A stretch of 64,000 nucleotides of DNA from contig CAMARW010000001.1 of assembly GCA_945860865.1 (NCBI GenBank), forward strand, positions 1 through 64,000, in the 5' to 3' direction. The translations under genes were made by a program, and so were the position numbers. A model generated the notes under the pieces. The model was not told the origin of the DNA and did no database searches. It saw only the letters and a program-made list of their open reading frames with translations. Below, in pieces: positions 1 to 64,000 of this stretch. Position 1 is the stretch's first letter. Each line of letters starts with the position of its first letter. The DNA is from Chitinophaga pinensis. Its GTDB lineage: Bacteria; Bacteroidota; Bacteroidia; UKL13-3.

Positions 1-26
1 TATTCTATCCATTGAACTACGAGACC
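1..26 (-). tRNA. 5' part of a tRNA cut by the window edge
   Basis: Read on the minus strand, these 26 bases give a 7-base acceptor strand (GGTCTCG), the usual TA at positions 8-9, and a D arm with a GTTC/GAAT stem and an AATGGATA loop. The anticodon and 3' half lie beyond the left edge, so the amino acid cannot be read. The D-arm wording resembles bacterial tRNA-Arg genes, but that is only a guess. Confidence 0.7.
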
Positions 27-201
27 CTGCCTTTAAGGCGCTGCAAATCTATGTAAATTTTTGGTTTTTGAAAATCAATCTAGGCTTCTCTTAAAATTAT
101 AACAATTAGATTTACAATTTAAACCAAAACATGCATCATTCCCTTTATTCATACTTGAAAAAACAAATATGGGTCTAAATTTATTTAAATAATTAAACCT
201 A

Positions 202-2157
202 TTACTCAATTATAATTTTACCGCTATAATGGCTGGCTGAACCAATAATTTTATAAAAATAAATGCCCTTTTCTAAGCTACGCACATCAACAAACTGCTC
301 ACTGCCAATTGTTTCTTCCAAACAAAGAACCCCAAGCATATTGTATACCTCCATGCGCATCCCACGTGATTGGGAAGCAGAAAAATGAATAACATCTTTA
401 GCAGGATTGGGGTAAACTAAAAAATCTTCTTCTGGGTTCAAACCGCTAAGAGCATTTAAACCTCCATCAAAAGTTACTTGCACATTCTTTAAAATCCAAT
501 TTTCTGGGTCGAGCTGAATAAAATTTACCGAATCTGTTAAGCCAATTTCAAAAAGCTCATTGCTTTTGGTATTGTTCAAATAAACCAATGTATCAGAAGC
601 TCCTGCCCTACGAATAAGCAAAGGCAATGAAAGGTTAAATACATTATTGGCATCTTGAGCATTGCTTTGCGTTAGCTTAACAAACAATTTACCACCCTTA
701 TAATTCCACTTAATTTGATACGATGGAAATCCGGCACCATAAATCCATTGGTCGAAATAATAATCGAGGTTCTTGCCCGAAATTTCTTTGCAAACCTGAG
801 CCAAATCTGCCGTGCTAGCATTACCATTTCCATGCTTATTTAAATAGGTTCGGCACATATCAAAAAACAAACTATCTCCCAAAATATAATGCAACACCCT
901 AACGGCAGAGCCTCCTTTTTCGTAAGTTAAAGCGCTCGAAAAAATGCGCGATACATTATTTGTATCTGTTACGTAAACTGAGCCAATACCTGCTTTAGCC
1001 GAAGTATGCATGCCATTTAAAACACTGAGGGCATTAGCAGGAGAATTTAAGTATTTGGCAGCCAAATACTCGGTGTAACTAGCAAATCCTTCGTTGAGCC
1101 AAATATCACTCCAAGTAGCACAAGTAACATGGTTGCCAAACCATTGGTGACCCAACTCATGGGCCACAATGCCAAAATTAAAAATACCCATAGAGCTCAT
1201 GGTTTGGTGCTCCATACCGCCACTAAATGGCGCCATCATGTGGCCATATTTCTCTTTGTGATAGGGATAAACGCCAAACAAATCTGAAAATAACTCCAAT
1301 TGTTTAGCCGTAATATCTATGCTGGCTTTATTATTATTGTATGCCGTAGCATTGTAAATGTAATTTTGAATGAGAATACTATCAGCAATTTGTTTAGGTT
1401 TTGCATAACTAACATATTCGCGGTATTGCCCCACCGTAAGGGCCACCAAATAATAGTTCATGGCATAACGCGTTTGCCAATGGTAGGTATGTTTGCCATT
1501 ATCTTTAGGTTCAATGCTAACTAAATTTCCGTTTGAACCCACTTTATTACTGGTATCTGTGGTAATTGAAATGAAGCAAGAATCTATTTTATCTTGCAAA
1601 GATTGCTTGCAAGGCCACCACTCATAAGCACTGTAGGGCTCACTTAAACTCCAGGTTATTTGGTTTCCATAAGTGGGTGAAGCGCGATTGCTAAAACCAT
1701 TCCCTATAGCCGCGCTTGCGCCGCTTGGTGGGGTGCCGCGGTAATATATAGTGAGGTCTATGATTTGGTTCAGACCAACACTTTGCGGTAACAAAACCGC
1801 CGTTACATTTCCCATTTTTGCAAATGGTAAACGATCTTGGCTGGGAGTAAGGATAGAATCAACTATAAAGTTACTGTGTAATTGAAATAAAAAGGTGTCT
1901 AATTGGGCAACACGCGAGCGGGCAATAGTTCTTACACTGCCTTTTATGGCAGTGCCGGTGCGTTCTACCGCCAAAGATAAGTGGTGAAACCCAACATCAT
2001 ATTTTTCTATTAAACTAGCCTCTGCGCTATTTAAATTATTTTTGGTAAGGGTGTTTCTTAACGACGCGCTCAGTTTACTTTGCGAGCAAACATGTTGAAC
2101 TTGGGCACCTGCAAACTTTACAGCTAGGATTAAACAAAAAGCAAATAATTTTTTCAT
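202..2157 (-). CDS. Secreted M1-family metallo-aminopeptidase with T9SS type A sorting domain
   Basis: This is a 651-residue zinc aminopeptidase of the M1 (gluzincin) family. Residues 1-19 form a signal peptide ending in AGAQ. The substrate-binding GxMEN motif appears as GGMEHQ (313-318). The zinc site HELGHQ lies at 333-338, with the third ligand Glu356 in NEGF, the normal HExxH-x18-E spacing. Tyr412 in TYEKGG fits the transition-state tyrosine. After about residue 570 comes a short T9SS type A sorting domain (VYPNPAKD, then a KGIYFYKI strand), so the enzyme is probably exported across the outer membrane and released or surface-attached. It probably degrades extracellular peptides. It stands alone between a tRNA and a decayed gene. 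The start is the ATG directly before the signal peptide. The Asn-to-His change in GxMEN is unusual and may alter N-terminal amine recognition. Confidence 0.93.
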   Translation of the reverse strand: MKKLFAFCLILAVKFAGAQVQHVCSQSKLSASLRNTLTKNNLNSAEASLIEKYDVGFHHLSLAVERTGTAIKGSVRTIARSRVAQLDTFLFQLHSNFIVDSILTPSQDRLPFAKMGNVTAVLLPQSVGLNQIIDLTIYYRGTPPSGASAAIGNGFSNRASPTYGNQITWSLSEPYSAYEWWPCKQSLQDKIDSCFISITTDTSNKVGSNGNLVSIEPKDNGKHTYHWQTRYAMNYYLVALTVGQYREYVSYAKPKQIADSILIQNYIYNATAYNNNKASIDITAKQLELFSDLFGVYPYHKEKYGHMMAPFSGGMEHQTMSSMGIFNFGIVAHELGHQWFGNHVTCATWSDIWLNEGFASYTEYLAAKYLNSPANALSVLNGMHTSAKAGIGSVYVTDTNNVSRIFSSALTYEKGGSAVRVLHYILGDSLFFDMCRTYLNKHGNGNASTADLAQVCKEISGKNLDYYFDQWIYGAGFPSYQIKWNYKGGKLFVKLTQSNAQDANNVFNLSLPLLIRRAGASDTLVYLNNTKSNELFEIGLTDSVNFIQLDPENWILKNVQVTFDGGLNALSGLNPEEDFLVYPNPAKDVIHFSASQSRGMRMEVYNMLGVLCLEETIGSEQFVDVRSLEKGIYFYKIIGSASHYSGKIIIE

Positions 2158-2177
2158 TTGGCAGGCAATATAAGAGA

Positions 2178-2432
2178 TTATATCCTAAACCGCAGTCCAA
2201 CATTGGTTTGATAGGTGAAATTAGCCAAGCTTTTAACTTCAGGAATATGGTAATAAGCGAGGCCAGGCGAAAATTCAAGATACAGCAGCGCCTGGTAATC
2301 CAGCCCCTACCTCCACTCCGCCGTATGCAGAAATTATTCTTTCAAGATCGGTTTGATAAATAAGGAAAACGATGTTGCACCCTGCGTGCCAGAATAGTCA
2401 TAAATATTGATTTGTAAATGCCAAACGAAAGG
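2178..2432 (-). pseudogene. Decayed outer-membrane beta-barrel protein remnant
   Basis: No open frame spans this stretch, but its three minus-strand frames join into a plausible C-terminal part of an outer-membrane barrel. One frame reads YDYSGTQGATSFSLFIKP and stops. A second reads ISAYGGVEVGAGLPGAA. A third reads LEFSPGLAYYHIPEVKS followed by TNVGLRFRI and a stop at 2178-2180. Alternating aromatic strands and an aromatic/basic C-terminus are typical of Bacteroidota barrel proteins. At least two frameshifts are needed and no start is left, so I read it as a pseudogene fragment. The family is inferred from strand pattern only. Confidence 0.4.
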
Positions 2433-2484
2433 CTATAAAAATATATTATATAATGTAAATTAAATTTAATATTGCGTACTTATT

Positions 2485-2574
2485 GGAGAGGTGTCTGAGT
2501 GGTCGAAAGAGCAAGCCTGGAAAGTTTGTATACGCGCAAGTGTATCGAGGGTTCGAATCCCTCCCTCTCCGCCA
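2485..2574 (+). tRNA. tRNA-Ser (anticodon GGA)
   Basis: The acceptor strands GGAGAGG and CCTCTCC pair fully and are followed by discriminator G and an encoded CCA (2572-2574). The anticodon stem CAAGC/GTTTG encloses the loop CTGGAAA, giving anticodon GGA for UCC/UCU serine codons. There is a long variable arm and a T arm with GGTTCGAATCC, all as expected for a class II serine tRNA. Confidence 0.97.
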
Positions 2575-3158
2575 AAAAAAGCCAAGCTAAAAAGCTATTT
2601 TAAGCAAATTAATAAATAAAACAGGCTATAAAGGTTAAAATTATCTCTAAAAAATTTTAGCATTATATTGGTTTTGCCTGTTTATTATCCTCAAAAGTTT
2701 ACACTTTTAATAATGCCTTAACAGCTGAACGGTATAGGGTTGCATAATTAAATGCGACATTTTTTAAGTAAAAATCCTCCAAAGGCTTGAATCAATTCGT
2801 TATTTGCTCACTGTTACATTAATCATATTACTTTAAGCTATGTTTCAAATTAATCATAAAGAAATTGCAAAAAAGAGCCATAATCCAGTTTTAAATGCCT
2901 TAAATCGCAGGCTTTATCCAAACCGTAAAGCAGTTTGTTTACGTACCAATTTAAGATGAAAACAAGTCTTAGGTGCTTTATTACAGAGGCTTAAGAAAGT
3001 AAAATGAATTGGGTTCAAGCCAAAATAAAAGGTAAACAACACTTTATAAGTTATTCACAATTGTTGGCTAGGTATTGTTGTTTTTAAGTGCCCATTTTTC
3101 TGCTTTATAGTGTTTGGTACTATATTCACCCCTTGAAATACAAATTTCAATTTAAAAC
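2575..3158. other. Intergenic region upstream of the adhesin cluster
   Basis: This is 584 AT-rich bases without a convincing gene. It holds a perfect DnaA-box-like TTATTCACA at 3051-3059 and a GGTTCAAGCC word at 3012-3021. It probably contains the promoter of the adhesin operon, but I see no clean TAnnTTTG box. The closest is TAGTGTTTG near 3108-3116, with one extra spacer base. A 39-codon frame at 2840-2959 has no recognisable features. Confidence 0.5.
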
Positions 3159-6100
3159 ATGAATACAAATAAGGATATGGAATATAGCATTTTTACTTCA
3201 CCAAAATTGCGGTTATTTTTTATTACAGCCGCACTTTTTATCTGTGGAATTAAGTCGGCATTTTCTTTGGCACCTCCGCCTGCACCTATCAATGCAAAAT
3301 CAGATACTGCATTTGTAAACGGTTTTACAGGCAATGCCAATCTTTTGCAAATCTTTGCAAACGACTCTTTTAACAATTCCCCGCTCACAGGTTCCACTCT
3401 TATTGTAACCTACAGCACTGCCAATCCAAAAATAACCTTAGATACCGCCACAGGAATAGTAAGTGTTTCTCCGCTTTTATCGGCAGGTACTTATACATTT
3501 ACTTATACACTAAAAGACCCTTCAGATACCAGCAACCAAGCTATTGCTAACGTGGTAATTTTTGTAAGCGCCCCAGTAATTTTGGCTAATGGAGAATCAG
3601 CTTCAGCACCTTCCTATGAGGGTGCATCCAATGTATTGAACGTGCTTAGTAACGATAGTTTGCATACCACTGTAGCAAGTGTTGGACCAGTTGTATTAAC
3701 CATAGTTTCCAATGCCTCCCATGCAGGTGTTAACCTTAATACAGCAAACGGCTTAGTTTCTGTAGCTCCCTATACTCCAGCCGGTAATTATACCATTCAA
3801 TATAGAATTTGCGATTCTTTAAATAGCTCAAACTGCGATACTGCTTTAGTTAATATTCTAGTTACTACGCCTAGTATAATTGCAAATGGAGAATCTGCTT
3901 CAGCTCCATCATACGCGGGCGCCTCCAACTTGATCAATGTATTAAGCAATGATAGTATAAATGGTTCTGCTGTAAGCACCGGGCAAGTTGCATTAAGCAT
4001 TGTAAGCAATGCTGCTCATGCAGGTGTTACCTTAGATACAAGTTCAGGTTTTATTGCTGTTGCTCCTTATACCCCAGCCGGTAATTATACTATTCAATAT
4101 AGAATTTGTGACACCTTAAATACCAGCAACTGCGATACTGCTTTAGTTACTATTAATATTACTGCTCCTTTAATTATAGCTAATTCAGATATAATGACTG
4201 CAAATGCTTATAATGGCGGAAACCCTATTGGTAATATCTTTAGCAATGATAGTTTAAATGGCCTACCAACAAATCTTGGTCCGGTTACATTAAGTATTGT
4301 TTCACCGGCAAACGTAGCTGGCATTACTTTAAATATAAGTACAGGAGCAATTACTGCTAACCCTTTTATTAGGGCAGGTAATTATACTTTAATCTATCGC
4401 ATTTGTGATTCATTAAATGCTTTAAACTGTGATACCGCCATGGTGCATATTGAACTAACTGCACCACCAATAATTGCCAATTCAGATTTTATATCAGTAA
4501 ATAGCTATAATGGTGGAAACAACGTAATTAATATTTTTAGCAACGACAGTATAAATAATTTAGTAGCCAACTCAATTAACACAAGCCTTACCGTTTTATC
4601 TTTCCCAAGCGAACCCAATATTATTTTAAATCCAATTAACGGTAGAATAAGTGTTTTTCCATTTACTCCTGCCGGATTATACACTTATACCTATAGGTTA
4701 TGTGACACAGCCAATACTAGCAATTGTGATACCTCCATTGCCTATGTAAATGTTTTTGCACCGCCAATTATAGCCAACAATGATATTGGGTCTGTAAATG
4801 GTTATAATGGACAAAATAATTTAGTTAATGTTATTAGCAACGATAGTTTAAATAACAGATTTACCTCTTTGGCAGAAATTAATTTAAGTATAGTGAGCGC
4901 CGCATCTCATCCTGGAGTAAGCTTGAACCTAACAAATGGTTGGGTAAATGTAGCGCCATTAACTCCTGCGGGTTTATACCAAATAGATTATAAAATTTGT
5001 GATACGCTGAACACAGGAAGTTGCGATACTGGAAGTATTTTGATTACAGTAACAGCGCCTAAAATAATAGCAAACAACGATAATGCTGCTGTAAATGGAT
5101 ACAATGGAAACAGCAATGCCGTTACTGTTTTTACTAACGATAGTATTAACAATGCAAGTGCAACAGCTTTAAATACCCGTTTAGGATTGGTAATGGCTTC
5201 TGGCCACCTTGGCATAAACCTTGATACCATTAGCGGTATTGTTTCTGTAGTAGGTCCGATAGCCATAGGCACTTATAACATTACCTATAGTTTGTGTGAT
5301 ACTTTAAACCTGTCTAATTGTGATACCGCAAATATTCAAATACAAATACTTCCACCTCCTATTATTGCTCGTGCAGATACGGGTTATGTGAATGGATTTA
5401 ATGGTTCAGATAGTTTATTGTTTATATTAGCTAATGATAGTTTAAATGGAGGTATTGCAGCATTGGGTAGCGTTGGAATTACCGTTACAAGCGCAGCCTC
5501 AAACCCTGCCATAACATTAGATACAATAAGCGGGAAAGTAGTAGTTGGAAAACAAATTCCTGCAGGAGATTATACCATAGGTTACTCTATTTGCGACACA
5601 CTAAACAAGGCAAACAATTGTAATAACGCCTGGGTTGTAATAAGGGTGGAAGCTCCACCTATAAAAGCAACCAATGATACGGCATACATTAATGGATATG
5701 ATACTACATTGGCTTTTATAAATGTACTAAACAACGATAGTTTAAATAATGATACCATTGGGTTTGCCGCCGTTCGGTTAAATTTACATGGAAACATGCC
5801 CAATAGTGGAATGTTCTTAGATACAATCTCTGGCAAGGTGAGCGTATTCCCTCGATTAGCTGGTGGCATCTATACATTCCAATATACCATTTCTGACACC
5901 CTCAACCCTAGCAATTTTGATACCGCACTGGTAGTAATTTATGTAGACTCACCCACTATTATTGCCAACCACGATTATGCTATGGTAAATGGATATAATG
6001 GTGATACTGCCTTAATTCAGGTATTAGACAATGATAGCATCAACGCTAAACCCATTGAAATTGGGGGTGTTAAAATTAGTGTTCTTACTGCATCAGGAAA

Positions 6101-9011
6101 TGCAGGTGTTTGGCTAAATGATACCACTGGATTTATTTATGTAGCCCCGCTAACACCAAGCGGTATATATACTATTAGCTACCGCATTTGCGATACCCTC
6201 AATGTTTCCAATTGCGATTCAGCCGTTGATTCTATTTGGGTAATGGATCCTAAAATTGAAGCAATAGCCGATACTTTTTATTTAAATGGCTATGATACCG
6301 CCATGCTTTTTGGAAATGTACTAAGCAATGATAGCCTTAATCAAAAATCGGTTACAGCAGGCGGAATAAAATTGCGCACCCTTGTTGCGGCAAGCCATCC
6401 AAATATTACCTTCAATGACACCACTGGGTTTTTAAGCTTATTACCTAGAATTGCCCAAGGATTATATTATGTACAATACAGTATTGCAGATACCTTAAAT
6501 CCAAACAATCAAGATACCAACTGGGCTGTAATTAATGTTTTACCTCCAGCCATTATTGCCCTCAACGATACCGTGTTTGTAGATGGAATTGCAGGAACTG
6601 ATTCTGTATTCCAAGTATTATTAAACGACCGTATTCACAAAGATTCAGCAAATATTAGTAACATCAAGTTAAAAGTATTGATTGGCTCAGGCAGGAATGA
6701 TATTATCTTAGATAGTCTTAGTGGTTTCTTATTTGTTGATTCTATTACTCCAGGAGGCCAGTATACCATAACCTATACCATAACTGATACGTTAAATATT
6801 GAAAACGTAGATACCGGTTTATTAGTAATAAATATTAGCTCATCGCCCATATTTGCATTTGGAGATAGTGCAAGCATCAATGGATATATAGGAAATTTAA
6901 ACCTACTAAATGTATTAGCCAATGATAGCCTAATTACATTGGGTATAGCTGTTGGCAAGGTTACCATAAGTATTGTTCAAAACCCAGGCAATGCCGGTGT
7001 AATATTAAACACTGTAAACGGAAGAATAAGTGTGTTCCCTGGAACACCAGCTGGCTTATATTCATTGATTTACCGAATTTGTGATACCTTAAACCCTAGC
7101 AACTGCGATACCGCAATGGTAAAAATAAATGTGCTAGCGCCACACATTTTAGCAAATAACGATAGCGCAATGGTAAATGGATTTACTGGTGCAGCTTCAT
7201 TAATAAATGTTTTAGCAAACGACAGCTTCTTCCAAGCACCTGTTATTTTAGGCAATGTAAAACTTAATACAGTAGCCCTTTCTGGAAACCCAAATATAAC
7301 ATTAGATACCCTTACCGGATTTGTATCTGTATTGCCAAACACCATACCAGGAATTTACACCCTACAATACAGGATTAGCGATACTTTAAATACTGCAAAC
7401 ACTGATACAGCAATTATTTACATACAAGTTAAATCAGGAGAAATTATTGCCAATGCAGATTTTGAACAAGTAAATGGATATAAAGGCATGAGCAACTTGT
7501 TAAATATCCTAAATAACGACAGCTTAAATGGAAGCGCAGCAAATGCTAATGCCATAAAAATTAAAACACTTGTTAACTTTGGTCAGCCAGGCTTGAACCT
7601 AGATACTTTAACGGGTTGGGTAAGTGTAGCCCCAAGAACACAAGCAGGTGCCTATAACCTAAGGTATTTAATTACCGATACCACAGATATAAATAATACA
7701 GATACGGCAGAGGTAAACATCACCGTGATAGCGATTGGGCCAGATGCAATGCCAGACTCCGCTAAAACTGCTGCAGGAATTTCCGTAGTTATTTCACCGT
7801 TACTAAATGACTATGATTTAGATACCAATATCAATGCAGCCAGTATGGTTATTACCACGCCACCATCATTTGGAAGTGCAGTAATAAATACCTCAGCGCA
7901 AACTATAACCTATACACCAAACGCCAATTTCACAGGTTATGATACCTTGTATTATGCCATAAGTGATTCTGGAATGGTGCCTATTTTATGGGATACCACC
8001 TACATAGTTATTCATATTCAAGACACAATGCAATTGTTAAAGAGTGTTGTTACTTCTCTTAAATGTTTTGGAGATACCAATGGTGTAGCAGAAATTACAA
8101 TCACTAAAGGATTTCCTCCTTATACCATCATCTGGAACACCGTACCCGTTCAAACAGGCCCAATCGCTATAAATTTAAGAGCGGGTAATTGGCAAGCTAT
8201 GGTAGTTGATACCTTATTTGATACTTTATTTGTAAATATAAACGTAAGTAGTCCGAGCTCACCTATTGCTACCTTAGTCAAATTAATTGAACCTAAATGT
8301 AATGGAAGTGCAAACGGGAGCATAACCCTTACCCCATTTGGTGGAACCCCACCCTATAAATACTTCTGGGCCAACGGAAATATCTTAAACAATATTTCGA
8401 GTATTAGTGCAGGTAATTATGGCGTTACAATTACAGATACAAACGGCTGTAACCTAAAAACTAGTTTCAATTTGGGTGAACCAAATGCCCTGAACATAAC
8501 CCTAGATAGCATCCGAGATGTATATTGCAAAGACAGCAAAGACGGTGTTATTGCAGTAAATGTTTCGGGCGGTAAAGGTGCCTATAAGTATACTTGGAGT
8601 AATGGCGACACCTCAAAAACATTGCTGGGTGTGCCAAATGGAAATTACAAATTGCTAGTTAAGGATACCAATAATTGTAGTGCAAGCGCAAATTATACCA
8701 TAAATTATACTCGAGAAAACTGCGAAGATGAAGTATTTGTTCCGCAAGGCTTCTCACCAAACGGTGATGGTATAAACGATGCCTACTCTATCGAAGGAAT
8801 AGAAAAATACCCAGACAACTACCTGCGGATCTACAACCGTTGGGGAACACTAGTTTTTGAAGAAAAAGGATATAAAAATACCTGGGAAGGAACTTCTGAA
8901 ACAGGTATAGGTTCAAACGGAGAAAGACTACCAACCGGTACTTATTTCTACCTTTTAGAATTAATACCTGGCCAAGAAGTAAAATCGGGCTATTTATACA
9001 TCAGTAAATAA
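3159..9011 (+). CDS. Giant repetitive surface adhesin with SprB repeats and T9SS type B sorting domain
   Basis: This 1950-residue protein is built for the cell surface. Residues 1 to about 37 are a signal peptide. Residues about 39-1525 are fifteen tandem Ig/cadherin-like repeats of about 99 residues, each with NDSLN near the start, a SGxVSV turn, a PAGxYTIxY strand and often an ICDTLNxSNCDTA end. A further cadherin-like domain and three SprB-type repeats (each with a GG-x-PPY or similar turn and a W-x-N/T-G strand) follow. The last ~90 residues are a gliding-motility-associated type B sorting domain (FSPNGDGIND, IYNRWG, PTGTYFY). By family knowledge it is exported by T9SS with help from a SprF-type protein, encoded next. 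It is probably an adhesin or a motility-related filament; no ligand can be inferred. Confidence 0.92.
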   Translation: MNTNKDMEYSIFTSPKLRLFFITAALFICGIKSAFSLAPPPAPINAKSDTAFVNGFTGNANLLQIFANDSFNNSPLTGSTLIVTYSTANPKITLDTATGIVSVSPLLSAGTYTFTYTLKDPSDTSNQAIANVVIFVSAPVILANGESASAPSYEGASNVLNVLSNDSLHTTVASVGPVVLTIVSNASHAGVNLNTANGLVSVAPYTPAGNYTIQYRICDSLNSSNCDTALVNILVTTPSIIANGESASAPSYAGASNLINVLSNDSINGSAVSTGQVALSIVSNAAHAGVTLDTSSGFIAVAPYTPAGNYTIQYRICDTLNTSNCDTALVTINITAPLIIANSDIMTANAYNGGNPIGNIFSNDSLNGLPTNLGPVTLSIVSPANVAGITLNISTGAITANPFIRAGNYTLIYRICDSLNALNCDTAMVHIELTAPPIIANSDFISVNSYNGGNNVINIFSNDSINNLVANSINTSLTVLSFPSEPNIILNPINGRISVFPFTPAGLYTYTYRLCDTANTSNCDTSIAYVNVFAPPIIANNDIGSVNGYNGQNNLVNVISNDSLNNRFTSLAEINLSIVSAASHPGVSLNLTNGWVNVAPLTPAGLYQIDYKICDTLNTGSCDTGSILITVTAPKIIANNDNAAVNGYNGNSNAVTVFTNDSINNASATALNTRLGLVMASGHLGINLDTISGIVSVVGPIAIGTYNITYSLCDTLNLSNCDTANIQIQILPPPIIARADTGYVNGFNGSDSLLFILANDSLNGGIAALGSVGITVTSAASNPAITLDTISGKVVVGKQIPAGDYTIGYSICDTLNKANNCNNAWVVIRVEAPPIKATNDTAYINGYDTTLAFINVLNNDSLNNDTIGFAAVRLNLHGNMPNSGMFLDTISGKVSVFPRLAGGIYTFQYTISDTLNPSNFDTALVVIYVDSPTIIANHDYAMVNGYNGDTALIQVLDNDSINAKPIEIGGVKISVLTASGNAGVWLNDTTGFIYVAPLTPSGIYTISYRICDTLNVSNCDSAVDSIWVMDPKIEAIADTFYLNGYDTAMLFGNVLSNDSLNQKSVTAGGIKLRTLVAASHPNITFNDTTGFLSLLPRIAQGLYYVQYSIADTLNPNNQDTNWAVINVLPPAIIALNDTVFVDGIAGTDSVFQVLLNDRIHKDSANISNIKLKVLIGSGRNDIILDSLSGFLFVDSITPGGQYTITYTITDTLNIENVDTGLLVINISSSPIFAFGDSASINGYIGNLNLLNVLANDSLITLGIAVGKVTISIVQNPGNAGVILNTVNGRISVFPGTPAGLYSLIYRICDTLNPSNCDTAMVKINVLAPHILANNDSAMVNGFTGAASLINVLANDSFFQAPVILGNVKLNTVALSGNPNITLDTLTGFVSVLPNTIPGIYTLQYRISDTLNTANTDTAIIYIQVKSGEIIANADFEQVNGYKGMSNLLNILNNDSLNGSAANANAIKIKTLVNFGQPGLNLDTLTGWVSVAPRTQAGAYNLRYLITDTTDINNTDTAEVNITVIAIGPDAMPDSAKTAAGISVVISPLLNDYDLDTNINAASMVITTPPSFGSAVINTSAQTITYTPNANFTGYDTLYYAISDSGMVPILWDTTYIVIHIQDTMQLLKSVVTSLKCFGDTNGVAEITITKGFPPYTIIWNTVPVQTGPIAINLRAGNWQAMVVDTLFDTLFVNINVSSPSSPIATLVKLIEPKCNGSANGSITLTPFGGTPPYKYFWANGNILNNISSISAGNYGVTITDTNGCNLKTSFNLGEPNALNITLDSIRDVYCKDSKDGVIAVNVSGGKGAYKYTWSNGDTSKTLLGVPNGNYKLLVKDTNNCSASANYTINYTRENCEDEVFVPQGFSPNGDGINDAYSIEGIEKYPDNYLRIYNRWGTLVFEEKGYKNTWEGTSETGIGSNGERLPTGTYFYLLELIPGQEVKSGYLYISK
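3273..7733 (+). repeat. Fifteen tandem ~99-codon repeats inside the adhesin gene
   Basis: The repeats are about 297 bases each and clearly visible at protein level, though much diverged at DNA level except for repeats 2 and 3, which are close to each other. Nine repeats (2-8, 10 and 13) carry both cysteines of the ICD...NCD end, and six (1, 9, 11, 12, 14 and 15) carry neither. The repeat boundary is taken at the PxIIAN start. Confidence 0.9.
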
Positions 9012-9029
9012 TAAATGGAAGAAAGAAAC

Positions 9030-9941
9030 ATGAAACGACTCATCATTTTTAGTTTGTTGTTGGGAAGCCTTCAACTTTATGCCCAACAAGATCCAATGTA
9101 CGGGCAATATATTTTCAATAATGCCATTATTAACCCAGCACAAGCGGGGGTTCAAGAATTAAACCAAGTTGGTATATTATCTCGCAGGCAATGGCTAGGC
9201 ATAGACGGTGCACCAACCACCAATTCTATTTTTGTAAATGCACGTTTGCCAAAAAACTTAGGTATTTCTGGTGGTATTTATAACGACAGAATTGGACCGG
9301 TAAGAGATTTAACTATGCAAGCAGATATAGCTTCACATGTTCAAATTAACGATGACTGGACCTTCTCGGGTGGACTTCGTTTAATGGCATCTAACCTGAG
9401 TGTAAATTTATCTGCCTTACAAACCACCCAAAATGGCGATCCAAATTTTAATAACGATTTCCGCACCGGAACATACTTAAATGCTGGTTTAGGACTTTTA
9501 TTTTACAGCGATAAATTTTTTGTTGGGGGCTCTGTGCCACGTTTGTTTGCCAGAGAAATTAGCGATGGAAATTCAACAATAACTAGGTACCAAGGTCACT
9601 TCTTTTTATATGGTGGAGCCAGTTTAAAAGTAAATGAAGATTTTACCTTTACGCCTAGCTTATTGTTTAAAAGAGTTTCTAATGCACCTATTCAATATGA
9701 TCTTAACTTAGTATTAGATTATAAAGACATATTAGATTTTGGTCCCATGATTAGAGCAAATGATGCTATTGGATTTTTGGTAGGCTATAAAATTAACTCT
9801 CAAATTTATGCTGGATATATGTATGAATATCCTTTAAATGATATGAGGGTAGCCACCATGCAAACACATGAATTAAGCTTACGTATGTTATGGCAAAGTA
9901 GCCAGAAAAAAAGAGTTAAATCACCCCGTTACTTTCTATAA
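9030..9941 (+). CDS. PorP/SprF family type IX secretion-associated membrane protein
   Basis: This roughly 303-residue outer-membrane protein starts with a signal peptide (MKRLIIFSLLLGSLQLYAQ) and the family signature QDPMYGQYIFNNAIINPAQAG. The rest alternates beta strands as in a 14-strand barrel. PorP/SprF proteins pair with T9SS substrates bearing type B sorting domains; SprF is needed for SprB secretion in Flavobacterium. Its place 18 bases after the adhesin gene fits that role exactly. I start it at the ATG at 9030, preceded by GGAAGAAAG, rather than the in-frame ATG at 9015, because that ATG adds a MEERN stretch in front of the signal peptide. Confidence 0.93.
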   Translation: MKRLIIFSLLLGSLQLYAQQDPMYGQYIFNNAIINPAQAGVQELNQVGILSRRQWLGIDGAPTTNSIFVNARLPKNLGISGGIYNDRIGPVRDLTMQADIASHVQINDDWTFSGGLRLMASNLSVNLSALQTTQNGDPNFNNDFRTGTYLNAGLGLLFYSDKFFVGGSVPRLFAREISDGNSTITRYQGHFFLYGGASLKVNEDFTFTPSLLFKRVSNAPIQYDLNLVLDYKDILDFGPMIRANDAIGFLVGYKINSQIYAGYMYEYPLNDMRVATMQTHELSLRMLWQSSQKKRVKSPRYFL

Positions 9942-9969
9942 CCACAACCCTTCTTGTATACAGATATAA

Positions 9970-12675
9970 ATGAATAGTAGAATGAAAAAATTTATGCGCA
10001 ACAAATACTTTTTGTGGTTTAGTTTAGGATGCCTTACATTCCTAAGCTACCAATCTGCTCATGCACAAGTAGATAAAGCTATAAAATATGCCTGGTATTT
10101 TGACTATGAAAAGGCAGAAAAATTTTTATTAGATAATGAAAATGAATTAAATGCCGATATGGTAGTGCAACTCGCAGAAGCTTTGTACGCCCAAGGTAAA
10201 TATCCGCAAGCATTGTATTATTACAAGATTGCCGACCAAAAAGAAGCTATTAAAACGCAACAAATGAGAAGAAACTATGTACATTCTTCTACAATGATGC
10301 GTGAGAAATCGCCCTACTTTAAAAAGACAAATTATTTTAAAACAAACTATTTCCTTTACACCAGCATAGACACCTTCAAAGGAAACTCTTCAAATGAAGA
10401 TTTTGCAGCCTTTAGTTGGAACAATATTTTGTTTGTAACAACCTCAAGAAGAACTGGTACCAATGAAAAAGCGTTTAATTATTCGCTAACCAAAATGCCA
10501 TTCTTGGATGTTTATCCATTCAATGAACAAGGTAAAAGAATCCCTTTTCCTGTTTACCTCCCTAAAAATTTAAACTCCGGCCCCATTCATGATGGTCCTA
10601 TTACAATTTCAAAAGATACCAATATTGTTGTTTTAACTAGAAACTACGCCAAAGCCGATGAAAATGGTGTGCAAAATTTATATTTATCCTACTACCTGCG
10701 CAATAAAAACGGTAAATGGAGCTCGCCCAAAACAATGGAGTTTTGTAAATCTAATTTCTCTGCGCAACACCCAGCTTACAATGAAGCAGAACAAGTAGTT
10801 TATTTCTCATCAGACATGCCAGGCGGATATGGGGGATATGATCTCTATAAAACTAAGTGGAATGGTGAAGAATGGTCAAAGCCAGTTAATTTAGGGGATG
10901 AAATTAATACGGAGTTCGATGAAGTGTTCCCGAGTTTCTCTGCAGAGGGAGAGCTAATGTATGCCACTAATCACATCGAAACAACAGGTGGTTTAGACAT
11001 CGTTTTATTTAGCAACGGTAATCGGTTTTTGTTAAATGAACCTTTTAATAGCATATACGATGATTTTGGAGTTAATTTTAAAAATAACAAAGAAGGTTAT
11101 TTCTCTTCAAACAGATTCACTAATAAATTTGATGATAATATATATCGCTTTAACCTAAGCGAACCCGAGAAACAATCATTATTTGTAAAAGTATTTGACG
11201 CTGAAACAGGTTTAGAGTTGGACAATGTAAAAGTTGGTATAAGTAACCTACAAGAATCATTTAGGAACGATTTATACACCCGAGCAGGGCGAGACAATAT
11301 ATTGCTAGCAGATACAGCAGATGCACGTGTACCCATGAAATTTATGGTGAGCAAAGATGGCTACGTTGGTGTTTTCGCTCAGGATAATAGCTATAATTTA
11401 AAAGAGGGAAAATTAGTTAGGGAATTTTATTTGCAAATTGACCCAATTTTTGCCGCAAACGACATTTTTGTAATAGAAGACAACCAAAGTAGTAGCCGTA
11501 TTACTGGAATGCTAGCTAACGATCAAATAAACGGTAATAGCATTAAACCTGGTGATGTAACCGTGTATTTAATTAACAATCCATTGCCAAACAACATAAG
11601 TGTAGACAAGGAAGATGGACTAATTAAATTGGATGCTGGTATAACGCCTGGGACCTACTCTTTTAATTATGTAATTTTTAACAACAAAATTCCAATACAA
11701 AGCGATACCGCCAATGTAACTTTAAATATTAGGGGTATGTTTAATGGAAAAACCCTTCAATTAGCCTCTTTATCGGCTATGCAAATGCCAATGGTAGCAG
11801 GACTACAAGTTAGTAACGATACAGGTTACGCCACTGTAAATGGGGGTTATGTGCTTAATGTAAGAAACAACGACCGTTTAAATGGAAAAAAATCTAACTT
11901 CACCAATACCGTTATTAAAAATATAAAAACCAGCGATCCAAATATTTCAGTAAATAACAAAACAGGCGCAGTAACAGTAAAAAAAGGAACACCCGCCGGA
12001 ACTTACCAAGTTAGTTACGAAATGAACCAACGCGGCAATAAAAATAAATCGGGAGCAGCTTCAGCTACAATCGTGGTGAGAAGAATGGATCAAATTCCTG
12101 GCAGGGGACTTAAAGCTAGTAAGAGTAAGCCTATAGCATTTCCTGTAGTGTATTTTAATAACGACGAACCTAAACAGGCTCAACTTTTCCGCCCAGCATT
12201 TAATTATCAAAATTGCTTTGATAATTATTTAAAGAATATGGAAAGTTTCTATCAAAACTCTGTAGATAGCAGAACCAGTTTAGATACCTTCTTTACCTAC
12301 CACGTTGTTGGTGGATATAAAGAAATGAATAATGTATTAGCAATGTTGCAACAACGCTTAAACCAGGGAGCTCAAATAGAAATATCTGTATCAGCGTATT
12401 GCAGTCCAATTGCCTCTGAAGAATATAATAATAAATTATCTACACGGAGAATTGTATCCATAACTAGGTTTCTAAAGAAATGGAATGATGGTTCTTTAAA
12501 TGATGCTATAGAAAGTAACCGTATCACCTTTTGGGAACATGCCGTAGGCGAATTGGAATCACCTAAAGATGTAAGTGAAGATTACGATAAAGCAAACGAA
12601 TCTGTGTTTGGTATCAAAGCTTCTCGTGAACGCAGGGTAAGCATCACAGTAAAAATAATTGAAGCAGCAAAATAA
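9970..12675 (+). CDS. TPR/PD40/OmpA-like envelope protein carrying two adhesin-type repeats
   Basis: This 901-residue protein is probably periplasmic or outer-membrane bound. In order: a signal peptide to about residue 33; TPR-like helices (about 35-110); a PD40/WD40-like beta-propeller region (about 135-400, with AQHPAYNEAEQVVYFSSD and a GGYGGYDLY blade); a short carboxypeptidase-like strand region; two ~90-residue repeats at 494-588 and 615-703 that match the adhesin repeats; and a C-terminal OmpA-like peptidoglycan-binding domain (about 790-900, NNKLSTRR and SRERRVSITV). Proteins of this type often follow PorP/SprF genes and are thought to anchor T9SS surface complexes to the wall. It ends 14 bases before the convergent metG. 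The start could also be the ATG at 9982. Confidence 0.88.
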   Translation: MNSRMKKFMRNKYFLWFSLGCLTFLSYQSAHAQVDKAIKYAWYFDYEKAEKFLLDNENELNADMVVQLAEALYAQGKYPQALYYYKIADQKEAIKTQQMRRNYVHSSTMMREKSPYFKKTNYFKTNYFLYTSIDTFKGNSSNEDFAAFSWNNILFVTTSRRTGTNEKAFNYSLTKMPFLDVYPFNEQGKRIPFPVYLPKNLNSGPIHDGPITISKDTNIVVLTRNYAKADENGVQNLYLSYYLRNKNGKWSSPKTMEFCKSNFSAQHPAYNEAEQVVYFSSDMPGGYGGYDLYKTKWNGEEWSKPVNLGDEINTEFDEVFPSFSAEGELMYATNHIETTGGLDIVLFSNGNRFLLNEPFNSIYDDFGVNFKNNKEGYFSSNRFTNKFDDNIYRFNLSEPEKQSLFVKVFDAETGLELDNVKVGISNLQESFRNDLYTRAGRDNILLADTADARVPMKFMVSKDGYVGVFAQDNSYNLKEGKLVREFYLQIDPIFAANDIFVIEDNQSSSRITGMLANDQINGNSIKPGDVTVYLINNPLPNNISVDKEDGLIKLDAGITPGTYSFNYVIFNNKIPIQSDTANVTLNIRGMFNGKTLQLASLSAMQMPMVAGLQVSNDTGYATVNGGYVLNVRNNDRLNGKKSNFTNTVIKNIKTSDPNISVNNKTGAVTVKKGTPAGTYQVSYEMNQRGNKNKSGAASATIVVRRMDQIPGRGLKASKSKPIAFPVVYFNNDEPKQAQLFRPAFNYQNCFDNYLKNMESFYQNSVDSRTSLDTFFTYHVVGGYKEMNNVLAMLQQRLNQGAQIEISVSAYCSPIASEEYNNKLSTRRIVSITRFLKKWNDGSLNDAIESNRITFWEHAVGELESPKDVSEDYDKANESVFGIKASRERRVSITVKIIEAAK

Positions 12676-12689
12676 TGCTAAGCATTTAG

Positions 12690-14792
12690 TTACTTCACAA
12701 TACTTCCAAGCTCTATATCTTGCTCTGGGGCAACGGTATAGAGCTTGTTAAAATCATTGCCAGCCATTAAGAGCATTCCCTGGCTTTCGATTCCGCGAAT
12801 TTTACGGGGTGCTAAATTAACTACAACCGTTACCAATTTCCCTAATAGTTCTTCGGGCTGGTAATATGCTGCAATACCGCTTAAAATAGTGCGTTGTTCA
12901 AAGCCTAAATCAACGGTTAAATTTAGTAACTTATCGGCCTTAGGTACTTTTACTGCAGCTATAACTTTACCTACACGTAAATCCAATTTATCAAAATCTT
13001 CGTAGCTAATAGGTGGTTTTAATTCGCTTACCACACTCACTTCTGGCGGCTGAACAGAATTGGCTTTTTTAATGTCTTCCAAACGCTGCAATTGCTTGTT
13101 TATATCTTCGTCTTCTACTTGCTTGTACAAGATTTCTGCCTTACCCAAAGCATGGTTGGCAGTAATAATTTCGTTTTCTTGTAACAAGTTCCAACTGAGG
13201 CTTTCCAGGTTTAACATGGCAGCTAATTTTTGCGCAGTATGCGGCAGAAACGGTTGAGCCGCCACACATAATTTTGCGCAAATTTGCAAGGCATCTACCA
13301 AAATTACTTGCACACTCTCAGCATCTGTTTTAATCAGTTTCCACGGCTCTGTATCTGCCAGATATTTATTACCCGCGCGGGCTATATTAATAAACTCAGC
13401 TTGGGCATCACGCAGTTTTATAGCACTTAAATTTAACTCCAAATTATCAATACTCTCTTTTACTTGTTTAAAACATAATGCCTGAGCCGCTTGCAATTTT
13501 TCATCGCTTAAAGTGCCTTTAGAAACAGGTACAATACCCTGGTAATATTTATCGCAAAGCACCAAAACACGGTTTACAAAATTGCCAAAAATACTCACCA
13601 ATTCACTGTTTACGCGGGTTTGATAATCTTTCCAAGTAAACTCACTATCTTTGGTTTCGGGCGCTATGCTAGTTAAAACATAACGCAACTCATCTTGTCT
13701 ATCCGGAAAATCAATTAAATACTCGTGTAACCAAACAGCCCAATTTCTGGAGGTAGAAATTTTATCCCCTTCCAAATTTAAAAATTCATTGGCTGGCACA
13801 TTGCTTGGTAAAATAAATTCGCCGTGGGTCATCAACATCATTGGAAAAATAATGGCATGAAACACAATATTGTCTTTGCCTATAAAGTGAATAAGCGCCG
13901 TGTCTTCATCTTTCCACCAATCTTGCCAAGATGTGCTGCTAGCTCCTGGCTCCTGGCCTCTAGCAAGCATTGCTTCTTTGGTAGCACTAATATAGCCTAT
14001 TGGCGCATCAAACCAAACATATAAAACCTTGCCATCTGCGCCTGCTATTGGTACTGGAACGCCCCAATCCAAATCGCGGGTCATGGCCCTGCTCTGCAAG
14101 CCTTCTGTAAGCCAACTATTACACTGCCCTTTAATGTTCGATTTCCAATCTTCAAAGCGCTTGATGTATTCCTTAAAAGATTCGGTTTGCTGAATCTCTC
14201 CCATGGGTAAAAACCAATTTTTGGTTTCACGCAAAACAGGCACCGCACCACTTAAAGCAGATTTTGGATTAATTAAATCTGTTGGACTTAATGCTGTTCC
14301 ACATTTTTCGCACTGATCGCCATACGCACTGGGGTTAGCGCAACGCGGACAAGTTCCTGTAATGTACCTATCGGCTAAAAATTGCTTTGCCTCTTCGTCG
14401 TAGTATTGTTGGGTAATTTCTTCCTTAAAAACGCCCTTATCATATAAGTTTCTAAAAAAGTCTTGCGCTGTTTCCTTGTGCGTTTCAGAGCTGGTTCGGC
14501 CATAGTAAGAAAATGCTATTCCAAAATCTTTGAAAGCATTTTTCATAATGCCATCATATTTATCTACTACCTGCTGCGGGGTAATGCCTTCCTTTTTTGC
14601 CTTTATAGTGATAGGCACACCATGCTCATCGCTACCACAAATAAACAAAACATCTTTACCTGTAGCTTGTAAATACCTCACATATACGTCGGCCGGCAAG
14701 TAACAACCCGCTAAATGTCCAATATGCACCGGACCATTAGCATAAGGTAAAGCCGCCGTAACCAAATATCTTTTATAATCCTTCTTACTCAT
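12690..14792 (-). CDS. metG: Methionyl-tRNA synthetase
   Basis: This cytosolic enzyme charges tRNA-Met with methionine. The 700 residues hold the class I HIGH motif (HIGH, 23-26), a zinc knuckle with Cys148, Cys151, Cys161 and Cys164, a KMSKS loop written KISTS (344-348), an anticodon-binding helical domain, and a C-terminal EMAP/Trbp111-type tRNA-binding domain (about 595-700, with DLRVGKV and GIESQGMLL). Length and domain order are those of the dimeric long form of MetG. It converges on the adhesin operon and has its own promoter. Confidence 0.98.
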   Translation of the reverse strand: MSKKDYKRYLVTAALPYANGPVHIGHLAGCYLPADVYVRYLQATGKDVLFICGSDEHGVPITIKAKKEGITPQQVVDKYDGIMKNAFKDFGIAFSYYGRTSSETHKETAQDFFRNLYDKGVFKEEITQQYYDEEAKQFLADRYITGTCPRCANPSAYGDQCEKCGTALSPTDLINPKSALSGAVPVLRETKNWFLPMGEIQQTESFKEYIKRFEDWKSNIKGQCNSWLTEGLQSRAMTRDLDWGVPVPIAGADGKVLYVWFDAPIGYISATKEAMLARGQEPGASSTSWQDWWKDEDTALIHFIGKDNIVFHAIIFPMMLMTHGEFILPSNVPANEFLNLEGDKISTSRNWAVWLHEYLIDFPDRQDELRYVLTSIAPETKDSEFTWKDYQTRVNSELVSIFGNFVNRVLVLCDKYYQGIVPVSKGTLSDEKLQAAQALCFKQVKESIDNLELNLSAIKLRDAQAEFINIARAGNKYLADTEPWKLIKTDAESVQVILVDALQICAKLCVAAQPFLPHTAQKLAAMLNLESLSWNLLQENEIITANHALGKAEILYKQVEDEDINKQLQRLEDIKKANSVQPPEVSVVSELKPPISYEDFDKLDLRVGKVIAAVKVPKADKLLNLTVDLGFEQRTILSGIAAYYQPEELLGKLVTVVVNLAPRKIRGIESQGMLLMAGNDFNKLYTVAPEQDIELGSIVK

Positions 14793-14800
14793 AGTATAGG

Positions 14801-14833
14801 CAAAGGTAATATTAGCCCAATAAGTTAACGCAA
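14801..14833 (-). promoter_or_regulatory. Bacteroidota-type promoter of metG
   Basis: On the minus strand a perfect -7 box TACCTTTG ends 8 bases before the metG start and is preceded, 22 bases upstream, by a TTG that can serve as the -33 element. The spacer is slightly longer than the 19-21 seen elsewhere in this window. A 14-base perfect palindrome centred on GGTTCGAACC lies just upstream (14840-14853). Confidence 0.5.
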
Positions 14834-14912
14834 GAAATATTGGTTCGAACCAAATTTTTTAAATAATAACAAACTAGCTGAACGCAAACATGGAAAAAAT
14901 ACATTTTATTAA

Positions 14913-14945
14913 TTTGGAAATACGAAACTAACAATGATATCTTTG
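14913..14945 (+). promoter_or_regulatory. Bacteroidota-type promoter of the SPFH operon
   Basis: TTTG (14913-14916), 21 bases, then a perfect TATCTTTG -7 box (14938-14945). The ATG of the SPFH gene follows 24 bases later. Confidence 0.65.
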
Positions 14946-14969
14946 TGATATCACTTTAATATCAAAAAA

Positions 14970-15824
14970 ATGAAACAAGAAAACACAGTTACACCTAATG
15001 GAGGATTTTTAGTATTGGCATTATTGCTGATTTTATTAGCCTTAGCAACCCTTGCATTTGTATTTAAAGTTATTGCAGTAGGCGTAATTTTACTGGTGAT
15101 TAGCTTTATTATTTTACTTGGATTTTTCATTAACAACCCCAACGAATCTACCCTATTGGTGCTTTTTGGAGAGTACAAAGGTTCGGCCAAGCAAGACGGA
15201 TTTTTTTGGGTAAATCCATTTTACACCAAATCTAAAATTTCGCTCAGAGCCAGAAATTTGGATAGTCATCCAATTAAAGTAAATGATAAATTGGGAAACC
15301 CCATTATGATTGGAATAGTATTGGTTTGGCGCGTTCAAGATACTTTTAAAGCAGCCTTTGAAGTAAACGATTACGATAGTTTTGTTAAAATTCAAAGTGA
15401 AGCTGCCATCAGAAAATTAGCAGGAACTTATCCTTACGATAACTTTGACGATGAACAAGCAGAAGTCTCTTTGCGATCAGGCAACGAAGAAATTCATTTA
15501 GAGCTAATGGGTGAGCTTACAGAGCGTTTGTCTATTGCGGGTATAGAAGTAATGGAAGCGCGCATTAGCAACTTAGCCTACGCCCAAGAAATTGCTGGAG
15601 CTATGTTGCAAAGACAACAAGCCACTGCCATTGTAGCTGCCAGAACCAAAATTGTAGAAGGCGCGGTTGGCATGGTAGATTTGGCTTTAAAAGCATTGTC
15701 GGAGAAAAACATTATTGATTTAGACGACGATAAAAAAGCTGCCATGGTAAGCAATTTAATGGTGGTGTTATGCAGCGATAAAGCCGCCAATCCGGTAATT
15801 AATGCAGGAACTTTAAACAACTAA
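14970..15824 (+). CDS. SPFH (Band 7) domain membrane protein
   Basis: This 284-residue protein has two N-terminal membrane segments (about 12-32 and 34-53), then an SPFH/Band 7 domain (about 58-235) with the typical ARNLDSHPIKV strand and GIVLVWRV core, a charged coil ending in EARISNLAYAQEIAGAML, and a short tail. SPFH proteins form membrane-associated oligomers of the stomatin/flotillin kind; the specific role here is unknown. It is first in an operon with a small membrane protein (1-base gap) and an Arc-type DNA-binding protein. A good TATCTTTG promoter lies 24 bases upstream. Confidence 0.9.
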   Translation: MKQENTVTPNGGFLVLALLLILLALATLAFVFKVIAVGVILLVISFIILLGFFINNPNESTLLVLFGEYKGSAKQDGFFWVNPFYTKSKISLRARNLDSHPIKVNDKLGNPIMIGIVLVWRVQDTFKAAFEVNDYDSFVKIQSEAAIRKLAGTYPYDNFDDEQAEVSLRSGNEEIHLELMGELTERLSIAGIEVMEARISNLAYAQEIAGAMLQRQQATAIVAARTKIVEGAVGMVDLALKALSEKNIIDLDDDKKAAMVSNLMVVLCSDKAANPVINAGTLNN

Positions 15825-15825
15825 A

Positions 15826-16323
15826 ATGGAGAGCTTTTACGAAAAACAAAAGTTTAACCAATGGTGGATTAAACTAAGCATTTTTATTCCCTTTGTAATT
15901 GTGTTTTGGGGAGTAATTACCGGTAAAACACAAGCAGAAAATGGCAGTTCTATGCTTGTTGCTGCGGTGGTTTTAGGCTTTATATCTGTATTATTTTATT
16001 TTGCCAATTTAGAAACCAAAATAGATACTGATGGAATTACCATTCGCTTTTTTCCCTTTCAAAGGGTTTATTATTATGTGCGCTGGGAAGAAATTGAAAG
16101 TGCAAATGTAAGAACCTACAAACCCATAAGAGAATATGGTGGCTGGGGTTTACGGTATAGCTTTAAACATGGAAAAGCCTATAATGTTGCCGGCACAGTA
16201 GGACTTCAACTGGTGTTAAAAAGCGGAAAAAAGTTTTTAATTGGCACACAAAAAGGGGAAGAATTACGCCAATTTTTATCAGAATTAAATCGCACCAAAA
16301 ATTTAACCTGCATTCAAAATTAA
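15826..16323 (+). CDS. Small membrane protein with a PH-like soluble part
   Basis: This 165-residue protein of unknown function has two membrane helices (about 16-35 and 43-62). A soluble tail of about 100 residues follows, whose alternating strands and final helix (TQKGEELRQFLSEL) look like bacterial PH-domain proteins. That fold is inferred from pattern. It starts one base after the SPFH stop and ends three bases before the Arc-type gene, so the three are almost surely co-transcribed and may act together at the membrane. Confidence 0.75.
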   Translation: MESFYEKQKFNQWWIKLSIFIPFVIVFWGVITGKTQAENGSSMLVAAVVLGFISVLFYFANLETKIDTDGITIRFFPFQRVYYYVRWEEIESANVRTYKPIREYGGWGLRYSFKHGKAYNVAGTVGLQLVLKSGKKFLIGTQKGEELRQFLSELNRTKNLTCIQN

Positions 16324-16326
16324 CTT

Positions 16327-16497
16327 ATGGCCGCTAAGGAAAAAAAACCTTTTGCCTTGCGATTAAACAAGGAGTTGATGGAAGCCATTGAAAAATGGGC
16401 AGCAGATGAACTACGCAGCACCAATGGGCAAATAGAATGGATGTTAACCAAAGTTTTAAAGGAAGCTGGCCGTTTAAAAAAAGATCAGACCAAATAA
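16327..16497 (+). CDS. Arc-family ribbon-helix-helix DNA-binding protein
   Basis: This is a 56-residue frame. Residues 8-14 (PFALRLN) form the ribbon-strand signature of Arc/MetJ-type regulators, and residues 15-48 form the two helices (LMEAIEKWAADELRS and GQIEWMLTKVLKEAG), followed by a lysine-rich tail. Such proteins dimerise and bind operators through the paired strand. Its position three bases behind the membrane-protein gene suggests it is the regulator or a partner of the SPFH operon. It is very short, but the motif is clear. Confidence 0.85.
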   Translation: MAAKEKKPFALRLNKELMEAIEKWAADELRSTNGQIEWMLTKVLKEAGRLKKDQTK

Positions 16498-16535
16498 TAG
16501 GAGTAAAAATTACTATTTTACGCTAACAAACTACC

Positions 16536-17765
16536 TTACAACGCATTAGCTGCTGCTTTACCTGCAATAAATCCTGTAGTCCAGGCCGCTTGAAAATTGA
16601 AGCCGCCTGTAATTCCATCTATATCTAGAACCTCGCCAGCAAAATGCAAACCCTTCATGCGCTTGCTTTCCATGCCTTTAAAATCTATATCGTCTAGGTT
16701 TACACCACCACAGGTAACAAACTCCTCTTTAAAAGTAGTTTTACCTTTTACTTGGTATGTATCATACAATAAACAATTGATAATTTGATTGAGTTGCTCT
16801 TTGCTTACATCACCCCAATTGGCTAATTCATCTACTCCCGCTTTGTTGAGTAAATAAGAATTTAACCTTTTGGGTAAGGTAAATGGAAATAAATTAGAAA
16901 CCTGCTTACTTGGATTAGCAGCCTTTAAATTAAATAATTCCTGACGAACAGAGTCTTCTTTTTTGTTCTCTAGCCAAGAAATTTGTACTTCAAATAAATA
17001 TTGGCGCTCGGCCAAAACCCTTGCTCCTAATGACGAAATCTTTAGAATAGAGGGTCCACTCAAACCCCAATGGGTTATCAAAATGGGGCCACAGCACTCT
17101 AATTTCGACTCTAATATCCTAACCCTCACATTAGGTATGGCAATACCTTGCAGCGCTAATAAATCTTCATTTGGTATATTAAAGGTAAACAAACTGGGCA
17201 CAGGCGTTTCAATTCTATGTCCGAGTTCTTTAAGCCAATGCAAACCTTCCTCTTTGGGGCTTCCACCGGTTGCCACGATGATACGGTTACAAAATATTTT
17301 TTCGCCAGAGTCTAATAAAACATCAAAGCCACCATGAAAATTGGAAACTATTCTTTTTACACTTTTTCCCAACTCTACCTTAACTTTGCACTTTTTAATC
17401 TCCTTTTCTAGGCAATCAATAATAGTTTGAGAATCGTCTGATACCGGAAACATACGGCCATCTTTTTCAGTTTTAAGCTTCACCTTGCGGCTCTCAAACC
17501 ATTCTATTGTATCTTTTGTACTGAACCTAGCAAAGGCGCTTTTAAGCTGTTTCTCTCCACGAGGGTAACTCAAAGAAAGTTGTTTAAGATCAAAACAAGC
17601 ATGCGTAACATTGCACCTACCACCACCAGAAACCTTTACTTTCTGGAGCACCTTCATAGATTTTTCTAGCAAAATAACTTCTGCATTTTTATTTGTTTGG
17701 GCGCACTGAATGGCAGAAAAATATCCCGCTGCGCCTCCTCCAATTACAATTACTTTGTGTGACAA
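16536..17765 (-). CDS. HI0933/YhiN-family FAD-dependent oxidoreductase
   Basis: This 409-residue cytosolic flavoprotein begins with a Rossmann FAD-binding motif (VIGGGAAGYFSA, about 6-17) and the SGGGRCNVT signature (about 46-54). It ends with a GEVLDIDGITGGFNFQAAW segment that closes over the flavin. These are hallmarks of the HI0933 family, whose reactions are poorly known. The start is a TTG: the Rossmann motif is only five residues in, no ATG is in frame nearby, and GGAGGAG lies about 11 bases upstream, one of the strongest ribosome sites in the window. A TATTTTTG box lies at 17795-17802. Confidence 0.9.
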   Translation of the reverse strand: MSHKVIVIGGGAAGYFSAIQCAQTNKNAEVILLEKSMKVLQKVKVSGGGRCNVTHACFDLKQLSLSYPRGEKQLKSAFARFSTKDTIEWFESRKVKLKTEKDGRMFPVSDDSQTIIDCLEKEIKKCKVKVELGKSVKRIVSNFHGGFDVLLDSGEKIFCNRIIVATGGSPKEEGLHWLKELGHRIETPVPSLFTFNIPNEDLLALQGIAIPNVRVRILESKLECCGPILITHWGLSGPSILKISSLGARVLAERQYLFEVQISWLENKKEDSVRQELFNLKAANPSKQVSNLFPFTLPKRLNSYLLNKAGVDELANWGDVSKEQLNQIINCLLYDTYQVKGKTTFKEEFVTCGGVNLDDIDFKGMESKRMKGLHFAGEVLDIDGITGGFNFQAAWTTGFIAGKAAANAL

Positions 17766-17794
17766 TTTGCTTTTTCTCCTCCATTAACAGAATG

Positions 17795-17802
17795 CAAAAA
17801 TA
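17795..17802 (-). promoter_or_regulatory. -7 box of the HI0933-family gene
   Basis: TATTTTTG on the minus strand, 29 bases before the TTG start. No good -33 TTG sits at the usual distance, so this is a partial match. Confidence 0.35.
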
Positions 17803-17899
17803 AGCAGCTAGAGGCATATTTTTCCGATTTTCTAATTAAACAACTGGTTTTCAACAAAGCAAAAACAAAAAAACACTTAAAATTAGCTTAAGATTGTTG

Positions 17900-17930
17900 T
17901 TTGTAGGTTTAACAAAATCATTTATGTTTG
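17900..17930 (+). promoter_or_regulatory. Bacteroidota-type promoter of the GT117/DUF2723 gene
   Basis: TTTG (17900-17903), 19 bases, then TATGTTTG (17923-17930). The ATG follows 39 bases after the box. Confidence 0.65.
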
Positions 17931-17969
17931 CCATTTAGCGTTAAACCAACAGAAAAATTTAGTTAGAGA

Positions 17970-20900
17970 ATGAGTAAATATAATCAATTAAACAATGTAA
18001 TGGGCTGGATACTATTTATTGTATCTCTAGTAACCTACACCCTAACCCTTGAACCAACGGTAAGTTTTTGGGATTGCGGAGAGTTTATTTCCGCATCGTA
18101 TCGCCTTCAAATTTGCCACCCACCGGGAGCTCCTCTCTTTCTAATGATTGGTAGAATTTTTAGTTTAATGGCATCAGACCCTAGCACAGTAGCTTTTTGG
18201 GTAAACATGGTTTCAGCTGTTACTAGTGCTTTAACGGTATTGTTTATGTTTTGGACAATCACCCATTTGGCTAAAAAAATAATGGCCAATGCAGAAGGTG
18301 CTTTAGAAACTTGGCAAACCATTGCCATCATGGGTGCTGGAGCTGTAGGTGCTCTAACGCTTACTTTCTCTGATACTTTCTGGTTTTCGGCAGTAGAAGC
18401 AGAGGTTTATGCTTCTTCTAGTTTCTTTACAACCCTAACCTTCTGGTGTATTTTAAAATGGGAAAATGTTGCCCACGAAAAAAATGCTAGTCGCTGGTTA
18501 GTATTAATTGCCTACTTAATTGGTTTGGCTATTGGAGTCCATTTATTAAACCTATTGGTTATACCAGCCATAGTATACGTATACTACTTTAAGAAATACA
18601 AATATACCCGCAACGGATTTATTGGAGCCTCTGCCATTGCAATTTTAACCATTGGTATTGTACAATTTGGAATAATCCCAGGATTACCTGGTATTGCCAC
18701 CAAACTAGATTATTTTACAGTAAATAGCTTAGGTTTAAACTTTAATTCTGGTGCCTTATTATTAATATTTTTATTAATCACGCTATTAGCTTCTTTCTTA
18801 CATTACACTCACTCCTTAAGTAAAACAAGTTTATACATAGCAATTGGTTCATACGGAATGTTAGCTATGAGTACCTTTTTTGTGAATGCCAGTATAAGCG
18901 GTATCATTAGCTGGGCAATTATCACTGGTGCTTTATACTTTTTTATATTTTATAGAAAAGCAGCCATGGATGTAATAAACCTAATTGTACTTTGTTTCTC
19001 GTTTGTAGTACTGGGCTATTCGTCTTATTCTATGATTATCATTCGTTCTTTGGCCAATCCACCAATAGATATGAACGACCCAGAGCAGCCTTTTTCTTTA
19101 TTAAGTTACTTAAACCGCGAGCAGTATGGCGAAAACCCTTTGGTATATGGCCAGTATTTTTATGCTAAGGTTATAGATTACAAAAAAGGTGCTTACCAAT
19201 ATGCCAAAGGCGATGATGGTAAATACGTTGAAGCAGGACAAAAAATTGAGCGTATTTACGATCCAAAAGATTGTACCATTTTCCCACGTATGTGGGCAGA
19301 TAGAGCAGATTATGTAAACGCCTACCGCGAGTGGGAAAAAATTCCGGAAGGCAAAAAAGCTAATATGGCCAAAAACGTAGACTTCTTATTGAGCTACCAA
19401 TTAGGATTTATGTATTGGAGATATTTCTTCTGGAACTTTATTGGCCGCCAAAATGACGAGCAAGGATACGGCGATTTAATTCGCGGAAACTGGATTAGTG
19501 GCATCGATTTTATAGACGAATGGAGATTAGGTCCACAAAAAACTATGCCAACCGGCATGATGAACAATAAGGCTAAAAATACCTACTACTTTTTACCGCT
19601 TATTTTGGGCTTACTTGGTTTATTCTTCCATTTTAAAAAGGCTAAACAAGATGCTTCAGTGGTTATGACCCTATTTTTATTCACCGGTTTTTTCATTATT
19701 CTATACTTAAATTTCCCTGCCCACCAGCCGCGTGAAAGAGATTATGCTTACGTTGGTTCATACCAAACCTTTATGATTTGGGTTGGATTGGGTGTTCTGG
19801 CCATTGTAGATTGGTTAGCTAAAAAGGTAAATAAAAATATGGCAGCAGCAGGTGCCACCGCCCTTAGTTTGGTAAGTGTGCCCGTTTTAATGGCCTCAGA
19901 AAACTGGGACGATCATGATAGAAGCAACCGTTTTACTGCTTTACATTTTGCAGAAAACTATTTAAACTCTTGCGAAAAAGATGCTATCTTATTTACAAAC
20001 GGTGATAATGATACCTACCCACTTTGGTATGCCCAAAACGTAGAAAACATTAGAAGCGATGTGCGCGTAGTAAACATGAGTTTATTAAATACAGATTGGT
20101 ACGCAGACGGATTAAAACGCCCTGCTTATGATAGCAAACCAATTGAATTCTCTACCCGCTCTGACCAATACAGACAGGGGAAACGTGATTATGTGGTTTA
20201 TTACGAAAACCCAGAATTGGCCCGTAGATATGGCATTAATAAAAACGATTTTTATCCTATGAAAAGTGTAATCGCTTTTATTAATGACGACAATGACCCT
20301 ATGGGAACCGTACAAACCCAAGGCGGCGAATCTTTACGCTATTACCCTACCAAACGCTTCTGCATTATTCCTGATAAAGAACTTTGCATTAAAAACGGTG
20401 TAGTAAAAGCAAAAGATATTCCGTTTATGGTTGATAGTATTAAGTGGGAAATTGGTAACAATAACCTCATGAAAGCAGATTTAATCTTATTAGATATTAT
20501 TGCCAGCAACATTAACACCCGCCCTATTTATTGGGCTATTACAACAGGTTCTGATGTGTACATGAATTTACAGGCATACTTCCAACTAGAAGGATTAACA
20601 TATCGCCTAGTGCCAATTGCTAACAACGTGCAAAGAGATGGTACTACAGGTAGAATTAATACGGATGTGCTTTATACAAACCTTATGGAGAAGTTTAAGT
20701 TTGGAAACATGGAGCAAGAAAATGTTTACTTAGACGAAACTATTTTGCGCCAAACTAAAAACTTTAGAAACATTTTCTATCGCTTATCGGAATCATTATT
20801 AGCAGAAAACAAAAAAGATTCTGCGATTAAAGTCCTAGATTATTGCATGAAAATTATGCCAGATAATAAAGTACAATATGATGTATTTGTAGTGCGTTTG

Positions 20901-21149
20901 GTAGAAGGTTATTACAATGCAGGCGAAATAGAAAAAGCCAATAAACTAGCTAAAGAATTAATGGTAATTCACAGTGATAAAGTACGTTATTTTAACAGCT
21001 TTAAAGGTAAACGTTCGGGTGTAAAATCTGATATTGATGACAATATTCAAATCATGAGTTACATTCAGCAGGTGGCTCAAATGAACCGCCAAGAAGCCCT
21101 CTCTAAAGAATTTTTACAAGAGGTAACTGCCGCACAAAACGGACAATAA
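17970..21149 (+). CDS. DUF2723 / GT117 family membrane glycosyltransferase-like protein
   Basis: This 1059-residue protein carries the DUF2723 signature near its start (LEPTVSFWDCGEFISASYRL, then HPPGAP), with the acidic Asp-Cys-Gly-Glu loop expected of GT-C enzymes. About a dozen membrane helices fill the first 650 residues. A large soluble part follows (about 650-1059), with ENWDDHDRSNR and FTNGDNDTYPLWYAQ stretches conserved in the family and TPR-like helices at the end. The eukaryotic relative TMEM260 is a protein O-mannosyltransferase; in Bacteroidota the family is a candidate for sugar transfer to exported proteins, but the substrate is unknown. The gene stands alone between its own promoter and a terminator. 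Confidence 0.9.
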   Translation: MSKYNQLNNVMGWILFIVSLVTYTLTLEPTVSFWDCGEFISASYRLQICHPPGAPLFLMIGRIFSLMASDPSTVAFWVNMVSAVTSALTVLFMFWTITHLAKKIMANAEGALETWQTIAIMGAGAVGALTLTFSDTFWFSAVEAEVYASSSFFTTLTFWCILKWENVAHEKNASRWLVLIAYLIGLAIGVHLLNLLVIPAIVYVYYFKKYKYTRNGFIGASAIAILTIGIVQFGIIPGLPGIATKLDYFTVNSLGLNFNSGALLLIFLLITLLASFLHYTHSLSKTSLYIAIGSYGMLAMSTFFVNASISGIISWAIITGALYFFIFYRKAAMDVINLIVLCFSFVVLGYSSYSMIIIRSLANPPIDMNDPEQPFSLLSYLNREQYGENPLVYGQYFYAKVIDYKKGAYQYAKGDDGKYVEAGQKIERIYDPKDCTIFPRMWADRADYVNAYREWEKIPEGKKANMAKNVDFLLSYQLGFMYWRYFFWNFIGRQNDEQGYGDLIRGNWISGIDFIDEWRLGPQKTMPTGMMNNKAKNTYYFLPLILGLLGLFFHFKKAKQDASVVMTLFLFTGFFIILYLNFPAHQPRERDYAYVGSYQTFMIWVGLGVLAIVDWLAKKVNKNMAAAGATALSLVSVPVLMASENWDDHDRSNRFTALHFAENYLNSCEKDAILFTNGDNDTYPLWYAQNVENIRSDVRVVNMSLLNTDWYADGLKRPAYDSKPIEFSTRSDQYRQGKRDYVVYYENPELARRYGINKNDFYPMKSVIAFINDDNDPMGTVQTQGGESLRYYPTKRFCIIPDKELCIKNGVVKAKDIPFMVDSIKWEIGNNNLMKADLILLDIIASNINTRPIYWAITTGSDVYMNLQAYFQLEGLTYRLVPIANNVQRDGTTGRINTDVLYTNLMEKFKFGNMEQENVYLDETILRQTKNFRNIFYRLSESLLAENKKDSAIKVLDYCMKIMPDNKVQYDVFVVRLVEGYYNAGEIEKANKLAKELMVIHSDKVRYFNSFKGKRSGVKSDIDDNIQIMSYIQQVAQMNRQEALSKEFLQEVTAAQNGQ

Positions 21150-21174
21150 AAAAGTTATTTCCTTATTTTATTAC

Positions 21175-21203
21175 AAAAAAGCTATCCAATGGGTAGCTTT
21201 TTT
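21175..21203 (+). terminator. Intrinsic terminator after the GT117 gene
   Basis: An AAAAAAGCTATCC / GGGTAGCTTTTTT hairpin with a three-base loop and one G-T pair, ending in a T run. It lies 26 bases past the stop and just before rlmB. Confidence 0.8.
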
Positions 21204-21228
21204 GTTTCTTTGCAATTCAATATATACA

Positions 21229-21981
21229 ATGAGTCAATCAGTTATTTACGGTGTACACGCCATCAAAGAAGCCCTTCAGGCTGGAAACGAATTAAGCAAA
21301 ATAATGGTTCAAAAAGCCATTCAAAATCCGGCCATAGACGAGATTATTACCCTTGCCAGAAAAAATGAAATTCCGGTTCAATACGTTCCCAGAGAAAAAT
21401 TCTATTCTTTTCAAGATAAAAACCACCAAGGTGTTGTAGCTTATATTTCTCCTATTAGTTTTCATAGTTTAGAGCAATTAGTACCCGTACTTTTTGCCGA
21501 AGGCAAAACACCTTATATTATAGTTTTAGATAGGTTAACAGATGTTAGAAACCTAGGAGCCATTGCCAGAACCGCGCTTTGCGCTGGTGCACATGCTATT
21601 GTAATTCCACAAACAGATAGCGCGCCTATTAGTCATGATGCCGTTAAAACCTCGGCAGGCGCTTTACTAAAACTTCCTGTTTGTAGAGAAAAACACCTTA
21701 AAACAAGTATTGAATACCTAAACCAATGTGGATTTACCACCATGGCCTGCACAGAAAAAGCAAGCAGTAACCTAGATCAAATAGACCTTAGCGGACCATT
21801 AGCCATTGTTATGGGAAATGAAGAAACAGGTATTAGTCCAGATTTACTCAAAAAATGTAGCCACATGGGGAAAATTCCTATGGACTTTGGCCTTGCCTCA
21901 CTTAATGTTTCGGTGGCAGCAGGCATTGCGCTCTACGAATCTATGATACAAAGAAGGCTAGCCGGCACAGATTTGGATTAA
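21229..21981 (+). CDS. rlmB: 23S rRNA (guanosine 2'-O) methyltransferase, TrmH/RlmB family
   Basis: This SPOUT-class rRNA methyltransferase is about 250 residues long. An N-terminal substrate-binding domain (IYGVHAIKEAL at the start) is followed by the knotted SpoU domain with LDRLTDVRNLGAIARTA, VMGNEETGIS and LNVSVAAGIALYE, which form the S-adenosylmethionine pocket. It acts on ribosome assembly in the cytosol. I use the ATG at 21229, because the longer frame from 21202 begins inside the terminator T run and adds nine hydrophobic residues not seen in the family. The stop overlaps the convergent gene by four bases. Confidence 0.95.
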   Translation: MSQSVIYGVHAIKEALQAGNELSKIMVQKAIQNPAIDEIITLARKNEIPVQYVPREKFYSFQDKNHQGVVAYISPISFHSLEQLVPVLFAEGKTPYIIVLDRLTDVRNLGAIARTALCAGAHAIVIPQTDSAPISHDAVKTSAGALLKLPVCREKHLKTSIEYLNQCGFTTMACTEKASSNLDQIDLSGPLAIVMGNEETGISPDLLKKCSHMGKIPMDFGLASLNVSVAAGIALYESMIQRRLAGTDLD

Positions 21982-22982
21982 GCCAATTTAATTTTTTGTT
22001 TTAGCAAATCAACTTTATCACGCAATACCCTAAAGAACTGGTTCCGTTGCTTCTCTCCTACGCCACTAATTAAAGTAGATTTTCTAAGTAAATTATTGAG
22101 CCACAACTCATTTTCGTGCACAAAATCTGCACTAGTAGTGCTCATCATATTAAAAGTATTATTGCTTACATAAGCAATTTTGGTTGAACCAATATTGGCC
22201 AAAATACTGTTGTTACCAATCATTACCTCACTTTTATATAGCTTAAAGTTTTCACGGCCGCTTTCGCCATTAGCAATAAGTTTGCTGCTTACTGTTGCCT
22301 TTTTAAGCACCAAGTTCAGTTCTTCTAAATATAAATCGCAAAGGTGTAAAGCATCCTGCTTGTTGTTAAAAAATCCCGATTCAAAAAAATATTCTACCTG
22401 CTTTAAATTACTATTAAGCGTATCCTCGGTCCAAATCTCAACAGAATTAATCTCATTGTAATTTTTGAGCATCTCTGCGGCACTATTCAGCATTTCATCA
22501 TCTATTAATGCAGGATCATAGTTCTCATTGGCATACTCGGGCGCATTTAAGATAGATTTAAGCCAATAAAACAGCTTAAATGCGGTTAGTTCCCTGTCAA
22601 AAAAATGGTGCCATAAAGGAACGTCATCTGCGCCATATATAATTTGATTATTAATAGAAGTGCCAATCTTTTTTACATCACCAGCAATAAAGGAAAGCCA
22701 AAGTTTAAAATTCTCCTTTTTATCATCTAACTTAAGGTAATCAAAGGTAACTTTATTGCTCATGTGCTGCACCTCCGGATCAAAAGATACCCTAAAATGC
22801 TTGCAAATAAGGGTAATTTCCTCAATATTAAATAAGGTTTCGCAACGAATTCGGCGGTAAGCACTATCGTTACTTAATTGAAGTAAATCTGCTAATTCAT
22901 CTACAAATGAAACATTAGATGCAAGCGCACTTTTAACCCTTAATATAAATTGTTCCTGAATTAACTTCGACTTATTTTCCAT
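21978..22982 (-). CDS. Putative HTH transcriptional regulator (family not identified)
   Basis: This 334-residue soluble protein has residues 26-70 that look like a helix-turn-helix (VDELADLLQLSNDSAYRRIR, then FNIEEITLICKHFRVSFD), close in style to BetR/XRE-like domains. The rest is mostly helical with no motif I recognise; a sensor or oligomerisation region is likely. It lies 27 bases behind the PhoD-like gene and is probably co-transcribed with it. The DNA-binding role is inferred from the N-terminal pattern only. Confidence 0.7.
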   Translation of the reverse strand: MENKSKLIQEQFILRVKSALASNVSFVDELADLLQLSNDSAYRRIRCETLFNIEEITLICKHFRVSFDPEVQHMSNKVTFDYLKLDDKKENFKLWLSFIAGDVKKIGTSINNQIIYGADDVPLWHHFFDRELTAFKLFYWLKSILNAPEYANENYDPALIDDEMLNSAAEMLKNYNEINSVEIWTEDTLNSNLKQVEYFFESGFFNNKQDALHLCDLYLEELNLVLKKATVSSKLIANGESGRENFKLYKSEVMIGNNSILANIGSTKIAYVSNNTFNMMSTTSADFVHENELWLNNLLRKSTLISGVGEKQRNQFFRVLRDKVDLLKQKIKLA

Positions 22983-23009
22983 GCGTGTTTTGGTTAAATA
23001 TTTAGCAAG

Positions 23010-24389
23010 TTACTTTTTTGCTCTCAAATCTGATTCTTTTATTACAAACCCCCATTTCACCAAGCCTTTGGCATCGTAATTACTTATCTCTAATTGTCGC
23101 TCGCCTTTTTTCTTCCCGCTAATTTGAATGCGGCAAAAATTATTCTCTGCCGTAAGTGTATTGGCCACCCGCATAGGATTTTTTTCTTCGTCTGAACCAA
23201 TAATGCTACTAGCACCTGCGGTAATACTACTAGAGGTTAAATCGAACAAGGAATAACCTAACTTTTCTTTTATATCGTCGTTTTTAATTAGCTCTGTATG
23301 GTGTCTATCGCCTGTTAAAAAAATTACGCCGCTTATTTTTTGCTCTACTGTAAACTGAATTATCTCTTGTCGCTCTTTCTTATATAAATTAAATGATTCT
23401 TTATTGGTATGCTCATTTAAAAATTGTCCGCCCACACAAACAAACTTAAACACAGCCTTGCTGTGAGCCAACTTGTTTTTAAGCCAATCTAGCTGTTTTG
23501 CTCCCAATTGGGTTTTATCAAAAAACTGCTCATTTAAATTAGACTCATCTCTAAACCACCTGTTGTCTAGCATAAAAAACTCAGCATCGCTGTGTTTAAA
23601 GCTATAGTAAATTCCATTTTCATTCAGGTATGGACCACTTCTATTGGCCCAATATTCATTAAACAAATCTAGGCTTGATAATTTATGTTCAAAAGTTTTA
23701 TTGGCATCATTATCGCCATAATCATGGTCATCCCAAATGGCATAATGATTCATTTTAGCTAACAGCAGCTGTAGTTTTGGTTCAGACCGAGTATGCAAAT
23801 ACCTATCCTTCATGCCAGATACGCTGCTGTAATCTGCTTCGCGCATGTACACATTATCGCCCAACCAAAGCATAAAATCGGCGGGTGTATTGGCCATTGT
23901 GTTTAATATATCTGTGCTCTTGCCATAAGGCACGCCTGGCCTATCGTAAGCGCTATCATTGATGTATAAACACGAGCCAGCCAAAAAAGAAAAATCGGGT
24001 GCAGGTTTGCGCCACTCCCACAATTCTTGGGTTTTAAATTGCAAAGGGTAAGGTGGTTTTTGCACAACGCCATCTATCAAAATTTGATACTCATACGTTT
24101 TACCCATTTCTAATTGGGTTAAGTAAAATTTATTGGCTTGAGGTCTATTTTTACCAATCACAAAAACATAGTTTAGCTCTGTTTGCCATTCTCCCTTAGC
24201 GCCTAAAACTTTGTATTGGATGCTTGTTTCATCCGCACCTATGGTTTGAACCCAAATCATACACTCTGTATGAGTATTGTACCCCAACATGGGTCCGGCA
24301 ATTATACGTGCTGCCGTTTTGGTCTGACCCAAAGCAGCTGATACCGCAACGAATGCGATGAATAAAATAGACGAAATTTTCTGCTTCAT
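23010..24389 (-). CDS. PhoD-like alkaline phosphatase family protein
   Basis: This 459-residue exported metallophosphatase has a signal peptide (1-21), an N-terminal fibronectin-like strand domain, then the PhoD catalytic part. Metal and active-site motifs are in order: GSCLYINDS (138-146), WLGDNVY (175-181), IWDDHDYGDND (218-228) and TGDRHHTEL (359-367). PhoD-type enzymes hydrolyse phosphate mono- or diesters outside the cytoplasm. Proteins of this subgroup are often misnamed; the substrate is not evident. The GGTTCAGACC word lies in its upstream region (24412-24421). Confidence 0.9.
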   Translation of the reverse strand: MKQKISSILFIAFVAVSAALGQTKTAARIIAGPMLGYNTHTECMIWVQTIGADETSIQYKVLGAKGEWQTELNYVFVIGKNRPQANKFYLTQLEMGKTYEYQILIDGVVQKPPYPLQFKTQELWEWRKPAPDFSFLAGSCLYINDSAYDRPGVPYGKSTDILNTMANTPADFMLWLGDNVYMREADYSSVSGMKDRYLHTRSEPKLQLLLAKMNHYAIWDDHDYGDNDANKTFEHKLSSLDLFNEYWANRSGPYLNENGIYYSFKHSDAEFFMLDNRWFRDESNLNEQFFDKTQLGAKQLDWLKNKLAHSKAVFKFVCVGGQFLNEHTNKESFNLYKKERQEIIQFTVEQKISGVIFLTGDRHHTELIKNDDIKEKLGYSLFDLTSSSITAGASSIIGSDEEKNPMRVANTLTAENNFCRIQISGKKKGERQLEISNYDAKGLVKWGFVIKESDLRAKK

Positions 24390-24497
24390 GCTGCTTCTTT
24401 TTGATTAAATTGGTTCAGACCTAAAAAAAATATGATAGAATATACCTGGTATTTTGTCAAAAATACAAGGAAAATTATTTTGCACGAAAACTTTCTT

Positions 24498-24505
24498 TAG
24501 GTTTG
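24498..24505 (+). promoter_or_regulatory. -7 box TAGGTTTG, which decides the start of the next gene
   Basis: A perfect TAnnTTTG box overlaps the TTG at 24503 that would open a longer frame. Transcription should begin about 24510-24512, so that TTG cannot be the start codon and the ATG at 24515 is preferred. A TTTTG lies upstream, with a short 15-base spacer. Confidence 0.45.
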
Positions 24506-24514
24506 CCAACAGAT

Positions 24515-24913
24515 ATGACAGACGAAACACAAACGCCGGATAGTTACCAAAAATATATGCTCGATGATGCCACCAAAGCAAAATGGTACCGCGTTGTATT
24601 TGATTTAAAAAAGCAATTTGGCAAAAAGCCCGATATGAACGGAATCCTTTTTATCATTGGCGTGCAAGAGCTAGGTCAATTGCGCGAATTTGAAAAGCAC
24701 GAGAAAATGGATTTAATGCATGTGGCCACTTGTAAATTGTTGAGCTATGAGGGCTATTACCAATTTACACACACCGATGAAGAGGGTTGGCCGCATTACC
24801 AAATGGTGAAAAACTTGCCTTACTCCGACTTAATGAGTCAGGAAAACCGATTGAGAAAATTGGTGGTTGCCTACTACGAAGACAACGGATTATTTGAAGC
24901 CATGGATGCCTGA
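24515..24913 (+). CDS. Conserved hypothetical protein
   Basis: This is a 132-residue soluble protein that I do not recognise. It has no signal peptide or membrane segment. It contains LKKQFGKKPDMNGILFIIGVQELGQ and a HTDEEGWPHYQ loop, and it looks mainly helical. The start ATG is set by the promoter box at 24498-24505, leaving a leader of only a few bases. Its last 40 bases overlap the 3' end of the convergent aminotransferase gene. Confidence 0.75.
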   Translation: MTDETQTPDSYQKYMLDDATKAKWYRVVFDLKKQFGKKPDMNGILFIIGVQELGQLREFEKHEKMDLMHVATCKLLSYEGYYQFTHTDEEGWPHYQMVKNLPYSDLMSQENRLRKLVVAYYEDNGLFEAMDA

Positions 24914-26091
24914 GTTTCTGTAATGGCCTCCAACATAATAGCGCATGCCTCTTCTATCTCGGGCAAGGTAATGGTTAATGGTGGCGCTATTCTTAAGCGA
25001 TTATTGGCAAATAAAAACCAATCGGTAATTAAGCCTTTTGCTTGGCATGCTTTTACGGTGGCTAGGGTAAAATCAAAGCTACTTAACTCCACCGCAAGCA
25101 TTAATCCTTTGCCACTTACTTGTTTTATTTCTGGGTGAACCAACAAGCTTATGAACAATTGCTCTTTGGCAGGAATGCCCGCAAGCAAGTTGTTTTGAAC
25201 CAACACATCTAATCCAGCCTTAGCTGCTGCCGCTACTACTGGATGACCGCCAAAGGTGGTAATATGCCCTAAAATAGGGTTATTTGCCAGCATCATCATG
25301 TGTTCTTTAGAAGCTAATACAGCGCCAATAGGCATGCCTGCGCCAAGCGCTTTGCCTAGTAATAAAATATCTGGTACTACGCCTATTTGTTCAAAGGCAA
25401 ACAAGGTTCCTGTTTTACCCATGCCACTTTGAATTTCATCAAAAATAAGCAGCACACCTAGCTTGGTGCAGCGCGCACGAAGAGCCTTTAAAAAGTTTGG
25501 ATTAGCCCAAACATACCCCGCCTCACTTTGAATTACCTCGCAAACCACACAAGCCGTTTGCTCATTTATTGCCTCTAAACTAGCAATATTATTAAACTCT
25601 ATAAATGAAACGCCAGGCAATAAAGGCCTAAAAGCATCTTTATAATAGGCATCACTATTTAAGCTCAAAGCCGCATGCGTACTGCCATGATAGGCGTTTT
25701 TGCAGGCTATAATATTTGGCCGCTGTGTAACACGTTTAGCCAATTTTAAAGCCACATCGGTAGCTTCGGCACCCGAGTTTAACAAATAAACGGAGTCTAA
25801 ATTAGAAGGCAATAATTGGGTAAGTGCCTGCGCCAAATTTACCTGCGCACTTTGCACAAACTCCCCGTAAATCATTACATGCTGGTGCTTGTTTAGCTGC
25901 TCAATAATGGCATCTTTTACCTGCACATTGCCATGCCCTATATGACTTACACTAATGCCCGAAATTAAATCTAAATACTTCTTGCCTTGCACATCAAACA
26001 AATAATTTCCATGGGCATGCGAAATTTCTAACATTACCGGAAACTCAGTAGTTTGAGCCTGATGCATTAAAAAAAGTTGGCGGTTAATCAT
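24874..26091 (-). CDS. Class III aminotransferase (acetylornithine/ornithine type)
   Basis: This 405-residue PLP enzyme of fold type I has NSGAEATDVALKLA (105-118) for phosphate binding, an AYHGSTHAALS stretch, LLIFDEIQSG (214-223) with the PLP-nitrogen Asp218, and the Schiff-base Lys247 in LLGKALGAGMPIGAV. It belongs with ArgD/RocD/GabT-like enzymes; sequence alone does not settle the substrate. The neighbours are not amino-acid biosynthesis genes. Its 3' end overlaps the convergent gene by 40 bases. Confidence 0.9.
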   Translation of the reverse strand: MINRQLFLMHQAQTTEFPVMLEISHAHGNYLFDVQGKKYLDLISGISVSHIGHGNVQVKDAIIEQLNKHQHVMIYGEFVQSAQVNLAQALTQLLPSNLDSVYLLNSGAEATDVALKLAKRVTQRPNIIACKNAYHGSTHAALSLNSDAYYKDAFRPLLPGVSFIEFNNIASLEAINEQTACVVCEVIQSEAGYVWANPNFLKALRARCTKLGVLLIFDEIQSGMGKTGTLFAFEQIGVVPDILLLGKALGAGMPIGAVLASKEHMMMLANNPILGHITTFGGHPVVAAAAKAGLDVLVQNNLLAGIPAKEQLFISLLVHPEIKQVSGKGLMLAVELSSFDFTLATVKACQAKGLITDWFLFANNRLRIAPPLTITLPEIEEACAIMLEAITETQASMASNNPLSS

Positions 26092-26318
26092 TGCTTAATA
26101 GATTTAATTTGGCTTGAACCAAAACACCCGCGAAGGTAAAGGAAAATGTGGTTTGGTAGAACAGTAATTATCCTATTAAATTTTCCAGCGAAACCGATTT
26201 CCAATTTCCAATAATCTTTTTCTATGTAGAGGTTTCTAAGAATTACCCGGCAGACAAGATTTTAGAAAAGATTTAAAAATCTATAGAAAAGCTCCAAAGT
26301 ATCGCTTAACAATTTTTA

Positions 26319-26777
26319 CTACTTATACCCAAGAAATAAAACAGTGCTTTGGAAGCCCGGTTGTTTTAGGTTAATATGGCATGTAAAAGCACTTTTGCCG
26401 TTGGATTCGGAATAAGCAAAATGACTGCCCATTACACCTACACCCTTGACAGTAAAACTGAGAACATTTTGCTCTGAAATGCTACCTGAAATGTCTTTCC
26501 CAAAAACATTAACGGCATCTGTAGTTACAATAAAACCAGTGCCTAAATCAATAATCAGATTATTGTTTGCTCCTTTTGTTATTAAAACTGTTCTTGCTTC
26601 AGTTTGTGTTTGATTGTTGTGCGTATAATAATAGGTACCACGATAAGAACCAACTGCAATATCTCTTGCATCAGTTTGCGTAGATGTATTATTAGCTGCC
26701 TCATCCTTTTTACAACCTGAAGTGAAGATGGCTAGTGTGCCTAAAAAAATGAATATGAGGGTATTTATTTTTTGCAT
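26319..26777 (-). CDS. Small lipoprotein of unknown function
   Basis: These 152 residues start with a lipoprotein signal peptide (MQKINTLIFIFLGTLAIFTSGC) whose Cys is followed by KKDE. The mature part is a beta-rich domain of about 120 residues with GSYRGTYYYTHNN near its start, like many small Bacteroidota lipoproteins. No function can be assigned. It is probably anchored in the outer or inner membrane. A 227-base spacer (26092-26318) separates it from the aminotransferase gene. Confidence 0.8.
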   Translation of the reverse strand: MQKINTLIFIFLGTLAIFTSGCKKDEAANNTSTQTDARDIAVGSYRGTYYYTHNNQTQTEARTVLITKGANNNLIIDLGTGFIVTTDAVNVFGKDISGSISEQNVLSFTVKGVGVMGSHFAYSESNGKSAFTCHINLKQPGFQSTVLFLGYK

Positions 26778-26946
26778 GCACGAAAATATTTATAAATCTA
26801 GATATACCAATAAATACTTTAAAAAGATACTACAAATGGAATTCAATTAACATCAACTTTTTTACAGCCAATTTTAAAAACAAATACAAACTAATTATCA
26901 TAAAAAAATTAATGACCTTACCTACTAAATTTTATGCTAATGAACC

Positions 26947-26977
26947 TTTGCTCAATCTCCCGAAAACACTACCTTTG
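26947..26977 (+). promoter_or_regulatory. Bacteroidota-type promoter of icd
   Basis: TTTG (26947-26950), 19 bases, then TACCTTTG (26970-26977), 25 bases before the icd ATG. Confidence 0.65.
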
Positions 26978-27002
26978 CGGCTTATAAACCAATCAATATA
27001 AT

Positions 27003-28463
27003 ATGGATAAAATTAAAATAGCAGTTGCCAAAGGCGATGGTATTGGACCAGAAATTATGGATGCAGTTGTTCAAATTTTTGAAGCCGCAAACGTTCCTCT
27101 TGATTATCAGTTTATTGAAATGGGCAAAACCTTTTACGACAAGGGTTTTAGCACCGGTATGACCAACGAGGCTAAAGAAACCGTTGAGCAATTGGGTATT
27201 TTATTTAAAGGTCCGATGGAAACCCCAAAAGGCAAAGGTGTTAAATCTATTAACGTTACCGCCAGAAAAACTTGGAGTACATTCGCCAATCGCCGTCATT
27301 TTAGGTCTTTAAATGGCGTAAACACTGTTTTCTCTCAAGCAGGTATTCCGATAGATTTAACCATAGTGCGCGAAAATATTGAAGGCACTTATGGTGGTAT
27401 TGAGCACATGTTGAGTCAGGATGTTGCCCTTTGCCGCCGCTTAATAACCAGGCCAGGAAGCATACAAGTGCACAAATTTGCCTTTGAAATGGCGAAAAAA
27501 GAAGGTTTTAAAACCGTTACCTGCGCCCACAAAGCCAATATTATGAAATTAACCGATGGTTTGTTTCTAGAAACTTTTTACGAAGTAGCCAAAGACTATC
27601 CAGAAATTATTGCCAATGATATTATTGTAGACGATTTGGCTATGAAATTGGTGAGCAAACCACAGTCGTTTGAAGTGGTAGTATTAACCAACCTTCAAGG
27701 AGATATCATGAGCGATTTATGCGCTGGTTTAGTGGGAGGTTTGGGTTTTGCACCATCTGCTAATATTGGCGACCAGATTTCTATTTTTGAAGCCGTACAC
27801 GGCACTGCGCCAGATATTACGGGTAAAAATATTGCCAACCCAACTGCCCTTCTTTTAAGTAGCTTTATGATGTTACGCCACTTAGGATTAATGGAACACG
27901 CAGATAACATTGAAAACGCTTTATTATGCACCCTAGAACAAGGTAAACATACAGGCGATTTTGGCGATAAAACAACTGCCTCTCTAAATACCACCGATTT
28001 TGCCAACGCTATTATTGCCAACCTAGGCAACAAACCTAGCGGACCAGAAGGTAGAAAAAGTAGAGCAACGGCATCATACAACTTGCCTCAAAAACCAGCT
28101 GAGCAAAAAATGATGCAAACAGCTGCGCGTAAAACAGAAAAAGTAGTTGGAATTGATTTGTTTATTGAATCTAATTTAGTTGCCCATAAACTGGCAGAAA
28201 TCTTAAAACTATCCGAATCTGCAGATTGCAAATTAATCATGATTTCTAACCGTGGTACCCAGGTTTGGCCAAGTGGTTCTGTTTTTACAGAATGTATAGA
28301 CCAATACCGCGTTCGTTTTGAAGTAGAAAAAGGCAAAGAAACTAGCCTGGCACCCATGTTCGATTTGGCTGCTAATGCCGCTAAAAATTTATTAGTTACA
28401 TCCACAGAAATCTTAAGATATTTTGATGATAAACCAGGTTATTCCCTAGCCCAAGGTCAATAA
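27003..28463 (+). CDS. icd: Isocitrate dehydrogenase (long Thermus/Rickettsia-like type)
   Basis: This 486-residue TCA-cycle enzyme converts isocitrate to 2-oxoglutarate. The isopropylmalate/isocitrate dehydrogenase fold is shown by [12 protein letters not shown] (8-19), the substrate-binding [21 protein letters not shown] with metal-binding Asp, and [17 protein letters not shown] near the coenzyme. About 140 extra C-terminal residues follow the core, as in the Thermus-type subfamily. NADP is the likely coenzyme by family, but I cannot prove it from the sequence. It stands alone, with a strong promoter and a five-base gap to the convergent gene. Confidence 0.93.
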
Positions 28464-28467
28464 TTAT

Positions 28468-29901
28468 TTAATAGGCTGAACCTATTTTTAAGGTGCCGAT
28501 TTTATGCCAATGTCCATCATACATAGGTGTAAAATCGGCATTGTTGTTTAAGAAGTCCTCGTCCATAAGCATTTCTCTGGTACTATCTTTAAACCAAATT
28601 ACCTTGTATAACCCAGCCACATTTCGCTTGGCAAAAGCATCGTAATCTTCGGCGCTGTATTTAGTATATCCGCAGGTGTTACCCGTTTTAAGCCAAACCA
28701 CATCAGGAAAGTTGGAAAGCACTGGTAAATTTGCATTTTTATGTAATGCCGAATTTTCTATATCTATCCTAAATGCCAAAGTAGATAGGGTTCCCAAACC
28801 TGTTTGCCTCCATTCTAAACCCTTCTTTATCAACATAAAAAATGAAAGTCCAAGCAAAAAAACTAAAACAAGCTTTTTAAACCCATTTTGCCATTTTAGC
28901 TGATCCAAATACAGCAATGGACCTAGGAAAACTAAAACATAAAATACTGATAAATAGCGAGGTAATTGCGACATTTGTAAATTTGCTTGTCCCAGCAACA
29001 AAAGCACCAAGCTTAATCCCATGTAAAACAGCAATGCGCAAAAATATTTCGCCTTTTCGGGTAAACGTTTTAGGTTTACAGCTAAAATAGCCAAAGAAAA
29101 GAGATAAAAAGCAATGCCAGCATACAAGGGATTAAGCGCAAAAATGCCAGTTGCCACATTTTGGAGATTAGTAAATAATGGGTTCAAACCAAATTTTAGC
29201 CACAATGAATGATCGCCGGTTGGGCTGCCAAGCAAACTATAATTTCTATAAAGCCAAAAGGCAGTAGTTAGCAAAGCGGGCAATAGTTGCCAAAGCAATT
29301 CAGGCAACTTTCTTTTCTGCTTAAACCAATAAAACAATAAGCCAGGCAGCATGAGCCAAATTATATAACGTTGCAGGCATAATAAAGCTAAAAGCGTGGC
29401 ACTTGCCAGCTTGTTTTGGGGTTTATATAAGAGTAAATATATATAGGCACTTAAGAGCGCCATAAAACCCATTTCGCTAAGGGCCCAAACATACACTTGC
29501 ACATAAGCAAAGTACTGACCAACCGCCAGAAGCCAAAAAGCTAAAATCCAATTTTGATTAATAAGTAGTTTGCGCAGAATAAGGTAAACAAAAAGACCGT
29601 TTAGGTTAAAAAAGAAAAACTGGAGCAATTGGGCAAAATGCAGCGGATTTATTCCAAACAAATAGGCAGGTGCCAATAAAAAACTATACAGCGGCACCGC
29701 ATTAACAAGTATGTTGCCATCAAATAAAATTAAACCTTTGCCCTCCACCAAACTTTTAGCTGCCGATAAATAGTTTACAGAATCTATGCTTAAACCAAGG
29801 CCTTCTTTAGAAACACCCAAAAACAAAAGTATGTTTAAGAGCAAGGCAATTAGCCCAATGGAAAGAAGTTCTTTATTTGTTTTAAAAATGGGTTTAAGCA
29901 A
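28468..29901 (-). CDS. Multi-pass membrane protein, GT-C glycosyltransferase-like
   Basis: This 477-residue protein has about eleven membrane helices and a soluble C-terminal part (about 385-477). An early loop (GLSIDSVNYLSAAKSLVEGKG) has the acidic residue after the first helix that is typical of GT-C sugar transferases of the ArnT/PMT kind. It probably transfers a sugar from a lipid carrier, but no substrate is evident. The start is a TTG; no in-frame ATG lies before the first helix. It sits 15 bases after the stop of the preceding small secreted-protein gene. Confidence 0.75.
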   Translation of the reverse strand: MLKPIFKTNKELLSIGLIALLLNILLFLGVSKEGLGLSIDSVNYLSAAKSLVEGKGLILFDGNILVNAVPLYSFLLAPAYLFGINPLHFAQLLQFFFFNLNGLFVYLILRKLLINQNWILAFWLLAVGQYFAYVQVYVWALSEMGFMALLSAYIYLLLYKPQNKLASATLLALLCLQRYIIWLMLPGLLFYWFKQKRKLPELLWQLLPALLTTAFWLYRNYSLLGSPTGDHSLWLKFGLNPLFTNLQNVATGIFALNPLYAGIAFYLFSLAILAVNLKRLPEKAKYFCALLFYMGLSLVLLLLGQANLQMSQLPRYLSVFYVLVFLGPLLYLDQLKWQNGFKKLVLVFLLGLSFFMLIKKGLEWRQTGLGTLSTLAFRIDIENSALHKNANLPVLSNFPDVVWLKTGNTCGYTKYSAEDYDAFAKRNVAGLYKVIWFKDSTREMLMDEDFLNNNADFTPMYDGHWHKIGTLKIGSAY

Positions 29902-29916
29902 AATAAGAAAAACCAG

Positions 29917-30414
29917 TTATTTTAAATAGAGAAAAAAAGCAATGGGCAATACGCCAGGCCCAAGCACATGTTTAGCACCTGGTGCAGGTTGCGAAACTAC
30001 TGGAATAGTTGTATTAAGTTTTACCTCTGCAAAGGTAATTTTGCTGTCTATGGGCAGAATCGTTAAAAACTGCTTACAGCCATTGGTAAACTGAGGAGAT
30101 TGCATAGAAAATACTTTTCCTTGAATGTTTTCCTGACTAGGTTGAACCATAATAGAATAAGAATTTAAAAGGTTCTTTTGGGTTCTGTCATTTTTGTCAT
30201 AGATAACTAATTGCGGTGTACCTATACTAAAAAAAGACCTGTGTATACTGCCTACTTTCATTAAGTCTATAGATTCGAACCCATTTTCTAGGAAATAAGA
30301 AAATCGCCTAGCTATTTCCATGTTTTTGGGGTTGGGTTCTGGTTGTTGGCCAAATGCATTTTGATTGATAACGAAACTAGCTACAATCAATACTATGGTT
30401 TTTATTCTTCTCAT
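29917..30414 (-). CDS. Small secreted protein of unknown function
   Basis: This protein is about 165 residues, starting at the ATG at 30414. That start gives a clean signal peptide (MRRIKTIVLIVASFVINQNAFGQ). The longer frame upstream runs back through the terminator and into the AlbA_2 gene and is rejected. The mature part is about 140 residues of mixed strands, with SFFSIGTPQLVIYDKND, and a hydrophobic C-terminus (GPGVLPIAFFLYLK). I do not recognise the family. Confidence 0.7.
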   Translation of the reverse strand: MRRIKTIVLIVASFVINQNAFGQQPEPNPKNMEIARRFSYFLENGFESIDLMKVGSIHRSFFSIGTPQLVIYDKNDRTQKNLLNSYSIMVQPSQENIQGKVFSMQSPQFTNGCKQFLTILPIDSKITFAEVKLNTTIPVVSQPAPGAKHVLGPGVLPIAFFLYLK

Positions 30415-30448
30415 AAATTTATACCCTACAAAATAAGTGCCTTTAATT

Positions 30449-30477
30449 CTAAATTTTTGCTTTAAAGCAAAATTTAG
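30449..30477 (-). terminator. Terminator after the symporter/AlbA_2 operon
   Basis: An AT-rich hairpin, CTAAATTTTTGCTTT / AAAGCAAAATTTAG with one bulged base, two bases past the stop of the AlbA_2 gene. It lacks a strong T run, so efficiency is uncertain. Confidence 0.5.
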
Positions 30478-30479
30478 GT

Positions 30480-31109
30480 TTAGCTGAGTGTAAAATATTC
30501 TACTTTCTCTGTTTGGTGTGAACGCACAACACCAGCACTTACTAGTGCTACCAGCATTTTTTGTCCGCGCCAACGAGATATGTTTAATAACTTACAAATT
30601 TCTTTAAGCGTAGCCTTGGGATTTGTTTCGAGGTGCTTAAGCACAGAGCGCTCATGATCTGTATAGCGAATAATGTTCTGCGATTTGCCACTATTCTTTT
30701 TGAGCACATCTACCACAATTTTACTGGCCAACAATGATTGATCTTTAACCCTTATGTGGGCCCACCATTTACCCTCTTCATCTTTGGCATAATAAGGCTT
30801 ATCTGTACCTGCTGGAATTATCGCTTCTATAACTGTTTTATCTCCTAGCTCCCATTCTATTAGTTCTATATTTATTTCTGGCTTCACATAGAAATGAGCA
30901 GCCAAATCTAGCATATACTTTTCATCCTCGCTCCTTACTCCTGCAATGGTTTTATTATCGTTTACCCCCACCAATAAGGTTCCACCTTTGTGGTTGGCAA
31001 AAGCGCTCATAGTTTTGGCAATTTTGCTGGCAGAAGATATGGTTTTCTTAAAATCTAAAACCTCGCTTTCGCCACCTGCAATTTTTAAGAATAAAGGATG
31101 AATAGCCAT
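30480..31109 (-). CDS. AlbA_2 (Schlafen-type) domain protein with a winged-helix tail
   Basis: These are about 209 residues. The N-terminal half is an AlbA_2 putative nucleic-acid-binding domain: GESEVLDFKKTI, AKTMSAFANHKGGTLLVGVNDN and the closing EGKWWAHIRVKDQS. The C-terminal 70 residues form a winged helix (TLKEICKLLNISRWRGQKMLVALVSAGVV). Such proteins are usually transcription regulators; some related ones belong to defence systems. It lies 16 bases behind the symporter gene and probably shares its transcript. The start is the fourth codon of the longest frame; either is possible. Confidence 0.85.
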   Translation of the reverse strand: MAIHPLFLKIAGGESEVLDFKKTISSASKIAKTMSAFANHKGGTLLVGVNDNKTIAGVRSEDEKYMLDLAAHFYVKPEINIELIEWELGDKTVIEAIIPAGTDKPYYAKDEEGKWWAHIRVKDQSLLASKIVVDVLKKNSGKSQNIIRYTDHERSVLKHLETNPKATLKEICKLLNISRWRGQKMLVALVSAGVVRSHQTEKVEYFTLS

Positions 31110-31125
31110 GTGGCACAAGATAAAA

Positions 31126-32565
31126 CTATTTTCTTATAAGCCACAGTCCGGCAAAAGTTAATGCACCATTTAAGAGCAGTAATTCAATACCAATTTGGTA
31201 GCTCCAACCTAAATAACTTGGCACATAATGCTGAAAAGCAAAACAAAGTATAGGAGCCAACAAACAAACAAACGGCGCCAAATGATCTTTAATTTTACAC
31301 TTAGTTAAAATACCAAAAGCAAATAAACCCAAAAGCGGACCATAGGTATACCCTGCAATATCTAAAAGTATATTAATAATGGATTTGTTATTGAGCATTT
31401 TAAAATAAAACACCAGCAACAAAAAAACCACTGCAAAGCTTAAGTGTACTATTTTTCTAGTTTTAGCTTGCTGTTCTTCTGTTATACCCTTTTGTCTTTT
31501 TAAACCAATAATATCAATACAAAAAGAAGAGGTAAGGGCTGTAATAGCCCCATCTGCAGAAGGAAACAAAGCAGAAATTAATCCAATAATAAATATTAAA
31601 GAAACCCAAACTGGCATAAAATCTAAGGCAATAGTTGGGAACAAATCATCTCCTTTTACCAAAATACCTTTGCTTGTGGCAAACAAATACAAAACACCCC
31701 CTAATAGTAAAAACAAAAAGTTAACCAACACCATCACAGAACTAAACAAAACCATGTTTTTTTGAGCACCGCCTAGGGTTTTTACACTAATGTTTTTTTG
31801 CATCATTTCTTGGTCTAAACCTGTCATGGCAATGGTAATAAAAGCCCCGCCAATTATCTGTTTCAAGAAAAAGCGCTTATCGTTTACATCCATGTTAAAC
31901 ATATCCATATGGCCACTATTGGCCAAAGAAGAAAGTGTTTGAGATAGGTTCAAACCTAAATCTCCTATGATATAAAACACACACACCACAAGCGCCAATA
32001 ACATAAAAAAAGTTTGCAGCGTATCTGTCCAAACAATGGTTTTTACCCCACCTTTAAAGGTATAGAGTAAAATCATTGCTAAAATTATAAGGGTAGTAAT
32101 TTCAAATGAAATTCCGAGTTGGTTCAGTACAAATAATTGCAAAACATTAATAACTAAATAGAGCCTGAGCGTTGCGCCTAAAGTTCTAGACATAATAAAA
32201 AATAAAGCGCCTGTTTTGTATGAAACCAATCCAAAACGCTCGCCCAAATAATTATATATGGAAGTTAATTGCAGTTTGTAATACAGGGGCAACAATACAA
32301 ATGCCACTACAAAATAGCCTAAAAAATAGCCTATTACCACCTGAAAATAACTAAACTTAGCTAGCTCTACCGTACCCGGTACAGAAACAAATGTAACACC
32401 CGAAAGTGAGGTGCCTATCATGCCAAAGGCAACCAGGGCCCAATGACTACTTTTGTTGCCAATATAAAAAGAATCGTTGGTGGCATTGCGCGAGGTATAA
32501 TAAGCAACGCCAAGTAAAACCAAAAAATAAACGAGAATTACAGATAAAAATAAAGCTGGTACCAT
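31126..32565 (-). CDS. Sodium:solute symporter (SSS family)
   Basis: This 479-residue inner-membrane transporter has about 13 helices. The N-terminus carries the FYIGNKSSHW loop and a GTSLSGVTFVSVPG helix typical of SSS proteins of the SglT/PutP fold, which couple uptake to sodium. The substrate (sugar, amino acid or other) is not evident. It is followed after 16 bases by the AlbA_2 regulator. Confidence 0.9.
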   Translation of the reverse strand: MVPALFLSVILVYFLVLLGVAYYTSRNATNDSFYIGNKSSHWALVAFGMIGTSLSGVTFVSVPGTVELAKFSYFQVVIGYFLGYFVVAFVLLPLYYKLQLTSIYNYLGERFGLVSYKTGALFFIMSRTLGATLRLYLVINVLQLFVLNQLGISFEITTLIILAMILLYTFKGGVKTIVWTDTLQTFFMLLALVVCVFYIIGDLGLNLSQTLSSLANSGHMDMFNMDVNDKRFFLKQIIGGAFITIAMTGLDQEMMQKNISVKTLGGAQKNMVLFSSVMVLVNFLFLLLGGVLYLFATSKGILVKGDDLFPTIALDFMPVWVSLIFIIGLISALFPSADGAITALTSSFCIDIIGLKRQKGITEEQQAKTRKIVHLSFAVVFLLLVFYFKMLNNKSIINILLDIAGYTYGPLLGLFAFGILTKCKIKDHLAPFVCLLAPILCFAFQHYVPSYLGWSYQIGIELLLLNGALTFAGLWLIRK

Positions 32566-32637
32566 TATACAAATCTAAAAGAACCCACAAAAAGCGCAAA
32601 TAGAGTTAACCACAAAAAATAATATGCTGTATTATTT

Positions 32638-33054
32638 TTAAGGTTTTACCTCTTGTAGCGGTACACCCAATAAAATCATGAGCATTAAAAGTGCGGCAAC
32701 TATCATTAAGGAAATTGAAAGTGGGCGCCAAATAGTCTTTTTAGGCAATTCGTCTGCATGCGGCAAATATTTTTTAAAGGAGAATTCAACTAATAGCGCC
32801 CCCTGCAAAAAATTAGCTAAAATGGTTGTACCACTACCGCCGTATGGCGTAGAGGCAAGCATAGCCGTTAAAAAAGCCATCAGAACAGAAAGCAATAGCA
32901 GCAAATTGGCCTCCCGCTTTCTATGAACACCTATTAAGTTCTGACGAATTAATACACCTCCAAAGATGGGACTAAAAAAAATACAAAATCCAAGGATAGC
33001 CCATTTAGAGTAAATGGCTTCATTTGTTGGTTCAGGCTTTATGGGTTCAATCAT
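32638..33054 (-). CDS. Small membrane protein of unknown function
   Basis: This 138-residue protein has four hydrophobic stretches (about 17-36, 49-69, 78-92 and 108-130) and no known motif. It is five bases behind the rhomboid gene, as the third gene of a mutL-rhomboid operon. Confidence 0.7.
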   Translation of the reverse strand: MIEPIKPEPTNEAIYSKWAILGFCIFFSPIFGGVLIRQNLIGVHRKREANLLLLLSVLMAFLTAMLASTPYGGSGTTILANFLQGALLVEFSFKKYLPHADELPKKTIWRPLSISLMIVAALLMLMILLGVPLQEVKP

Positions 33055-33059
33055 GTGTA

Positions 33060-33893
33060 TTAGTAAAAGTTTTGACGGTTGTTTTTATTCCAAATTTTGA
33101 TGAGAATAAAGCCAAACAACATGCCACCTAAATGGGCAAAATGAGCCACATTATCTGAAGGATTATTAGAAAAACCTTGGTACAATTCTAAGGCACCATA
33201 AAAAAATACGAAGTACTTAGCCTTAATTGGAAACGGAATAAAAAGCATCATTAGGGTAGTGTTTGGAAAAAGCATTCCAAATCCTAATAACAAACCAAAA
33301 ACCGCGCCGCTGGCCCCAACTACCGGCACATTCATTTTACGCACCAGCATGTAATCTACTATTTCTTTGGCGCCATTAACATATTCGGCACCGTTTGGAT
33401 TTGCTTTCCAACCTATCAAAAAATCAGCAACTTGAGAATCGTTAGCCAAAAAATGATCGCCTTGTATAAGTTTAAAAAACTGATCGTAATTGGGTTCAGA
33501 CAGAAAGCCAGCTATTTGCTCTTTTACCTGGAAAACCTCGTAAGCGTTAACTCCAACATGCAAAGCGGCAGCGCCAAAAGCCGTTACAAAGTAGTAAATG
33601 AAAAAACGTTTTGGACCCCAATAATTTTCTAAAACGCTGCCAAACATCCATAGCGAGAACATATTAAAAAACAAATGCATGAAAGACCCATGCATAAATA
33701 CATGAGTAATAATTTGAAATGGTTTAAAATAAACAGATTCTGGGTAGTATAAGCCCAGGGTTTGGTTAAGATTTATAACACCCTTGCTTTGTAAAACCAA
33801 GTAGGCTAAAAAACAAATGGCATTTATTATGAGCAGGTTTTTTACAACCGGCGGAAAACTCGAAAAATTACTTGGTCTATGTGATTGATACAT
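33060..33893 (-). CDS. Rhomboid family intramembrane serine protease
   Basis: This 277-residue membrane protease has the catalytic dyad Ser195 in GASGAVFG and His254 in HFAHLGG, and the conserved HVFMHGSFMHLFFNM helix (about 64-78). It cleaves substrates within membrane helices. A loop of about 80 residues between the third and fourth helices (about 113-192) is longer than in GlpG and is common in Bacteroidota members. It lies 18 bases after mutL, an arrangement often seen in this phylum. Confidence 0.94.
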   Translation of the reverse strand: MYQSHRPSNFSSFPPVVKNLLIINAICFLAYLVLQSKGVINLNQTLGLYYPESVYFKPFQIITHVFMHGSFMHLFFNMFSLWMFGSVLENYWGPKRFFIYYFVTAFGAAALHVGVNAYEVFQVKEQIAGFLSEPNYDQFFKLIQGDHFLANDSQVADFLIGWKANPNGAEYVNGAKEIVDYMLVRKMNVPVVGASGAVFGLLLGFGMLFPNTTLMMLFIPFPIKAKYFVFFYGALELYQGFSNNPSDNVAHFAHLGGMLFGFILIKIWNKNNRQNFY

Positions 33894-33911
33894 GAAATTT
33901 TTTCTCCAATA

Positions 33912-35714
33912 TTAAAACATTTTACCAATATCTTGAAGGGTTAATTTGCTTACGCAAGGTTTCCCATCGGGCGAAAACTGAGGCTCTGCACAGGCAAACA
34001 ACTCATCTACCAATTTGTTCATTTCCTCTGTTTTTAATCGGACACCTTGTTTTATAGCGGCGCGTTTTGCTAAAGTTTTAGCCACATTTTTATGCTTATT
34101 CTCTTCGCCTATTTGCTGCGCTTTATAGGTTTCTATGATGCCATTTAAGAGGGCTTGCTCATCTTCTAAATGCAACTCGGCAGGTAATCCGTTTATAACA
34201 AAAGCATTTTTACCGAATGCATTTACAGTAAAGCCCAAAGCACCCATCTCTGGTAGAATTTCGTTTAAAATATGCTCGTCGCCTGCCGTTAAATTTACCA
34301 CTTTAGGAAACAATAATTGCTGACTAACAATGGGGTTTTGAACCAATGCCTGTAAGTAACGCTCATACAAAATTCTTTCGTGGGCAGCTTGTTGGTGAAT
34401 TAACATGAGGCCGCTTTTTATGGGCGTAACGATATACTGATTATTCAATTGAAAAAACACCCGCAAGTCGCTCATCTCATCCGATTGTGGCAATAAAGTG
34501 GCCTGTGTAATTGACTTGTTTAGCGAAGTGTTTCCTTGAAACAAAGTTTCCCAATTTTTTACATTCTCGTTACGCTGTTGCTGGTAACTATCTTTAAAGC
34601 CTCCCCAATCTGGCTTACTAACCGTGGCAGCATTGGTAAGATCTGCATTAGAAGCTGGTCTTTCAAAGTTCAATTGGGAATGTATAAAACGGTTGTCATC
34701 AAATTGGGCTTCATCCGGACTTTGTGCATAAGCGCCCAGGGCTTTTCTAATAACGGCCCGCAAAATTTGGTAAACATTGCGCTCATCTTCAAACTTTACT
34801 TCGGTTTTGGTTGGGTGAATATTGATATCTATTTGCGCGGGGTCTATAGAAATTTGAATCACATATAAGGGAAACTGCTCTTTGCTGATGGTTCCCTCAA
34901 AAGCATTGTTGATGGCATGATTAAGGTAATTGTCTTTAAAAAAACGTCTGTTTACAAAAAGGTACTGCTCGCCCCTAATTCTTTTAGCAAATTCTGGTTT
35001 GGCCACAAATCCACGCACATGAATAATGCTTGTTTGCTCATCTAATTCTATTAAATCATCCAGCTTTCTATCAGAGAAAACCTCGCATACACGCTGCTTT
35101 AAATCGCCACCAAAATAATCTAATTGCAATTCATCATTGTGGTACAATTTAAACGAAATGGCCGGATTGGCTAAAGCAGCTCTATTAAACTCTTCAACCA
35201 CATGACGCCATTCTACAGGGTTTGATTTTAAAAAATTTCTCCGAGCTGGAATATTAAAAAACAAATTCTTTACAGCAATACTGGTTCCCTTTGGCGTAGC
35301 AACGGGTTCTTGTTTTTTAACCTGCGAACCCTCAATTAGTAAATAAGAGCCTAACTCATCGCTCTCGGGTTTGGTTTTCATTTCTACCTGAGCCACCGAA
35401 GCAATGCTTGCCAAGGCTTCACCCCTAAAACCCATTGTATTTATCTTAAAAATATCTTCTGTTAAAGCAATTTTAGATGTGGCATGGCGCTCCCAACACA
35501 TGCGGGCATCTGTGGCATTCATGCCCATGCCATTATCTACAATATGTACCAAAGATTTACCTGCATCTTTTATGTACAAACTAATTTGGGTGCTTTCGGC
35601 ATCAATGGCATTATCTAGCAACTCCTTAACAATAGAGGCTGGTCTTTGAATAACCTCGCCGGCAGCTATCTGACTGGCTACATGGTCTGGCAATAATTTT
35701 ATTCTTTCACTCAT
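33912..35714 (-). CDS. mutL: DNA mismatch repair protein MutL
   Basis: This is a 600-residue mismatch-repair ATPase. The GHKL ATP site is intact: KELLDNAIDA with Glu31 and Asn35, DNGMGM (60-65), TMGFRGEAL (93-101) and KGTSIAVKNLFFNIPAR. The C-terminal dimerisation domain has the positions of the MutL endonuclease, but the key motif reads HQQAAHERILYE (440-451) instead of DQHA-x2-E-x4-E, and SPDGKP (581-586) instead of C(P/N)HGRP. So two metal-binding residues and the Cys/His pair are replaced, and nicking activity is doubtful. It is first in an operon with rhomboid and a small membrane protein. Confidence 0.97.
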   Translation of the reverse strand: MSERIKLLPDHVASQIAAGEVIQRPASIVKELLDNAIDAESTQISLYIKDAGKSLVHIVDNGMGMNATDARMCWERHATSKIALTEDIFKINTMGFRGEALASIASVAQVEMKTKPESDELGSYLLIEGSQVKKQEPVATPKGTSIAVKNLFFNIPARRNFLKSNPVEWRHVVEEFNRAALANPAISFKLYHNDELQLDYFGGDLKQRVCEVFSDRKLDDLIELDEQTSIIHVRGFVAKPEFAKRIRGEQYLFVNRRFFKDNYLNHAINNAFEGTISKEQFPLYVIQISIDPAQIDINIHPTKTEVKFEDERNVYQILRAVIRKALGAYAQSPDEAQFDDNRFIHSQLNFERPASNADLTNAATVSKPDWGGFKDSYQQQRNENVKNWETLFQGNTSLNKSITQATLLPQSDEMSDLRVFFQLNNQYIVTPIKSGLMLIHQQAAHERILYERYLQALVQNPIVSQQLLFPKVVNLTAGDEHILNEILPEMGALGFTVNAFGKNAFVINGLPAELHLEDEQALLNGIIETYKAQQIGEENKHKNVAKTLAKRAAIKQGVRLKTEEMNKLVDELFACAEPQFSPDGKPCVSKLTLQDIGKMF

Positions 35715-35845
35715 TCCTTTTACAAATCACTTCCTTTTTTTCTGAATTTTAAGACTGTGAAGACCTTTAAACCCAAAATTAGTGAATAAATTATTCAATC
35801 TAAACATGCTTATCTCCTGATTATTCTGCTATTTTGTGCAACTAA

Positions 35846-38773
35846 ATGATTGGGCATATAAAATTTACTTTATTATTATTAGGGGCTCTGCTCCTATCCT
35901 CGCAATCTATTGCACAAAATTACGCTATTAATTGGCAAAAAAATTACCCTTGGGTAGATTCTGTTTTAAGTCAGCTCAGTTTAGACGAAAAAATTGCTCA
36001 GCTTATGACTGTTGCCGTTTGGACACAAAGAGATTCAAACTACTTAAATGAAATAGAAAAACTTGTACGTGAGCAAAAAATTGGTGGAATAATGTTTATG
36101 AAAGGAACGCCTCATAAACAAGCCGTGCTTACCAATAGGTATCAAAAAAATTCCAAAGTACCTTTATTGGTAAGCATAGACGGAGAATGGGGCTTAAGCA
36201 TGCGCCTAGATAGCACACCTGTTTTTCCTAGACAAATGATTCTAGGCGCTGCCAATAACCCAGAACTAACCGAAGAAATGGGGGCAGAAATTGCCAAACA
36301 CTGCAAAAGATTGGGCATACACGTAAACTTTGCCCCAGATATAGATGTAAACAACAACCCTGCAAACCCAGTTATTAACGACAGAAGTTTTGGCGAAAAT
36401 AAATACATTGTAGCCAAACATGGTATTGCCTACATGAAAGGCCTACAAAGCAACCACGTGCTTGCCACGGCCAAACACTTTCCGGGTCATGGTGATACCG
36501 AATCAGATTCTCACCACGCATTGCCAATCATCAATGCCAACAGAAAACGCTTAGATTCTTTAGAACTTTACCCTTTTAAAGAACTCATAAAAAACAATGT
36601 AGGCAGCATTATGGTAGGTCACTTATTTGTGCCAGCTATAGATACAGCAAGCAATAGGGCTAGCTCAATCTCGCCTTTAACGGTAAAAAACTTGCTAAAA
36701 AACGAACTGGGTTTTGAAGGTCTTGTAGTTACAGATGGCCTAAACATGAAAGGCGTTGCCAATTATGCTTCATCCGGAGAAGTTACGGCCAAAGCACTGG
36801 CAGCAGGTAACGAGCTTTTACTATTTGTAGAAGACGTTCCACAAAGTATTTATTGGATTAAAGAATACATTCAATGCGGTTATATTACAGAAGCAGAAGT
36901 TACCCAAGCTTGTAGAAAAATTTTAATCACCAAAAACTGGGCTGGTTTAAACCAATATAAACCAATTGTTTTAACCAATTTAAACACAGATTTAAATTGT
37001 TGCTCCACAAATTTATTAATTAAAAAAGTAATTAAACAAGGCATTGTGGTAGCCAAAACACTCGATAATATTATTCCACTTACAAAAGCACAAGATTATA
37101 AAATAGCCAGTATTGCGGTAGGCAACAACTTGTTTACAGAATTTCAAAAAACACTTAATAATTATATCAAAGCAGATTTTTATAGCATAGATAAAAATGA
37201 AAGTCAGGCTAATTTTGATTCTATGCTTAGCCAATTACAACGCTACAACCTAGTAATTATTAGTTTGCATAGCACAAGCAGGTTTGTGAGCAAAAAATTG
37301 GGGTTAACAGCTGCACAAATTGCCTTTGTAAACGCCGTATTAAATAGCAGAAAGTGCATTTTAGTAAACCACGGAAACCCATATATATTGCAGCATTTTA
37401 CACAGGCCCGCAATGTTATTTTGGCCTACGAAGACTTACCAGTATACAATAACTTGGCCGCCCAAGCATTAATGGGAGCCTTTGCAAGCAAAGGAAAAAT
37501 GCCCGTATCTGTTACGCCTAGCTTTCCACTAGCATCTGGCATTATAACCACAGAAAGCGAAAGATTTGAGTACGTTATGCCAGAAGAAGTAGGTTTAGCG
37601 CACACGCCTTTTAGCCTCATAGATACCATGGTAATGCAAAGTATCAAACAAAAAGCTTTCCCAGGTTGCCAAGTATTTGTAGCCCAAGAAGGCAAGGTGC
37701 TTTACAACAAATCATTTGGTAAATTTACATACGATTCTGCCGCCACTGCAGTTCAAAATTACCACGTATATGATATTGCCTCTCTTACAAAAGTTCTGGC
37801 TACCACATTGGCCATTATGAAAATGTACGAGAATAAAGAAATAAACCTACAAGACAAATTAGGCTTATATTTACCCTTCTTAAGAGGAACAGCTAAAGAG
37901 AAAATTACCATTAGAGACGTGCTTTTACACCAAGCTGGCTTTCCAGCATTTATACCTTTCTACAAAAAAACATTGAACAACTCCTTACCAGACACTACTT
38001 ATTATAGTTTGGTTCAAACAGAAAGACACGGCCTGCAAGTGGCCAATAATTTATGGGTAGATAAGGCCATAGAGCAAGACATATTTAACCAAATTGCCAT
38101 GGCAGATTTAAAACCAGATGGCGAATACCTTTACAGCGATTTAGGCTTTATATTGCTCAGAAAAGTAATAGAAAACATAAGCAATATGCCCTTTGAGGAA
38201 TATATGAATCTGCATTTTTACAAGCCCTTATCTTTAGGAAATTTAACTTTTAAACCGCTTAAAAACGGCCAAACCATTGCCAAAATTGCCCCAACAGAAA
38301 ACGATTTAATTTTTAGAAAACAGCTAATTCAAGGTCATGTTCACGATCAAGCGGCTGCACTTATGGGCGGTATTAGCGGCCATGCCGGATTGTTTAGTAA
38401 CGCCAATGATGTGGGCATAATTATGCAAATGCTATTAAACGATGGAACATACGGCAATGTACGCGTTTTAAAAGCCAGCACCGTGCACCTTTTTACACAA
38501 AAACAAAGCAAAAAATCGCGACGTGGATTAGGCTTCGATAAGCCAGAAACAACCCCGGATAAAGCTAGTCCAACAGGCCAATATTGCTCTCCCTTAACAT
38601 TCGGACATACCGGGTTTACCGGTGTATGCGCTTGGGCTGATCCTAAACATAATTTGGTTTATGTATTTTTATCGAACCGTGTAAACCCTAGCACAGAAAA
38701 TAATTTATTGGCACAAAGCAATTTAAGAACACGCATACAAGACTTGCTGTACGAAGCCATCAAAAAGAAATAA
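35846..38773 (+). CDS. Exported glycoside hydrolase 3 / serine beta-lactamase-like fusion
   Basis: This 975-residue exported protein has a signal peptide (1-23) and two enzymes in one chain. Residues about 30-365 are a GH3 domain of NagZ type, with KHFPGHGDTESDSHHALP (210-227) carrying the acid/base His, and the nucleophile Asp297 in VVTDGLNMKG. A GH3 C-terminal domain lies at about 390-560. Residues about 580-970 are a class C beta-lactamase/penicillin-binding fold with SLTK (Ser646, Lys649), YSD (763-765) and an HTG box. The two halves could remove N-acetylglucosamine and cut peptide or ester bonds in wall material. This architecture is known in Bacteroidota. No other wall-recycling genes are next to it. 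Confidence 0.93.
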   Translation: MIGHIKFTLLLLGALLLSSQSIAQNYAINWQKNYPWVDSVLSQLSLDEKIAQLMTVAVWTQRDSNYLNEIEKLVREQKIGGIMFMKGTPHKQAVLTNRYQKNSKVPLLVSIDGEWGLSMRLDSTPVFPRQMILGAANNPELTEEMGAEIAKHCKRLGIHVNFAPDIDVNNNPANPVINDRSFGENKYIVAKHGIAYMKGLQSNHVLATAKHFPGHGDTESDSHHALPIINANRKRLDSLELYPFKELIKNNVGSIMVGHLFVPAIDTASNRASSISPLTVKNLLKNELGFEGLVVTDGLNMKGVANYASSGEVTAKALAAGNELLLFVEDVPQSIYWIKEYIQCGYITEAEVTQACRKILITKNWAGLNQYKPIVLTNLNTDLNCCSTNLLIKKVIKQGIVVAKTLDNIIPLTKAQDYKIASIAVGNNLFTEFQKTLNNYIKADFYSIDKNESQANFDSMLSQLQRYNLVIISLHSTSRFVSKKLGLTAAQIAFVNAVLNSRKCILVNHGNPYILQHFTQARNVILAYEDLPVYNNLAAQALMGAFASKGKMPVSVTPSFPLASGIITTESERFEYVMPEEVGLAHTPFSLIDTMVMQSIKQKAFPGCQVFVAQEGKVLYNKSFGKFTYDSAATAVQNYHVYDIASLTKVLATTLAIMKMYENKEINLQDKLGLYLPFLRGTAKEKITIRDVLLHQAGFPAFIPFYKKTLNNSLPDTTYYSLVQTERHGLQVANNLWVDKAIEQDIFNQIAMADLKPDGEYLYSDLGFILLRKVIENISNMPFEEYMNLHFYKPLSLGNLTFKPLKNGQTIAKIAPTENDLIFRKQLIQGHVHDQAAALMGGISGHAGLFSNANDVGIIMQMLLNDGTYGNVRVLKASTVHLFTQKQSKKSRRGLGFDKPETTPDKASPTGQYCSPLTFGHTGFTGVCAWADPKHNLVYVFLSNRVNPSTENNLLAQSNLRTRIQDLLYEAIKKK

Positions 38774-38840
38774 AACCTAATGGTTTAATTACTAATTTAT
38801 TGTAAAATTTTATTTTTTTATTTTTTGTGAATCACAAAAC

Positions 38841-38870
38841 TTGGAATTCTCAAATGAATTTTTATCTTTG
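38841..38870 (+). promoter_or_regulatory. Bacteroidota-type promoter of the RRM gene
   Basis: TTG (38841-38843), 19 bases, then TATCTTTG (38863-38870), 20 bases before the ATG. One of the best matches in the window, as expected for an abundant RNA-binding protein. Confidence 0.7.
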
Positions 38871-38890
38871 AATTTCATATTTATTTATTC

Positions 38891-39196
38891 ATGAACATCT
38901 ACATTGGAAATTTAAACTGGAGCACAACTGAAGATGAGTTGCGCGGCCTGTTTTCACAATTCGGCGAAGTAAGCAGTATTAACATCGTTAACGACAAATT
39001 TACTGGCCGTAGCAAAGGATTTGGTTTTGTTGAAATGCCGGATGACGGTGGAGCAACTAGTGCCATTAACTCTCTAAACGGTCAGTCTTTCAAAGACAGA
39101 AACATTACCGTTAACGAAGCTCGTCCACGCGAAGAAAGACCTAACCGCGAAAGAAGGTCTTTTAACAACGACAGAGGAGAAAGAAGATCTTATTAA
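38891..39196 (+). CDS. RRM-domain RNA-binding protein
   Basis: This 101-residue cytosolic protein has one RNA-recognition motif: RNP2 IYIGNL (3-8) and RNP1 KGFGFVEM (42-49) carry the aromatic residues that stack on RNA. A tail of about 25 residues rich in Arg, Glu and Asn (ERPNRERRSFNNDRGERRSY) adds non-specific RNA contacts. Small RRM proteins of this kind are common in Bacteroidota and cyanobacteria and are often cold-induced. A single-gene unit with its own promoter and terminator. Confidence 0.96.
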   Translation: MNIYIGNLNWSTTEDELRGLFSQFGEVSSINIVNDKFTGRSKGFGFVEMPDDGGATSAINSLNGQSFKDRNITVNEARPREERPNRERRSFNNDRGERRSY

Positions 39197-39216
39197 TATA
39201 CTTGTAAGAGCTCTAC

Positions 39217-39249
39217 AAAAAAGCCGTCCCAGAAGGAACGGCTTTTTTT
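39217..39249 (+). terminator. Intrinsic terminator after the RRM gene
   Basis: An AAAAAAGCCGTCCC / GGAACGGCTTTTTT hairpin with a short loop and a T run, starting 20 bases after the stop. Confidence 0.9.
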
Positions 39250-39279
39250 ATGCCCTTTATCAAAGAAATTTGGCCAGAT

Positions 39280-39338
39280 ATTAATGACGTAGAGCCGCGA
39301 TTAATCGCGGCTCTACGTCATTAATCGCGGTGCTACGA
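39280..39338. repeat. 46-base perfect palindrome plus a partial third arm
   Basis: Bases 39280-39325 are a perfect palindrome centred on GATTAATC, with the arm GACGTAGAGCCGCGATT. Bases 39323-39338 repeat part of the arm imperfectly (AATCGCGGTGCTACG). It lies between a terminator and a convergent gene, like dispersed small palindromic elements of the GTAGAGxCGCGATTAATCGCG type known from several phyla. That kinship is from memory. Confidence 0.8.
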
Positions 39339-39350
39339 GGCACATTAATA

Positions 39351-40541
39351 CTAATCTTTCTTCTTAATCTTCTTCTTCTGAGCTGGAGTCATTTTATTGA
39401 TTTTCTGGTAATATCCCAGCTTCGCTCCATCTATCCAAATAGTTAATTTTCTGCCGTAGTTAACCGAATTTTTCTTCAGTTTATTCCAAGATTTAATCTC
39501 AAATACACTAACATCAAACCAATCTGCAATATCGTTGATGTTATCTCCCTTTTTAACCGTGTAAATTACCTTCTTTTTGGTAAATTTTTTCACTGGGGCC
39601 TGCGGAGCATCCCCTACAGGAGCCTGCATTTTATCTATTGGTTCAGCCTGTATTTCACTCGCCTGTATAGGCCTATAAACAGAATCGCTAAGCAATACAA
39701 AGCGCTTAGATTTACTCTTAGGGATACGAATAAAATATCCTTCTGCATTAAATGGAATTACATCTTTTCTAAAAATAGGATTTAACACACGCAACTCCTC
39801 TAAACCTACATCCGTTACAGCAGAAATTTGCTGAAAAGAAAGCCATTTATTTACCAAAATAGAATCTGTTTCCCACTCCTGTTTTGGTTCAACCAGCGCA
39901 ATACCATGCTCCTTGTAATAATTAAAAATGTAAGCAGTAGCAATTACCCTTGGATACAAATCTTTGCAAAATGCAGGCATATAAGGGTAAATGTCCCAAA
40001 AATAAAAACTGTTATTACTTAAATGAATGCACTTATTTAAAGTTACCGGCGAGCAACCGTAGCTGGCAATAGCCAATGGCCACGTTTTATAAATGCTGTA
40101 TAAATCTTTAAAATGCTGCCCTGCTACCAAAGTAGATTTAAATGGATCGCGGCGCTCATCTATGTAAGTGTTTACTTTTACCTTGTACATTTTACTTACC
40201 GGGTAAGCCATCATCCATAAACCGCTAGAACCATTGCTGTTTACCGCCGATGGGTCTAAAGCCGAAACCGTAGCAGCCAGATATTTTAAATCAATTGGCA
40301 AGCCTTTAGAACGCAAAGTTTTTTCTATAAAGGGAAAAAATTGTTTGCTCCTACTCAATAACTGTTTTGTAGCTTCTGGATTAGCTAAATACTCCTCTAT
40401 AAAGGGTTTTACAGAGGGATTGTATGCCAATTCAATGGGGCTTTTTAGCGCCAATAACCTGCTTTGATAAATTTCATCTGATCCAGCATAGGTATATAAG
40501 GCCTGAACCAAACCCAATAAAACTAACAATACACTTTTCAT
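39351..40541 (-). CDS. LysM protein with a degenerate lytic-transglycosylase domain
   Basis: This is about 396 residues with a signal peptide. Residues about 60-190 align with the MltD-type transglycosylase domain (GLPIDLKYLAATVSALDPSA, SSGLWMM, YIDERRDPFKST, KTWPLAIASYG). The catalytic Glu of VESxFNP is Val here, and the AYNAG motif reads SYGCS, so the enzyme is probably inactive. A C-terminal LysM domain (VIYTVKKGDNINDIADWFDV) and a lysine tail would bind peptidoglycan. It may be a scaffold or a regulator of wall enzymes. The start is placed at the ATG before the hydrophobic stretch; 40553 is an alternative. Confidence 0.85.
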   Translation of the reverse strand: MKSVLLVLLGLVQALYTYAGSDEIYQSRLLALKSPIELAYNPSVKPFIEEYLANPEATKQLLSRSKQFFPFIEKTLRSKGLPIDLKYLAATVSALDPSAVNSNGSSGLWMMAYPVSKMYKVKVNTYIDERRDPFKSTLVAGQHFKDLYSIYKTWPLAIASYGCSPVTLNKCIHLSNNSFYFWDIYPYMPAFCKDLYPRVIATAYIFNYYKEHGIALVEPKQEWETDSILVNKWLSFQQISAVTDVGLEELRVLNPIFRKDVIPFNAEGYFIRIPKSKSKRFVLLSDSVYRPIQASEIQAEPIDKMQAPVGDAPQAPVKKFTKKKVIYTVKKGDNINDIADWFDVSVFEIKSWNKLKKNSVNYGRKLTIWIDGAKLGYYQKINKMTPAQKKKIKKKD

Positions 40542-40634
40542 TTTCACTACCATAGTTTGGCAAAATAAACATACTAACTGCCGCACAAGCAGAAAGTAAT
40601 TAAGATTTAAACATAAAAATTTGGGTTATGGCCT

Positions 40635-42062
40635 TTAAGCCAAACACTCTAATGCCAACTGTGCAGATAAAGCCAAAAGCTTATCATCTTCATGCATGTT
40701 GGCCATAATTTGTAAACCAATAGGCATTCCATTAGCATCTACTCCATTGGGTATGCTTATAGCAGGTATACCAGCAATATTAGCATGCACCGTAAATACA
40801 TCAGCCAAGTACATTGCTATGGGGTTATCAGATTTTTCACCCAATTTAAACGCAGTTGTTGGCGATGTGGGTGATAGAATAAAATCGTATGCTTCAAAAA
40901 TCTCTTGGGTTTTTTCTTGAACCAATCTCCTAACCTTTTGGGCTTTGGTATAATAGGCATCATAATAACCAGAAGATAGCACAAACGTACCTAACATTAT
41001 ACGTCTTTTTACCTCTGCACCAAAGCCTTCCGACCTAGATTTTTTGATTGTAGATTCTAAATCAACCGCATTACTGCTTCTATAACCATAATGCATACCA
41101 GCAAAACGGGCTAAATTAGAAGACGCCTCCGCTGTTGTTAAAGTGTAGTAGATGGGAATTAAATAAGGTAATAAACCAAAACTTAATGCATGTACCTCGT
41201 GGCCTTGGTCTTTTAGTTGTTGAATATATTTTTCGGTGGCTACTTTAACTGCAGGTTCTACACCCTCTGCACTCAGCGTTTCTGCTATATAAGCAAACTT
41301 GTACTTCTTTTCAGTTGCTAGATAATTGGTAAAATTACCTGCAGGTAATTGTGCGCTGGTTGCATCGTGTTCGTCGGCACCGGCCACCACTTCCATTAAC
41401 AATTGCATATCCTGCACAGTATGGGTAATAGGACCAATGATATCAAATGAAGAGGCGTAAGCAATTAAACCCCACCGCGAAACTTTACCATAAGTAGGTT
41501 TAAAACCATACAAGCCGCAAAAAGCAGCCGGTTGCCTAATGCTGCCACCCGTATCACTTCCAAAACTAGCTAGGCACATGCCAGCTTGAACCGCCACTGC
41601 AGCCCCACCAGATGAACCGCCCGCTACCCTTTCATTATCGGCATCGTTTAAAACGGCACCATAAGCAGAGTTTTCATTAGAAGCACCCATGGCAAATTCG
41701 TCGCAGTTTAACCGACCAATAATAATGGCGTCTTCTGCTATTAATCGCTCCACTACAGTGCTAGAATAAACAGATGTAAATCCTTCTAATATTTTGGAAG
41801 ATGCAGAAACCTTGTGATCTTTGTAACAGATATTATCTTTTAAACCAATAACCATCCCCGCCAATTTACCCGCAGAACCATTAGCCATTTTTACAGCAAT
41901 TTCTGTGGCGCGCAATTTGGCTTCGGTATCAAAAACCTCCAAGAAAGCATTTAAATGTCGCTTTTTTTCGATGGTTTCTAAATATTGATTTACCAGTTGG
42001 GGCAAAGTAATTTTGCCCAATTGCAAATCAGTTTGTATTTGAGTAAGACTAAAATAGGTCAT
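40635..42062 (-). CDS. gatA: Aspartyl/glutamyl-tRNA amidotransferase subunit A
   Basis: This is the amidase subunit of the GatCAB complex, which turns Glu-tRNA-Gln (or Asp-tRNA-Asn) into the amidated form using glutamine. The 475 residues show the Ser-cisSer-Lys triad: Lys75 in IGLKDNI, Ser150 in AGGSSGG and Ser174 in DTGGSIRQPA. I use the ATG at 42062, since the longer frame starts with TTG two codons earlier. It is 14 bases after tatA and probably co-transcribed with it. gatB and gatC are not in the window. Confidence 0.97.
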   Translation of the reverse strand: MTYFSLTQIQTDLQLGKITLPQLVNQYLETIEKKRHLNAFLEVFDTEAKLRATEIAVKMANGSAGKLAGMVIGLKDNICYKDHKVSASSKILEGFTSVYSSTVVERLIAEDAIIIGRLNCDEFAMGASNENSAYGAVLNDADNERVAGGSSGGAAVAVQAGMCLASFGSDTGGSIRQPAAFCGLYGFKPTYGKVSRWGLIAYASSFDIIGPITHTVQDMQLLMEVVAGADEHDATSAQLPAGNFTNYLATEKKYKFAYIAETLSAEGVEPAVKVATEKYIQQLKDQGHEVHALSFGLLPYLIPIYYTLTTAEASSNLARFAGMHYGYRSSNAVDLESTIKKSRSEGFGAEVKRRIMLGTFVLSSGYYDAYYTKAQKVRRLVQEKTQEIFEAYDFILSPTSPTTAFKLGEKSDNPIAMYLADVFTVHANIAGIPAISIPNGVDANGMPIGLQIMANMHEDDKLLALSAQLALECLA

Positions 42063-42076
42063 TGGCAAAAATAGGT

Positions 42077-42289
42077 CTATGGCTTTACTTCCTCGTCTTT
42101 CGACTTCATGCCATCTTGTATCTGGTCTTTAACATTCTTTTTAGCGTCGTTAAACTCACGCACACCTTGACCAATTCCACGCATTAATTCTGGAATTTTT
42201 TTGCCACCAAATAAAAATACAATAGCTAATAAGATCATTAACCACTCGCCACCGCCTAGGTTGCCTATAAATAATAATGTAAAGTTCAT
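42077..42289 (-). CDS. tatA: Sec-independent translocase protein TatA/TatE
   Basis: This 70-residue inner-membrane protein has one helix (about 14-30, EWLMILLAIVFLFGGKK), the hinge Gly-Lys-Lys-Ile-Pro, and an amphipathic helix (LMRGIGQGVREFNDA) with a charged tail. This is the standard TatA layout; it forms the variable pore of twin-arginine export. It is upstream of gatA on the same strand. tatC is not in the window. Confidence 0.95.
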   Translation of the reverse strand: MNFTLLFIGNLGGGEWLMILLAIVFLFGGKKIPELMRGIGQGVREFNDAKKNVKDQIQDGMKSKDEEVKP

Positions 42290-42351
42290 TTTTAGATGAA
42301 TTAATGTTGCGAAATTAATCTATTTTTTGTTTAAAATTTTCAAATCATGAA

Positions 42352-44010
42352 TTATTTCATGTGTATGCTTTTTTTAAGTGTTTTCAACTCTTTATCATTA
42401 AGTTCTCTCCACTCGCCACGTTTCAAAGCTCCCTTTTCTATGCCAGCATAAAGCACCCTATCTAATTTATCTACGGTATATCCCAAGTTTTCAAAAATCC
42501 TATGGATAATTCTATTTTTACCGCTATGAATTTCAATACCCACCACGTTTTTATTTTTAGGGTCAGATTGTGCAATCGCATCTGGCTTAATAAAGCCATC
42601 CTCTAACTCCACGCCGTTAGAAATGGTCCATAAATCTGCTGGCTTTAAACTTTTATTCAGCGTTGCCTTATAAACCTTGTTTATTTCGTATTTTGGATGC
42701 ATTAAGCGATTGGCTAATTCACCATCATTGGTAAGTAACAATACTCCTGTAGTGTTTCTATCTAACCTACCAATGGGATAAATACGCTCACGCATTTTGC
42801 CTTCAAATATATCCATTACAGTATTTCTACCGTCTGGGTCGTCTGCCGTGGTAATGGCATCTTTTGGCTTGTTTAATAAAATATAAACCTTCGCTTCTAC
42901 GGTAAGTTTCTCGCCATTAAAACGAACTACATCTCCTGCCTTTACCTTAGAACCCAATTCTATTACAACTGCGCCATTAATACTTACCAAACCGGCACCT
43001 ATTAACTCATCTGCTTCACGTCTAGAACAAACACCCGCATTAGATATAAATCGGTTAAGCCTAACTTCGCCACCTACACTTAACGTATCTTCTGTAACAC
43101 GCTCTTTAGATTGCGCTTTAGACTTAGAGATAAATTCTTTTTTCTCACCCAAATCAAATGATTTACCTCTAGCACCCGGTTTTTTAAACCTAAAATCTTC
43201 TTCTTTTCCTTCACTAACTCTTGGTCTAAAACCTTTTAATTCAGATTTTTTAGTGAATTTTCCCTTACCCGGACCACTATTATCAAAGTCGTCTGTTCTT
43301 CTAGTTCTGGTTCTAGGCGTTGTTTCTTCTTTTTCCTTACGATCGTGAAAACTATCTACATTCTTGCGGTCTTTAAAAGTATCTGCACTGCCATAAGCAC
43401 GTTTGGTTCGCTCCGGAAACACAGATTTATCGCCCCTACTAATACCCATTTTTTTCCTAGGTGTTCTGGGTGCATCCCCATCGTTACTGGCTCTTTTATC
43501 AAAAATTCTACCCGTTCCTTCTTTTTTATAACGGTCTGAACCTACAGCTTTTCTGGCATAAGGTTTATCAGAACTACCTGTTTTAGTAAATGGTCTGCCT
43601 GCTCCGCTGCGTGGTTTACTATCATCGCTAAACCTGCCTTCGCCCGCTGGCTTTCTGGTATAAGGTCTATCAGAACCACCTGTTTTAGTAAATGGTCTGC
43701 CCGCTCCGCTGCGTGGTCTACTATCTTCGCTAAACCTGCCTTCGCCCGCTGGCTTTCTGGTAAAAGGTTTATCAGAACCCGATTGTTTTGTGTAGGCTCT
43801 TTTGGCACCTGTTCTTGGTTTAAACTCCTCACTGCTTCCGCTTCTTTTAGCGTATCCCGTGCCATCTCCCGATTTTGTTGTTCTAAATTTGTTTCCAGTA
43901 ACTCCTGCGCCTCTTGGCGAGCTCGTTTTTCTGGGTGAACTGCTTTTTCTAGGTGCGCCGGCACCCGCTTTTGATAGGCTGCGCTTATTGCCTGATTGCT
44001 CTCTTTTCAT
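42352..44010 (-). CDS. RsuA/RluB-family pseudouridine synthase with a long disordered N-terminus
   Basis: This 552-residue protein has about 310 N-terminal residues rich in Arg, Lys, Ser, Gly and Pro, including a 34-residue tandem repeat (PFTKTGGSDRPYTRKPAGEG type). An S4 RNA-binding domain follows (VRLNRFISNAGVCSRREADE, about 318-375), then the synthase core with GRLDRNTTGVLLLTNDG, which holds the catalytic Asp, and NRIIHRIF. It should convert a uridine in rRNA to pseudouridine. The tail probably helps RNA or ribosome contact. Long basic tails are common in Bacteroidota members; typical enzymes have about 250 residues. Confidence 0.93.
   Translation of the reverse strand: MKREQSGNKRSLSKAGAGAPRKSSSPRKTSSPRGAGVTGNKFRTTKSGDGTGYAKRSGSSEEFKPRTGAKRAYTKQSGSDKPFTRKPAGEGRFSEDSRPRSGAGRPFTKTGGSDRPYTRKPAGEGRFSDDSKPRSGAGRPFTKTGSSDKPYARKAVGSDRYKKEGTGRIFDKRASNDGDAPRTPRKKMGISRGDKSVFPERTKRAYGSADTFKDRKNVDSFHDRKEKEETTPRTRTRRTDDFDNSGPGKGKFTKKSELKGFRPRVSEGKEEDFRFKKPGARGKSFDLGEKKEFISKSKAQSKERVTEDTLSVGGEVRLNRFISNAGVCSRREADELIGAGLVSINGAVVIELGSKVKAGDVVRFNGEKLTVEAKVYILLNKPKDAITTADDPDGRNTVMDIFEGKMRERIYPIGRLDRNTTGVLLLTNDGELANRLMHPKYEINKVYKATLNKSLKPADLWTISNGVELEDGFIKPDAIAQSDPKNKNVVGIEIHSGKNRIIHRIFENLGYTVDKLDRVLYAGIEKGALKRGEWRELNDKELKTLKKSIHMK
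43561..43790 (-). repeat. 102-base tandem repeat encoding a basic 34-residue unit
   Basis: Two full copies (43561-43662 and 43663-43764) and a partial third, very similar at DNA level, within the disordered part of the pseudouridine synthase. The close DNA match suggests recent duplication and possible copy-number variation. Confidence 0.85.
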
Positions 44011-44111
44011 TCCTTAATTTCTTGTATTTTTACACTCTCAAGTGCCTGCGCTCCATACTTTAGACTGTACATTTCCCATAATTTGAGCAGACTATTGTGA
44101 ATAACAGCCCG

Positions 44112-44119
44112 CAAAGATA
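44112..44119 (-). promoter_or_regulatory. -7 box for the pseudouridine synthase gene
   Basis: A perfect TATCTTTG on the minus strand, giving a leader of about 100 bases. No TTG is at the expected -33 distance. A perfect DnaA-box-like TTATCCACA (44145-44153) lies just upstream. Confidence 0.4.
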
Positions 44120-44185
44120 GCTATATTTTAAGGATTTATCCTATTTATCCACAAAAGAAAAATAGCGCCAAGGTTTTTACTTAAG

Positions 44186-46195
44186 CTACCGCTTGTAAAA
44201 CATATGCATCATAAAAAAATGAGGAAAACTGATACAAGCTATAAATATGAAAAAGTTGGCCCACAATGCCGACATATCTTTTATTTCATTTGCATTGAAT
44301 AAAATAAGAACAAAAATAAAAAATGCACCTAGCGTATATAAACTAGATTGCTTATAAAGGTGCCGCGTATCCATATTTAATCGCAACTTTAAGTGTTGCC
44401 AAGCATTGGCACTATGTTGAAATATAAAATAAAGGGCAAACGCCAATATTAAGGGTACTTTAACTCCTATAAGCAATAAAAAAAGCAACCCAGTAAAAGA
44501 GGCATTTTTAGATAAAATACAGGCATACAAAAGATAGCCAAAAGATAGCGCCGCAATGGCATTGCCTAAAAAAGCATGCTTAATAAGGGGTAAATTTGTA
44601 TAGTTGGCAATTACACTAAACGATTCTGCTGCATGCGTAAAAATAATAAACAATAATATGCTTAAGCCCATTAAAAATGCTTTTAAATAGCTATGCAAGT
44701 TATTTATGTGCTTATCTGTTTGAACCCATTCTGACTCTCCAAAATGAAAAGAGGAGAACAAAATAAAAACCAATAAACCCATAACCGGAAAAAGCTTCCA
44801 AAACGCAAAATAAAGCGCAATTATTAGCAGGTATTTACCAATAAAAAGGGGCAAAGAGTTATTAGGCTTTTTTGAAAGTAAGTGGTCTAAAGCTCCATGC
44901 GGTATGCCAATCCAAGCTAATCCTACAACTAAAACTGCGTAGCTAAAATAGGCGGCCCAGCTAGGGCTTACAAAAGAAATAGTTACATAAGCCACAACCA
45001 CCAAGAATGCGCCAATATACCTCAACCAATTGTTTTCTTTGAGATATAAATACAAAGCTTTTAAAAATGGCTTTTTGGGTAGAAAAGCAAAAATCAATAA
45101 CTCTTGCAGCAAGTTTGTTTTTTCATCTAAAAAAGTAAAGATGGTGTTTACAGATTGCTGCCCAAATAAGCGCGAAAATATTAATTTTCCTTTGGCCGGC
45201 CAGTACAACAAAATAAGCAATAAAAGATTATCATAAAACCTAAACCGGTGTTTATTGGGCAGGGCAATAGTATTAAAATGAGTTAGGTTATTTGTAGCAA
45301 TTTGCTGGCTAACTTGCTCTGCAAAAGCAAACATTTTTTTAAATGCATAACCTGTACTTGGCTTTATTAAATTGCCCCTTGCACCAGTATGCAAAACTCC
45401 TTTTTGTTCACTTGTTGGAAAGCGAAAAGTTGTCATAGGAATACAGCCCACCTCATCACCTTGTATATGATAATTGCCAAAGTTTGTTTGTATAAATCCA
45501 TGCAATACTTTAGTGGCATAAGCTTTATCTATAAGCTCAGTTCCAAAGCGTGTTAGCTCTACCAGCGCCTCTGTAGCAGAAATTGGAATAACGTAAACAA
45601 ACTGCGTAAACTTGTTTTGATCTACGTTAAAGTTCATCATTTCAAAAGTATTTTCATCAAATACCGCTTGTTCACATTTAACGTATAAACCATAAAAAGA
45701 TTGGTTCAGGTAAATATCATTTGCTCCCATTTTATCTGCCTTAGGCGCTCTACTATCAAAAACATAATGAGCAATATAACTTGCATCTATTGTTTCTACA
45801 TTATAGCTTTGATTGGTATTTGTAACTTGCTTTATACCTTGCCTAAAAACGGGAATATTTTCTTGGGTAATAATATTGAGTGTATGCTTATATAAATCTA
45901 AGCTGCGAATGTGATGGTAAGGCTGCTGTTGAATGGCTTGAGGCTTGCCTGCATTAATTTTAATAGCTGTAAATCGACGCGAAATAATTGATTCTAAAGC
46001 AGTAACTATCGTTTCGTTTGGTTCGGCCCAAAAACAAAAAGTTTTATCGTTTTCAGATTTGTTTTCAGCCTCAAAAATGATTACTCGCTTGTTTTTTAAT
46101 AAACCCTTTTTAATTAAAGAAATTAAAATGAGGCTATTACTGGCTCCTAAACCAATAAACGCAAAATCATATGTAGTGCTTTGTGCCGCGTGCAT
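44186..46195 (-). CDS. crtY-blh: Lycopene cyclase / Brp-Blh beta-carotene dioxygenase fusion
   Basis: This 669-residue membrane protein joins two pigment enzymes. Residues 1 to about 385 are a CrtY-type lycopene beta-cyclase: dinucleotide motif FIGLGASNS (13-21), KTFCFW (51-56), TGARGNLIKPSTGYAF (270-285) and the closing FLPKKPFLKAL. Residues about 390-669 are a Brp/Blh 15,15'-dioxygenase with several membrane helices and the iron-binding His sites GIPHGALDH (430-438), FHFGESEW (483-490), IFQHSANAWQH (591-601) and SFPHFFMMH (656-664). The product path would be lycopene to beta-carotene to retinal. The frame is continuous with no internal start needed. Separate genes are the usual state. No other carotenoid or rhodopsin gene is in the window. 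Confidence 0.92.
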   Translation of the reverse strand: MHAAQSTTYDFAFIGLGASNSLILISLIKKGLLKNKRVIIFEAENKSENDKTFCFWAEPNETIVTALESIISRRFTAIKINAGKPQAIQQQPYHHIRSLDLYKHTLNIITQENIPVFRQGIKQVTNTNQSYNVETIDASYIAHYVFDSRAPKADKMGANDIYLNQSFYGLYVKCEQAVFDENTFEMMNFNVDQNKFTQFVYVIPISATEALVELTRFGTELIDKAYATKVLHGFIQTNFGNYHIQGDEVGCIPMTTFRFPTSEQKGVLHTGARGNLIKPSTGYAFKKMFAFAEQVSQQIATNNLTHFNTIALPNKHRFRFYDNLLLLILLYWPAKGKLIFSRLFGQQSVNTIFTFLDEKTNLLQELLIFAFLPKKPFLKALYLYLKENNWLRYIGAFLVVVAYVTISFVSPSWAAYFSYAVLVVGLAWIGIPHGALDHLLSKKPNNSLPLFIGKYLLIIALYFAFWKLFPVMGLLVFILFSSFHFGESEWVQTDKHINNLHSYLKAFLMGLSILLFIIFTHAAESFSVIANYTNLPLIKHAFLGNAIAALSFGYLLYACILSKNASFTGLLFLLLIGVKVPLILAFALYFIFQHSANAWQHLKLRLNMDTRHLYKQSSLYTLGAFFIFVLILFNANEIKDMSALWANFFIFIACISFPHFFMMHMFYKR

Positions 46196-46268
46196 TTAAT
46201 TTATCAATTAATCTATTAACATATTGCCTGAGCTTTTGTTTATGCCGAGCAAGGTAAGCAAATTGATT

Positions 46269-47039
46269 TTATTTATGTCTGAACCAACAATCTACACGTT
46301 GCTGTTGATACAATTTAAAAACGGTATTAACGGGTGCACCGTGGAATAATTGCTTGTTAAATTGGGTTCTTGAGAGGTAATTAAACGCGCCCATATCTCC
46401 GGTAAAGGCCGAGTTATTATCACAATTTGCCTGCGCATGTATGGCACATAATTTTGTTATAAACTGAAGCATTAAAGGGGCACTGCCGCCCATTATGCCG
46501 CAATTTAGGAGCGTATGGTCTGCAAATTCGTTCTCGTAAAAGGCATAATCTGCAATGTTGTTTCTAAGCACCTCAGAATGGGCAAACATCCATTCATTGT
46601 AAAGCTTTTTGGGCTCATCGCCACAAAAGAGAGTAGTTGGTTGGGAAAGGAAAAAAGGATCAATAAAAGGGTTATTTACCAGCACCACATCCGATATATC
46701 TGTCATAAAAACATGCTTAAGGTTAGCGCCTTGGTTCAGCATAAAATCTTTATAAACAAAATAACGGTATACGTTTGGATTAAATTGAGGGTTGTAAGCA
46801 ACTTTTACAAAGGAGATAAATTTATTTTGGTGCTGCCTGCATGTTTCTTCACTTAAGTTATTGTGAAAAACAACGCCTTTTACAGAGGCATTGGCCAGCG
46901 ATGCTGCCCAATCTTTTACTAATTCATAATTATTATTGGCCAGTGTTTCATTTCGGTTTACATCATAAACCCCCGAAATTAGACAGGCCATAACCAGGTT
47001 AGTATTAGGCTCTAAATGTATGGTATTGGTGGCTATCAA
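46269..47039 (-). CDS. Putative glycosyltransferase of unrecognised family
   Basis: This 256-residue cytosolic protein has HVFMTDISDVVLVNNPF (a DxD-like metal site), GDEPKKLYNEWMF, LNCGIMGGSAPLML and FTGDMGAFNYL. The order of an acidic site, a CG-x-xGG turn and a late acidic loop resembles GT-A transferases, but I cannot name the family. It starts at a TTG that shares bases with the TGA stop of the preceding glycosyltransferase gene (four-base overlap), which suggests translational coupling. It is likely part of surface sugar synthesis. Confidence 0.65.
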   Translation of the reverse strand: MIATNTIHLEPNTNLVMACLISGVYDVNRNETLANNNYELVKDWAASLANASVKGVVFHNNLSEETCRQHQNKFISFVKVAYNPQFNPNVYRYFVYKDFMLNQGANLKHVFMTDISDVVLVNNPFIDPFFLSQPTTLFCGDEPKKLYNEWMFAHSEVLRNNIADYAFYENEFADHTLLNCGIMGGSAPLMLQFITKLCAIHAQANCDNNSAFTGDMGAFNYLSRTQFNKQLFHGAPVNTVFKLYQQQRVDCWFRHK

Positions 47040-47692
47040 TTTTGGTTGGCCAGCACCTGCTTTTTAATGGTGGCACAAATACTATTGGGGATATTTCTGT
47101 AATAAATATAGCTTCTTAAGTTAAATTTTTTGACCCTAAATTGTGTTTGTGCTTGTTCGTAAAAATCAGAATCTGCACCATACCCATTTTTAAAAATGAT
47201 GCTTTCGAACACCTTTTTGCGGCCAAATAAAGTACCAAATAAAATGCCTTCATCTAAATGGATAAATTTAGTGAGATCATTTTTATCGGGAACATAATAA
47301 TCTTCTACCTTATCTACAATGGTTTCTGTGGTAGAGCAAATTAAATCGAGTGTTTCTAATTCTCTTAGGCATGCGCTAAGGTGATTGGGTTTGTATTCAT
47401 CATCGCTATCAATAATGGTTATAAACTCGCCTTCGCTGAATAGAATGGCGCGGTTAATAGATTCGGATTGCCCCCTATTGCTGTGCCTAATATAAATTAT
47501 TTTATCTTCGTGTTGGTGCACATATTGCAGAATAGATTCGCGGTTGCTGTCTTCGCTACCATCATCAATAATTATTAGCTCAAAGTCTTGAAAATCTTGA
47601 TTTAAAACTGAATCAATAGCCCTTTTTACATAAGAGAACTCCGTATTATAAACAGCCATTAAAACCGATATCTTCACACTTTTTAATAACAT
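47036..47692 (-). CDS. Family 2 glycosyltransferase (short)
   Basis: This 218-residue GT-A enzyme has VKISVLMAVYNTEFSYVKRA (6-25), the first acidic site IIIDDGSEDSN, and the metal-binding ITIIDSDDEYKPNHL. It is shorter than most GT2 enzymes (250-350) and ends soon after the catalytic core (IYYRNIPNS), so it has no long acceptor domain. It would move a sugar from a nucleotide donor; donor and acceptor are unknown. Its stop overlaps the start of the next transferase-like gene. Confidence 0.88.
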   Translation of the reverse strand: MLLKSVKISVLMAVYNTEFSYVKRAIDSVLNQDFQDFELIIIDDGSEDSNRESILQYVHQHEDKIIYIRHSNRGQSESINRAILFSEGEFITIIDSDDEYKPNHLSACLRELETLDLICSTTETIVDKVEDYYVPDKNDLTKFIHLDEGILFGTLFGRKKVFESIIFKNGYGADSDFYEQAQTQFRVKKFNLRSYIYYRNIPNSICATIKKQVLANQN

Positions 47693-47847
47693 TACGCTAG
47701 CCTATAATTTTTGTAAAATTAATCAAATAAAACTAGCCTCTGTATTAAATTTACTTAAAGAACTGGTAAAGCTGGTATGGGTTCAAGATAGAATCTATTT
47801 TATATGCACCAAATACCGCTTTTGCCAAACGGCTAATGCCATTAGTT

Positions 47848-48927
47848 TTATTCTCTTCTAAATTCTTTTAAAACAGATAACGCCTTATTATCAAAATCAA
47901 ACAAGGCTTGGTTTTCCCAAGGAGATGCATCTGTTGATTGATTCCCTTTCCAAGCGATAAGTTCAGCTCCCCAATAACAAAAACCCATTCCGTTATCTAC
48001 TTCAGCCGTTAATTTCTTAATTTGTTTTATGAAATTTTTTTGTCCGTCTGGAGTTGCAGGAAATTCAGGTAATATTAATTGGTTATCTGAACCAACAATA
48101 TTATTCGTCCAATCATTCCAATCCAATGTAAAAGGATAAGCCGTTTCGGCAATTAAGATTTTCTTATTGTGCGTGTTACTTAATTGCTGCATTTTAGTTT
48201 TAAGGCTATTTAAGGATTTACCGTGCCAAATAGGGTAAAAAGACAATCCAATAAAATCATAATCAATAGCACGTATTTGATTGAAAAACCAATCAGAGTT
48301 ATCGATGCCTGCAAAATGTATAATTACTTTACATTCAGCTGAATTATCCCTTACTGCAGAAATTGCTTCTTGCATAAGACTAACAAAATTTTGAAAATTA
48401 GTTGAAATATCGCCATAGGGATGGAGTATCCCCGAGTTTATTTCATTGCCAATTTGAACATAATTTGGTTGTATTTCATTGATTACTTTTTGGGTATAGT
48501 TGTATACACTGTCTTTTAAAGCATTGATACTAATTCCTTGCCATTGCACTGGCGTTTTTTGATGAGCTGGGTCTGCCCAGGTATCTGAATAGTGTATAGT
48601 TAGCCAAGTTTTAAAACCATTAGCTTTTAGGGTTTGAGAAAACTGCTTTACTTCATTAAATCCAGAATGTTCATCAATTGGATTTACCCAAAGTCTTAAT
48701 CTAACAGTATTTATTCCGTTTTCTTTGAGTATTTTTAGGAAGTCTTTTTCACCTCCATTCAAATCATAGAATATTGGATTTGTGCTTGATATCTCAGGAT
48801 AACTTGAAATATCAACTGCAGTAATAAAATCCAGATTTACATTGTTTGGAATGGCCTCTTTTACCTCATCTTTATTACAAGCAATGAGAACCAAAAGAGC
48901 TATTAATATTTGGATTGTTCTATTCAT
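47848..48927 (-). CDS. GH53 arabinogalactan endo-1,4-beta-galactosidase lipoprotein
   Basis: This 359-residue protein has a lipoprotein signal (MNRTIQILIALLVLIAC, Cys17). The TIM barrel shows GH53 motifs: VDISSYPE, NTVRLRLWVNP, IHYSDTWADPAHQ, the acid/base Glu162 in QIGNEINSG and the nucleophile Glu261 in ILIAETAYP, and a late FCYWGAELI. It cuts beta-1,4-galactan, a pectin side chain, at the cell surface. No SusC/SusD pair or other galactan gene is beside it, so it is not part of a visible polysaccharide-use locus. Confidence 0.93.
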   Translation of the reverse strand: MNRTIQILIALLVLIACNKDEVKEAIPNNVNLDFITAVDISSYPEISSTNPIFYDLNGGEKDFLKILKENGINTVRLRLWVNPIDEHSGFNEVKQFSQTLKANGFKTWLTIHYSDTWADPAHQKTPVQWQGISINALKDSVYNYTQKVINEIQPNYVQIGNEINSGILHPYGDISTNFQNFVSLMQEAISAVRDNSAECKVIIHFAGIDNSDWFFNQIRAIDYDFIGLSFYPIWHGKSLNSLKTKMQQLSNTHNKKILIAETAYPFTLDWNDWTNNIVGSDNQLILPEFPATPDGQKNFIKQIKKLTAEVDNGMGFCYWGAELIAWKGNQSTDASPWENQALFDFDNKALSVLKEFRRE

Positions 48928-49010
48928 TCTAAATTACTGGGGTTCGATGATTTTTAATGATTGGCTTGGCCCTTGGCTTGCAAAAAAGGTGTATGGCTTT
49001 AGCATAGCGG

Positions 49011-51224
49011 CTATTTTATAACTTTTTCGAAGATTCCAACTACTCTAAAATTGTTCAATTCGTCTTTATGTAATTCAATTTCTGAATAATCAGGGTCTGT
49101 AGATAAAGGCTTTAAGACTATTGATTCATGTTTGCGCTCTTCATTAGAATTACTCCATTTGCTATGATATTCTTTAACTGTGTAACCTGAACCAAATTCT
49201 GAGTCGTGAATATTTGTAGATTCAACTAAAACAATTCTACCGTTTCTTGTCCCTCCTTCATCTTGTTTAAATAGACAATACGAACCATTAGGTATTTTTT
49301 TATTCATGGATTCTCCAATAACCTTACAAATAAAATAGCCCTTTTTAACTGAAATATTAATTGGTGGTTCTATCCATGTTAACTCTGAATGTTGCTGCAA
49401 ATTGGTAAAGTTGCCTGCTGCTGCCGAGATATCAACTAATGGTATTGAATTAACATAGGGTATTGCTTCTTCAAACCGTAGGATTCTGAATGGTATTTCT
49501 TTTTTGAATGTCTCAATGTGATTTTGCAAATACTCTCTCAATTCTTTGTTGTAAGCGTAAATAAAAGTTCCTTTTATTCCACGATACATTATTGTCTTGT
49601 AAATATTAACAATATAGTTCTTTAGTTCTTCTTCATTTACCCCAATTCGCCCATATTTATCAAAATATTTACTCGAATCAATTTCGATTTTATTTGCAGC
49701 AGGGTTAAAATTTATTTCTTTTCCGAAAATAACTCCTGTATAGTTTAAATCATATCCTTGAACTGTATGAATACAACCAATTTCATGCAAAGGATTATTA
49801 ATGTCTTTTGGATTATTAATCCAATCTTTATCGGTTTGATTCCATTGAAATTGCAAACCTTCAATTTCTATATCTATCGCATCTAGATTTGGCTTCTTTT
49901 TTTTGGGGTCAGATTGCCATTCCCATGAATACCCTGAAACTAACCTGCACAAATGATAGTCATCTTCTTTTTTTGATAATTCGGTATACAAATCTTTAAA
50001 TGATTCAAATAATACCAGATCATATGATTCCTCTCTATATTTAGATTGAATTGCTCTTTTAATATTTAGTAAATCGTCAACAAATTTAATATAGTTATTA
50101 CCGCCCTTTACTCTCATTTGAGACTTCAGTTCAAGCTTTAACGTGTTTTTCTCATTCAATAAAGTATTAAAATTTGAAGCGTCAACATCAGATGGCTTCA
50201 CAGATTGAGCTGAGTCATAAAAGAAAATTTGGTTCTTACTATTTGCAAGTATCCAATCTAGCTCAGTTCCAGTATCATCTAAATTTAATTTTTGATTATT
50301 CTTTTTAAAGGCACCTCTCCAGCCAATATTTTTGTATTGTCTAAGTCTGTGAGCTTCGTCAACAATTAATAAATCATATTTCTGTGGACTAAAAGTGTTT
50401 GATGGGTTTATTACCATAGATGCTTTAAGCCCTGGAATTTTTCTAAATACATTTTCTAATGATTCTCTAAGAGAAGTCATTGCCACTACTAAACCAATTT
50501 TTGCATTAGGATATTTATTTCTAAATTCTTTGATATAATTAATCTCCCGTAACTCATCATCATTGAATTCGCCTTGTTGTATGGCTTCAACATCAGTTGT
50601 TAAAAGCTTCATCAAATATGTTGCAAGAATTGTTTTTCCGGTGCCCGCACTACCGCTTATAAAAACGCTATTTGATCTTTTATAAGTTAAGCCCTCTAAT
50701 ATTTCTAATACTGAGTTATATTGGTCTTCATTTAGCGATTTGTAGGGGGAATATTTAAACAACTCTGAATTTTCAATTTCTGTTAAAGACTTAGTGACAA
50801 TTTTTCTTTCAATTAATTTGTTCCAAACTTCTTTAAATAGATTTTTATAAAGGTCTTGTTGATAGTATCTATGATTAATTAATCCATAATTACCATTTTG
50901 TAATTTATATGTTCCTTCTGCTGTTATATATTGAATTAAATTTGATTCAATATCTAAAGTCGCAGATTTATTGAATTTATCAGACCCTATAATTGAGATT
51001 TTGTCAAGCTTGCATCTTTCAGGATTTGCCAAGTGATTTTTTATGCGGCTTGATGCATTTGTTGATTCACCCACATAGGCTAATTTTATAGAATCATTTT
51101 GTATAAAATAAACCAGTGGCCATTGGTTTTTAACCCAAGTATTTTGTTCAATTCGATTTAAAGATTCTTTGCTAAAATCGTATTGCTCGGAAACTTCAAT
51201 TGATAATTCGAATGACAAATTCAT
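49011..51224 (-). CDS. GIY-YIG nuclease / DUF2075 helicase / LexA-like S24 peptidase fusion
   Basis: This 737-residue protein has three modules. Residues about 36-110 are a GIY-YIG nuclease (VYFIQ 38-42, YVGEST 50-55, Arg60, Glu93). Residues about 165-580 are a DUF2075 P-loop helicase-like ATPase: Walker A GSAGTGKT (191-198), Walker B LLIVDEAHRL (285-294), QMRVKGG, HTVQGYDL (486-493) and IMYRGIKGTFIY. Residues about 595-737 are an S24 LexA/UmuD-type domain with GESM (Ser639) and YTVKEY (Lys684), the Ser-Lys dyad, and AAAG (601-604) as a possible self-cleavage site. The start ATG overlaps the stop of the MazG-like gene. Likely a nucleic-acid-acting stress or defence protein; no precise function is known to me. 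Confidence 0.92.
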   Translation of the reverse strand: MNLSFELSIEVSEQYDFSKESLNRIEQNTWVKNQWPLVYFIQNDSIKLAYVGESTNASSRIKNHLANPERCKLDKISIIGSDKFNKSATLDIESNLIQYITAEGTYKLQNGNYGLINHRYYQQDLYKNLFKEVWNKLIERKIVTKSLTEIENSELFKYSPYKSLNEDQYNSVLEILEGLTYKRSNSVFISGSAGTGKTILATYLMKLLTTDVEAIQQGEFNDDELREINYIKEFRNKYPNAKIGLVVAMTSLRESLENVFRKIPGLKASMVINPSNTFSPQKYDLLIVDEAHRLRQYKNIGWRGAFKKNNQKLNLDDTGTELDWILANSKNQIFFYDSAQSVKPSDVDASNFNTLLNEKNTLKLELKSQMRVKGGNNYIKFVDDLLNIKRAIQSKYREESYDLVLFESFKDLYTELSKKEDDYHLCRLVSGYSWEWQSDPKKKKPNLDAIDIEIEGLQFQWNQTDKDWINNPKDINNPLHEIGCIHTVQGYDLNYTGVIFGKEINFNPAANKIEIDSSKYFDKYGRIGVNEEELKNYIVNIYKTIMYRGIKGTFIYAYNKELREYLQNHIETFKKEIPFRILRFEEAIPYVNSIPLVDISAAAGNFTNLQQHSELTWIEPPINISVKKGYFICKVIGESMNKKIPNGSYCLFKQDEGGTRNGRIVLVESTNIHDSEFGSGYTVKEYHSKWSNSNEERKHESIVLKPLSTDPDYSEIELHKDELNNFRVVGIFEKVIK

Positions 51225-51550
51225 AGTTCATTATATTTTTTTGATGAACCTTTTGCTTTATCTACAGGATATTTCTCTCCATTCGTTTTGATTTTGTCCA
51301 AGATAATCTCCTTAACATCGAATCCATATTTTTCAGCTAGTAAGAAGGCAAATGAAAAAATATCAGCAAGTTCTTCTTTTACTTTTTCAGTATTCGCATC
51401 CTCTGCTTTCTTCCAAAGAAATAATTCTAAAAGTTCAGCAGATTCAATACTTAAAGCTAATGCCAAATCTTTTGGATTATGAAATTGCTCCCATTCTCTT
51501 TCGTTTCTAAATTTCAATAGTGCTTGTATTATTTCTTCACTTTCTTTCAT
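51221..51550 (-). CDS. MazG-like nucleotide pyrophosphohydrolase
   Basis: This 109-residue all-alpha NTP pyrophosphatase has the metal-binding ExxE...ExxD pattern: Glu36 and Glu39 in SIESAEL, and Glu60 and Asp63 in KEELADIFSF. The tail KTNGEKYPVDKAKGSSKKY matches the dCTPase/RS21-C6-like branch. These enzymes remove pyrophosphate from (d)NTPs, cleaning the pool or depleting it. It is the first gene of the pair and overlaps the nuclease-helicase gene by ATGA, which means linked expression. Confidence 0.93.
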   Translation of the reverse strand: MKESEEIIQALLKFRNEREWEQFHNPKDLALALSIESAELLELFLWKKAEDANTEKVKEELADIFSFAFLLAEKYGFDVKEIILDKIKTNGEKYPVDKAKGSSKKYNEL

Positions 51551-51996
51551 TATTTCTTCGCTTTATGCATTTTCAATGACATTTTATATACTACTTCATT
51601 AGGCAATTATAATCGATATTCCATTTCTGGAATTACTATTGACTAACTCACGTTTCTGTATTCTGGCTTGTCAAGAAGTGTCGAATTTAATGATTTTTTT
51701 TCTAAATGTCAGTCCGCACGATTTGAAAATTTTAGCTCTTTTGGTTTTACAAAAAGATCCGCTTTTATGTTGGGCAAAACCAAATTGCTACATTACTCAA
51801 GATGATTTATTTGGTTTGTATAACCCTGCTTTAAGTTTTTTTATGCTGTCTACAATTGCAATTATCAGCTTTTACAGGTTTTTAAATTTCTGCGGTCTTG
51901 CTGCTTCCAATGTCGCACTCAAGGCAGCTTCAGTAATACTGCTAATCTTCTAGTTTCATGCGCGTACATTCTCAGATGCCCTATTTAAACTTGTTA
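51551..51996. other. Intergenic region upstream of the MazG operon
   Basis: This is 446 AT-rich bases between the MazG-like gene and the 3' end of a lipoprotein gene. It should hold the MazG operon promoter. A small palindrome ATTCCA-TTTC-TGGAAT (51618-51633) lies about 68 bases before the MazG start and could be an operator. A 104-codon frame on the plus strand (51639-51953) has no recognisable feature and I treat it as chance. Confidence 0.45.
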
Positions 51997-52797
51997 CTAT
52001 TTTCTGCGCGGTATGGTTCTGGTTTTTCCATTTACTGTTATAGTAATCAACTCATCGCACAAACCCGTTCCAAAATCAATTGTTCTCAACAACCTGTTTT
52101 CTGGCTTTACTTCTATGATACCACTAACCAGTTTGTATGTGCATGAAACTACTACTCTTAAAGATTTTGTTATCTCACTAGTAAACGAAACTCCTTTTCT
52201 ATTTACACCGCTTCCAGAACCTGTTATTTCATATACATCATCTAACCTAGTGGCTGTATTTAAACCATCTACCCAATAACGGGTTCTGTTACTTTTCCAA
52301 GTAAATGTCTCTACACTTGGCGTAGTAATTTTTCCTGAAACCTCTATGGTAAAACTAAACTGACCCTTTGTGGTATAACCATTGTTAAGAATAGATTTCT
52401 CACCCTCCACCAAATTATTGTTTTGATAAAACTTATCAAACGTAATCAAAATTTTTGTGCCTGGTTTTCTGTAGGCACCCGTCCACTTTACCAAGATAAC
52501 TCCCCTGCGTAAATTGCCGTCTTTGCACAGGTAATTACTTGTTCCGTAATCTATGGTCATGGTAATTGGAGAAACACTGCTATCCACGCTCACTAAAGGG
52601 AAACCACCTTTTTTTAGACCAAGGTCTTCTGCCGCTTCATTTACTTCAGAATAAACCAAATCAAAAGTCATCTCCCCATGAGATTGGTCTTCTACCGAGG
52701 TAATATCTGTGTCTACCTCATTATCTTTTTTACAAGATAAAAATGTTATGCTCATTAAAAGCATAAAAATGAAGGGATAAGAGAATTGCTTTTTCAT
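51997..52797 (-). CDS. Lipoprotein of unknown function
   Basis: These 266 residues begin with a lipoprotein signal peptide (FIFMLLMSITFLSC, then KKDNE). The mature part is beta-rich, with no family I recognise, and it has several paired features (MTIDYGTSNYLCKDGNLRRG near residue 85-104; TIDFGTGLCDELITITVNGK near the end) suggesting two similar lobes. Small Bacteroidota lipoproteins of this type are often surface-exposed. It stands alone. Confidence 0.8.
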   Translation of the reverse strand: MKKQFSYPFIFMLLMSITFLSCKKDNEVDTDITSVEDQSHGEMTFDLVYSEVNEAAEDLGLKKGGFPLVSVDSSVSPITMTIDYGTSNYLCKDGNLRRGVILVKWTGAYRKPGTKILITFDKFYQNNNLVEGEKSILNNGYTTKGQFSFTIEVSGKITTPSVETFTWKSNRTRYWVDGLNTATRLDDVYEITGSGSGVNRKGVSFTSEITKSLRVVVSCTYKLVSGIIEVKPENRLLRTIDFGTGLCDELITITVNGKTRTIPRRK

Positions 52798-52882
52798 AAT
52801 TAAAATTTTATCTGTTCAGCCAAGATAATAAAAAAGAAGTTGGTTTAATGGCGGATATGTGTTTTTTACAGATTTACTTTCC

Positions 52883-52890
52883 TATGTTTG
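52883..52890 (+). promoter_or_regulatory. -7 box TATGTTTG directly before the symporter ATG
   Basis: A perfect TAnnTTTG whose last base is only 4 bases before the ATG at 52895. If active, the transcript would be leaderless or nearly so. No clear -33 TTG is present. Confidence 0.4.
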
Positions 52891-52894
52891 ACAA

Positions 52895-54250
52895 ATGAAG
52901 GCAAAAAGACTATTACTAGCAACCCTATCCGTATTGGGATTATTCTCTGTTTTGTATTTCCTAAACGAGCAACAAACTTTGCTTATTCCCGCATCCGTGC
53001 TAGTGGGTTTGCGTTGGGTAGCCTTAGGCTTGGCCATTTGGTTTGCCATAGAAAAGAAACATTTAACCGCCTGGATTTTGGTGGCTATGTTTATTGGCAT
53101 TGCCCTTGGAAGCGATTTTCCAGAAATTAGTAAGCCCTTAAAAGTATTCAGCGATATTTTCTTACGCCTCATTAAAACCATTATTGCTCCGCTCCTATTT
53201 AGTACTTTGGTAGTTGGCATTGCCGGTCATTCCAACATCAAACAAGTGGGCCGTATGGGCTTAAAATCCATCTTTTATTTTGAAGTTGTTACCACTGTCG
53301 CACTCGTAATAGGCTTATTTGCCATCAACCTTACACAGGCTGGCGTAGGGTCGAACCTAGAAGCCCAAAATGCCCAAATTGAGAAAGCCAATACCCTATT
53401 AGCGCAAAAAGGAAGTCATGATGTAATTTTAGATATTTTCCCAGAAAACATAGCCAAAGCCGTGGTAGAAAACCAAATACTACAAATTGTAATGTTTAGT
53501 ATACTATTTGGTATTGGTTTGGCCTTGGTAAAAAATGAAGAAAAGAAAAACGCAATGCTCTTATTTGCAGAGAGTTTAAGCGAAGTAATGTTTAAGTTTA
53601 CCCACATAGTTATGCTATTTGCCCCCTTAGCAGTGGGCGGCGCCATGGCGTATTCTGTTGCCAGTTTAGGCATGGGTGTATTGGGCAATTTGCTTAAATT
53701 GGTGGGTACGCTTTATGGGGCACTTTTTGCGTTTGTCGCATTGGTGCTAGTACCAATAGGATTAATTGTTAAGCTACCTTTTAAGAAGTTTATTGACGCC
53801 ATTTCAGAACCAGTATCTATTGCCTTTGCCACGGCCAGCTCAGAAGCGGCTTTACCCAAAGCCATGGAACAATTAGAAAAAATGGGTATACCGCGCAAAA
53901 TTGTAGCTTTTGTATTGCCAACTGGCTATAGTTTTAACTTAGATGGCACCACCTTATATCTTTCTTTGGCATCGGTATTTATTGCCCAGGCATCGGGTAT
54001 AGATTTAACATTGGGTCAGCAAATACAAATGTGTTTAATATTAATGTTAACCAGCAAAGGCGTGGCGGGTGTGCGTGGCGCTTCCTTTTTAATTTTGGTG
54101 AGCACGGTATCTTCTTTAGGACTAGACCCCACCAAGGCATTTGCCATTTTAGCGGTAGATGCCCTCATGGATATGGGCCGAACCTCAGTAAATGTAATTG
54201 GCAATTGCTTGGCAACTTATGTAATTGCCAAATGGGAAGGTGAGGTTTAA
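52895..54250 (+). CDS. Dicarboxylate/amino acid:cation symporter (DAACS family)
   Basis: This 451-residue inner-membrane transporter has the GltPh-type signatures: ATASSEAALPKAME (serine-rich loop of hairpin 1), PTGYSFNLDGTTLYLS (substrate and cation site) and MGRTSVNVIGN near the end. It imports dicarboxylates or acidic amino acids with sodium or protons. The protein has about 60 extra N-terminal residues with two added hydrophobic stretches before the family core. Single gene. Confidence 0.94.
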   Translation: MKAKRLLLATLSVLGLFSVLYFLNEQQTLLIPASVLVGLRWVALGLAIWFAIEKKHLTAWILVAMFIGIALGSDFPEISKPLKVFSDIFLRLIKTIIAPLLFSTLVVGIAGHSNIKQVGRMGLKSIFYFEVVTTVALVIGLFAINLTQAGVGSNLEAQNAQIEKANTLLAQKGSHDVILDIFPENIAKAVVENQILQIVMFSILFGIGLALVKNEEKKNAMLLFAESLSEVMFKFTHIVMLFAPLAVGGAMAYSVASLGMGVLGNLLKLVGTLYGALFAFVALVLVPIGLIVKLPFKKFIDAISEPVSIAFATASSEAALPKAMEQLEKMGIPRKIVAFVLPTGYSFNLDGTTLYLSLASVFIAQASGIDLTLGQQIQMCLILMLTSKGVAGVRGASFLILVSTVSSLGLDPTKAFAILAVDALMDMGRTSVNVIGNCLATYVIAKWEGEV

Positions 54251-54347
54251 GCCATACAATTCACATTTTAGCGGTTATTCTTGTTACTTTCTTATAGTAT
54301 ACTTGGTTTAGTGCTTACCTATTTTTGTTTACTAAACCATTTGCACT

Positions 54348-55583
54348 TTGATTCAATACAATACTTTTCAGTTAAGCAATGGCTTAACTGTTATTCATCA
54401 TTTTGATAATGCTACCCAGCTTTGTGCGCTAAATATTTTGTACAAAGTGGGTTCAAGAAATGAAGACCCACAAAAAACCGGATTTGCGCATTTGTTTGAA
54501 CACCTCATGTTTGGGGGTTCAGAAAATATTCCAGAATTTGATTTGGCACTCCAAACAGCTGGCGGAGAAAGCAATGCATTTACCAGCAACGATATTACCA
54601 ACTACTACGTTACACTACCAGCCAACAATATAGAAACAGGCTTTTGGCTAGAAAGCGATAGAATGTTGAGCCTAGATTTTAGCGAAAAAAGTCTGTTGGT
54701 TCAAAAAAATGTGGTCATAGAAGAGTTTAAAGAACGCTATTTAAACCAACCTTACGGCGATGTTTGGTTGCGTATTTTGCCCCTAGCTTACAAAGAGCAT
54801 CCCTACAATTGGGCCACTATTGGCAAAGAAATTAGCCACATAGAAAATGCAGATTTGGACCAGGTTAAATCATTTTTCTTTAATTTTTACGCACCCAATA
54901 ATGCCATTATGGTGGTTGCCGGAAACATTTCTTTGGAAGAAACCAAAAGATTAAGTCAAAAATGGTTTGAACCTATTCCAATAAGAAACACAATTATTGC
55001 ACCCTACAAGCAAGAACCCCAACAAACAGAAGCCAGATTTGAACATGTTTATAGCGATGTGCCGGTAAATATGATTGTAAAAGCCTACCACATGGGCGGC
55101 CGACTAAATGAAGATTATTACGCCTGCGATTTGTTATCCGATATTTTAGGCGGAGGAAAATCGGCTCAATTCTACCACAAACTCGTAAAAGAAAAACGCT
55201 TATTTAGCGAATTAGATACCTACATCAGCGGAGATACAGACCCAGGCTTGTTTCTCATTGAAGGAAAATTAAGCAAAGGAGTAAGCTTTGAAACAGCAGA
55301 AGCAGCTATTCTAGCAGAACTAGAAGTCTTTAAAAAAGAGCCCGTAAGCGAAAAAGAGCTAACCAAGGTTATAAACAAAACAGAAACCAATATTCAGTTT
55401 GGCGATATAAGCTTATTAAACCGAGCTATGAAATTGGCTTTTGCGTCGTTTTTAGGCGATATAAATCTCGCAAATACAGAAATAGACCACTATCTAGCCG
55501 TTACGCCAGAATCGCTGCAAATGGTGGCCAAAAACATGCTTGTAGCAGAAAATTGTTCAACCCTTTATTACCACGCAAAATGA
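54348..55583 (+). CDS. M16 zinc peptidase, catalytic subunit
   Basis: This 411-residue insulinase-type peptidase has the inverted zinc motif HLFEH at 48-52 and a downstream Glu-rich VVIEEFKERYLN that supplies the third ligand. The C-terminal half is the second M16 fold. It starts at TTG; no ATG is in frame near the conserved NGLTVIHHFD opening. A TATTTTTG box ends 20 bases upstream. It overlaps the next M16 gene by four bases (ATGA), and the two are expected to form a heterodimer. No signal peptide is visible. Confidence 0.93.
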   Translation: MIQYNTFQLSNGLTVIHHFDNATQLCALNILYKVGSRNEDPQKTGFAHLFEHLMFGGSENIPEFDLALQTAGGESNAFTSNDITNYYVTLPANNIETGFWLESDRMLSLDFSEKSLLVQKNVVIEEFKERYLNQPYGDVWLRILPLAYKEHPYNWATIGKEISHIENADLDQVKSFFFNFYAPNNAIMVVAGNISLEETKRLSQKWFEPIPIRNTIIAPYKQEPQQTEARFEHVYSDVPVNMIVKAYHMGGRLNEDYYACDLLSDILGGGKSAQFYHKLVKEKRLFSELDTYISGDTDPGLFLIEGKLSKGVSFETAEAAILAELEVFKKEPVSEKELTKVINKTETNIQFGDISLLNRAMKLAFASFLGDINLANTEIDHYLAVTPESLQMVAKNMLVAENCSTLYYHAK

Positions 55584-56860
55584 CCCAATTAAACCGCAGC
55601 GTAGCACCTGGATTTTACGCCATAGAAAAACTTGTTTTCCCTGAATATCAAAAAATTGAAATAAAAAACGAGGTGTTTTTATATGCCTTAAAAGCAGGTA
55701 CACAGGCTGTTATTAGATTAGATTTAATCTTTGATGCGGGCTTAGTGAGGCAACTACAAAGTGCCCAGGCAAATTTTACAGCCAGTATGCTCAGCGAAGG
55801 AACGCCCACTAAAAGCGCCTTTGCATTAGCTGAAGCCCTAGATTATTACGGCTCTTATTTTCAAACCCGCGCCAATGCAGATGATGCTGTGGCCACTTTA
55901 TATTGTTTAGAAAAGCACCTCAGCCAGTGTTTACCTTTATTTATGGAGGCGCTTACCGAATCTATTTTCCCAGAAAAAGAACTCGATATTCAGAAAAAAA
56001 ATAGCCTATCTAAATTATCGGTAAACGAAAAAAAGAATGGGTATCTCTGCAAAAAGCATTATTACAAAAATATTTATGGCGCCAATCATCCTTATGCAGC
56101 CTTTAGCAACGCAGAAAACATACAAGCCATAACTAGAGAAACGCTCCAACAGTTCTACCAAAACAATTATATCCAAGGCTTAAAATACGTAATGATATCG
56201 GGCCAATTTTCGGAATCAAGTATTACGCTCATTAGCACCCACATTAAAAATAGCAAGTTTGAACCAAAGCAGTTTCAACAGCCTGTTTTAAACAGCCTAC
56301 TAAATCCTGGAAAACATTTTATAGAAAAATCAGACTCGGTACAATCTGCCTTAAGAATTGGCAAATCAAGCATAAGTAGAAGTGATGCAGATTTTAGAAA
56401 ACTCCAATTCCTAAACCTCATTTTTGGCGGCTATTTTGGCAGCAGATTAATGAAGAACATTAGAGAAGACAAGGGATTAACCTACGGTATTTACTCAGTT
56501 CTAGAGCCCAATTTATATGGTGCAAGTTGGTATATTGATACAGATATAAATACTAAAAACAGAACTGCAGGTATAGAAGAAATATACAAAGAAATAGAGA
56601 TAATTAAAACACAACCCATACCCAGCGAGGAAATAAATACTGCCAAAAATTACTATTTGGGATCTTTCTTAAAAAGCTTAGATGGCCCATTTAGTTTAGC
56701 TGATAGGTTAAAAATAATAATAGACAATAATTTAACAGATAATTATTACCCAGAATTTGTAAGCATTTTAAACAATACCACTGCGCAAGATTTGCAAGGT
56801 TTGGCAAATAAATACTTTAGCACAGATGATATCGTTGAAGTTGTTGTAGGTAAAAAATGA
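55580..56860 (+). CDS. M16 peptidase-like subunit lacking the zinc motif
   Basis: This is about 426 residues. The M16 fold is recognisable (RLDLIFDAGLVRQ, ADDAVATLYCLEKHL, a C-terminal GGYFGSRLMKNIREDKGLTYGIYS with the Arg/Tyr pair), but HxxEH is absent, so it is the non-catalytic partner that closes the chamber. The ATG at 55580 overlaps the stop of the catalytic gene. Its own stop overlaps the ATG of the following T9SS substrate gene. Confidence 0.93.
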   Translation: MTQLNRSVAPGFYAIEKLVFPEYQKIEIKNEVFLYALKAGTQAVIRLDLIFDAGLVRQLQSAQANFTASMLSEGTPTKSAFALAEALDYYGSYFQTRANADDAVATLYCLEKHLSQCLPLFMEALTESIFPEKELDIQKKNSLSKLSVNEKKNGYLCKKHYYKNIYGANHPYAAFSNAENIQAITRETLQQFYQNNYIQGLKYVMISGQFSESSITLISTHIKNSKFEPKQFQQPVLNSLLNPGKHFIEKSDSVQSALRIGKSSISRSDADFRKLQFLNLIFGGYFGSRLMKNIREDKGLTYGIYSVLEPNLYGASWYIDTDINTKNRTAGIEEIYKEIEIIKTQPIPSEEINTAKNYYLGSFLKSLDGPFSLADRLKIIIDNNLTDNYYPEFVSILNNTTAQDLQGLANKYFSTDDIVEVVVGKK

Positions 56861-58581
56861 AAAAAGTAATAATTGGTTTAATATTAGGCTTAGCATGCAC
56901 AGCAATTTCTGCACAGGAACTGCTGCTGAAACGCGTATGCAATGCCGGAAACAACAACCAATTAACGTGGCAAAATAAGCCCAAAACTTGCGTCACTCTA
57001 GGAACTATAAGGTTATATGCCAAAGAAAATGTGGCACAAGCTTACTTTTTAATTAATAGTAATATCAACCATTTTACCGAAAATTTCACGCATGTAAACG
57101 CCAATGTTCCAGCTGTTAAAGATTGGCATTATTATTTCGAATACACACAAATTTGTGGCATAGATACGCTGATAATTTTTAGCGATACTTTAAAAATTGA
57201 CGATTTAAAACCAGATTCAACCGTACTAGATTCGGTGAGCGTAGACCCTATAAACAACCTGGTATTATTGGGATGGAGCGGAAATAGAACGCCTGATTTT
57301 AATGCCTATTATTTATATAATTACGATAGGGCAGATCCTCGTTTAATAGAAAACTTCCGAGACACTTTTTACATAGATATTGCACCCATTAATCCACGCA
57401 GCAAATCATTGAGTTATGATATAACTAGTTCAGATAGCTGCGATAACAGAAAAGAATATGGCGCTTACCAACATAAAACCATTCATTTAAGGGGCAGTGT
57501 AGACACTTGCATAAACCAAATACTTTTAAACTGGACAGCCTACGTTGGTTGGCCAGTAATAAATTACCATGTTTTTAGGAGCATAAACAATGCTCCTTTT
57601 GAATGGATAGCAGAATTACCGGGCAACCAATTAAATTTTCAAGATCAAATTACCCAAATTGGGGCAAATGTTAAATACTTTGTAAGAGCCAGAAAAGAAA
57701 ACAACACGATGGTTTCTTCTAGCAGTAATATGAGTCCGGAACTTATAACGGGGAGATCGGTTAATCCAACAAACACACTCCTAACACAAGTAAGCAATAA
57801 CACCAATAATAAAATCGAATTAGAAATAATCAGAAATCCGGTTGCCAATTACCTCAATATAGAATTAAGAAGAATAAATAATTTAATGGTAGATGAGCAG
57901 GTTTATATTTTCCCAAACAATGAAATTATATTCGAAGATGTGTTTGCAGACAACACACTGAAATATAATTATTATCTTCTGAGTAGAAATATGTGCGGTA
58001 TAGTAACAGACAGCACGCCATTTTCTAACAATATTGTGCTAAGTTTAAAAGCACATGAAGACAAGATAAGCCTAAACTGGAATAGGTATTTCACGTGGAA
58101 CACCGGAGTAAAAGAGTACATAATGTACAGAGCATCAGGTAACAACATTAACGATGCAATAAATTTCACGGCAGAGCAAAGCAACATAAAAGATAGTCTT
58201 TTTGAAACCACCAGGGGCAACTTGGCTGCAAATTGTTTTTATGTTTTAGCCAAACAAGACCAAGCAAACGCCATTAGCAAGAGTAATACTGTATGCTTAA
58301 TTAAGGCAGGCAATGTGTTTTATCCAAACGCTATAATACCAAATGGATTAAATAAAGTATTTACCTTTGTTGGAGAAGGTATAGATTTACAATTAAGTTC
58401 TATAAACATTTATAATCGTTGGGGACAAATAGAATACCAACAAGAAAATATTCTAAGCGGATGGGATGGGAAAAACAATAGTGGAAATGATGTTCCAGCA
58501 GGAGTATATTTCTTTATTGCCAAAGTTAAAGTAGGTACAGAAATAAAAGATATCAATGGAAACATCACCGTTATTAGATAA
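56857..58581 (+). CDS. Secreted protein with a T9SS type B sorting domain
   Basis: These 574 residues begin with a signal peptide (MKKVIIGLILGLACTAISAQ). The middle consists of fibronectin-like or other beta domains (VLLGWSGNRTPDFNAYYLY, ILLNWTAYVGWPVINYHVF, ISLNWNRYFTWNTGVKEYIMY, each with a W). The last ~90 residues are a type B sorting domain (FYPNAIIPNGLNKVFTFVG, INIYNRWG, PAGVYFF). It is exported by T9SS to the cell surface; role unknown. The ATGA overlap with the M16 pair ties it to that operon. Confidence 0.9.
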   Translation: MKKVIIGLILGLACTAISAQELLLKRVCNAGNNNQLTWQNKPKTCVTLGTIRLYAKENVAQAYFLINSNINHFTENFTHVNANVPAVKDWHYYFEYTQICGIDTLIIFSDTLKIDDLKPDSTVLDSVSVDPINNLVLLGWSGNRTPDFNAYYLYNYDRADPRLIENFRDTFYIDIAPINPRSKSLSYDITSSDSCDNRKEYGAYQHKTIHLRGSVDTCINQILLNWTAYVGWPVINYHVFRSINNAPFEWIAELPGNQLNFQDQITQIGANVKYFVRARKENNTMVSSSSNMSPELITGRSVNPTNTLLTQVSNNTNNKIELEIIRNPVANYLNIELRRINNLMVDEQVYIFPNNEIIFEDVFADNTLKYNYYLLSRNMCGIVTDSTPFSNNIVLSLKAHEDKISLNWNRYFTWNTGVKEYIMYRASGNNINDAINFTAEQSNIKDSLFETTRGNLAANCFYVLAKQDQANAISKSNTVCLIKAGNVFYPNAIIPNGLNKVFTFVGEGIDLQLSSINIYNRWGQIEYQQENILSGWDGKNNSGNDVPAGVYFFIAKVKVGTEIKDINGNITVIR

Positions 58582-59017
58582 TATAACATTTGCTGAGCAA
58601 GGTAGAAAAATAAAGCTGCCTAAAGCATTAACCAGAGCATGGCTAAATGAAATAGCTATAGCATACAAGAAAGAAATTATTTCTCTTAACTATACATTCT
58701 GCTCAGATGAAGACTTATTAGAAATTAATAAAACTTATTTAAACCACGATTATTATACAGACATTATTACGTTCGATTTAAGTGAGGGGAAAAAACAAAT
58801 TGAAGGCGATATTTACATAAGTATAGATAGAGTTAAAGAAAACGCTAAAGAACATAAAGTAAAAAAAGATAATGAACTTTATAGGGTTATAGCGCATGGC
58901 TTGCTTCACCTAATTGGCTTTAAAGATAAAACGAAGGTGCAAATACAACAAATGCGAGAAGGAGAAGCAGATGCATTAAAACGCTGGAACAAAAACCAAG
59001 TTTCACGTGGAACATAA
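58556..59017 (+). CDS. ybeY: rRNA maturation endonuclease YbeY
   Basis: This 153-residue zinc-dependent RNase helps 16S rRNA 3' end maturation. The metal motif reads HGLLHLIGFKD (114-124): His114 and His118 are present and the usual third His is Asp124, which I recall as common in Bacteroidota YbeY. EGDIYISIDRVKENA is also conserved. The start ATG lies 26 bases inside the preceding gene, and the next gene, mnmG, starts 27 bases on, so it appears co-transcribed. Confidence 0.93.
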   Translation: METSPLLDNITFAEQGRKIKLPKALTRAWLNEIAIAYKKEIISLNYTFCSDEDLLEINKTYLNHDYYTDIITFDLSEGKKQIEGDIYISIDRVKENAKEHKVKKDNELYRVIAHGLLHLIGFKDKTKVQIQQMREGEADALKRWNKNQVSRGT

Positions 59018-59043
59018 AAGAATAGTTTACTAAAAAAAGAATA

Positions 59044-60909
59044 ATGTTTATAGAATACGATGTAATTGTAGTTGGCGCCGGCCATGCCGGATGTGAGGCA
59101 GCAGCAGCAGCGGCTAATTTAGGTTCTAGGGTTTTACTCATAACCATGGATATGAATAAAATTGCCCAAATGAGCTGTAACCCAGCCATGGGCGGTATTG
59201 CTAAAGGTCAAATAGTTAGAGAAATAGATGCCCTCGGAGGTTATTCCGGTCTAGTATCTGATAGGTCTACCATACAGTTTAGAATGCTAAACAGATCTAA
59301 AGGTCCCGCTATGTGGAGCCCTAGAACACAAAACGATAGAATGCTTTTTAGTCAATACTGGAGAGAATACCTAGAACAAACTCCTAATGTAGATTTTTGG
59401 CAAGATATGGTGGTAGATATCAAAACTACAGATGGTAGGGTAAGTGCTGTAATTACAGGAATGGGACAAGAGATAAAATGTAAATCTTTGGTTTTAACAA
59501 GCGGAACTTTCTTAAATGGCATTATTCATATTGGACAAAAACAATTTGGTGGCGGTAGAATAGGAGAGAAGGCCTCTTTTGGTATAACAGAAAGCCTAGT
59601 TAAAATGGGCTTCGAATCGGGTAGAATGAAGACAGGTACGCCACCTAGAGTAGATGGAAGAAGCCTAGATTATAGCAAAATGGAAGAACAAGCCGGCGAT
59701 GAAATGCCTGAAAAGTTTTCTTATACCAACGAAACAAAACCCATAACAAATCAAAGATGCTGCTGGATTACCTATACCAATGAAGAAGTACATGAAGTAC
59801 TAAAAACAGGTTTCGAAGATTCGCCTATGTATGCAGGAAGAATACAAGGACTTGGACCAAGATATTGCCCTTCTATTGAAGATAAAATAAATCGGTTTGC
59901 TGAGCGTAATAGACACCAAATATTTGTAGAACCAGAGGGATGGAATACAGTAGAAATATATGTGAATGGGTTCTCTACCTCTTTGCCAGATCATATTCAG
60001 TTTAAAGCTATTAGATTGATACCTGGATTTGAAAACGCAAAGATATTTAGACCCGGCTATGCCATAGAATACGACTATTTTCCGCCTACCCAGTTAAAAC
60101 TGAGTTTAGAAACACAATTAATTGAAAACCTATATTTCGCCGGACAAATAAATGGAACTACTGGTTATGAAGAAGCCGCGTGCCAAGGCTTAATGGCGGG
60201 TATAAATGCACACCAAAAGATAAATGAAAAAGATGCCTTTGTATTGGGTAGATCTGAAGCATATATCGGTGTTTTAATAGATGATTTAGTAAACAAAGGA
60301 ACAGATGAACCATACAGAATGTTTACCTCTAGGGCCGAGTATAGGCTAATGCTTAGACAAGATAATGCCGATATTAGACTAACTAAAAAAGCCCACGATA
60401 TAGGTTTGGCTTCAGACCAAAGGTTAGAAGATGTGCAAGATAAAATAAAACAAACCAATGAAATAATAGCCCATTTTACAAAAACATCTATTACCCCACA
60501 AGAAGTAAATCCTATGCTAGAAAGCATTGGCACTAGTAGCATACCTCAAAATTATAAGCTTACTCAAATCTTAAGTAGGCCACAGGTTGATTTACCTTTA
60601 ATGATTAATAACCTTGAAAGTGTGAAAAACCTATTAGCTAATTATTCAGCTGATGCACTTATACAAGCAGAAGTGCTAATGAAATACAGTGGATACCTAG
60701 AAAAAGAAAAATTGCTGGTAGATAAAATGAATAGATTAGAAGATTTTAAAATTAAAGATGATTTTGATTTCTTAAGTGTAAAATCAATATCATTGGAAGC
60801 TAGAGAAAAATTAAATAAACAACGTCCTCAAACAATTGGACAAGCAGCGCGCATTAGTGGAATATCTCCATCAGATGTTTCAATATTAATGGTGCATTTA
60901 GGCAGATAA
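59044..60909 (+). CDS. mnmG: tRNA uridine-5-carboxymethylaminomethyl synthesis protein MnmG (GidA)
   Basis: This 621-residue FAD enzyme works with MnmE to modify the wobble uridine of certain tRNAs. Motifs are the FAD-binding VVGAGHAGCEAA (9-20), CNPAMGGIAKGQ, TGTPPRVDGRS, and the C-terminal MFTSRAEYRLMLRQDNAD. Length is typical. mnmE is not in the window. Confidence 0.98.
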   Translation: MFIEYDVIVVGAGHAGCEAAAAAANLGSRVLLITMDMNKIAQMSCNPAMGGIAKGQIVREIDALGGYSGLVSDRSTIQFRMLNRSKGPAMWSPRTQNDRMLFSQYWREYLEQTPNVDFWQDMVVDIKTTDGRVSAVITGMGQEIKCKSLVLTSGTFLNGIIHIGQKQFGGGRIGEKASFGITESLVKMGFESGRMKTGTPPRVDGRSLDYSKMEEQAGDEMPEKFSYTNETKPITNQRCCWITYTNEEVHEVLKTGFEDSPMYAGRIQGLGPRYCPSIEDKINRFAERNRHQIFVEPEGWNTVEIYVNGFSTSLPDHIQFKAIRLIPGFENAKIFRPGYAIEYDYFPPTQLKLSLETQLIENLYFAGQINGTTGYEEAACQGLMAGINAHQKINEKDAFVLGRSEAYIGVLIDDLVNKGTDEPYRMFTSRAEYRLMLRQDNADIRLTKKAHDIGLASDQRLEDVQDKIKQTNEIIAHFTKTSITPQEVNPMLESIGTSSIPQNYKLTQILSRPQVDLPLMINNLESVKNLLANYSADALIQAEVLMKYSGYLEKEKLLVDKMNRLEDFKIKDDFDFLSVKSISLEAREKLNKQRPQTIGQAARISGISPSDVSILMVHLGR

Positions 60910-60926
60910 TTACTTTATTTTGTTGC

Positions 60927-61820
60927 GTGGAAAAACTAGAACATTGTCCGGTTTGTAATTCAAACCAATTTACAGAACTTTTTACTTGCAAAGATTATGT
61001 TGCCAGTAGTGAACTATTTGCTATTGTTTCTTGTAATGGTTGCGGTTTGCAATTTACCAACCCAAGGCCAAGCGAAGCAGAAATTGGAAAGTATTACGAA
61101 TCTACCCAGTATATATCGCATGCCGGAACAGATAAATCTGAACTAGGAGTAACATACAAAATTTACGATTGGGTAAGAAATTACAGCATAGGAAGTAAGT
61201 TAAAGCTTATAAAAAAGTATCATTCTAATGGTAATCTTTTAGATTTAGGTTGCGGATTAGGGTATTTTCTTCAAGGAGTTAAATTGGATAAAACTTTTGA
61301 AGGAAGCGGAGCAGATGTTTCTGATGAGGCTATAAAATATGTTAAAGCAACATTTAACATTGATGTAATGCCAGAAAACGAACTAGCACAATCTGTAGCG
61401 GCCAACTACGATATTATTACACAATGGCACGTTATGGAGCATGTGCACAGGTTAGAGGAAAGAATGAAACTACTAAAACACATCCTAAAACCAGATGGAA
61501 CCATGTTTATTGCTGTACCCATTTCAAATTCATTTGATGCAAAGCATTACAAGCGGTTTTGGGATGGTTATGATGTACCACGCCATCTTTATCATTTTAC
61601 GGCAAACAGCATGCGTATATTGCTAGAAAAAAACGGGTTTAAAATTGTTCAACAAAAAGCCATGCCTTTTGATGCTCCCTACATTTCTATGCGCAGCGAA
61701 TACCATCAGAAAAATACTTTAGGATTTATAAAAGGTGCTTTAAAAGGCATATATTCTAATATAAAAGGTTGGTTTACAAAAGATTACTCAAGTATTCTAT
61801 TTGTAATTAAACATCTATAA
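60927..61820 (+). CDS. Class I SAM-dependent methyltransferase with a zinc-ribbon start
   Basis: These are 297 residues. The N-terminus has CPVC...CNGCG (8-11 and about 35-39), a probable zinc knuckle, then the SAM-binding NLLDLGCGLGYFL (about 104-116) and TQWHVMEHVHRLEE. This layout matches Methyltransf_23 proteins with an N-terminal zinc ribbon, often involved in sugar or lipid modification. It starts with GTG, 17 bases after mnmG. Substrate unknown. Confidence 0.88.
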   Translation: MEKLEHCPVCNSNQFTELFTCKDYVASSELFAIVSCNGCGLQFTNPRPSEAEIGKYYESTQYISHAGTDKSELGVTYKIYDWVRNYSIGSKLKLIKKYHSNGNLLDLGCGLGYFLQGVKLDKTFEGSGADVSDEAIKYVKATFNIDVMPENELAQSVAANYDIITQWHVMEHVHRLEERMKLLKHILKPDGTMFIAVPISNSFDAKHYKRFWDGYDVPRHLYHFTANSMRILLEKNGFKIVQQKAMPFDAPYISMRSEYHQKNTLGFIKGALKGIYSNIKGWFTKDYSSILFVIKHL

Positions 61821-61821
61821 A

Positions 61822-63423
61822 ATGCGCCTATCAATAATCATATTTATATGTATTACGGTTCTTTTAGCTAGTTGTGCCCAACAAGTAGTGCCCAATGGTG
61901 GAATAAAAGACGAAAAACCACCTAAAATATTGAGTTATAATCCTGATAATAAAAGTATTAAATTTAATAGCGATAATATAATTATTAAATTTGATGAATA
62001 TATAAGTATAAAAGATCCATCACAAATAATCATTTCTCCTTTTTTAGAAAACAAACCTTTAATTGATGCCAATGGCAAGCAGATAAATATTTCTTTTTTA
62101 AAAAGTAAACCGGAACAAAACTTAACTTACACCATTAATTTTGCAAATTCTATTACTGATGTAAATGAAGGAAACATGATTAATAACTTTTCTTATGTAT
62201 TCTCTACAGGTAATTTCATAGATTCTAACTATGTAACTGGAAACATAATAAATGCAGAAACAAGCAAAGAAGAAACAGATGTTTTAGTAGCATTATACCC
62301 TCATAACAAGTTTACTGATACCACCGTTTTTAAATTATACCCAGCATATTTTACTAAAACTAAAGAAAATGGTAGATTTACTATAGAGAACCTGCCACAA
62401 GATAGCTTTATATTATTAGCATATAAAGATGCAAACGGTGATAATAAATATCAAGAAACAGAACAGTTAGCATTTACTAATACTATAATTAAACCAAGCA
62501 TAGGCCTAGATTCTTTAAGCCTAATACTCTTTCAAAATCCACTTTATACCTCTAATAAATTATTAGACACGGTAGCAAAATACAAGCATACGTATCAATT
62601 TGTTGTTTATAAACCCACTAATATTAAGATAAAACCCACCAAAACGCAAAAATATTACAGTAACATCCGTAAGGGTAAATTATCTATCGATACTATTCAA
62701 CTATTTTTACCCAATAGTAATGATAGTATTTTGGAAGAATTTAAAATAACAACCCCTGATACAAGTTACCAAATTAGCTTAAAAACAAAGTTAAAAAGTA
62801 AATATTTAACCCAATTAATAAATATAGAAGTACCAGAAAACCTATTAGATACTATAAAAATAAAAAGCACCATACCTATTGATAGTATTCCACTAACAAA
62901 TATCTCTTTTTTATTAGATACACTGCCTATAAAACCTAGTTATTATAATCAAATTAGCAATTTTGAATGGCATTTATTTCATCCTTATATAGAAAATAAA
63001 GGTTATTCAATAGCTTTAAAAGACAGCGCGTTTATAGATGTTTTTAATAGGTTTAATCTAAAAAATAGTAATTCATTTACCAGTAAAAGTGCTAAAGATT
63101 ATGGTACCTTATTACTTAATTTAAAAGGAAATATTTTTAATAATAGTATTTTGCAGCTAATAGCAGTGGATGAAAATAATGAAACTATTATTAAAGAATG
63201 GAAATACAATATACCCAATGAAACTATAATTGATAATCTTAAACCAGGCCATTATCAATTAAAAATGATAATAGATACTAATAAAAATGGTATTTGGGAT
63301 ACTGGTAATTATGCTAAAAAAGAACAAGCAGAGCGCATTTATTACGATAAAACCATTATTACAATTAAAGCTTATTGGGATATTGAGCAAAGTATAAATT
63401 TAGAAAACATTATAAAATATTAA
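61822..63423 (+). CDS. Lipoprotein with an N-terminal bacterial Ig-like domain
   Basis: These 533 residues have a lipoprotein signal (MRLSIIIFICITVLLASC). The mature protein starts with a PPKILSYNPDNKSIKF Ig-like (Big_5) domain, followed by about 400 residues of strands, with LLAYKDANGDNKYQE and KMIIDTNKNGIWD loops that look like calcium-type Asp/Asn turns. A common Bacteroidota cell-envelope protein of unknown role. It starts one base after the methyltransferase stop, so it is the last gene of the mnmG unit. Confidence 0.85.
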   Translation: MRLSIIIFICITVLLASCAQQVVPNGGIKDEKPPKILSYNPDNKSIKFNSDNIIIKFDEYISIKDPSQIIISPFLENKPLIDANGKQINISFLKSKPEQNLTYTINFANSITDVNEGNMINNFSYVFSTGNFIDSNYVTGNIINAETSKEETDVLVALYPHNKFTDTTVFKLYPAYFTKTKENGRFTIENLPQDSFILLAYKDANGDNKYQETEQLAFTNTIIKPSIGLDSLSLILFQNPLYTSNKLLDTVAKYKHTYQFVVYKPTNIKIKPTKTQKYYSNIRKGKLSIDTIQLFLPNSNDSILEEFKITTPDTSYQISLKTKLKSKYLTQLINIEVPENLLDTIKIKSTIPIDSIPLTNISFLLDTLPIKPSYYNQISNFEWHLFHPYIENKGYSIALKDSAFIDVFNRFNLKNSNSFTSKSAKDYGTLLLNLKGNIFNNSILQLIAVDENNETIIKEWKYNIPNETIIDNLKPGHYQLKMIIDTNKNGIWDTGNYAKKEQAERIYYDKTIITIKAYWDIEQSINLENIIKY

Positions 63424-63842
63424 TTATCAATATATTATACTAAAATAAAAACTGCAACAAATTCATAAAACTGTTAATAAAGCAGTTAATAAGTGTGTAA
63501 ATCGATGTAGGTAACTTTTAGGCAATGTCGCATTGTGAACAAACCTATACTTAGTGCGACTTTATACACTTTTGTTAAACAAATAAACGCAATATAAATA
63601 TCCCCAAAGTTGTGTGAATGTATAAACTAACATGTATGGATAAATTATGTAAACAACTGTATTTAAATATAATAATCTGTTATCAAAATGTTAAGTAATA
63701 TTCATAACTTAAAAATCAATAGTTTTAAAAATACGTTCTCCACCCTATTCACATCTCTATAAAAAGAATAGATATAAAAGTATATTAAAGAAGAATACAT
63801 AATGTGGGTTGAAAACTTTTGGAAGGAAGGGGTAGGAACAAT
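63424..63842. other. AT-rich gap with clustered DnaA-box-like sequences (possible replication origin)
   Basis: No gene is visible. Close matches to TTATNCACA (or its complement), each with one or more mismatches, lie at 63494-63502, 63534-63542, 63562-63570, 63611-63619, 63635-63643 and 63745-63753. The spacer is very AT-rich. mnmG, often near oriC in other phyla, lies 2.5 kb away. It is a candidate only; none of the boxes is perfect and dnaA is absent. Confidence 0.3.
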
Positions 63843-63850
63843 TACCTTTG
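63818..63850 (+). promoter_or_regulatory. Bacteroidota-type promoter of pheS
   Basis: TTTG (63818-63821), 21 bases, then TACCTTTG (63843-63850), 19 bases before the pheS ATG. Confidence 0.65.
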
Positions 63851-63869
63851 GTTCAGAAATAAAAAGGAA

Positions 63870-64000
63870 ATGAAAAAGCAATTAGAGGAATTGAAAACAC
63901 AGATTGAATTGTTTGAAATTAAACAATCGGAACAGGTAGAAAATTTCCGATTAAAATTTTTATCCAAAAAAGGAACACTCAATCAATTATTTGAAGAATT
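63870..64000 (+). CDS. pheS: Phenylalanyl-tRNA synthetase alpha subunit, 5' part
   Basis: The first 43 codons and part of the next are present. The peptide opens with MKKQLEELKTQIELF and has the PheS N-terminal coiled-coil signature FRLKFLSKKGTLNQLFEEF, in which LxKKG is conserved. The rest, including the catalytic domain, lies beyond the right edge. AAAAGGAAATG supplies a ribosome site. Confidence 0.85.
   Translation, partial: MKKQLEELKTQIELFEIKQSEQVENFRLKFLSKKGTLNQLFEE

Follow-up and report, generated by a model that had tools for sequence, protein, structure and literature searches.

A mobile MazG-helicase gene pair, a candidate restriction-type defence module with a predicted LexA-like tail

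The stretch of DNA analysed here (the window, 64,000 nucleotides) carries on its minus strand two overlapping genes, one for a MazG-like pyrophosphohydrolase and one for a large protein that joins a GIY-YIG nuclease, a Schlafen-type SF1 helicase and a predicted LexA-like autoprotease tail. The pair moves horizontally, and a role in defence is well supported by its genomic context. We tentatively propose that it is a mobile restriction-type defence module with a pool-cleaning MazG and a self-cleaving tail switch, a reading which in our judgement falls a little short of an even chance. Within this reading we infer the cleaning role of MazG, as well as the self-cleavage of the tail and the direction of its effect; a modified-DNA target of the nuclease is suggested by association.

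Two overlapping genes and their domains

The features of the pair and its surroundings are as follows.

51221..51550, minus strand: MazG-like all-alpha NTP pyrophosphohydrolase, 109 aa, gene 1 of the pair (PF12643, E=3.7e-20)
49011..51224, minus strand: GIY-YIG / SF1 helicase / S24 protein, 737 aa (Pfam and structure)
51221..51224, minus strand: ATGA, four-base overlap of the MazG stop and the helicase start (sequence)
50880..51224, minus strand: GIY-YIG nuclease domain, about residues 1-115 (fold match to UvrC, EndoII and I-TevI, plus invariant residues)
49500..50837, minus strand: SF1 helicase (Schlafen group 3), about residues 130-575 (PF09848, E=8.7e-58)
49014..49448, minus strand: predicted LexA-like S24 autoprotease tail, residues 593-737 (Peptidase_S24 in Pfam, E=1.1e-6; LexA fold)
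49413..49418, minus strand: predicted self-cleavage dipeptide Ala603-Gly604 (A603 in 42/42 and G604 in 41/42 S24-bearing relatives)
49308..49310, minus strand: catalytic Ser639, in GESM (42/42 S24-bearing relatives)
49173..49175, minus strand: catalytic Lys684, in TVKEY (42/42 S24-bearing relatives)
44161..51998, no strand: variable island with the pair and lycopene-cyclase/Brp-like, glycosyltransferase and GH53 genes, missing in relatives

The original prediction described two genes joined by an ATGA overlap, and both open reading frames are indeed found on the minus strand with the ATGA common to both. The MazG metal residues that it took to be intact (E36, E39, E60 and D63) are invariant among relatives, as are W20 and W46. 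Each of the nuclease, helicase and LexA-like domains that it placed in a single chain is supported by Pfam or predicted structure, and its DUF2075 domain does belong to a Schlafen-related helicase family, now named SLFN-g3_helicase (PF09848).

The nearest solved structures to MazG in a profile search are DCTPP1/RS21-C6 (E=3e-27). The two share a fold family, the metal-binding Glu/Asp residues and the pair of base-pocket tryptophans, and six of the eight DCTPP1 pocket residues are invariant in MazG, including both Trp (W20 and W46). DCTPP1 hydrolyses 5-methyl-, 5-formyl- and 5-halo-dCTP, and its family acts on dCTP itself (PMC7162842); the preference of DCTPP1 for 5-methyl-dCTP has been credited to Trp47 and Trp73 (PMC4491611). 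We therefore take modified dCTP as the candidate substrate. In contrast to DCTPP1, the MazG of the pair is bacterial and operonic, and a Leu stands in place of the base-contacting His38, which makes a preference for 5-methyl-dCTP insecure.

An AlphaFold2 model of the 737-aa protein, based on an alignment of 52 relatives, had a mean pLDDT of 83.8, and the N-terminal 130 residues were also folded alone for structure comparison. The Pfam match to GIY-YIG is weak (E=9e-4, just under the cut-off). The predicted N-terminal domain resembles the GIY-YIG domain of UvrC (1yd5; Z 7.5, rmsd 2.4, 83 residues), T4 EndoII (Z 6.9), I-TevI (5.9) and the 5hmC-specific PD-T4-3 (5.3), with a plant Grx N-terminal domain ranking highest (Z 8.8). 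Given these modest Z values, the assignment rests also on the active-site residues: Y39, Y50, G52, R60, H64, E93 and N110 are invariant in 52/52 relatives, and hence the fold is accompanied by the Tyr, Tyr, Gly, Arg and Glu that define the class.

Residues 110-576 of the predicted structure align to the SF1 helicases UvrD (Z 17.0) and SLFN11 (Z 15.3), the latter agreeing with the PF09848 match that places the domain in Schlafen group 3, and K197, D289, E290, H292, Q340, R371 and R548 are invariant in the 52 aligned relatives. The likeness to Schlafen lies in this helicase family; the difference is that no Schlafen RNase core is recognised by Pfam in the 737-aa protein, the N-terminal fold being GIY-YIG. 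Nor did Pfam recognise a modified-base reader domain in the large protein, although such readers can be novel, as that of CMoRE. A plain sequence search of the PDB with the large protein gave no match, and a profile search gave weak matches to LexA and SF2 motors.

The predicted tail (residues 593-737) aligns with the catalytic domain of LexA over its whole extent (1jhe; Z 14.4, rmsd 2.3, 120 residues), including the stretch that bears the cleavage site. G604 lies 35 residues from S639, and the distance from cleavage site to catalytic serine is likewise 35 residues in LexA and UmuD. The tail thus has the whole fold of LexA, UmuD and CI together with their Ser-Lys dyad and Ala-Gly site, and such strict conservation of both dyad and dipeptide speaks for selection on self-cleavage. 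It differs from these proteins in being fused to a nuclease-helicase, with no DNA-binding or polymerase partner domain, and in its Ser-Lys spacing of 45 residues as against about 37 in LexA. Among relatives the large protein comes in two forms, a tailed one of about 735 aa and a tail-less one of about 560 aa. About a fifth of relatives have no tail, which indicates that it is not needed for basic function.

Pairing, mobility and exchange of alleles

We fetched 64 loci, of which two are contig-edge fragments. In 62/62 loci where both genes are visible MazG adjoins the helicase, in Bacteroidota, Actinomycetota, Patescibacteria and Bdellovibrionota. Nearly all related loci have the same -4 spacing (four-base overlap). 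Among the few that depart from it are those of Patescibacteria, with a 1-base gap, and Actinomycetota, with a 14-base overlap, where helicase identity is 36-38%. Substitutions relative to the closest copy (L005) are mostly synonymous, with dN/dS of 0.13 or lower in every domain, and this together with the constant adjacency shows that the pairing is not due to chance. Distant homologs with both genes were found in Lactiplantibacillus, Ligilactobacillus, Priestia, Halomonas and a haloarchaeal plasmid, and on two unannotated faecal 'Bacteriophage sp.' scaffolds which may be bacterial DNA. Single-sequence and profile searches of a viral contig collection found no relatives of the pair. One locus (L013:7383-8000) has about 600 bp of repeated palindromic GGACAT...ATGTCC units between MazG and helicase, a spacer not seen in other loci; L064 has a spacer of 403 bp.

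Universal conservation at one position had been named in the original prediction as evidence against a mobile defence role. The pair is instead present in 14/60 relatives, partial matches counted, and lies within a 7.8-kb island flanked by core genes (RluB-like and lipoprotein/DctA-like). The whole island is missing from the nearest relative (G001, locus L094), whose DctA-like protein is 95% identical to that of the window. Two further genomes (G013 and G003) likewise have none of the 44161-51998 content, and the site in G014 holds other genes, namely a transporter, cytochrome peroxidase-like, GH53 and TauE-like. No direct repeats of at least 10 bases were found at the island ends, and we therefore propose no insertion mechanism. 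A second copy, 94% identical over 48974-51551, sits between unrelated flanks.

The two genes appear to differ in history, their alleles having been reshuffled. In L099, L100, L101 and L103 MazG is 91-94% identical to that of the window and the helicase 44-45%, whereas L003 shows the opposite pattern, with 90% identity for the helicase and 47% for MazG. By these comparisons MazG looks like an exchangeable enzyme that is not locked to one helicase. Three broken copies were also found (L049, G399 and G147), and broken copies are common among defence genes.

Restriction neighbours and a sister module

The homologs have type I, type IV and CRISPR genes beside them, which together with the patchy distribution and the variable island bears out the candidate defence role first suggested for the pair. 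In L004 and L007 the pair is immediately preceded by genes for a NUDIX hydrolase and a SauUSI-like protein; such genes also occur near it in L063 and L064, and beyond the helicase end in Psychrobacter (L066), and a Lactiplantibacillus plasmid has a single row of NUDIX, SauUSI, MazG and helicase. The two modules thus stand side by side in several phyla. SauUSI-like genes occur in 9/395 phylum genomes, from which we estimate that well under 0.1 SauUSI neighbours would be expected within 8 kb of the 62 loci. It is the adjacency alone that exceeds chance; co-occurrence of the pair with SauUSI at the genome level in the phylum sample does not.

Other homologs have as neighbours MrcB_N proteins, GmrSD, AspBHI-type Mrr, HsdM/HsdS and Cas10. 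MrcB_N, GmrSD and AspBHI-type Mrr are modification-dependent restriction families, and several of these neighbour families act on modified cytosine. In a PADLOC scan the 140 neighbours gave matches to 200 families and 124 random-region proteins gave matches to 53, counts that are crude because related models match the same protein; the enrichment of defence genes among ordinary neighbours is suggestive. The module has two genes, and those next to it in the window include no methyltransferase, as type IV restriction requires.

When the large protein was searched against its own genome, a second place was found in which the tail alone matches, at 48% identity. This is the C-terminus of an 1147-aa PLD nuclease - SF2 helicase - DUF3427 protein on contig C3, which has the SauUSI architecture and matches the PADLOC type IV methyl-directed restriction enzyme (mREase, E=7e-239). 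A NUDIX hydrolase of 131 aa, matching the PADLOC candidate PDC-S07, lies upstream with a 14-base overlap; its PDB matches do not separate NudG from MutT. In 7/7 tail-bearing loci examined, C3 included, the NUDIX gene overlaps or abuts the SauUSI-like gene. MutT homologs beside SauUSI homologs appear in a figure legend of Bell et al., and the passages of that paper on this adjacency discuss no function (PMC7641849). The same S24 tail is likewise found at the end of two HsdR proteins encoded in type I operons, and in the 395 phylum genomes matches to the tail family are limited to such fusions or to cut-off or broken fragments. The parallel NUDIX-SauUSI-like module and a LexA-like tail common to known restriction motors go beyond what had been noted for this DNA.

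SauUSI, which acts at sites with 5mC or 5hmC (PMC12707154), is a nuclease whose translocation is driven by ATP (PMC7913695). The large protein of the pair resembles it as a one-chain nuclease and ATP-driven motor working without a methyltransferase, and the versions seen here share an upstream nucleotide pyrophosphohydrolase, those in Bacteroidota having the S24 tail in common as well. However, the pair has GIY-YIG in place of PLD, SF1 in place of SF2 and MazG in place of NUDIX, with no SRA/DUF3427 reader in the large protein; the PLD, SF2 and DUF3427/SRA combination that defines the family is found in the C3 protein and not in the window protein. CMoRE/PD-T4-3 is a GIY-YIG type IV modification-dependent enzyme, and so provides a case of this nuclease in modification-dependent restriction (PMC12923530). 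It differs in having neither helicase nor partner gene, and no counterpart of its C-terminal 5hmC sensor is recognised in the large protein.

PADLOC 2023 did not recognise the pair as one system: MazG had no match and the helicase only partial ones, to candidate models and to AbiO (E=1e-11, residues 273-433, about 160 residues). Consistent with the original view that no named system has this composition, MazG with this helicase is not a named system in the sources searched. A literature search for DUF2075, COG3410 and MazG with GIY-YIG found nothing relevant, although older surveys may mention the pair. The parts are of known kinds; the sources searched have no precedent for their combination, for its repetition within one genome with different parts or for a predicted self-cleaving tail shared in this way. 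The passages on MazG in DefensePredictor (2026) give it as a predicted, untested defence domain; in those passages MazG is not validated and the present gene pair is not described (PMC13092281).

Proposed mechanism and alternatives

On our preferred reading, the large protein would bind invading DNA, probably with modified cytosine, the SF1 motor would move along the DNA and the GIY-YIG domain would cut it. Modified dCMP recycled from the destroyed DNA could then return as triphosphate, at the risk of entering the host chromosome. MazG, as a dCTP-type pyrophosphatase, would clear modified dCTP, such as 5-methyl- or 5-hydroxymethyl-dCTP salvaged when phage or methylated DNA is destroyed, which would keep the host chromosome unmarked and free from attack. 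After DNA damage, RecA filaments would bring about LexA-type clipping of the S24 tail. Clipping would most likely turn restriction down, as a built-in restriction alleviation, with turning it on as the alternative; turning down is favoured because type I restriction enzymes are silenced after DNA damage (PMC12707154).

The pair had originally been thought to deplete nucleotides and then cut. In a model of this kind MazG would destroy dCTP on infection and starve the phage, with the nuclease-helicase as sensor and second effector of an abortive defence, and we regard it as unlikely. Defences that deplete nucleotides are known, dCTP deaminases among them. The DCTPP1 family does hydrolyse dCTP (PMC7162842), and the DefensePredictor passages list MazG among predicted, untested defence domains (PMC13092281). 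However, the genes overlap and so are probably co-transcribed, with no separate control of MazG visible; MazG swaps between helicases about 45% identical, as would be expected of a free-standing enzyme more than of a tightly gated toxin; and NUDIX takes its place in the parallel module. The swapping of alleles and the presence of NUDIX suggest pool cleaning rather than lethal depletion, so that of the earlier interpretation the candidate defence role stands and the depletion mechanism is not favoured. It seems to us quite improbable that the pair is a DNA-repair or damage-tolerance module directed at host DNA. The likeness of its domains to UvrC, UvrD and LexA would fit a UvrC-like nuclease, a UvrD-like helicase and a UmuD/LexA-like sensor, as would pool cleaning with SOS-type proteolysis, but the pair is patchy and mobile, lies in a variable island and beside restriction genes, and has a type IV restriction enzyme as its sister module.

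Very little probability is given to a third role for MazG, the removal of phage-made modified dCTP during infection, leaving phage DNA unmodified and open to the other nucleases of the cell. The same DCTPP1-like pocket would serve, and type I systems adjoin some homologs; yet such an activity would work against a partner like SauUSI that needs modified DNA, and the two modules travel together. The tail, in turn, might serve for dimerisation alone, like the S24 domains that form the UmuD and LexA dimers, and remain uncleaved. This would be compatible with any other reading of the pair, and S24 domains do dimerise and tail-less forms do persist, but a scaffold would have no need of the Ser-Lys dyad and Ala-Gly site, which 42 sequences conserve with almost no exception, and we think it improbable.

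In the literature searched we did not find it addressed how modification-dependent restriction spares its own cell when modified nucleotides recycle. If the preferred reading of pool cleaning and a tail switch is correct, a mobile operon joining a nucleotide cleaner to a nuclease, built twice in one genome, would be a direct answer to this problem of self-attack. It would also provide the first function of MazG in defence, so far predicted but untested in the DefensePredictor passages (PMC13092281). With the LexA-type tail present on restriction motors of three kinds, restriction alleviation would gain a proteolytic route built into the enzyme itself, beside the ClpXP and assembly routes already described (reviewed in PMC12707154). 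A more general design can be imagined, which we hold to be rather doubtful, in which unrelated translocating restriction nucleases (HsdR, SauUSI-like and GIY-YIG/Schlafen) would carry an interchangeable LexA-type tail tying them to damage, and those that attack modified DNA would also have a MazG or NUDIX cleaner.

Some of the related loci hold further genes. On contig C3 (L067:309-5000) the NUDIX and SauUSI-like module is followed by a small HigB/HigA-type toxin-antitoxin-like gene pair. A Lactobacillus amylolyticus plasmid (L152:687-6731) has NUDIX, GmrSD-like and AspBHI-type Mrr genes near an SLFN-g3 helicase, and no MazG was found there; NUDIX possibly stands in the place of MazG. The operons with tailed HsdR (L123:4025-7570 and L124:4036-7584) also contain genes for an AAA ATPase and an HNH protein that together resemble the PtuA/PtuB pair of Septu, and that of L124 has HsdS as well.
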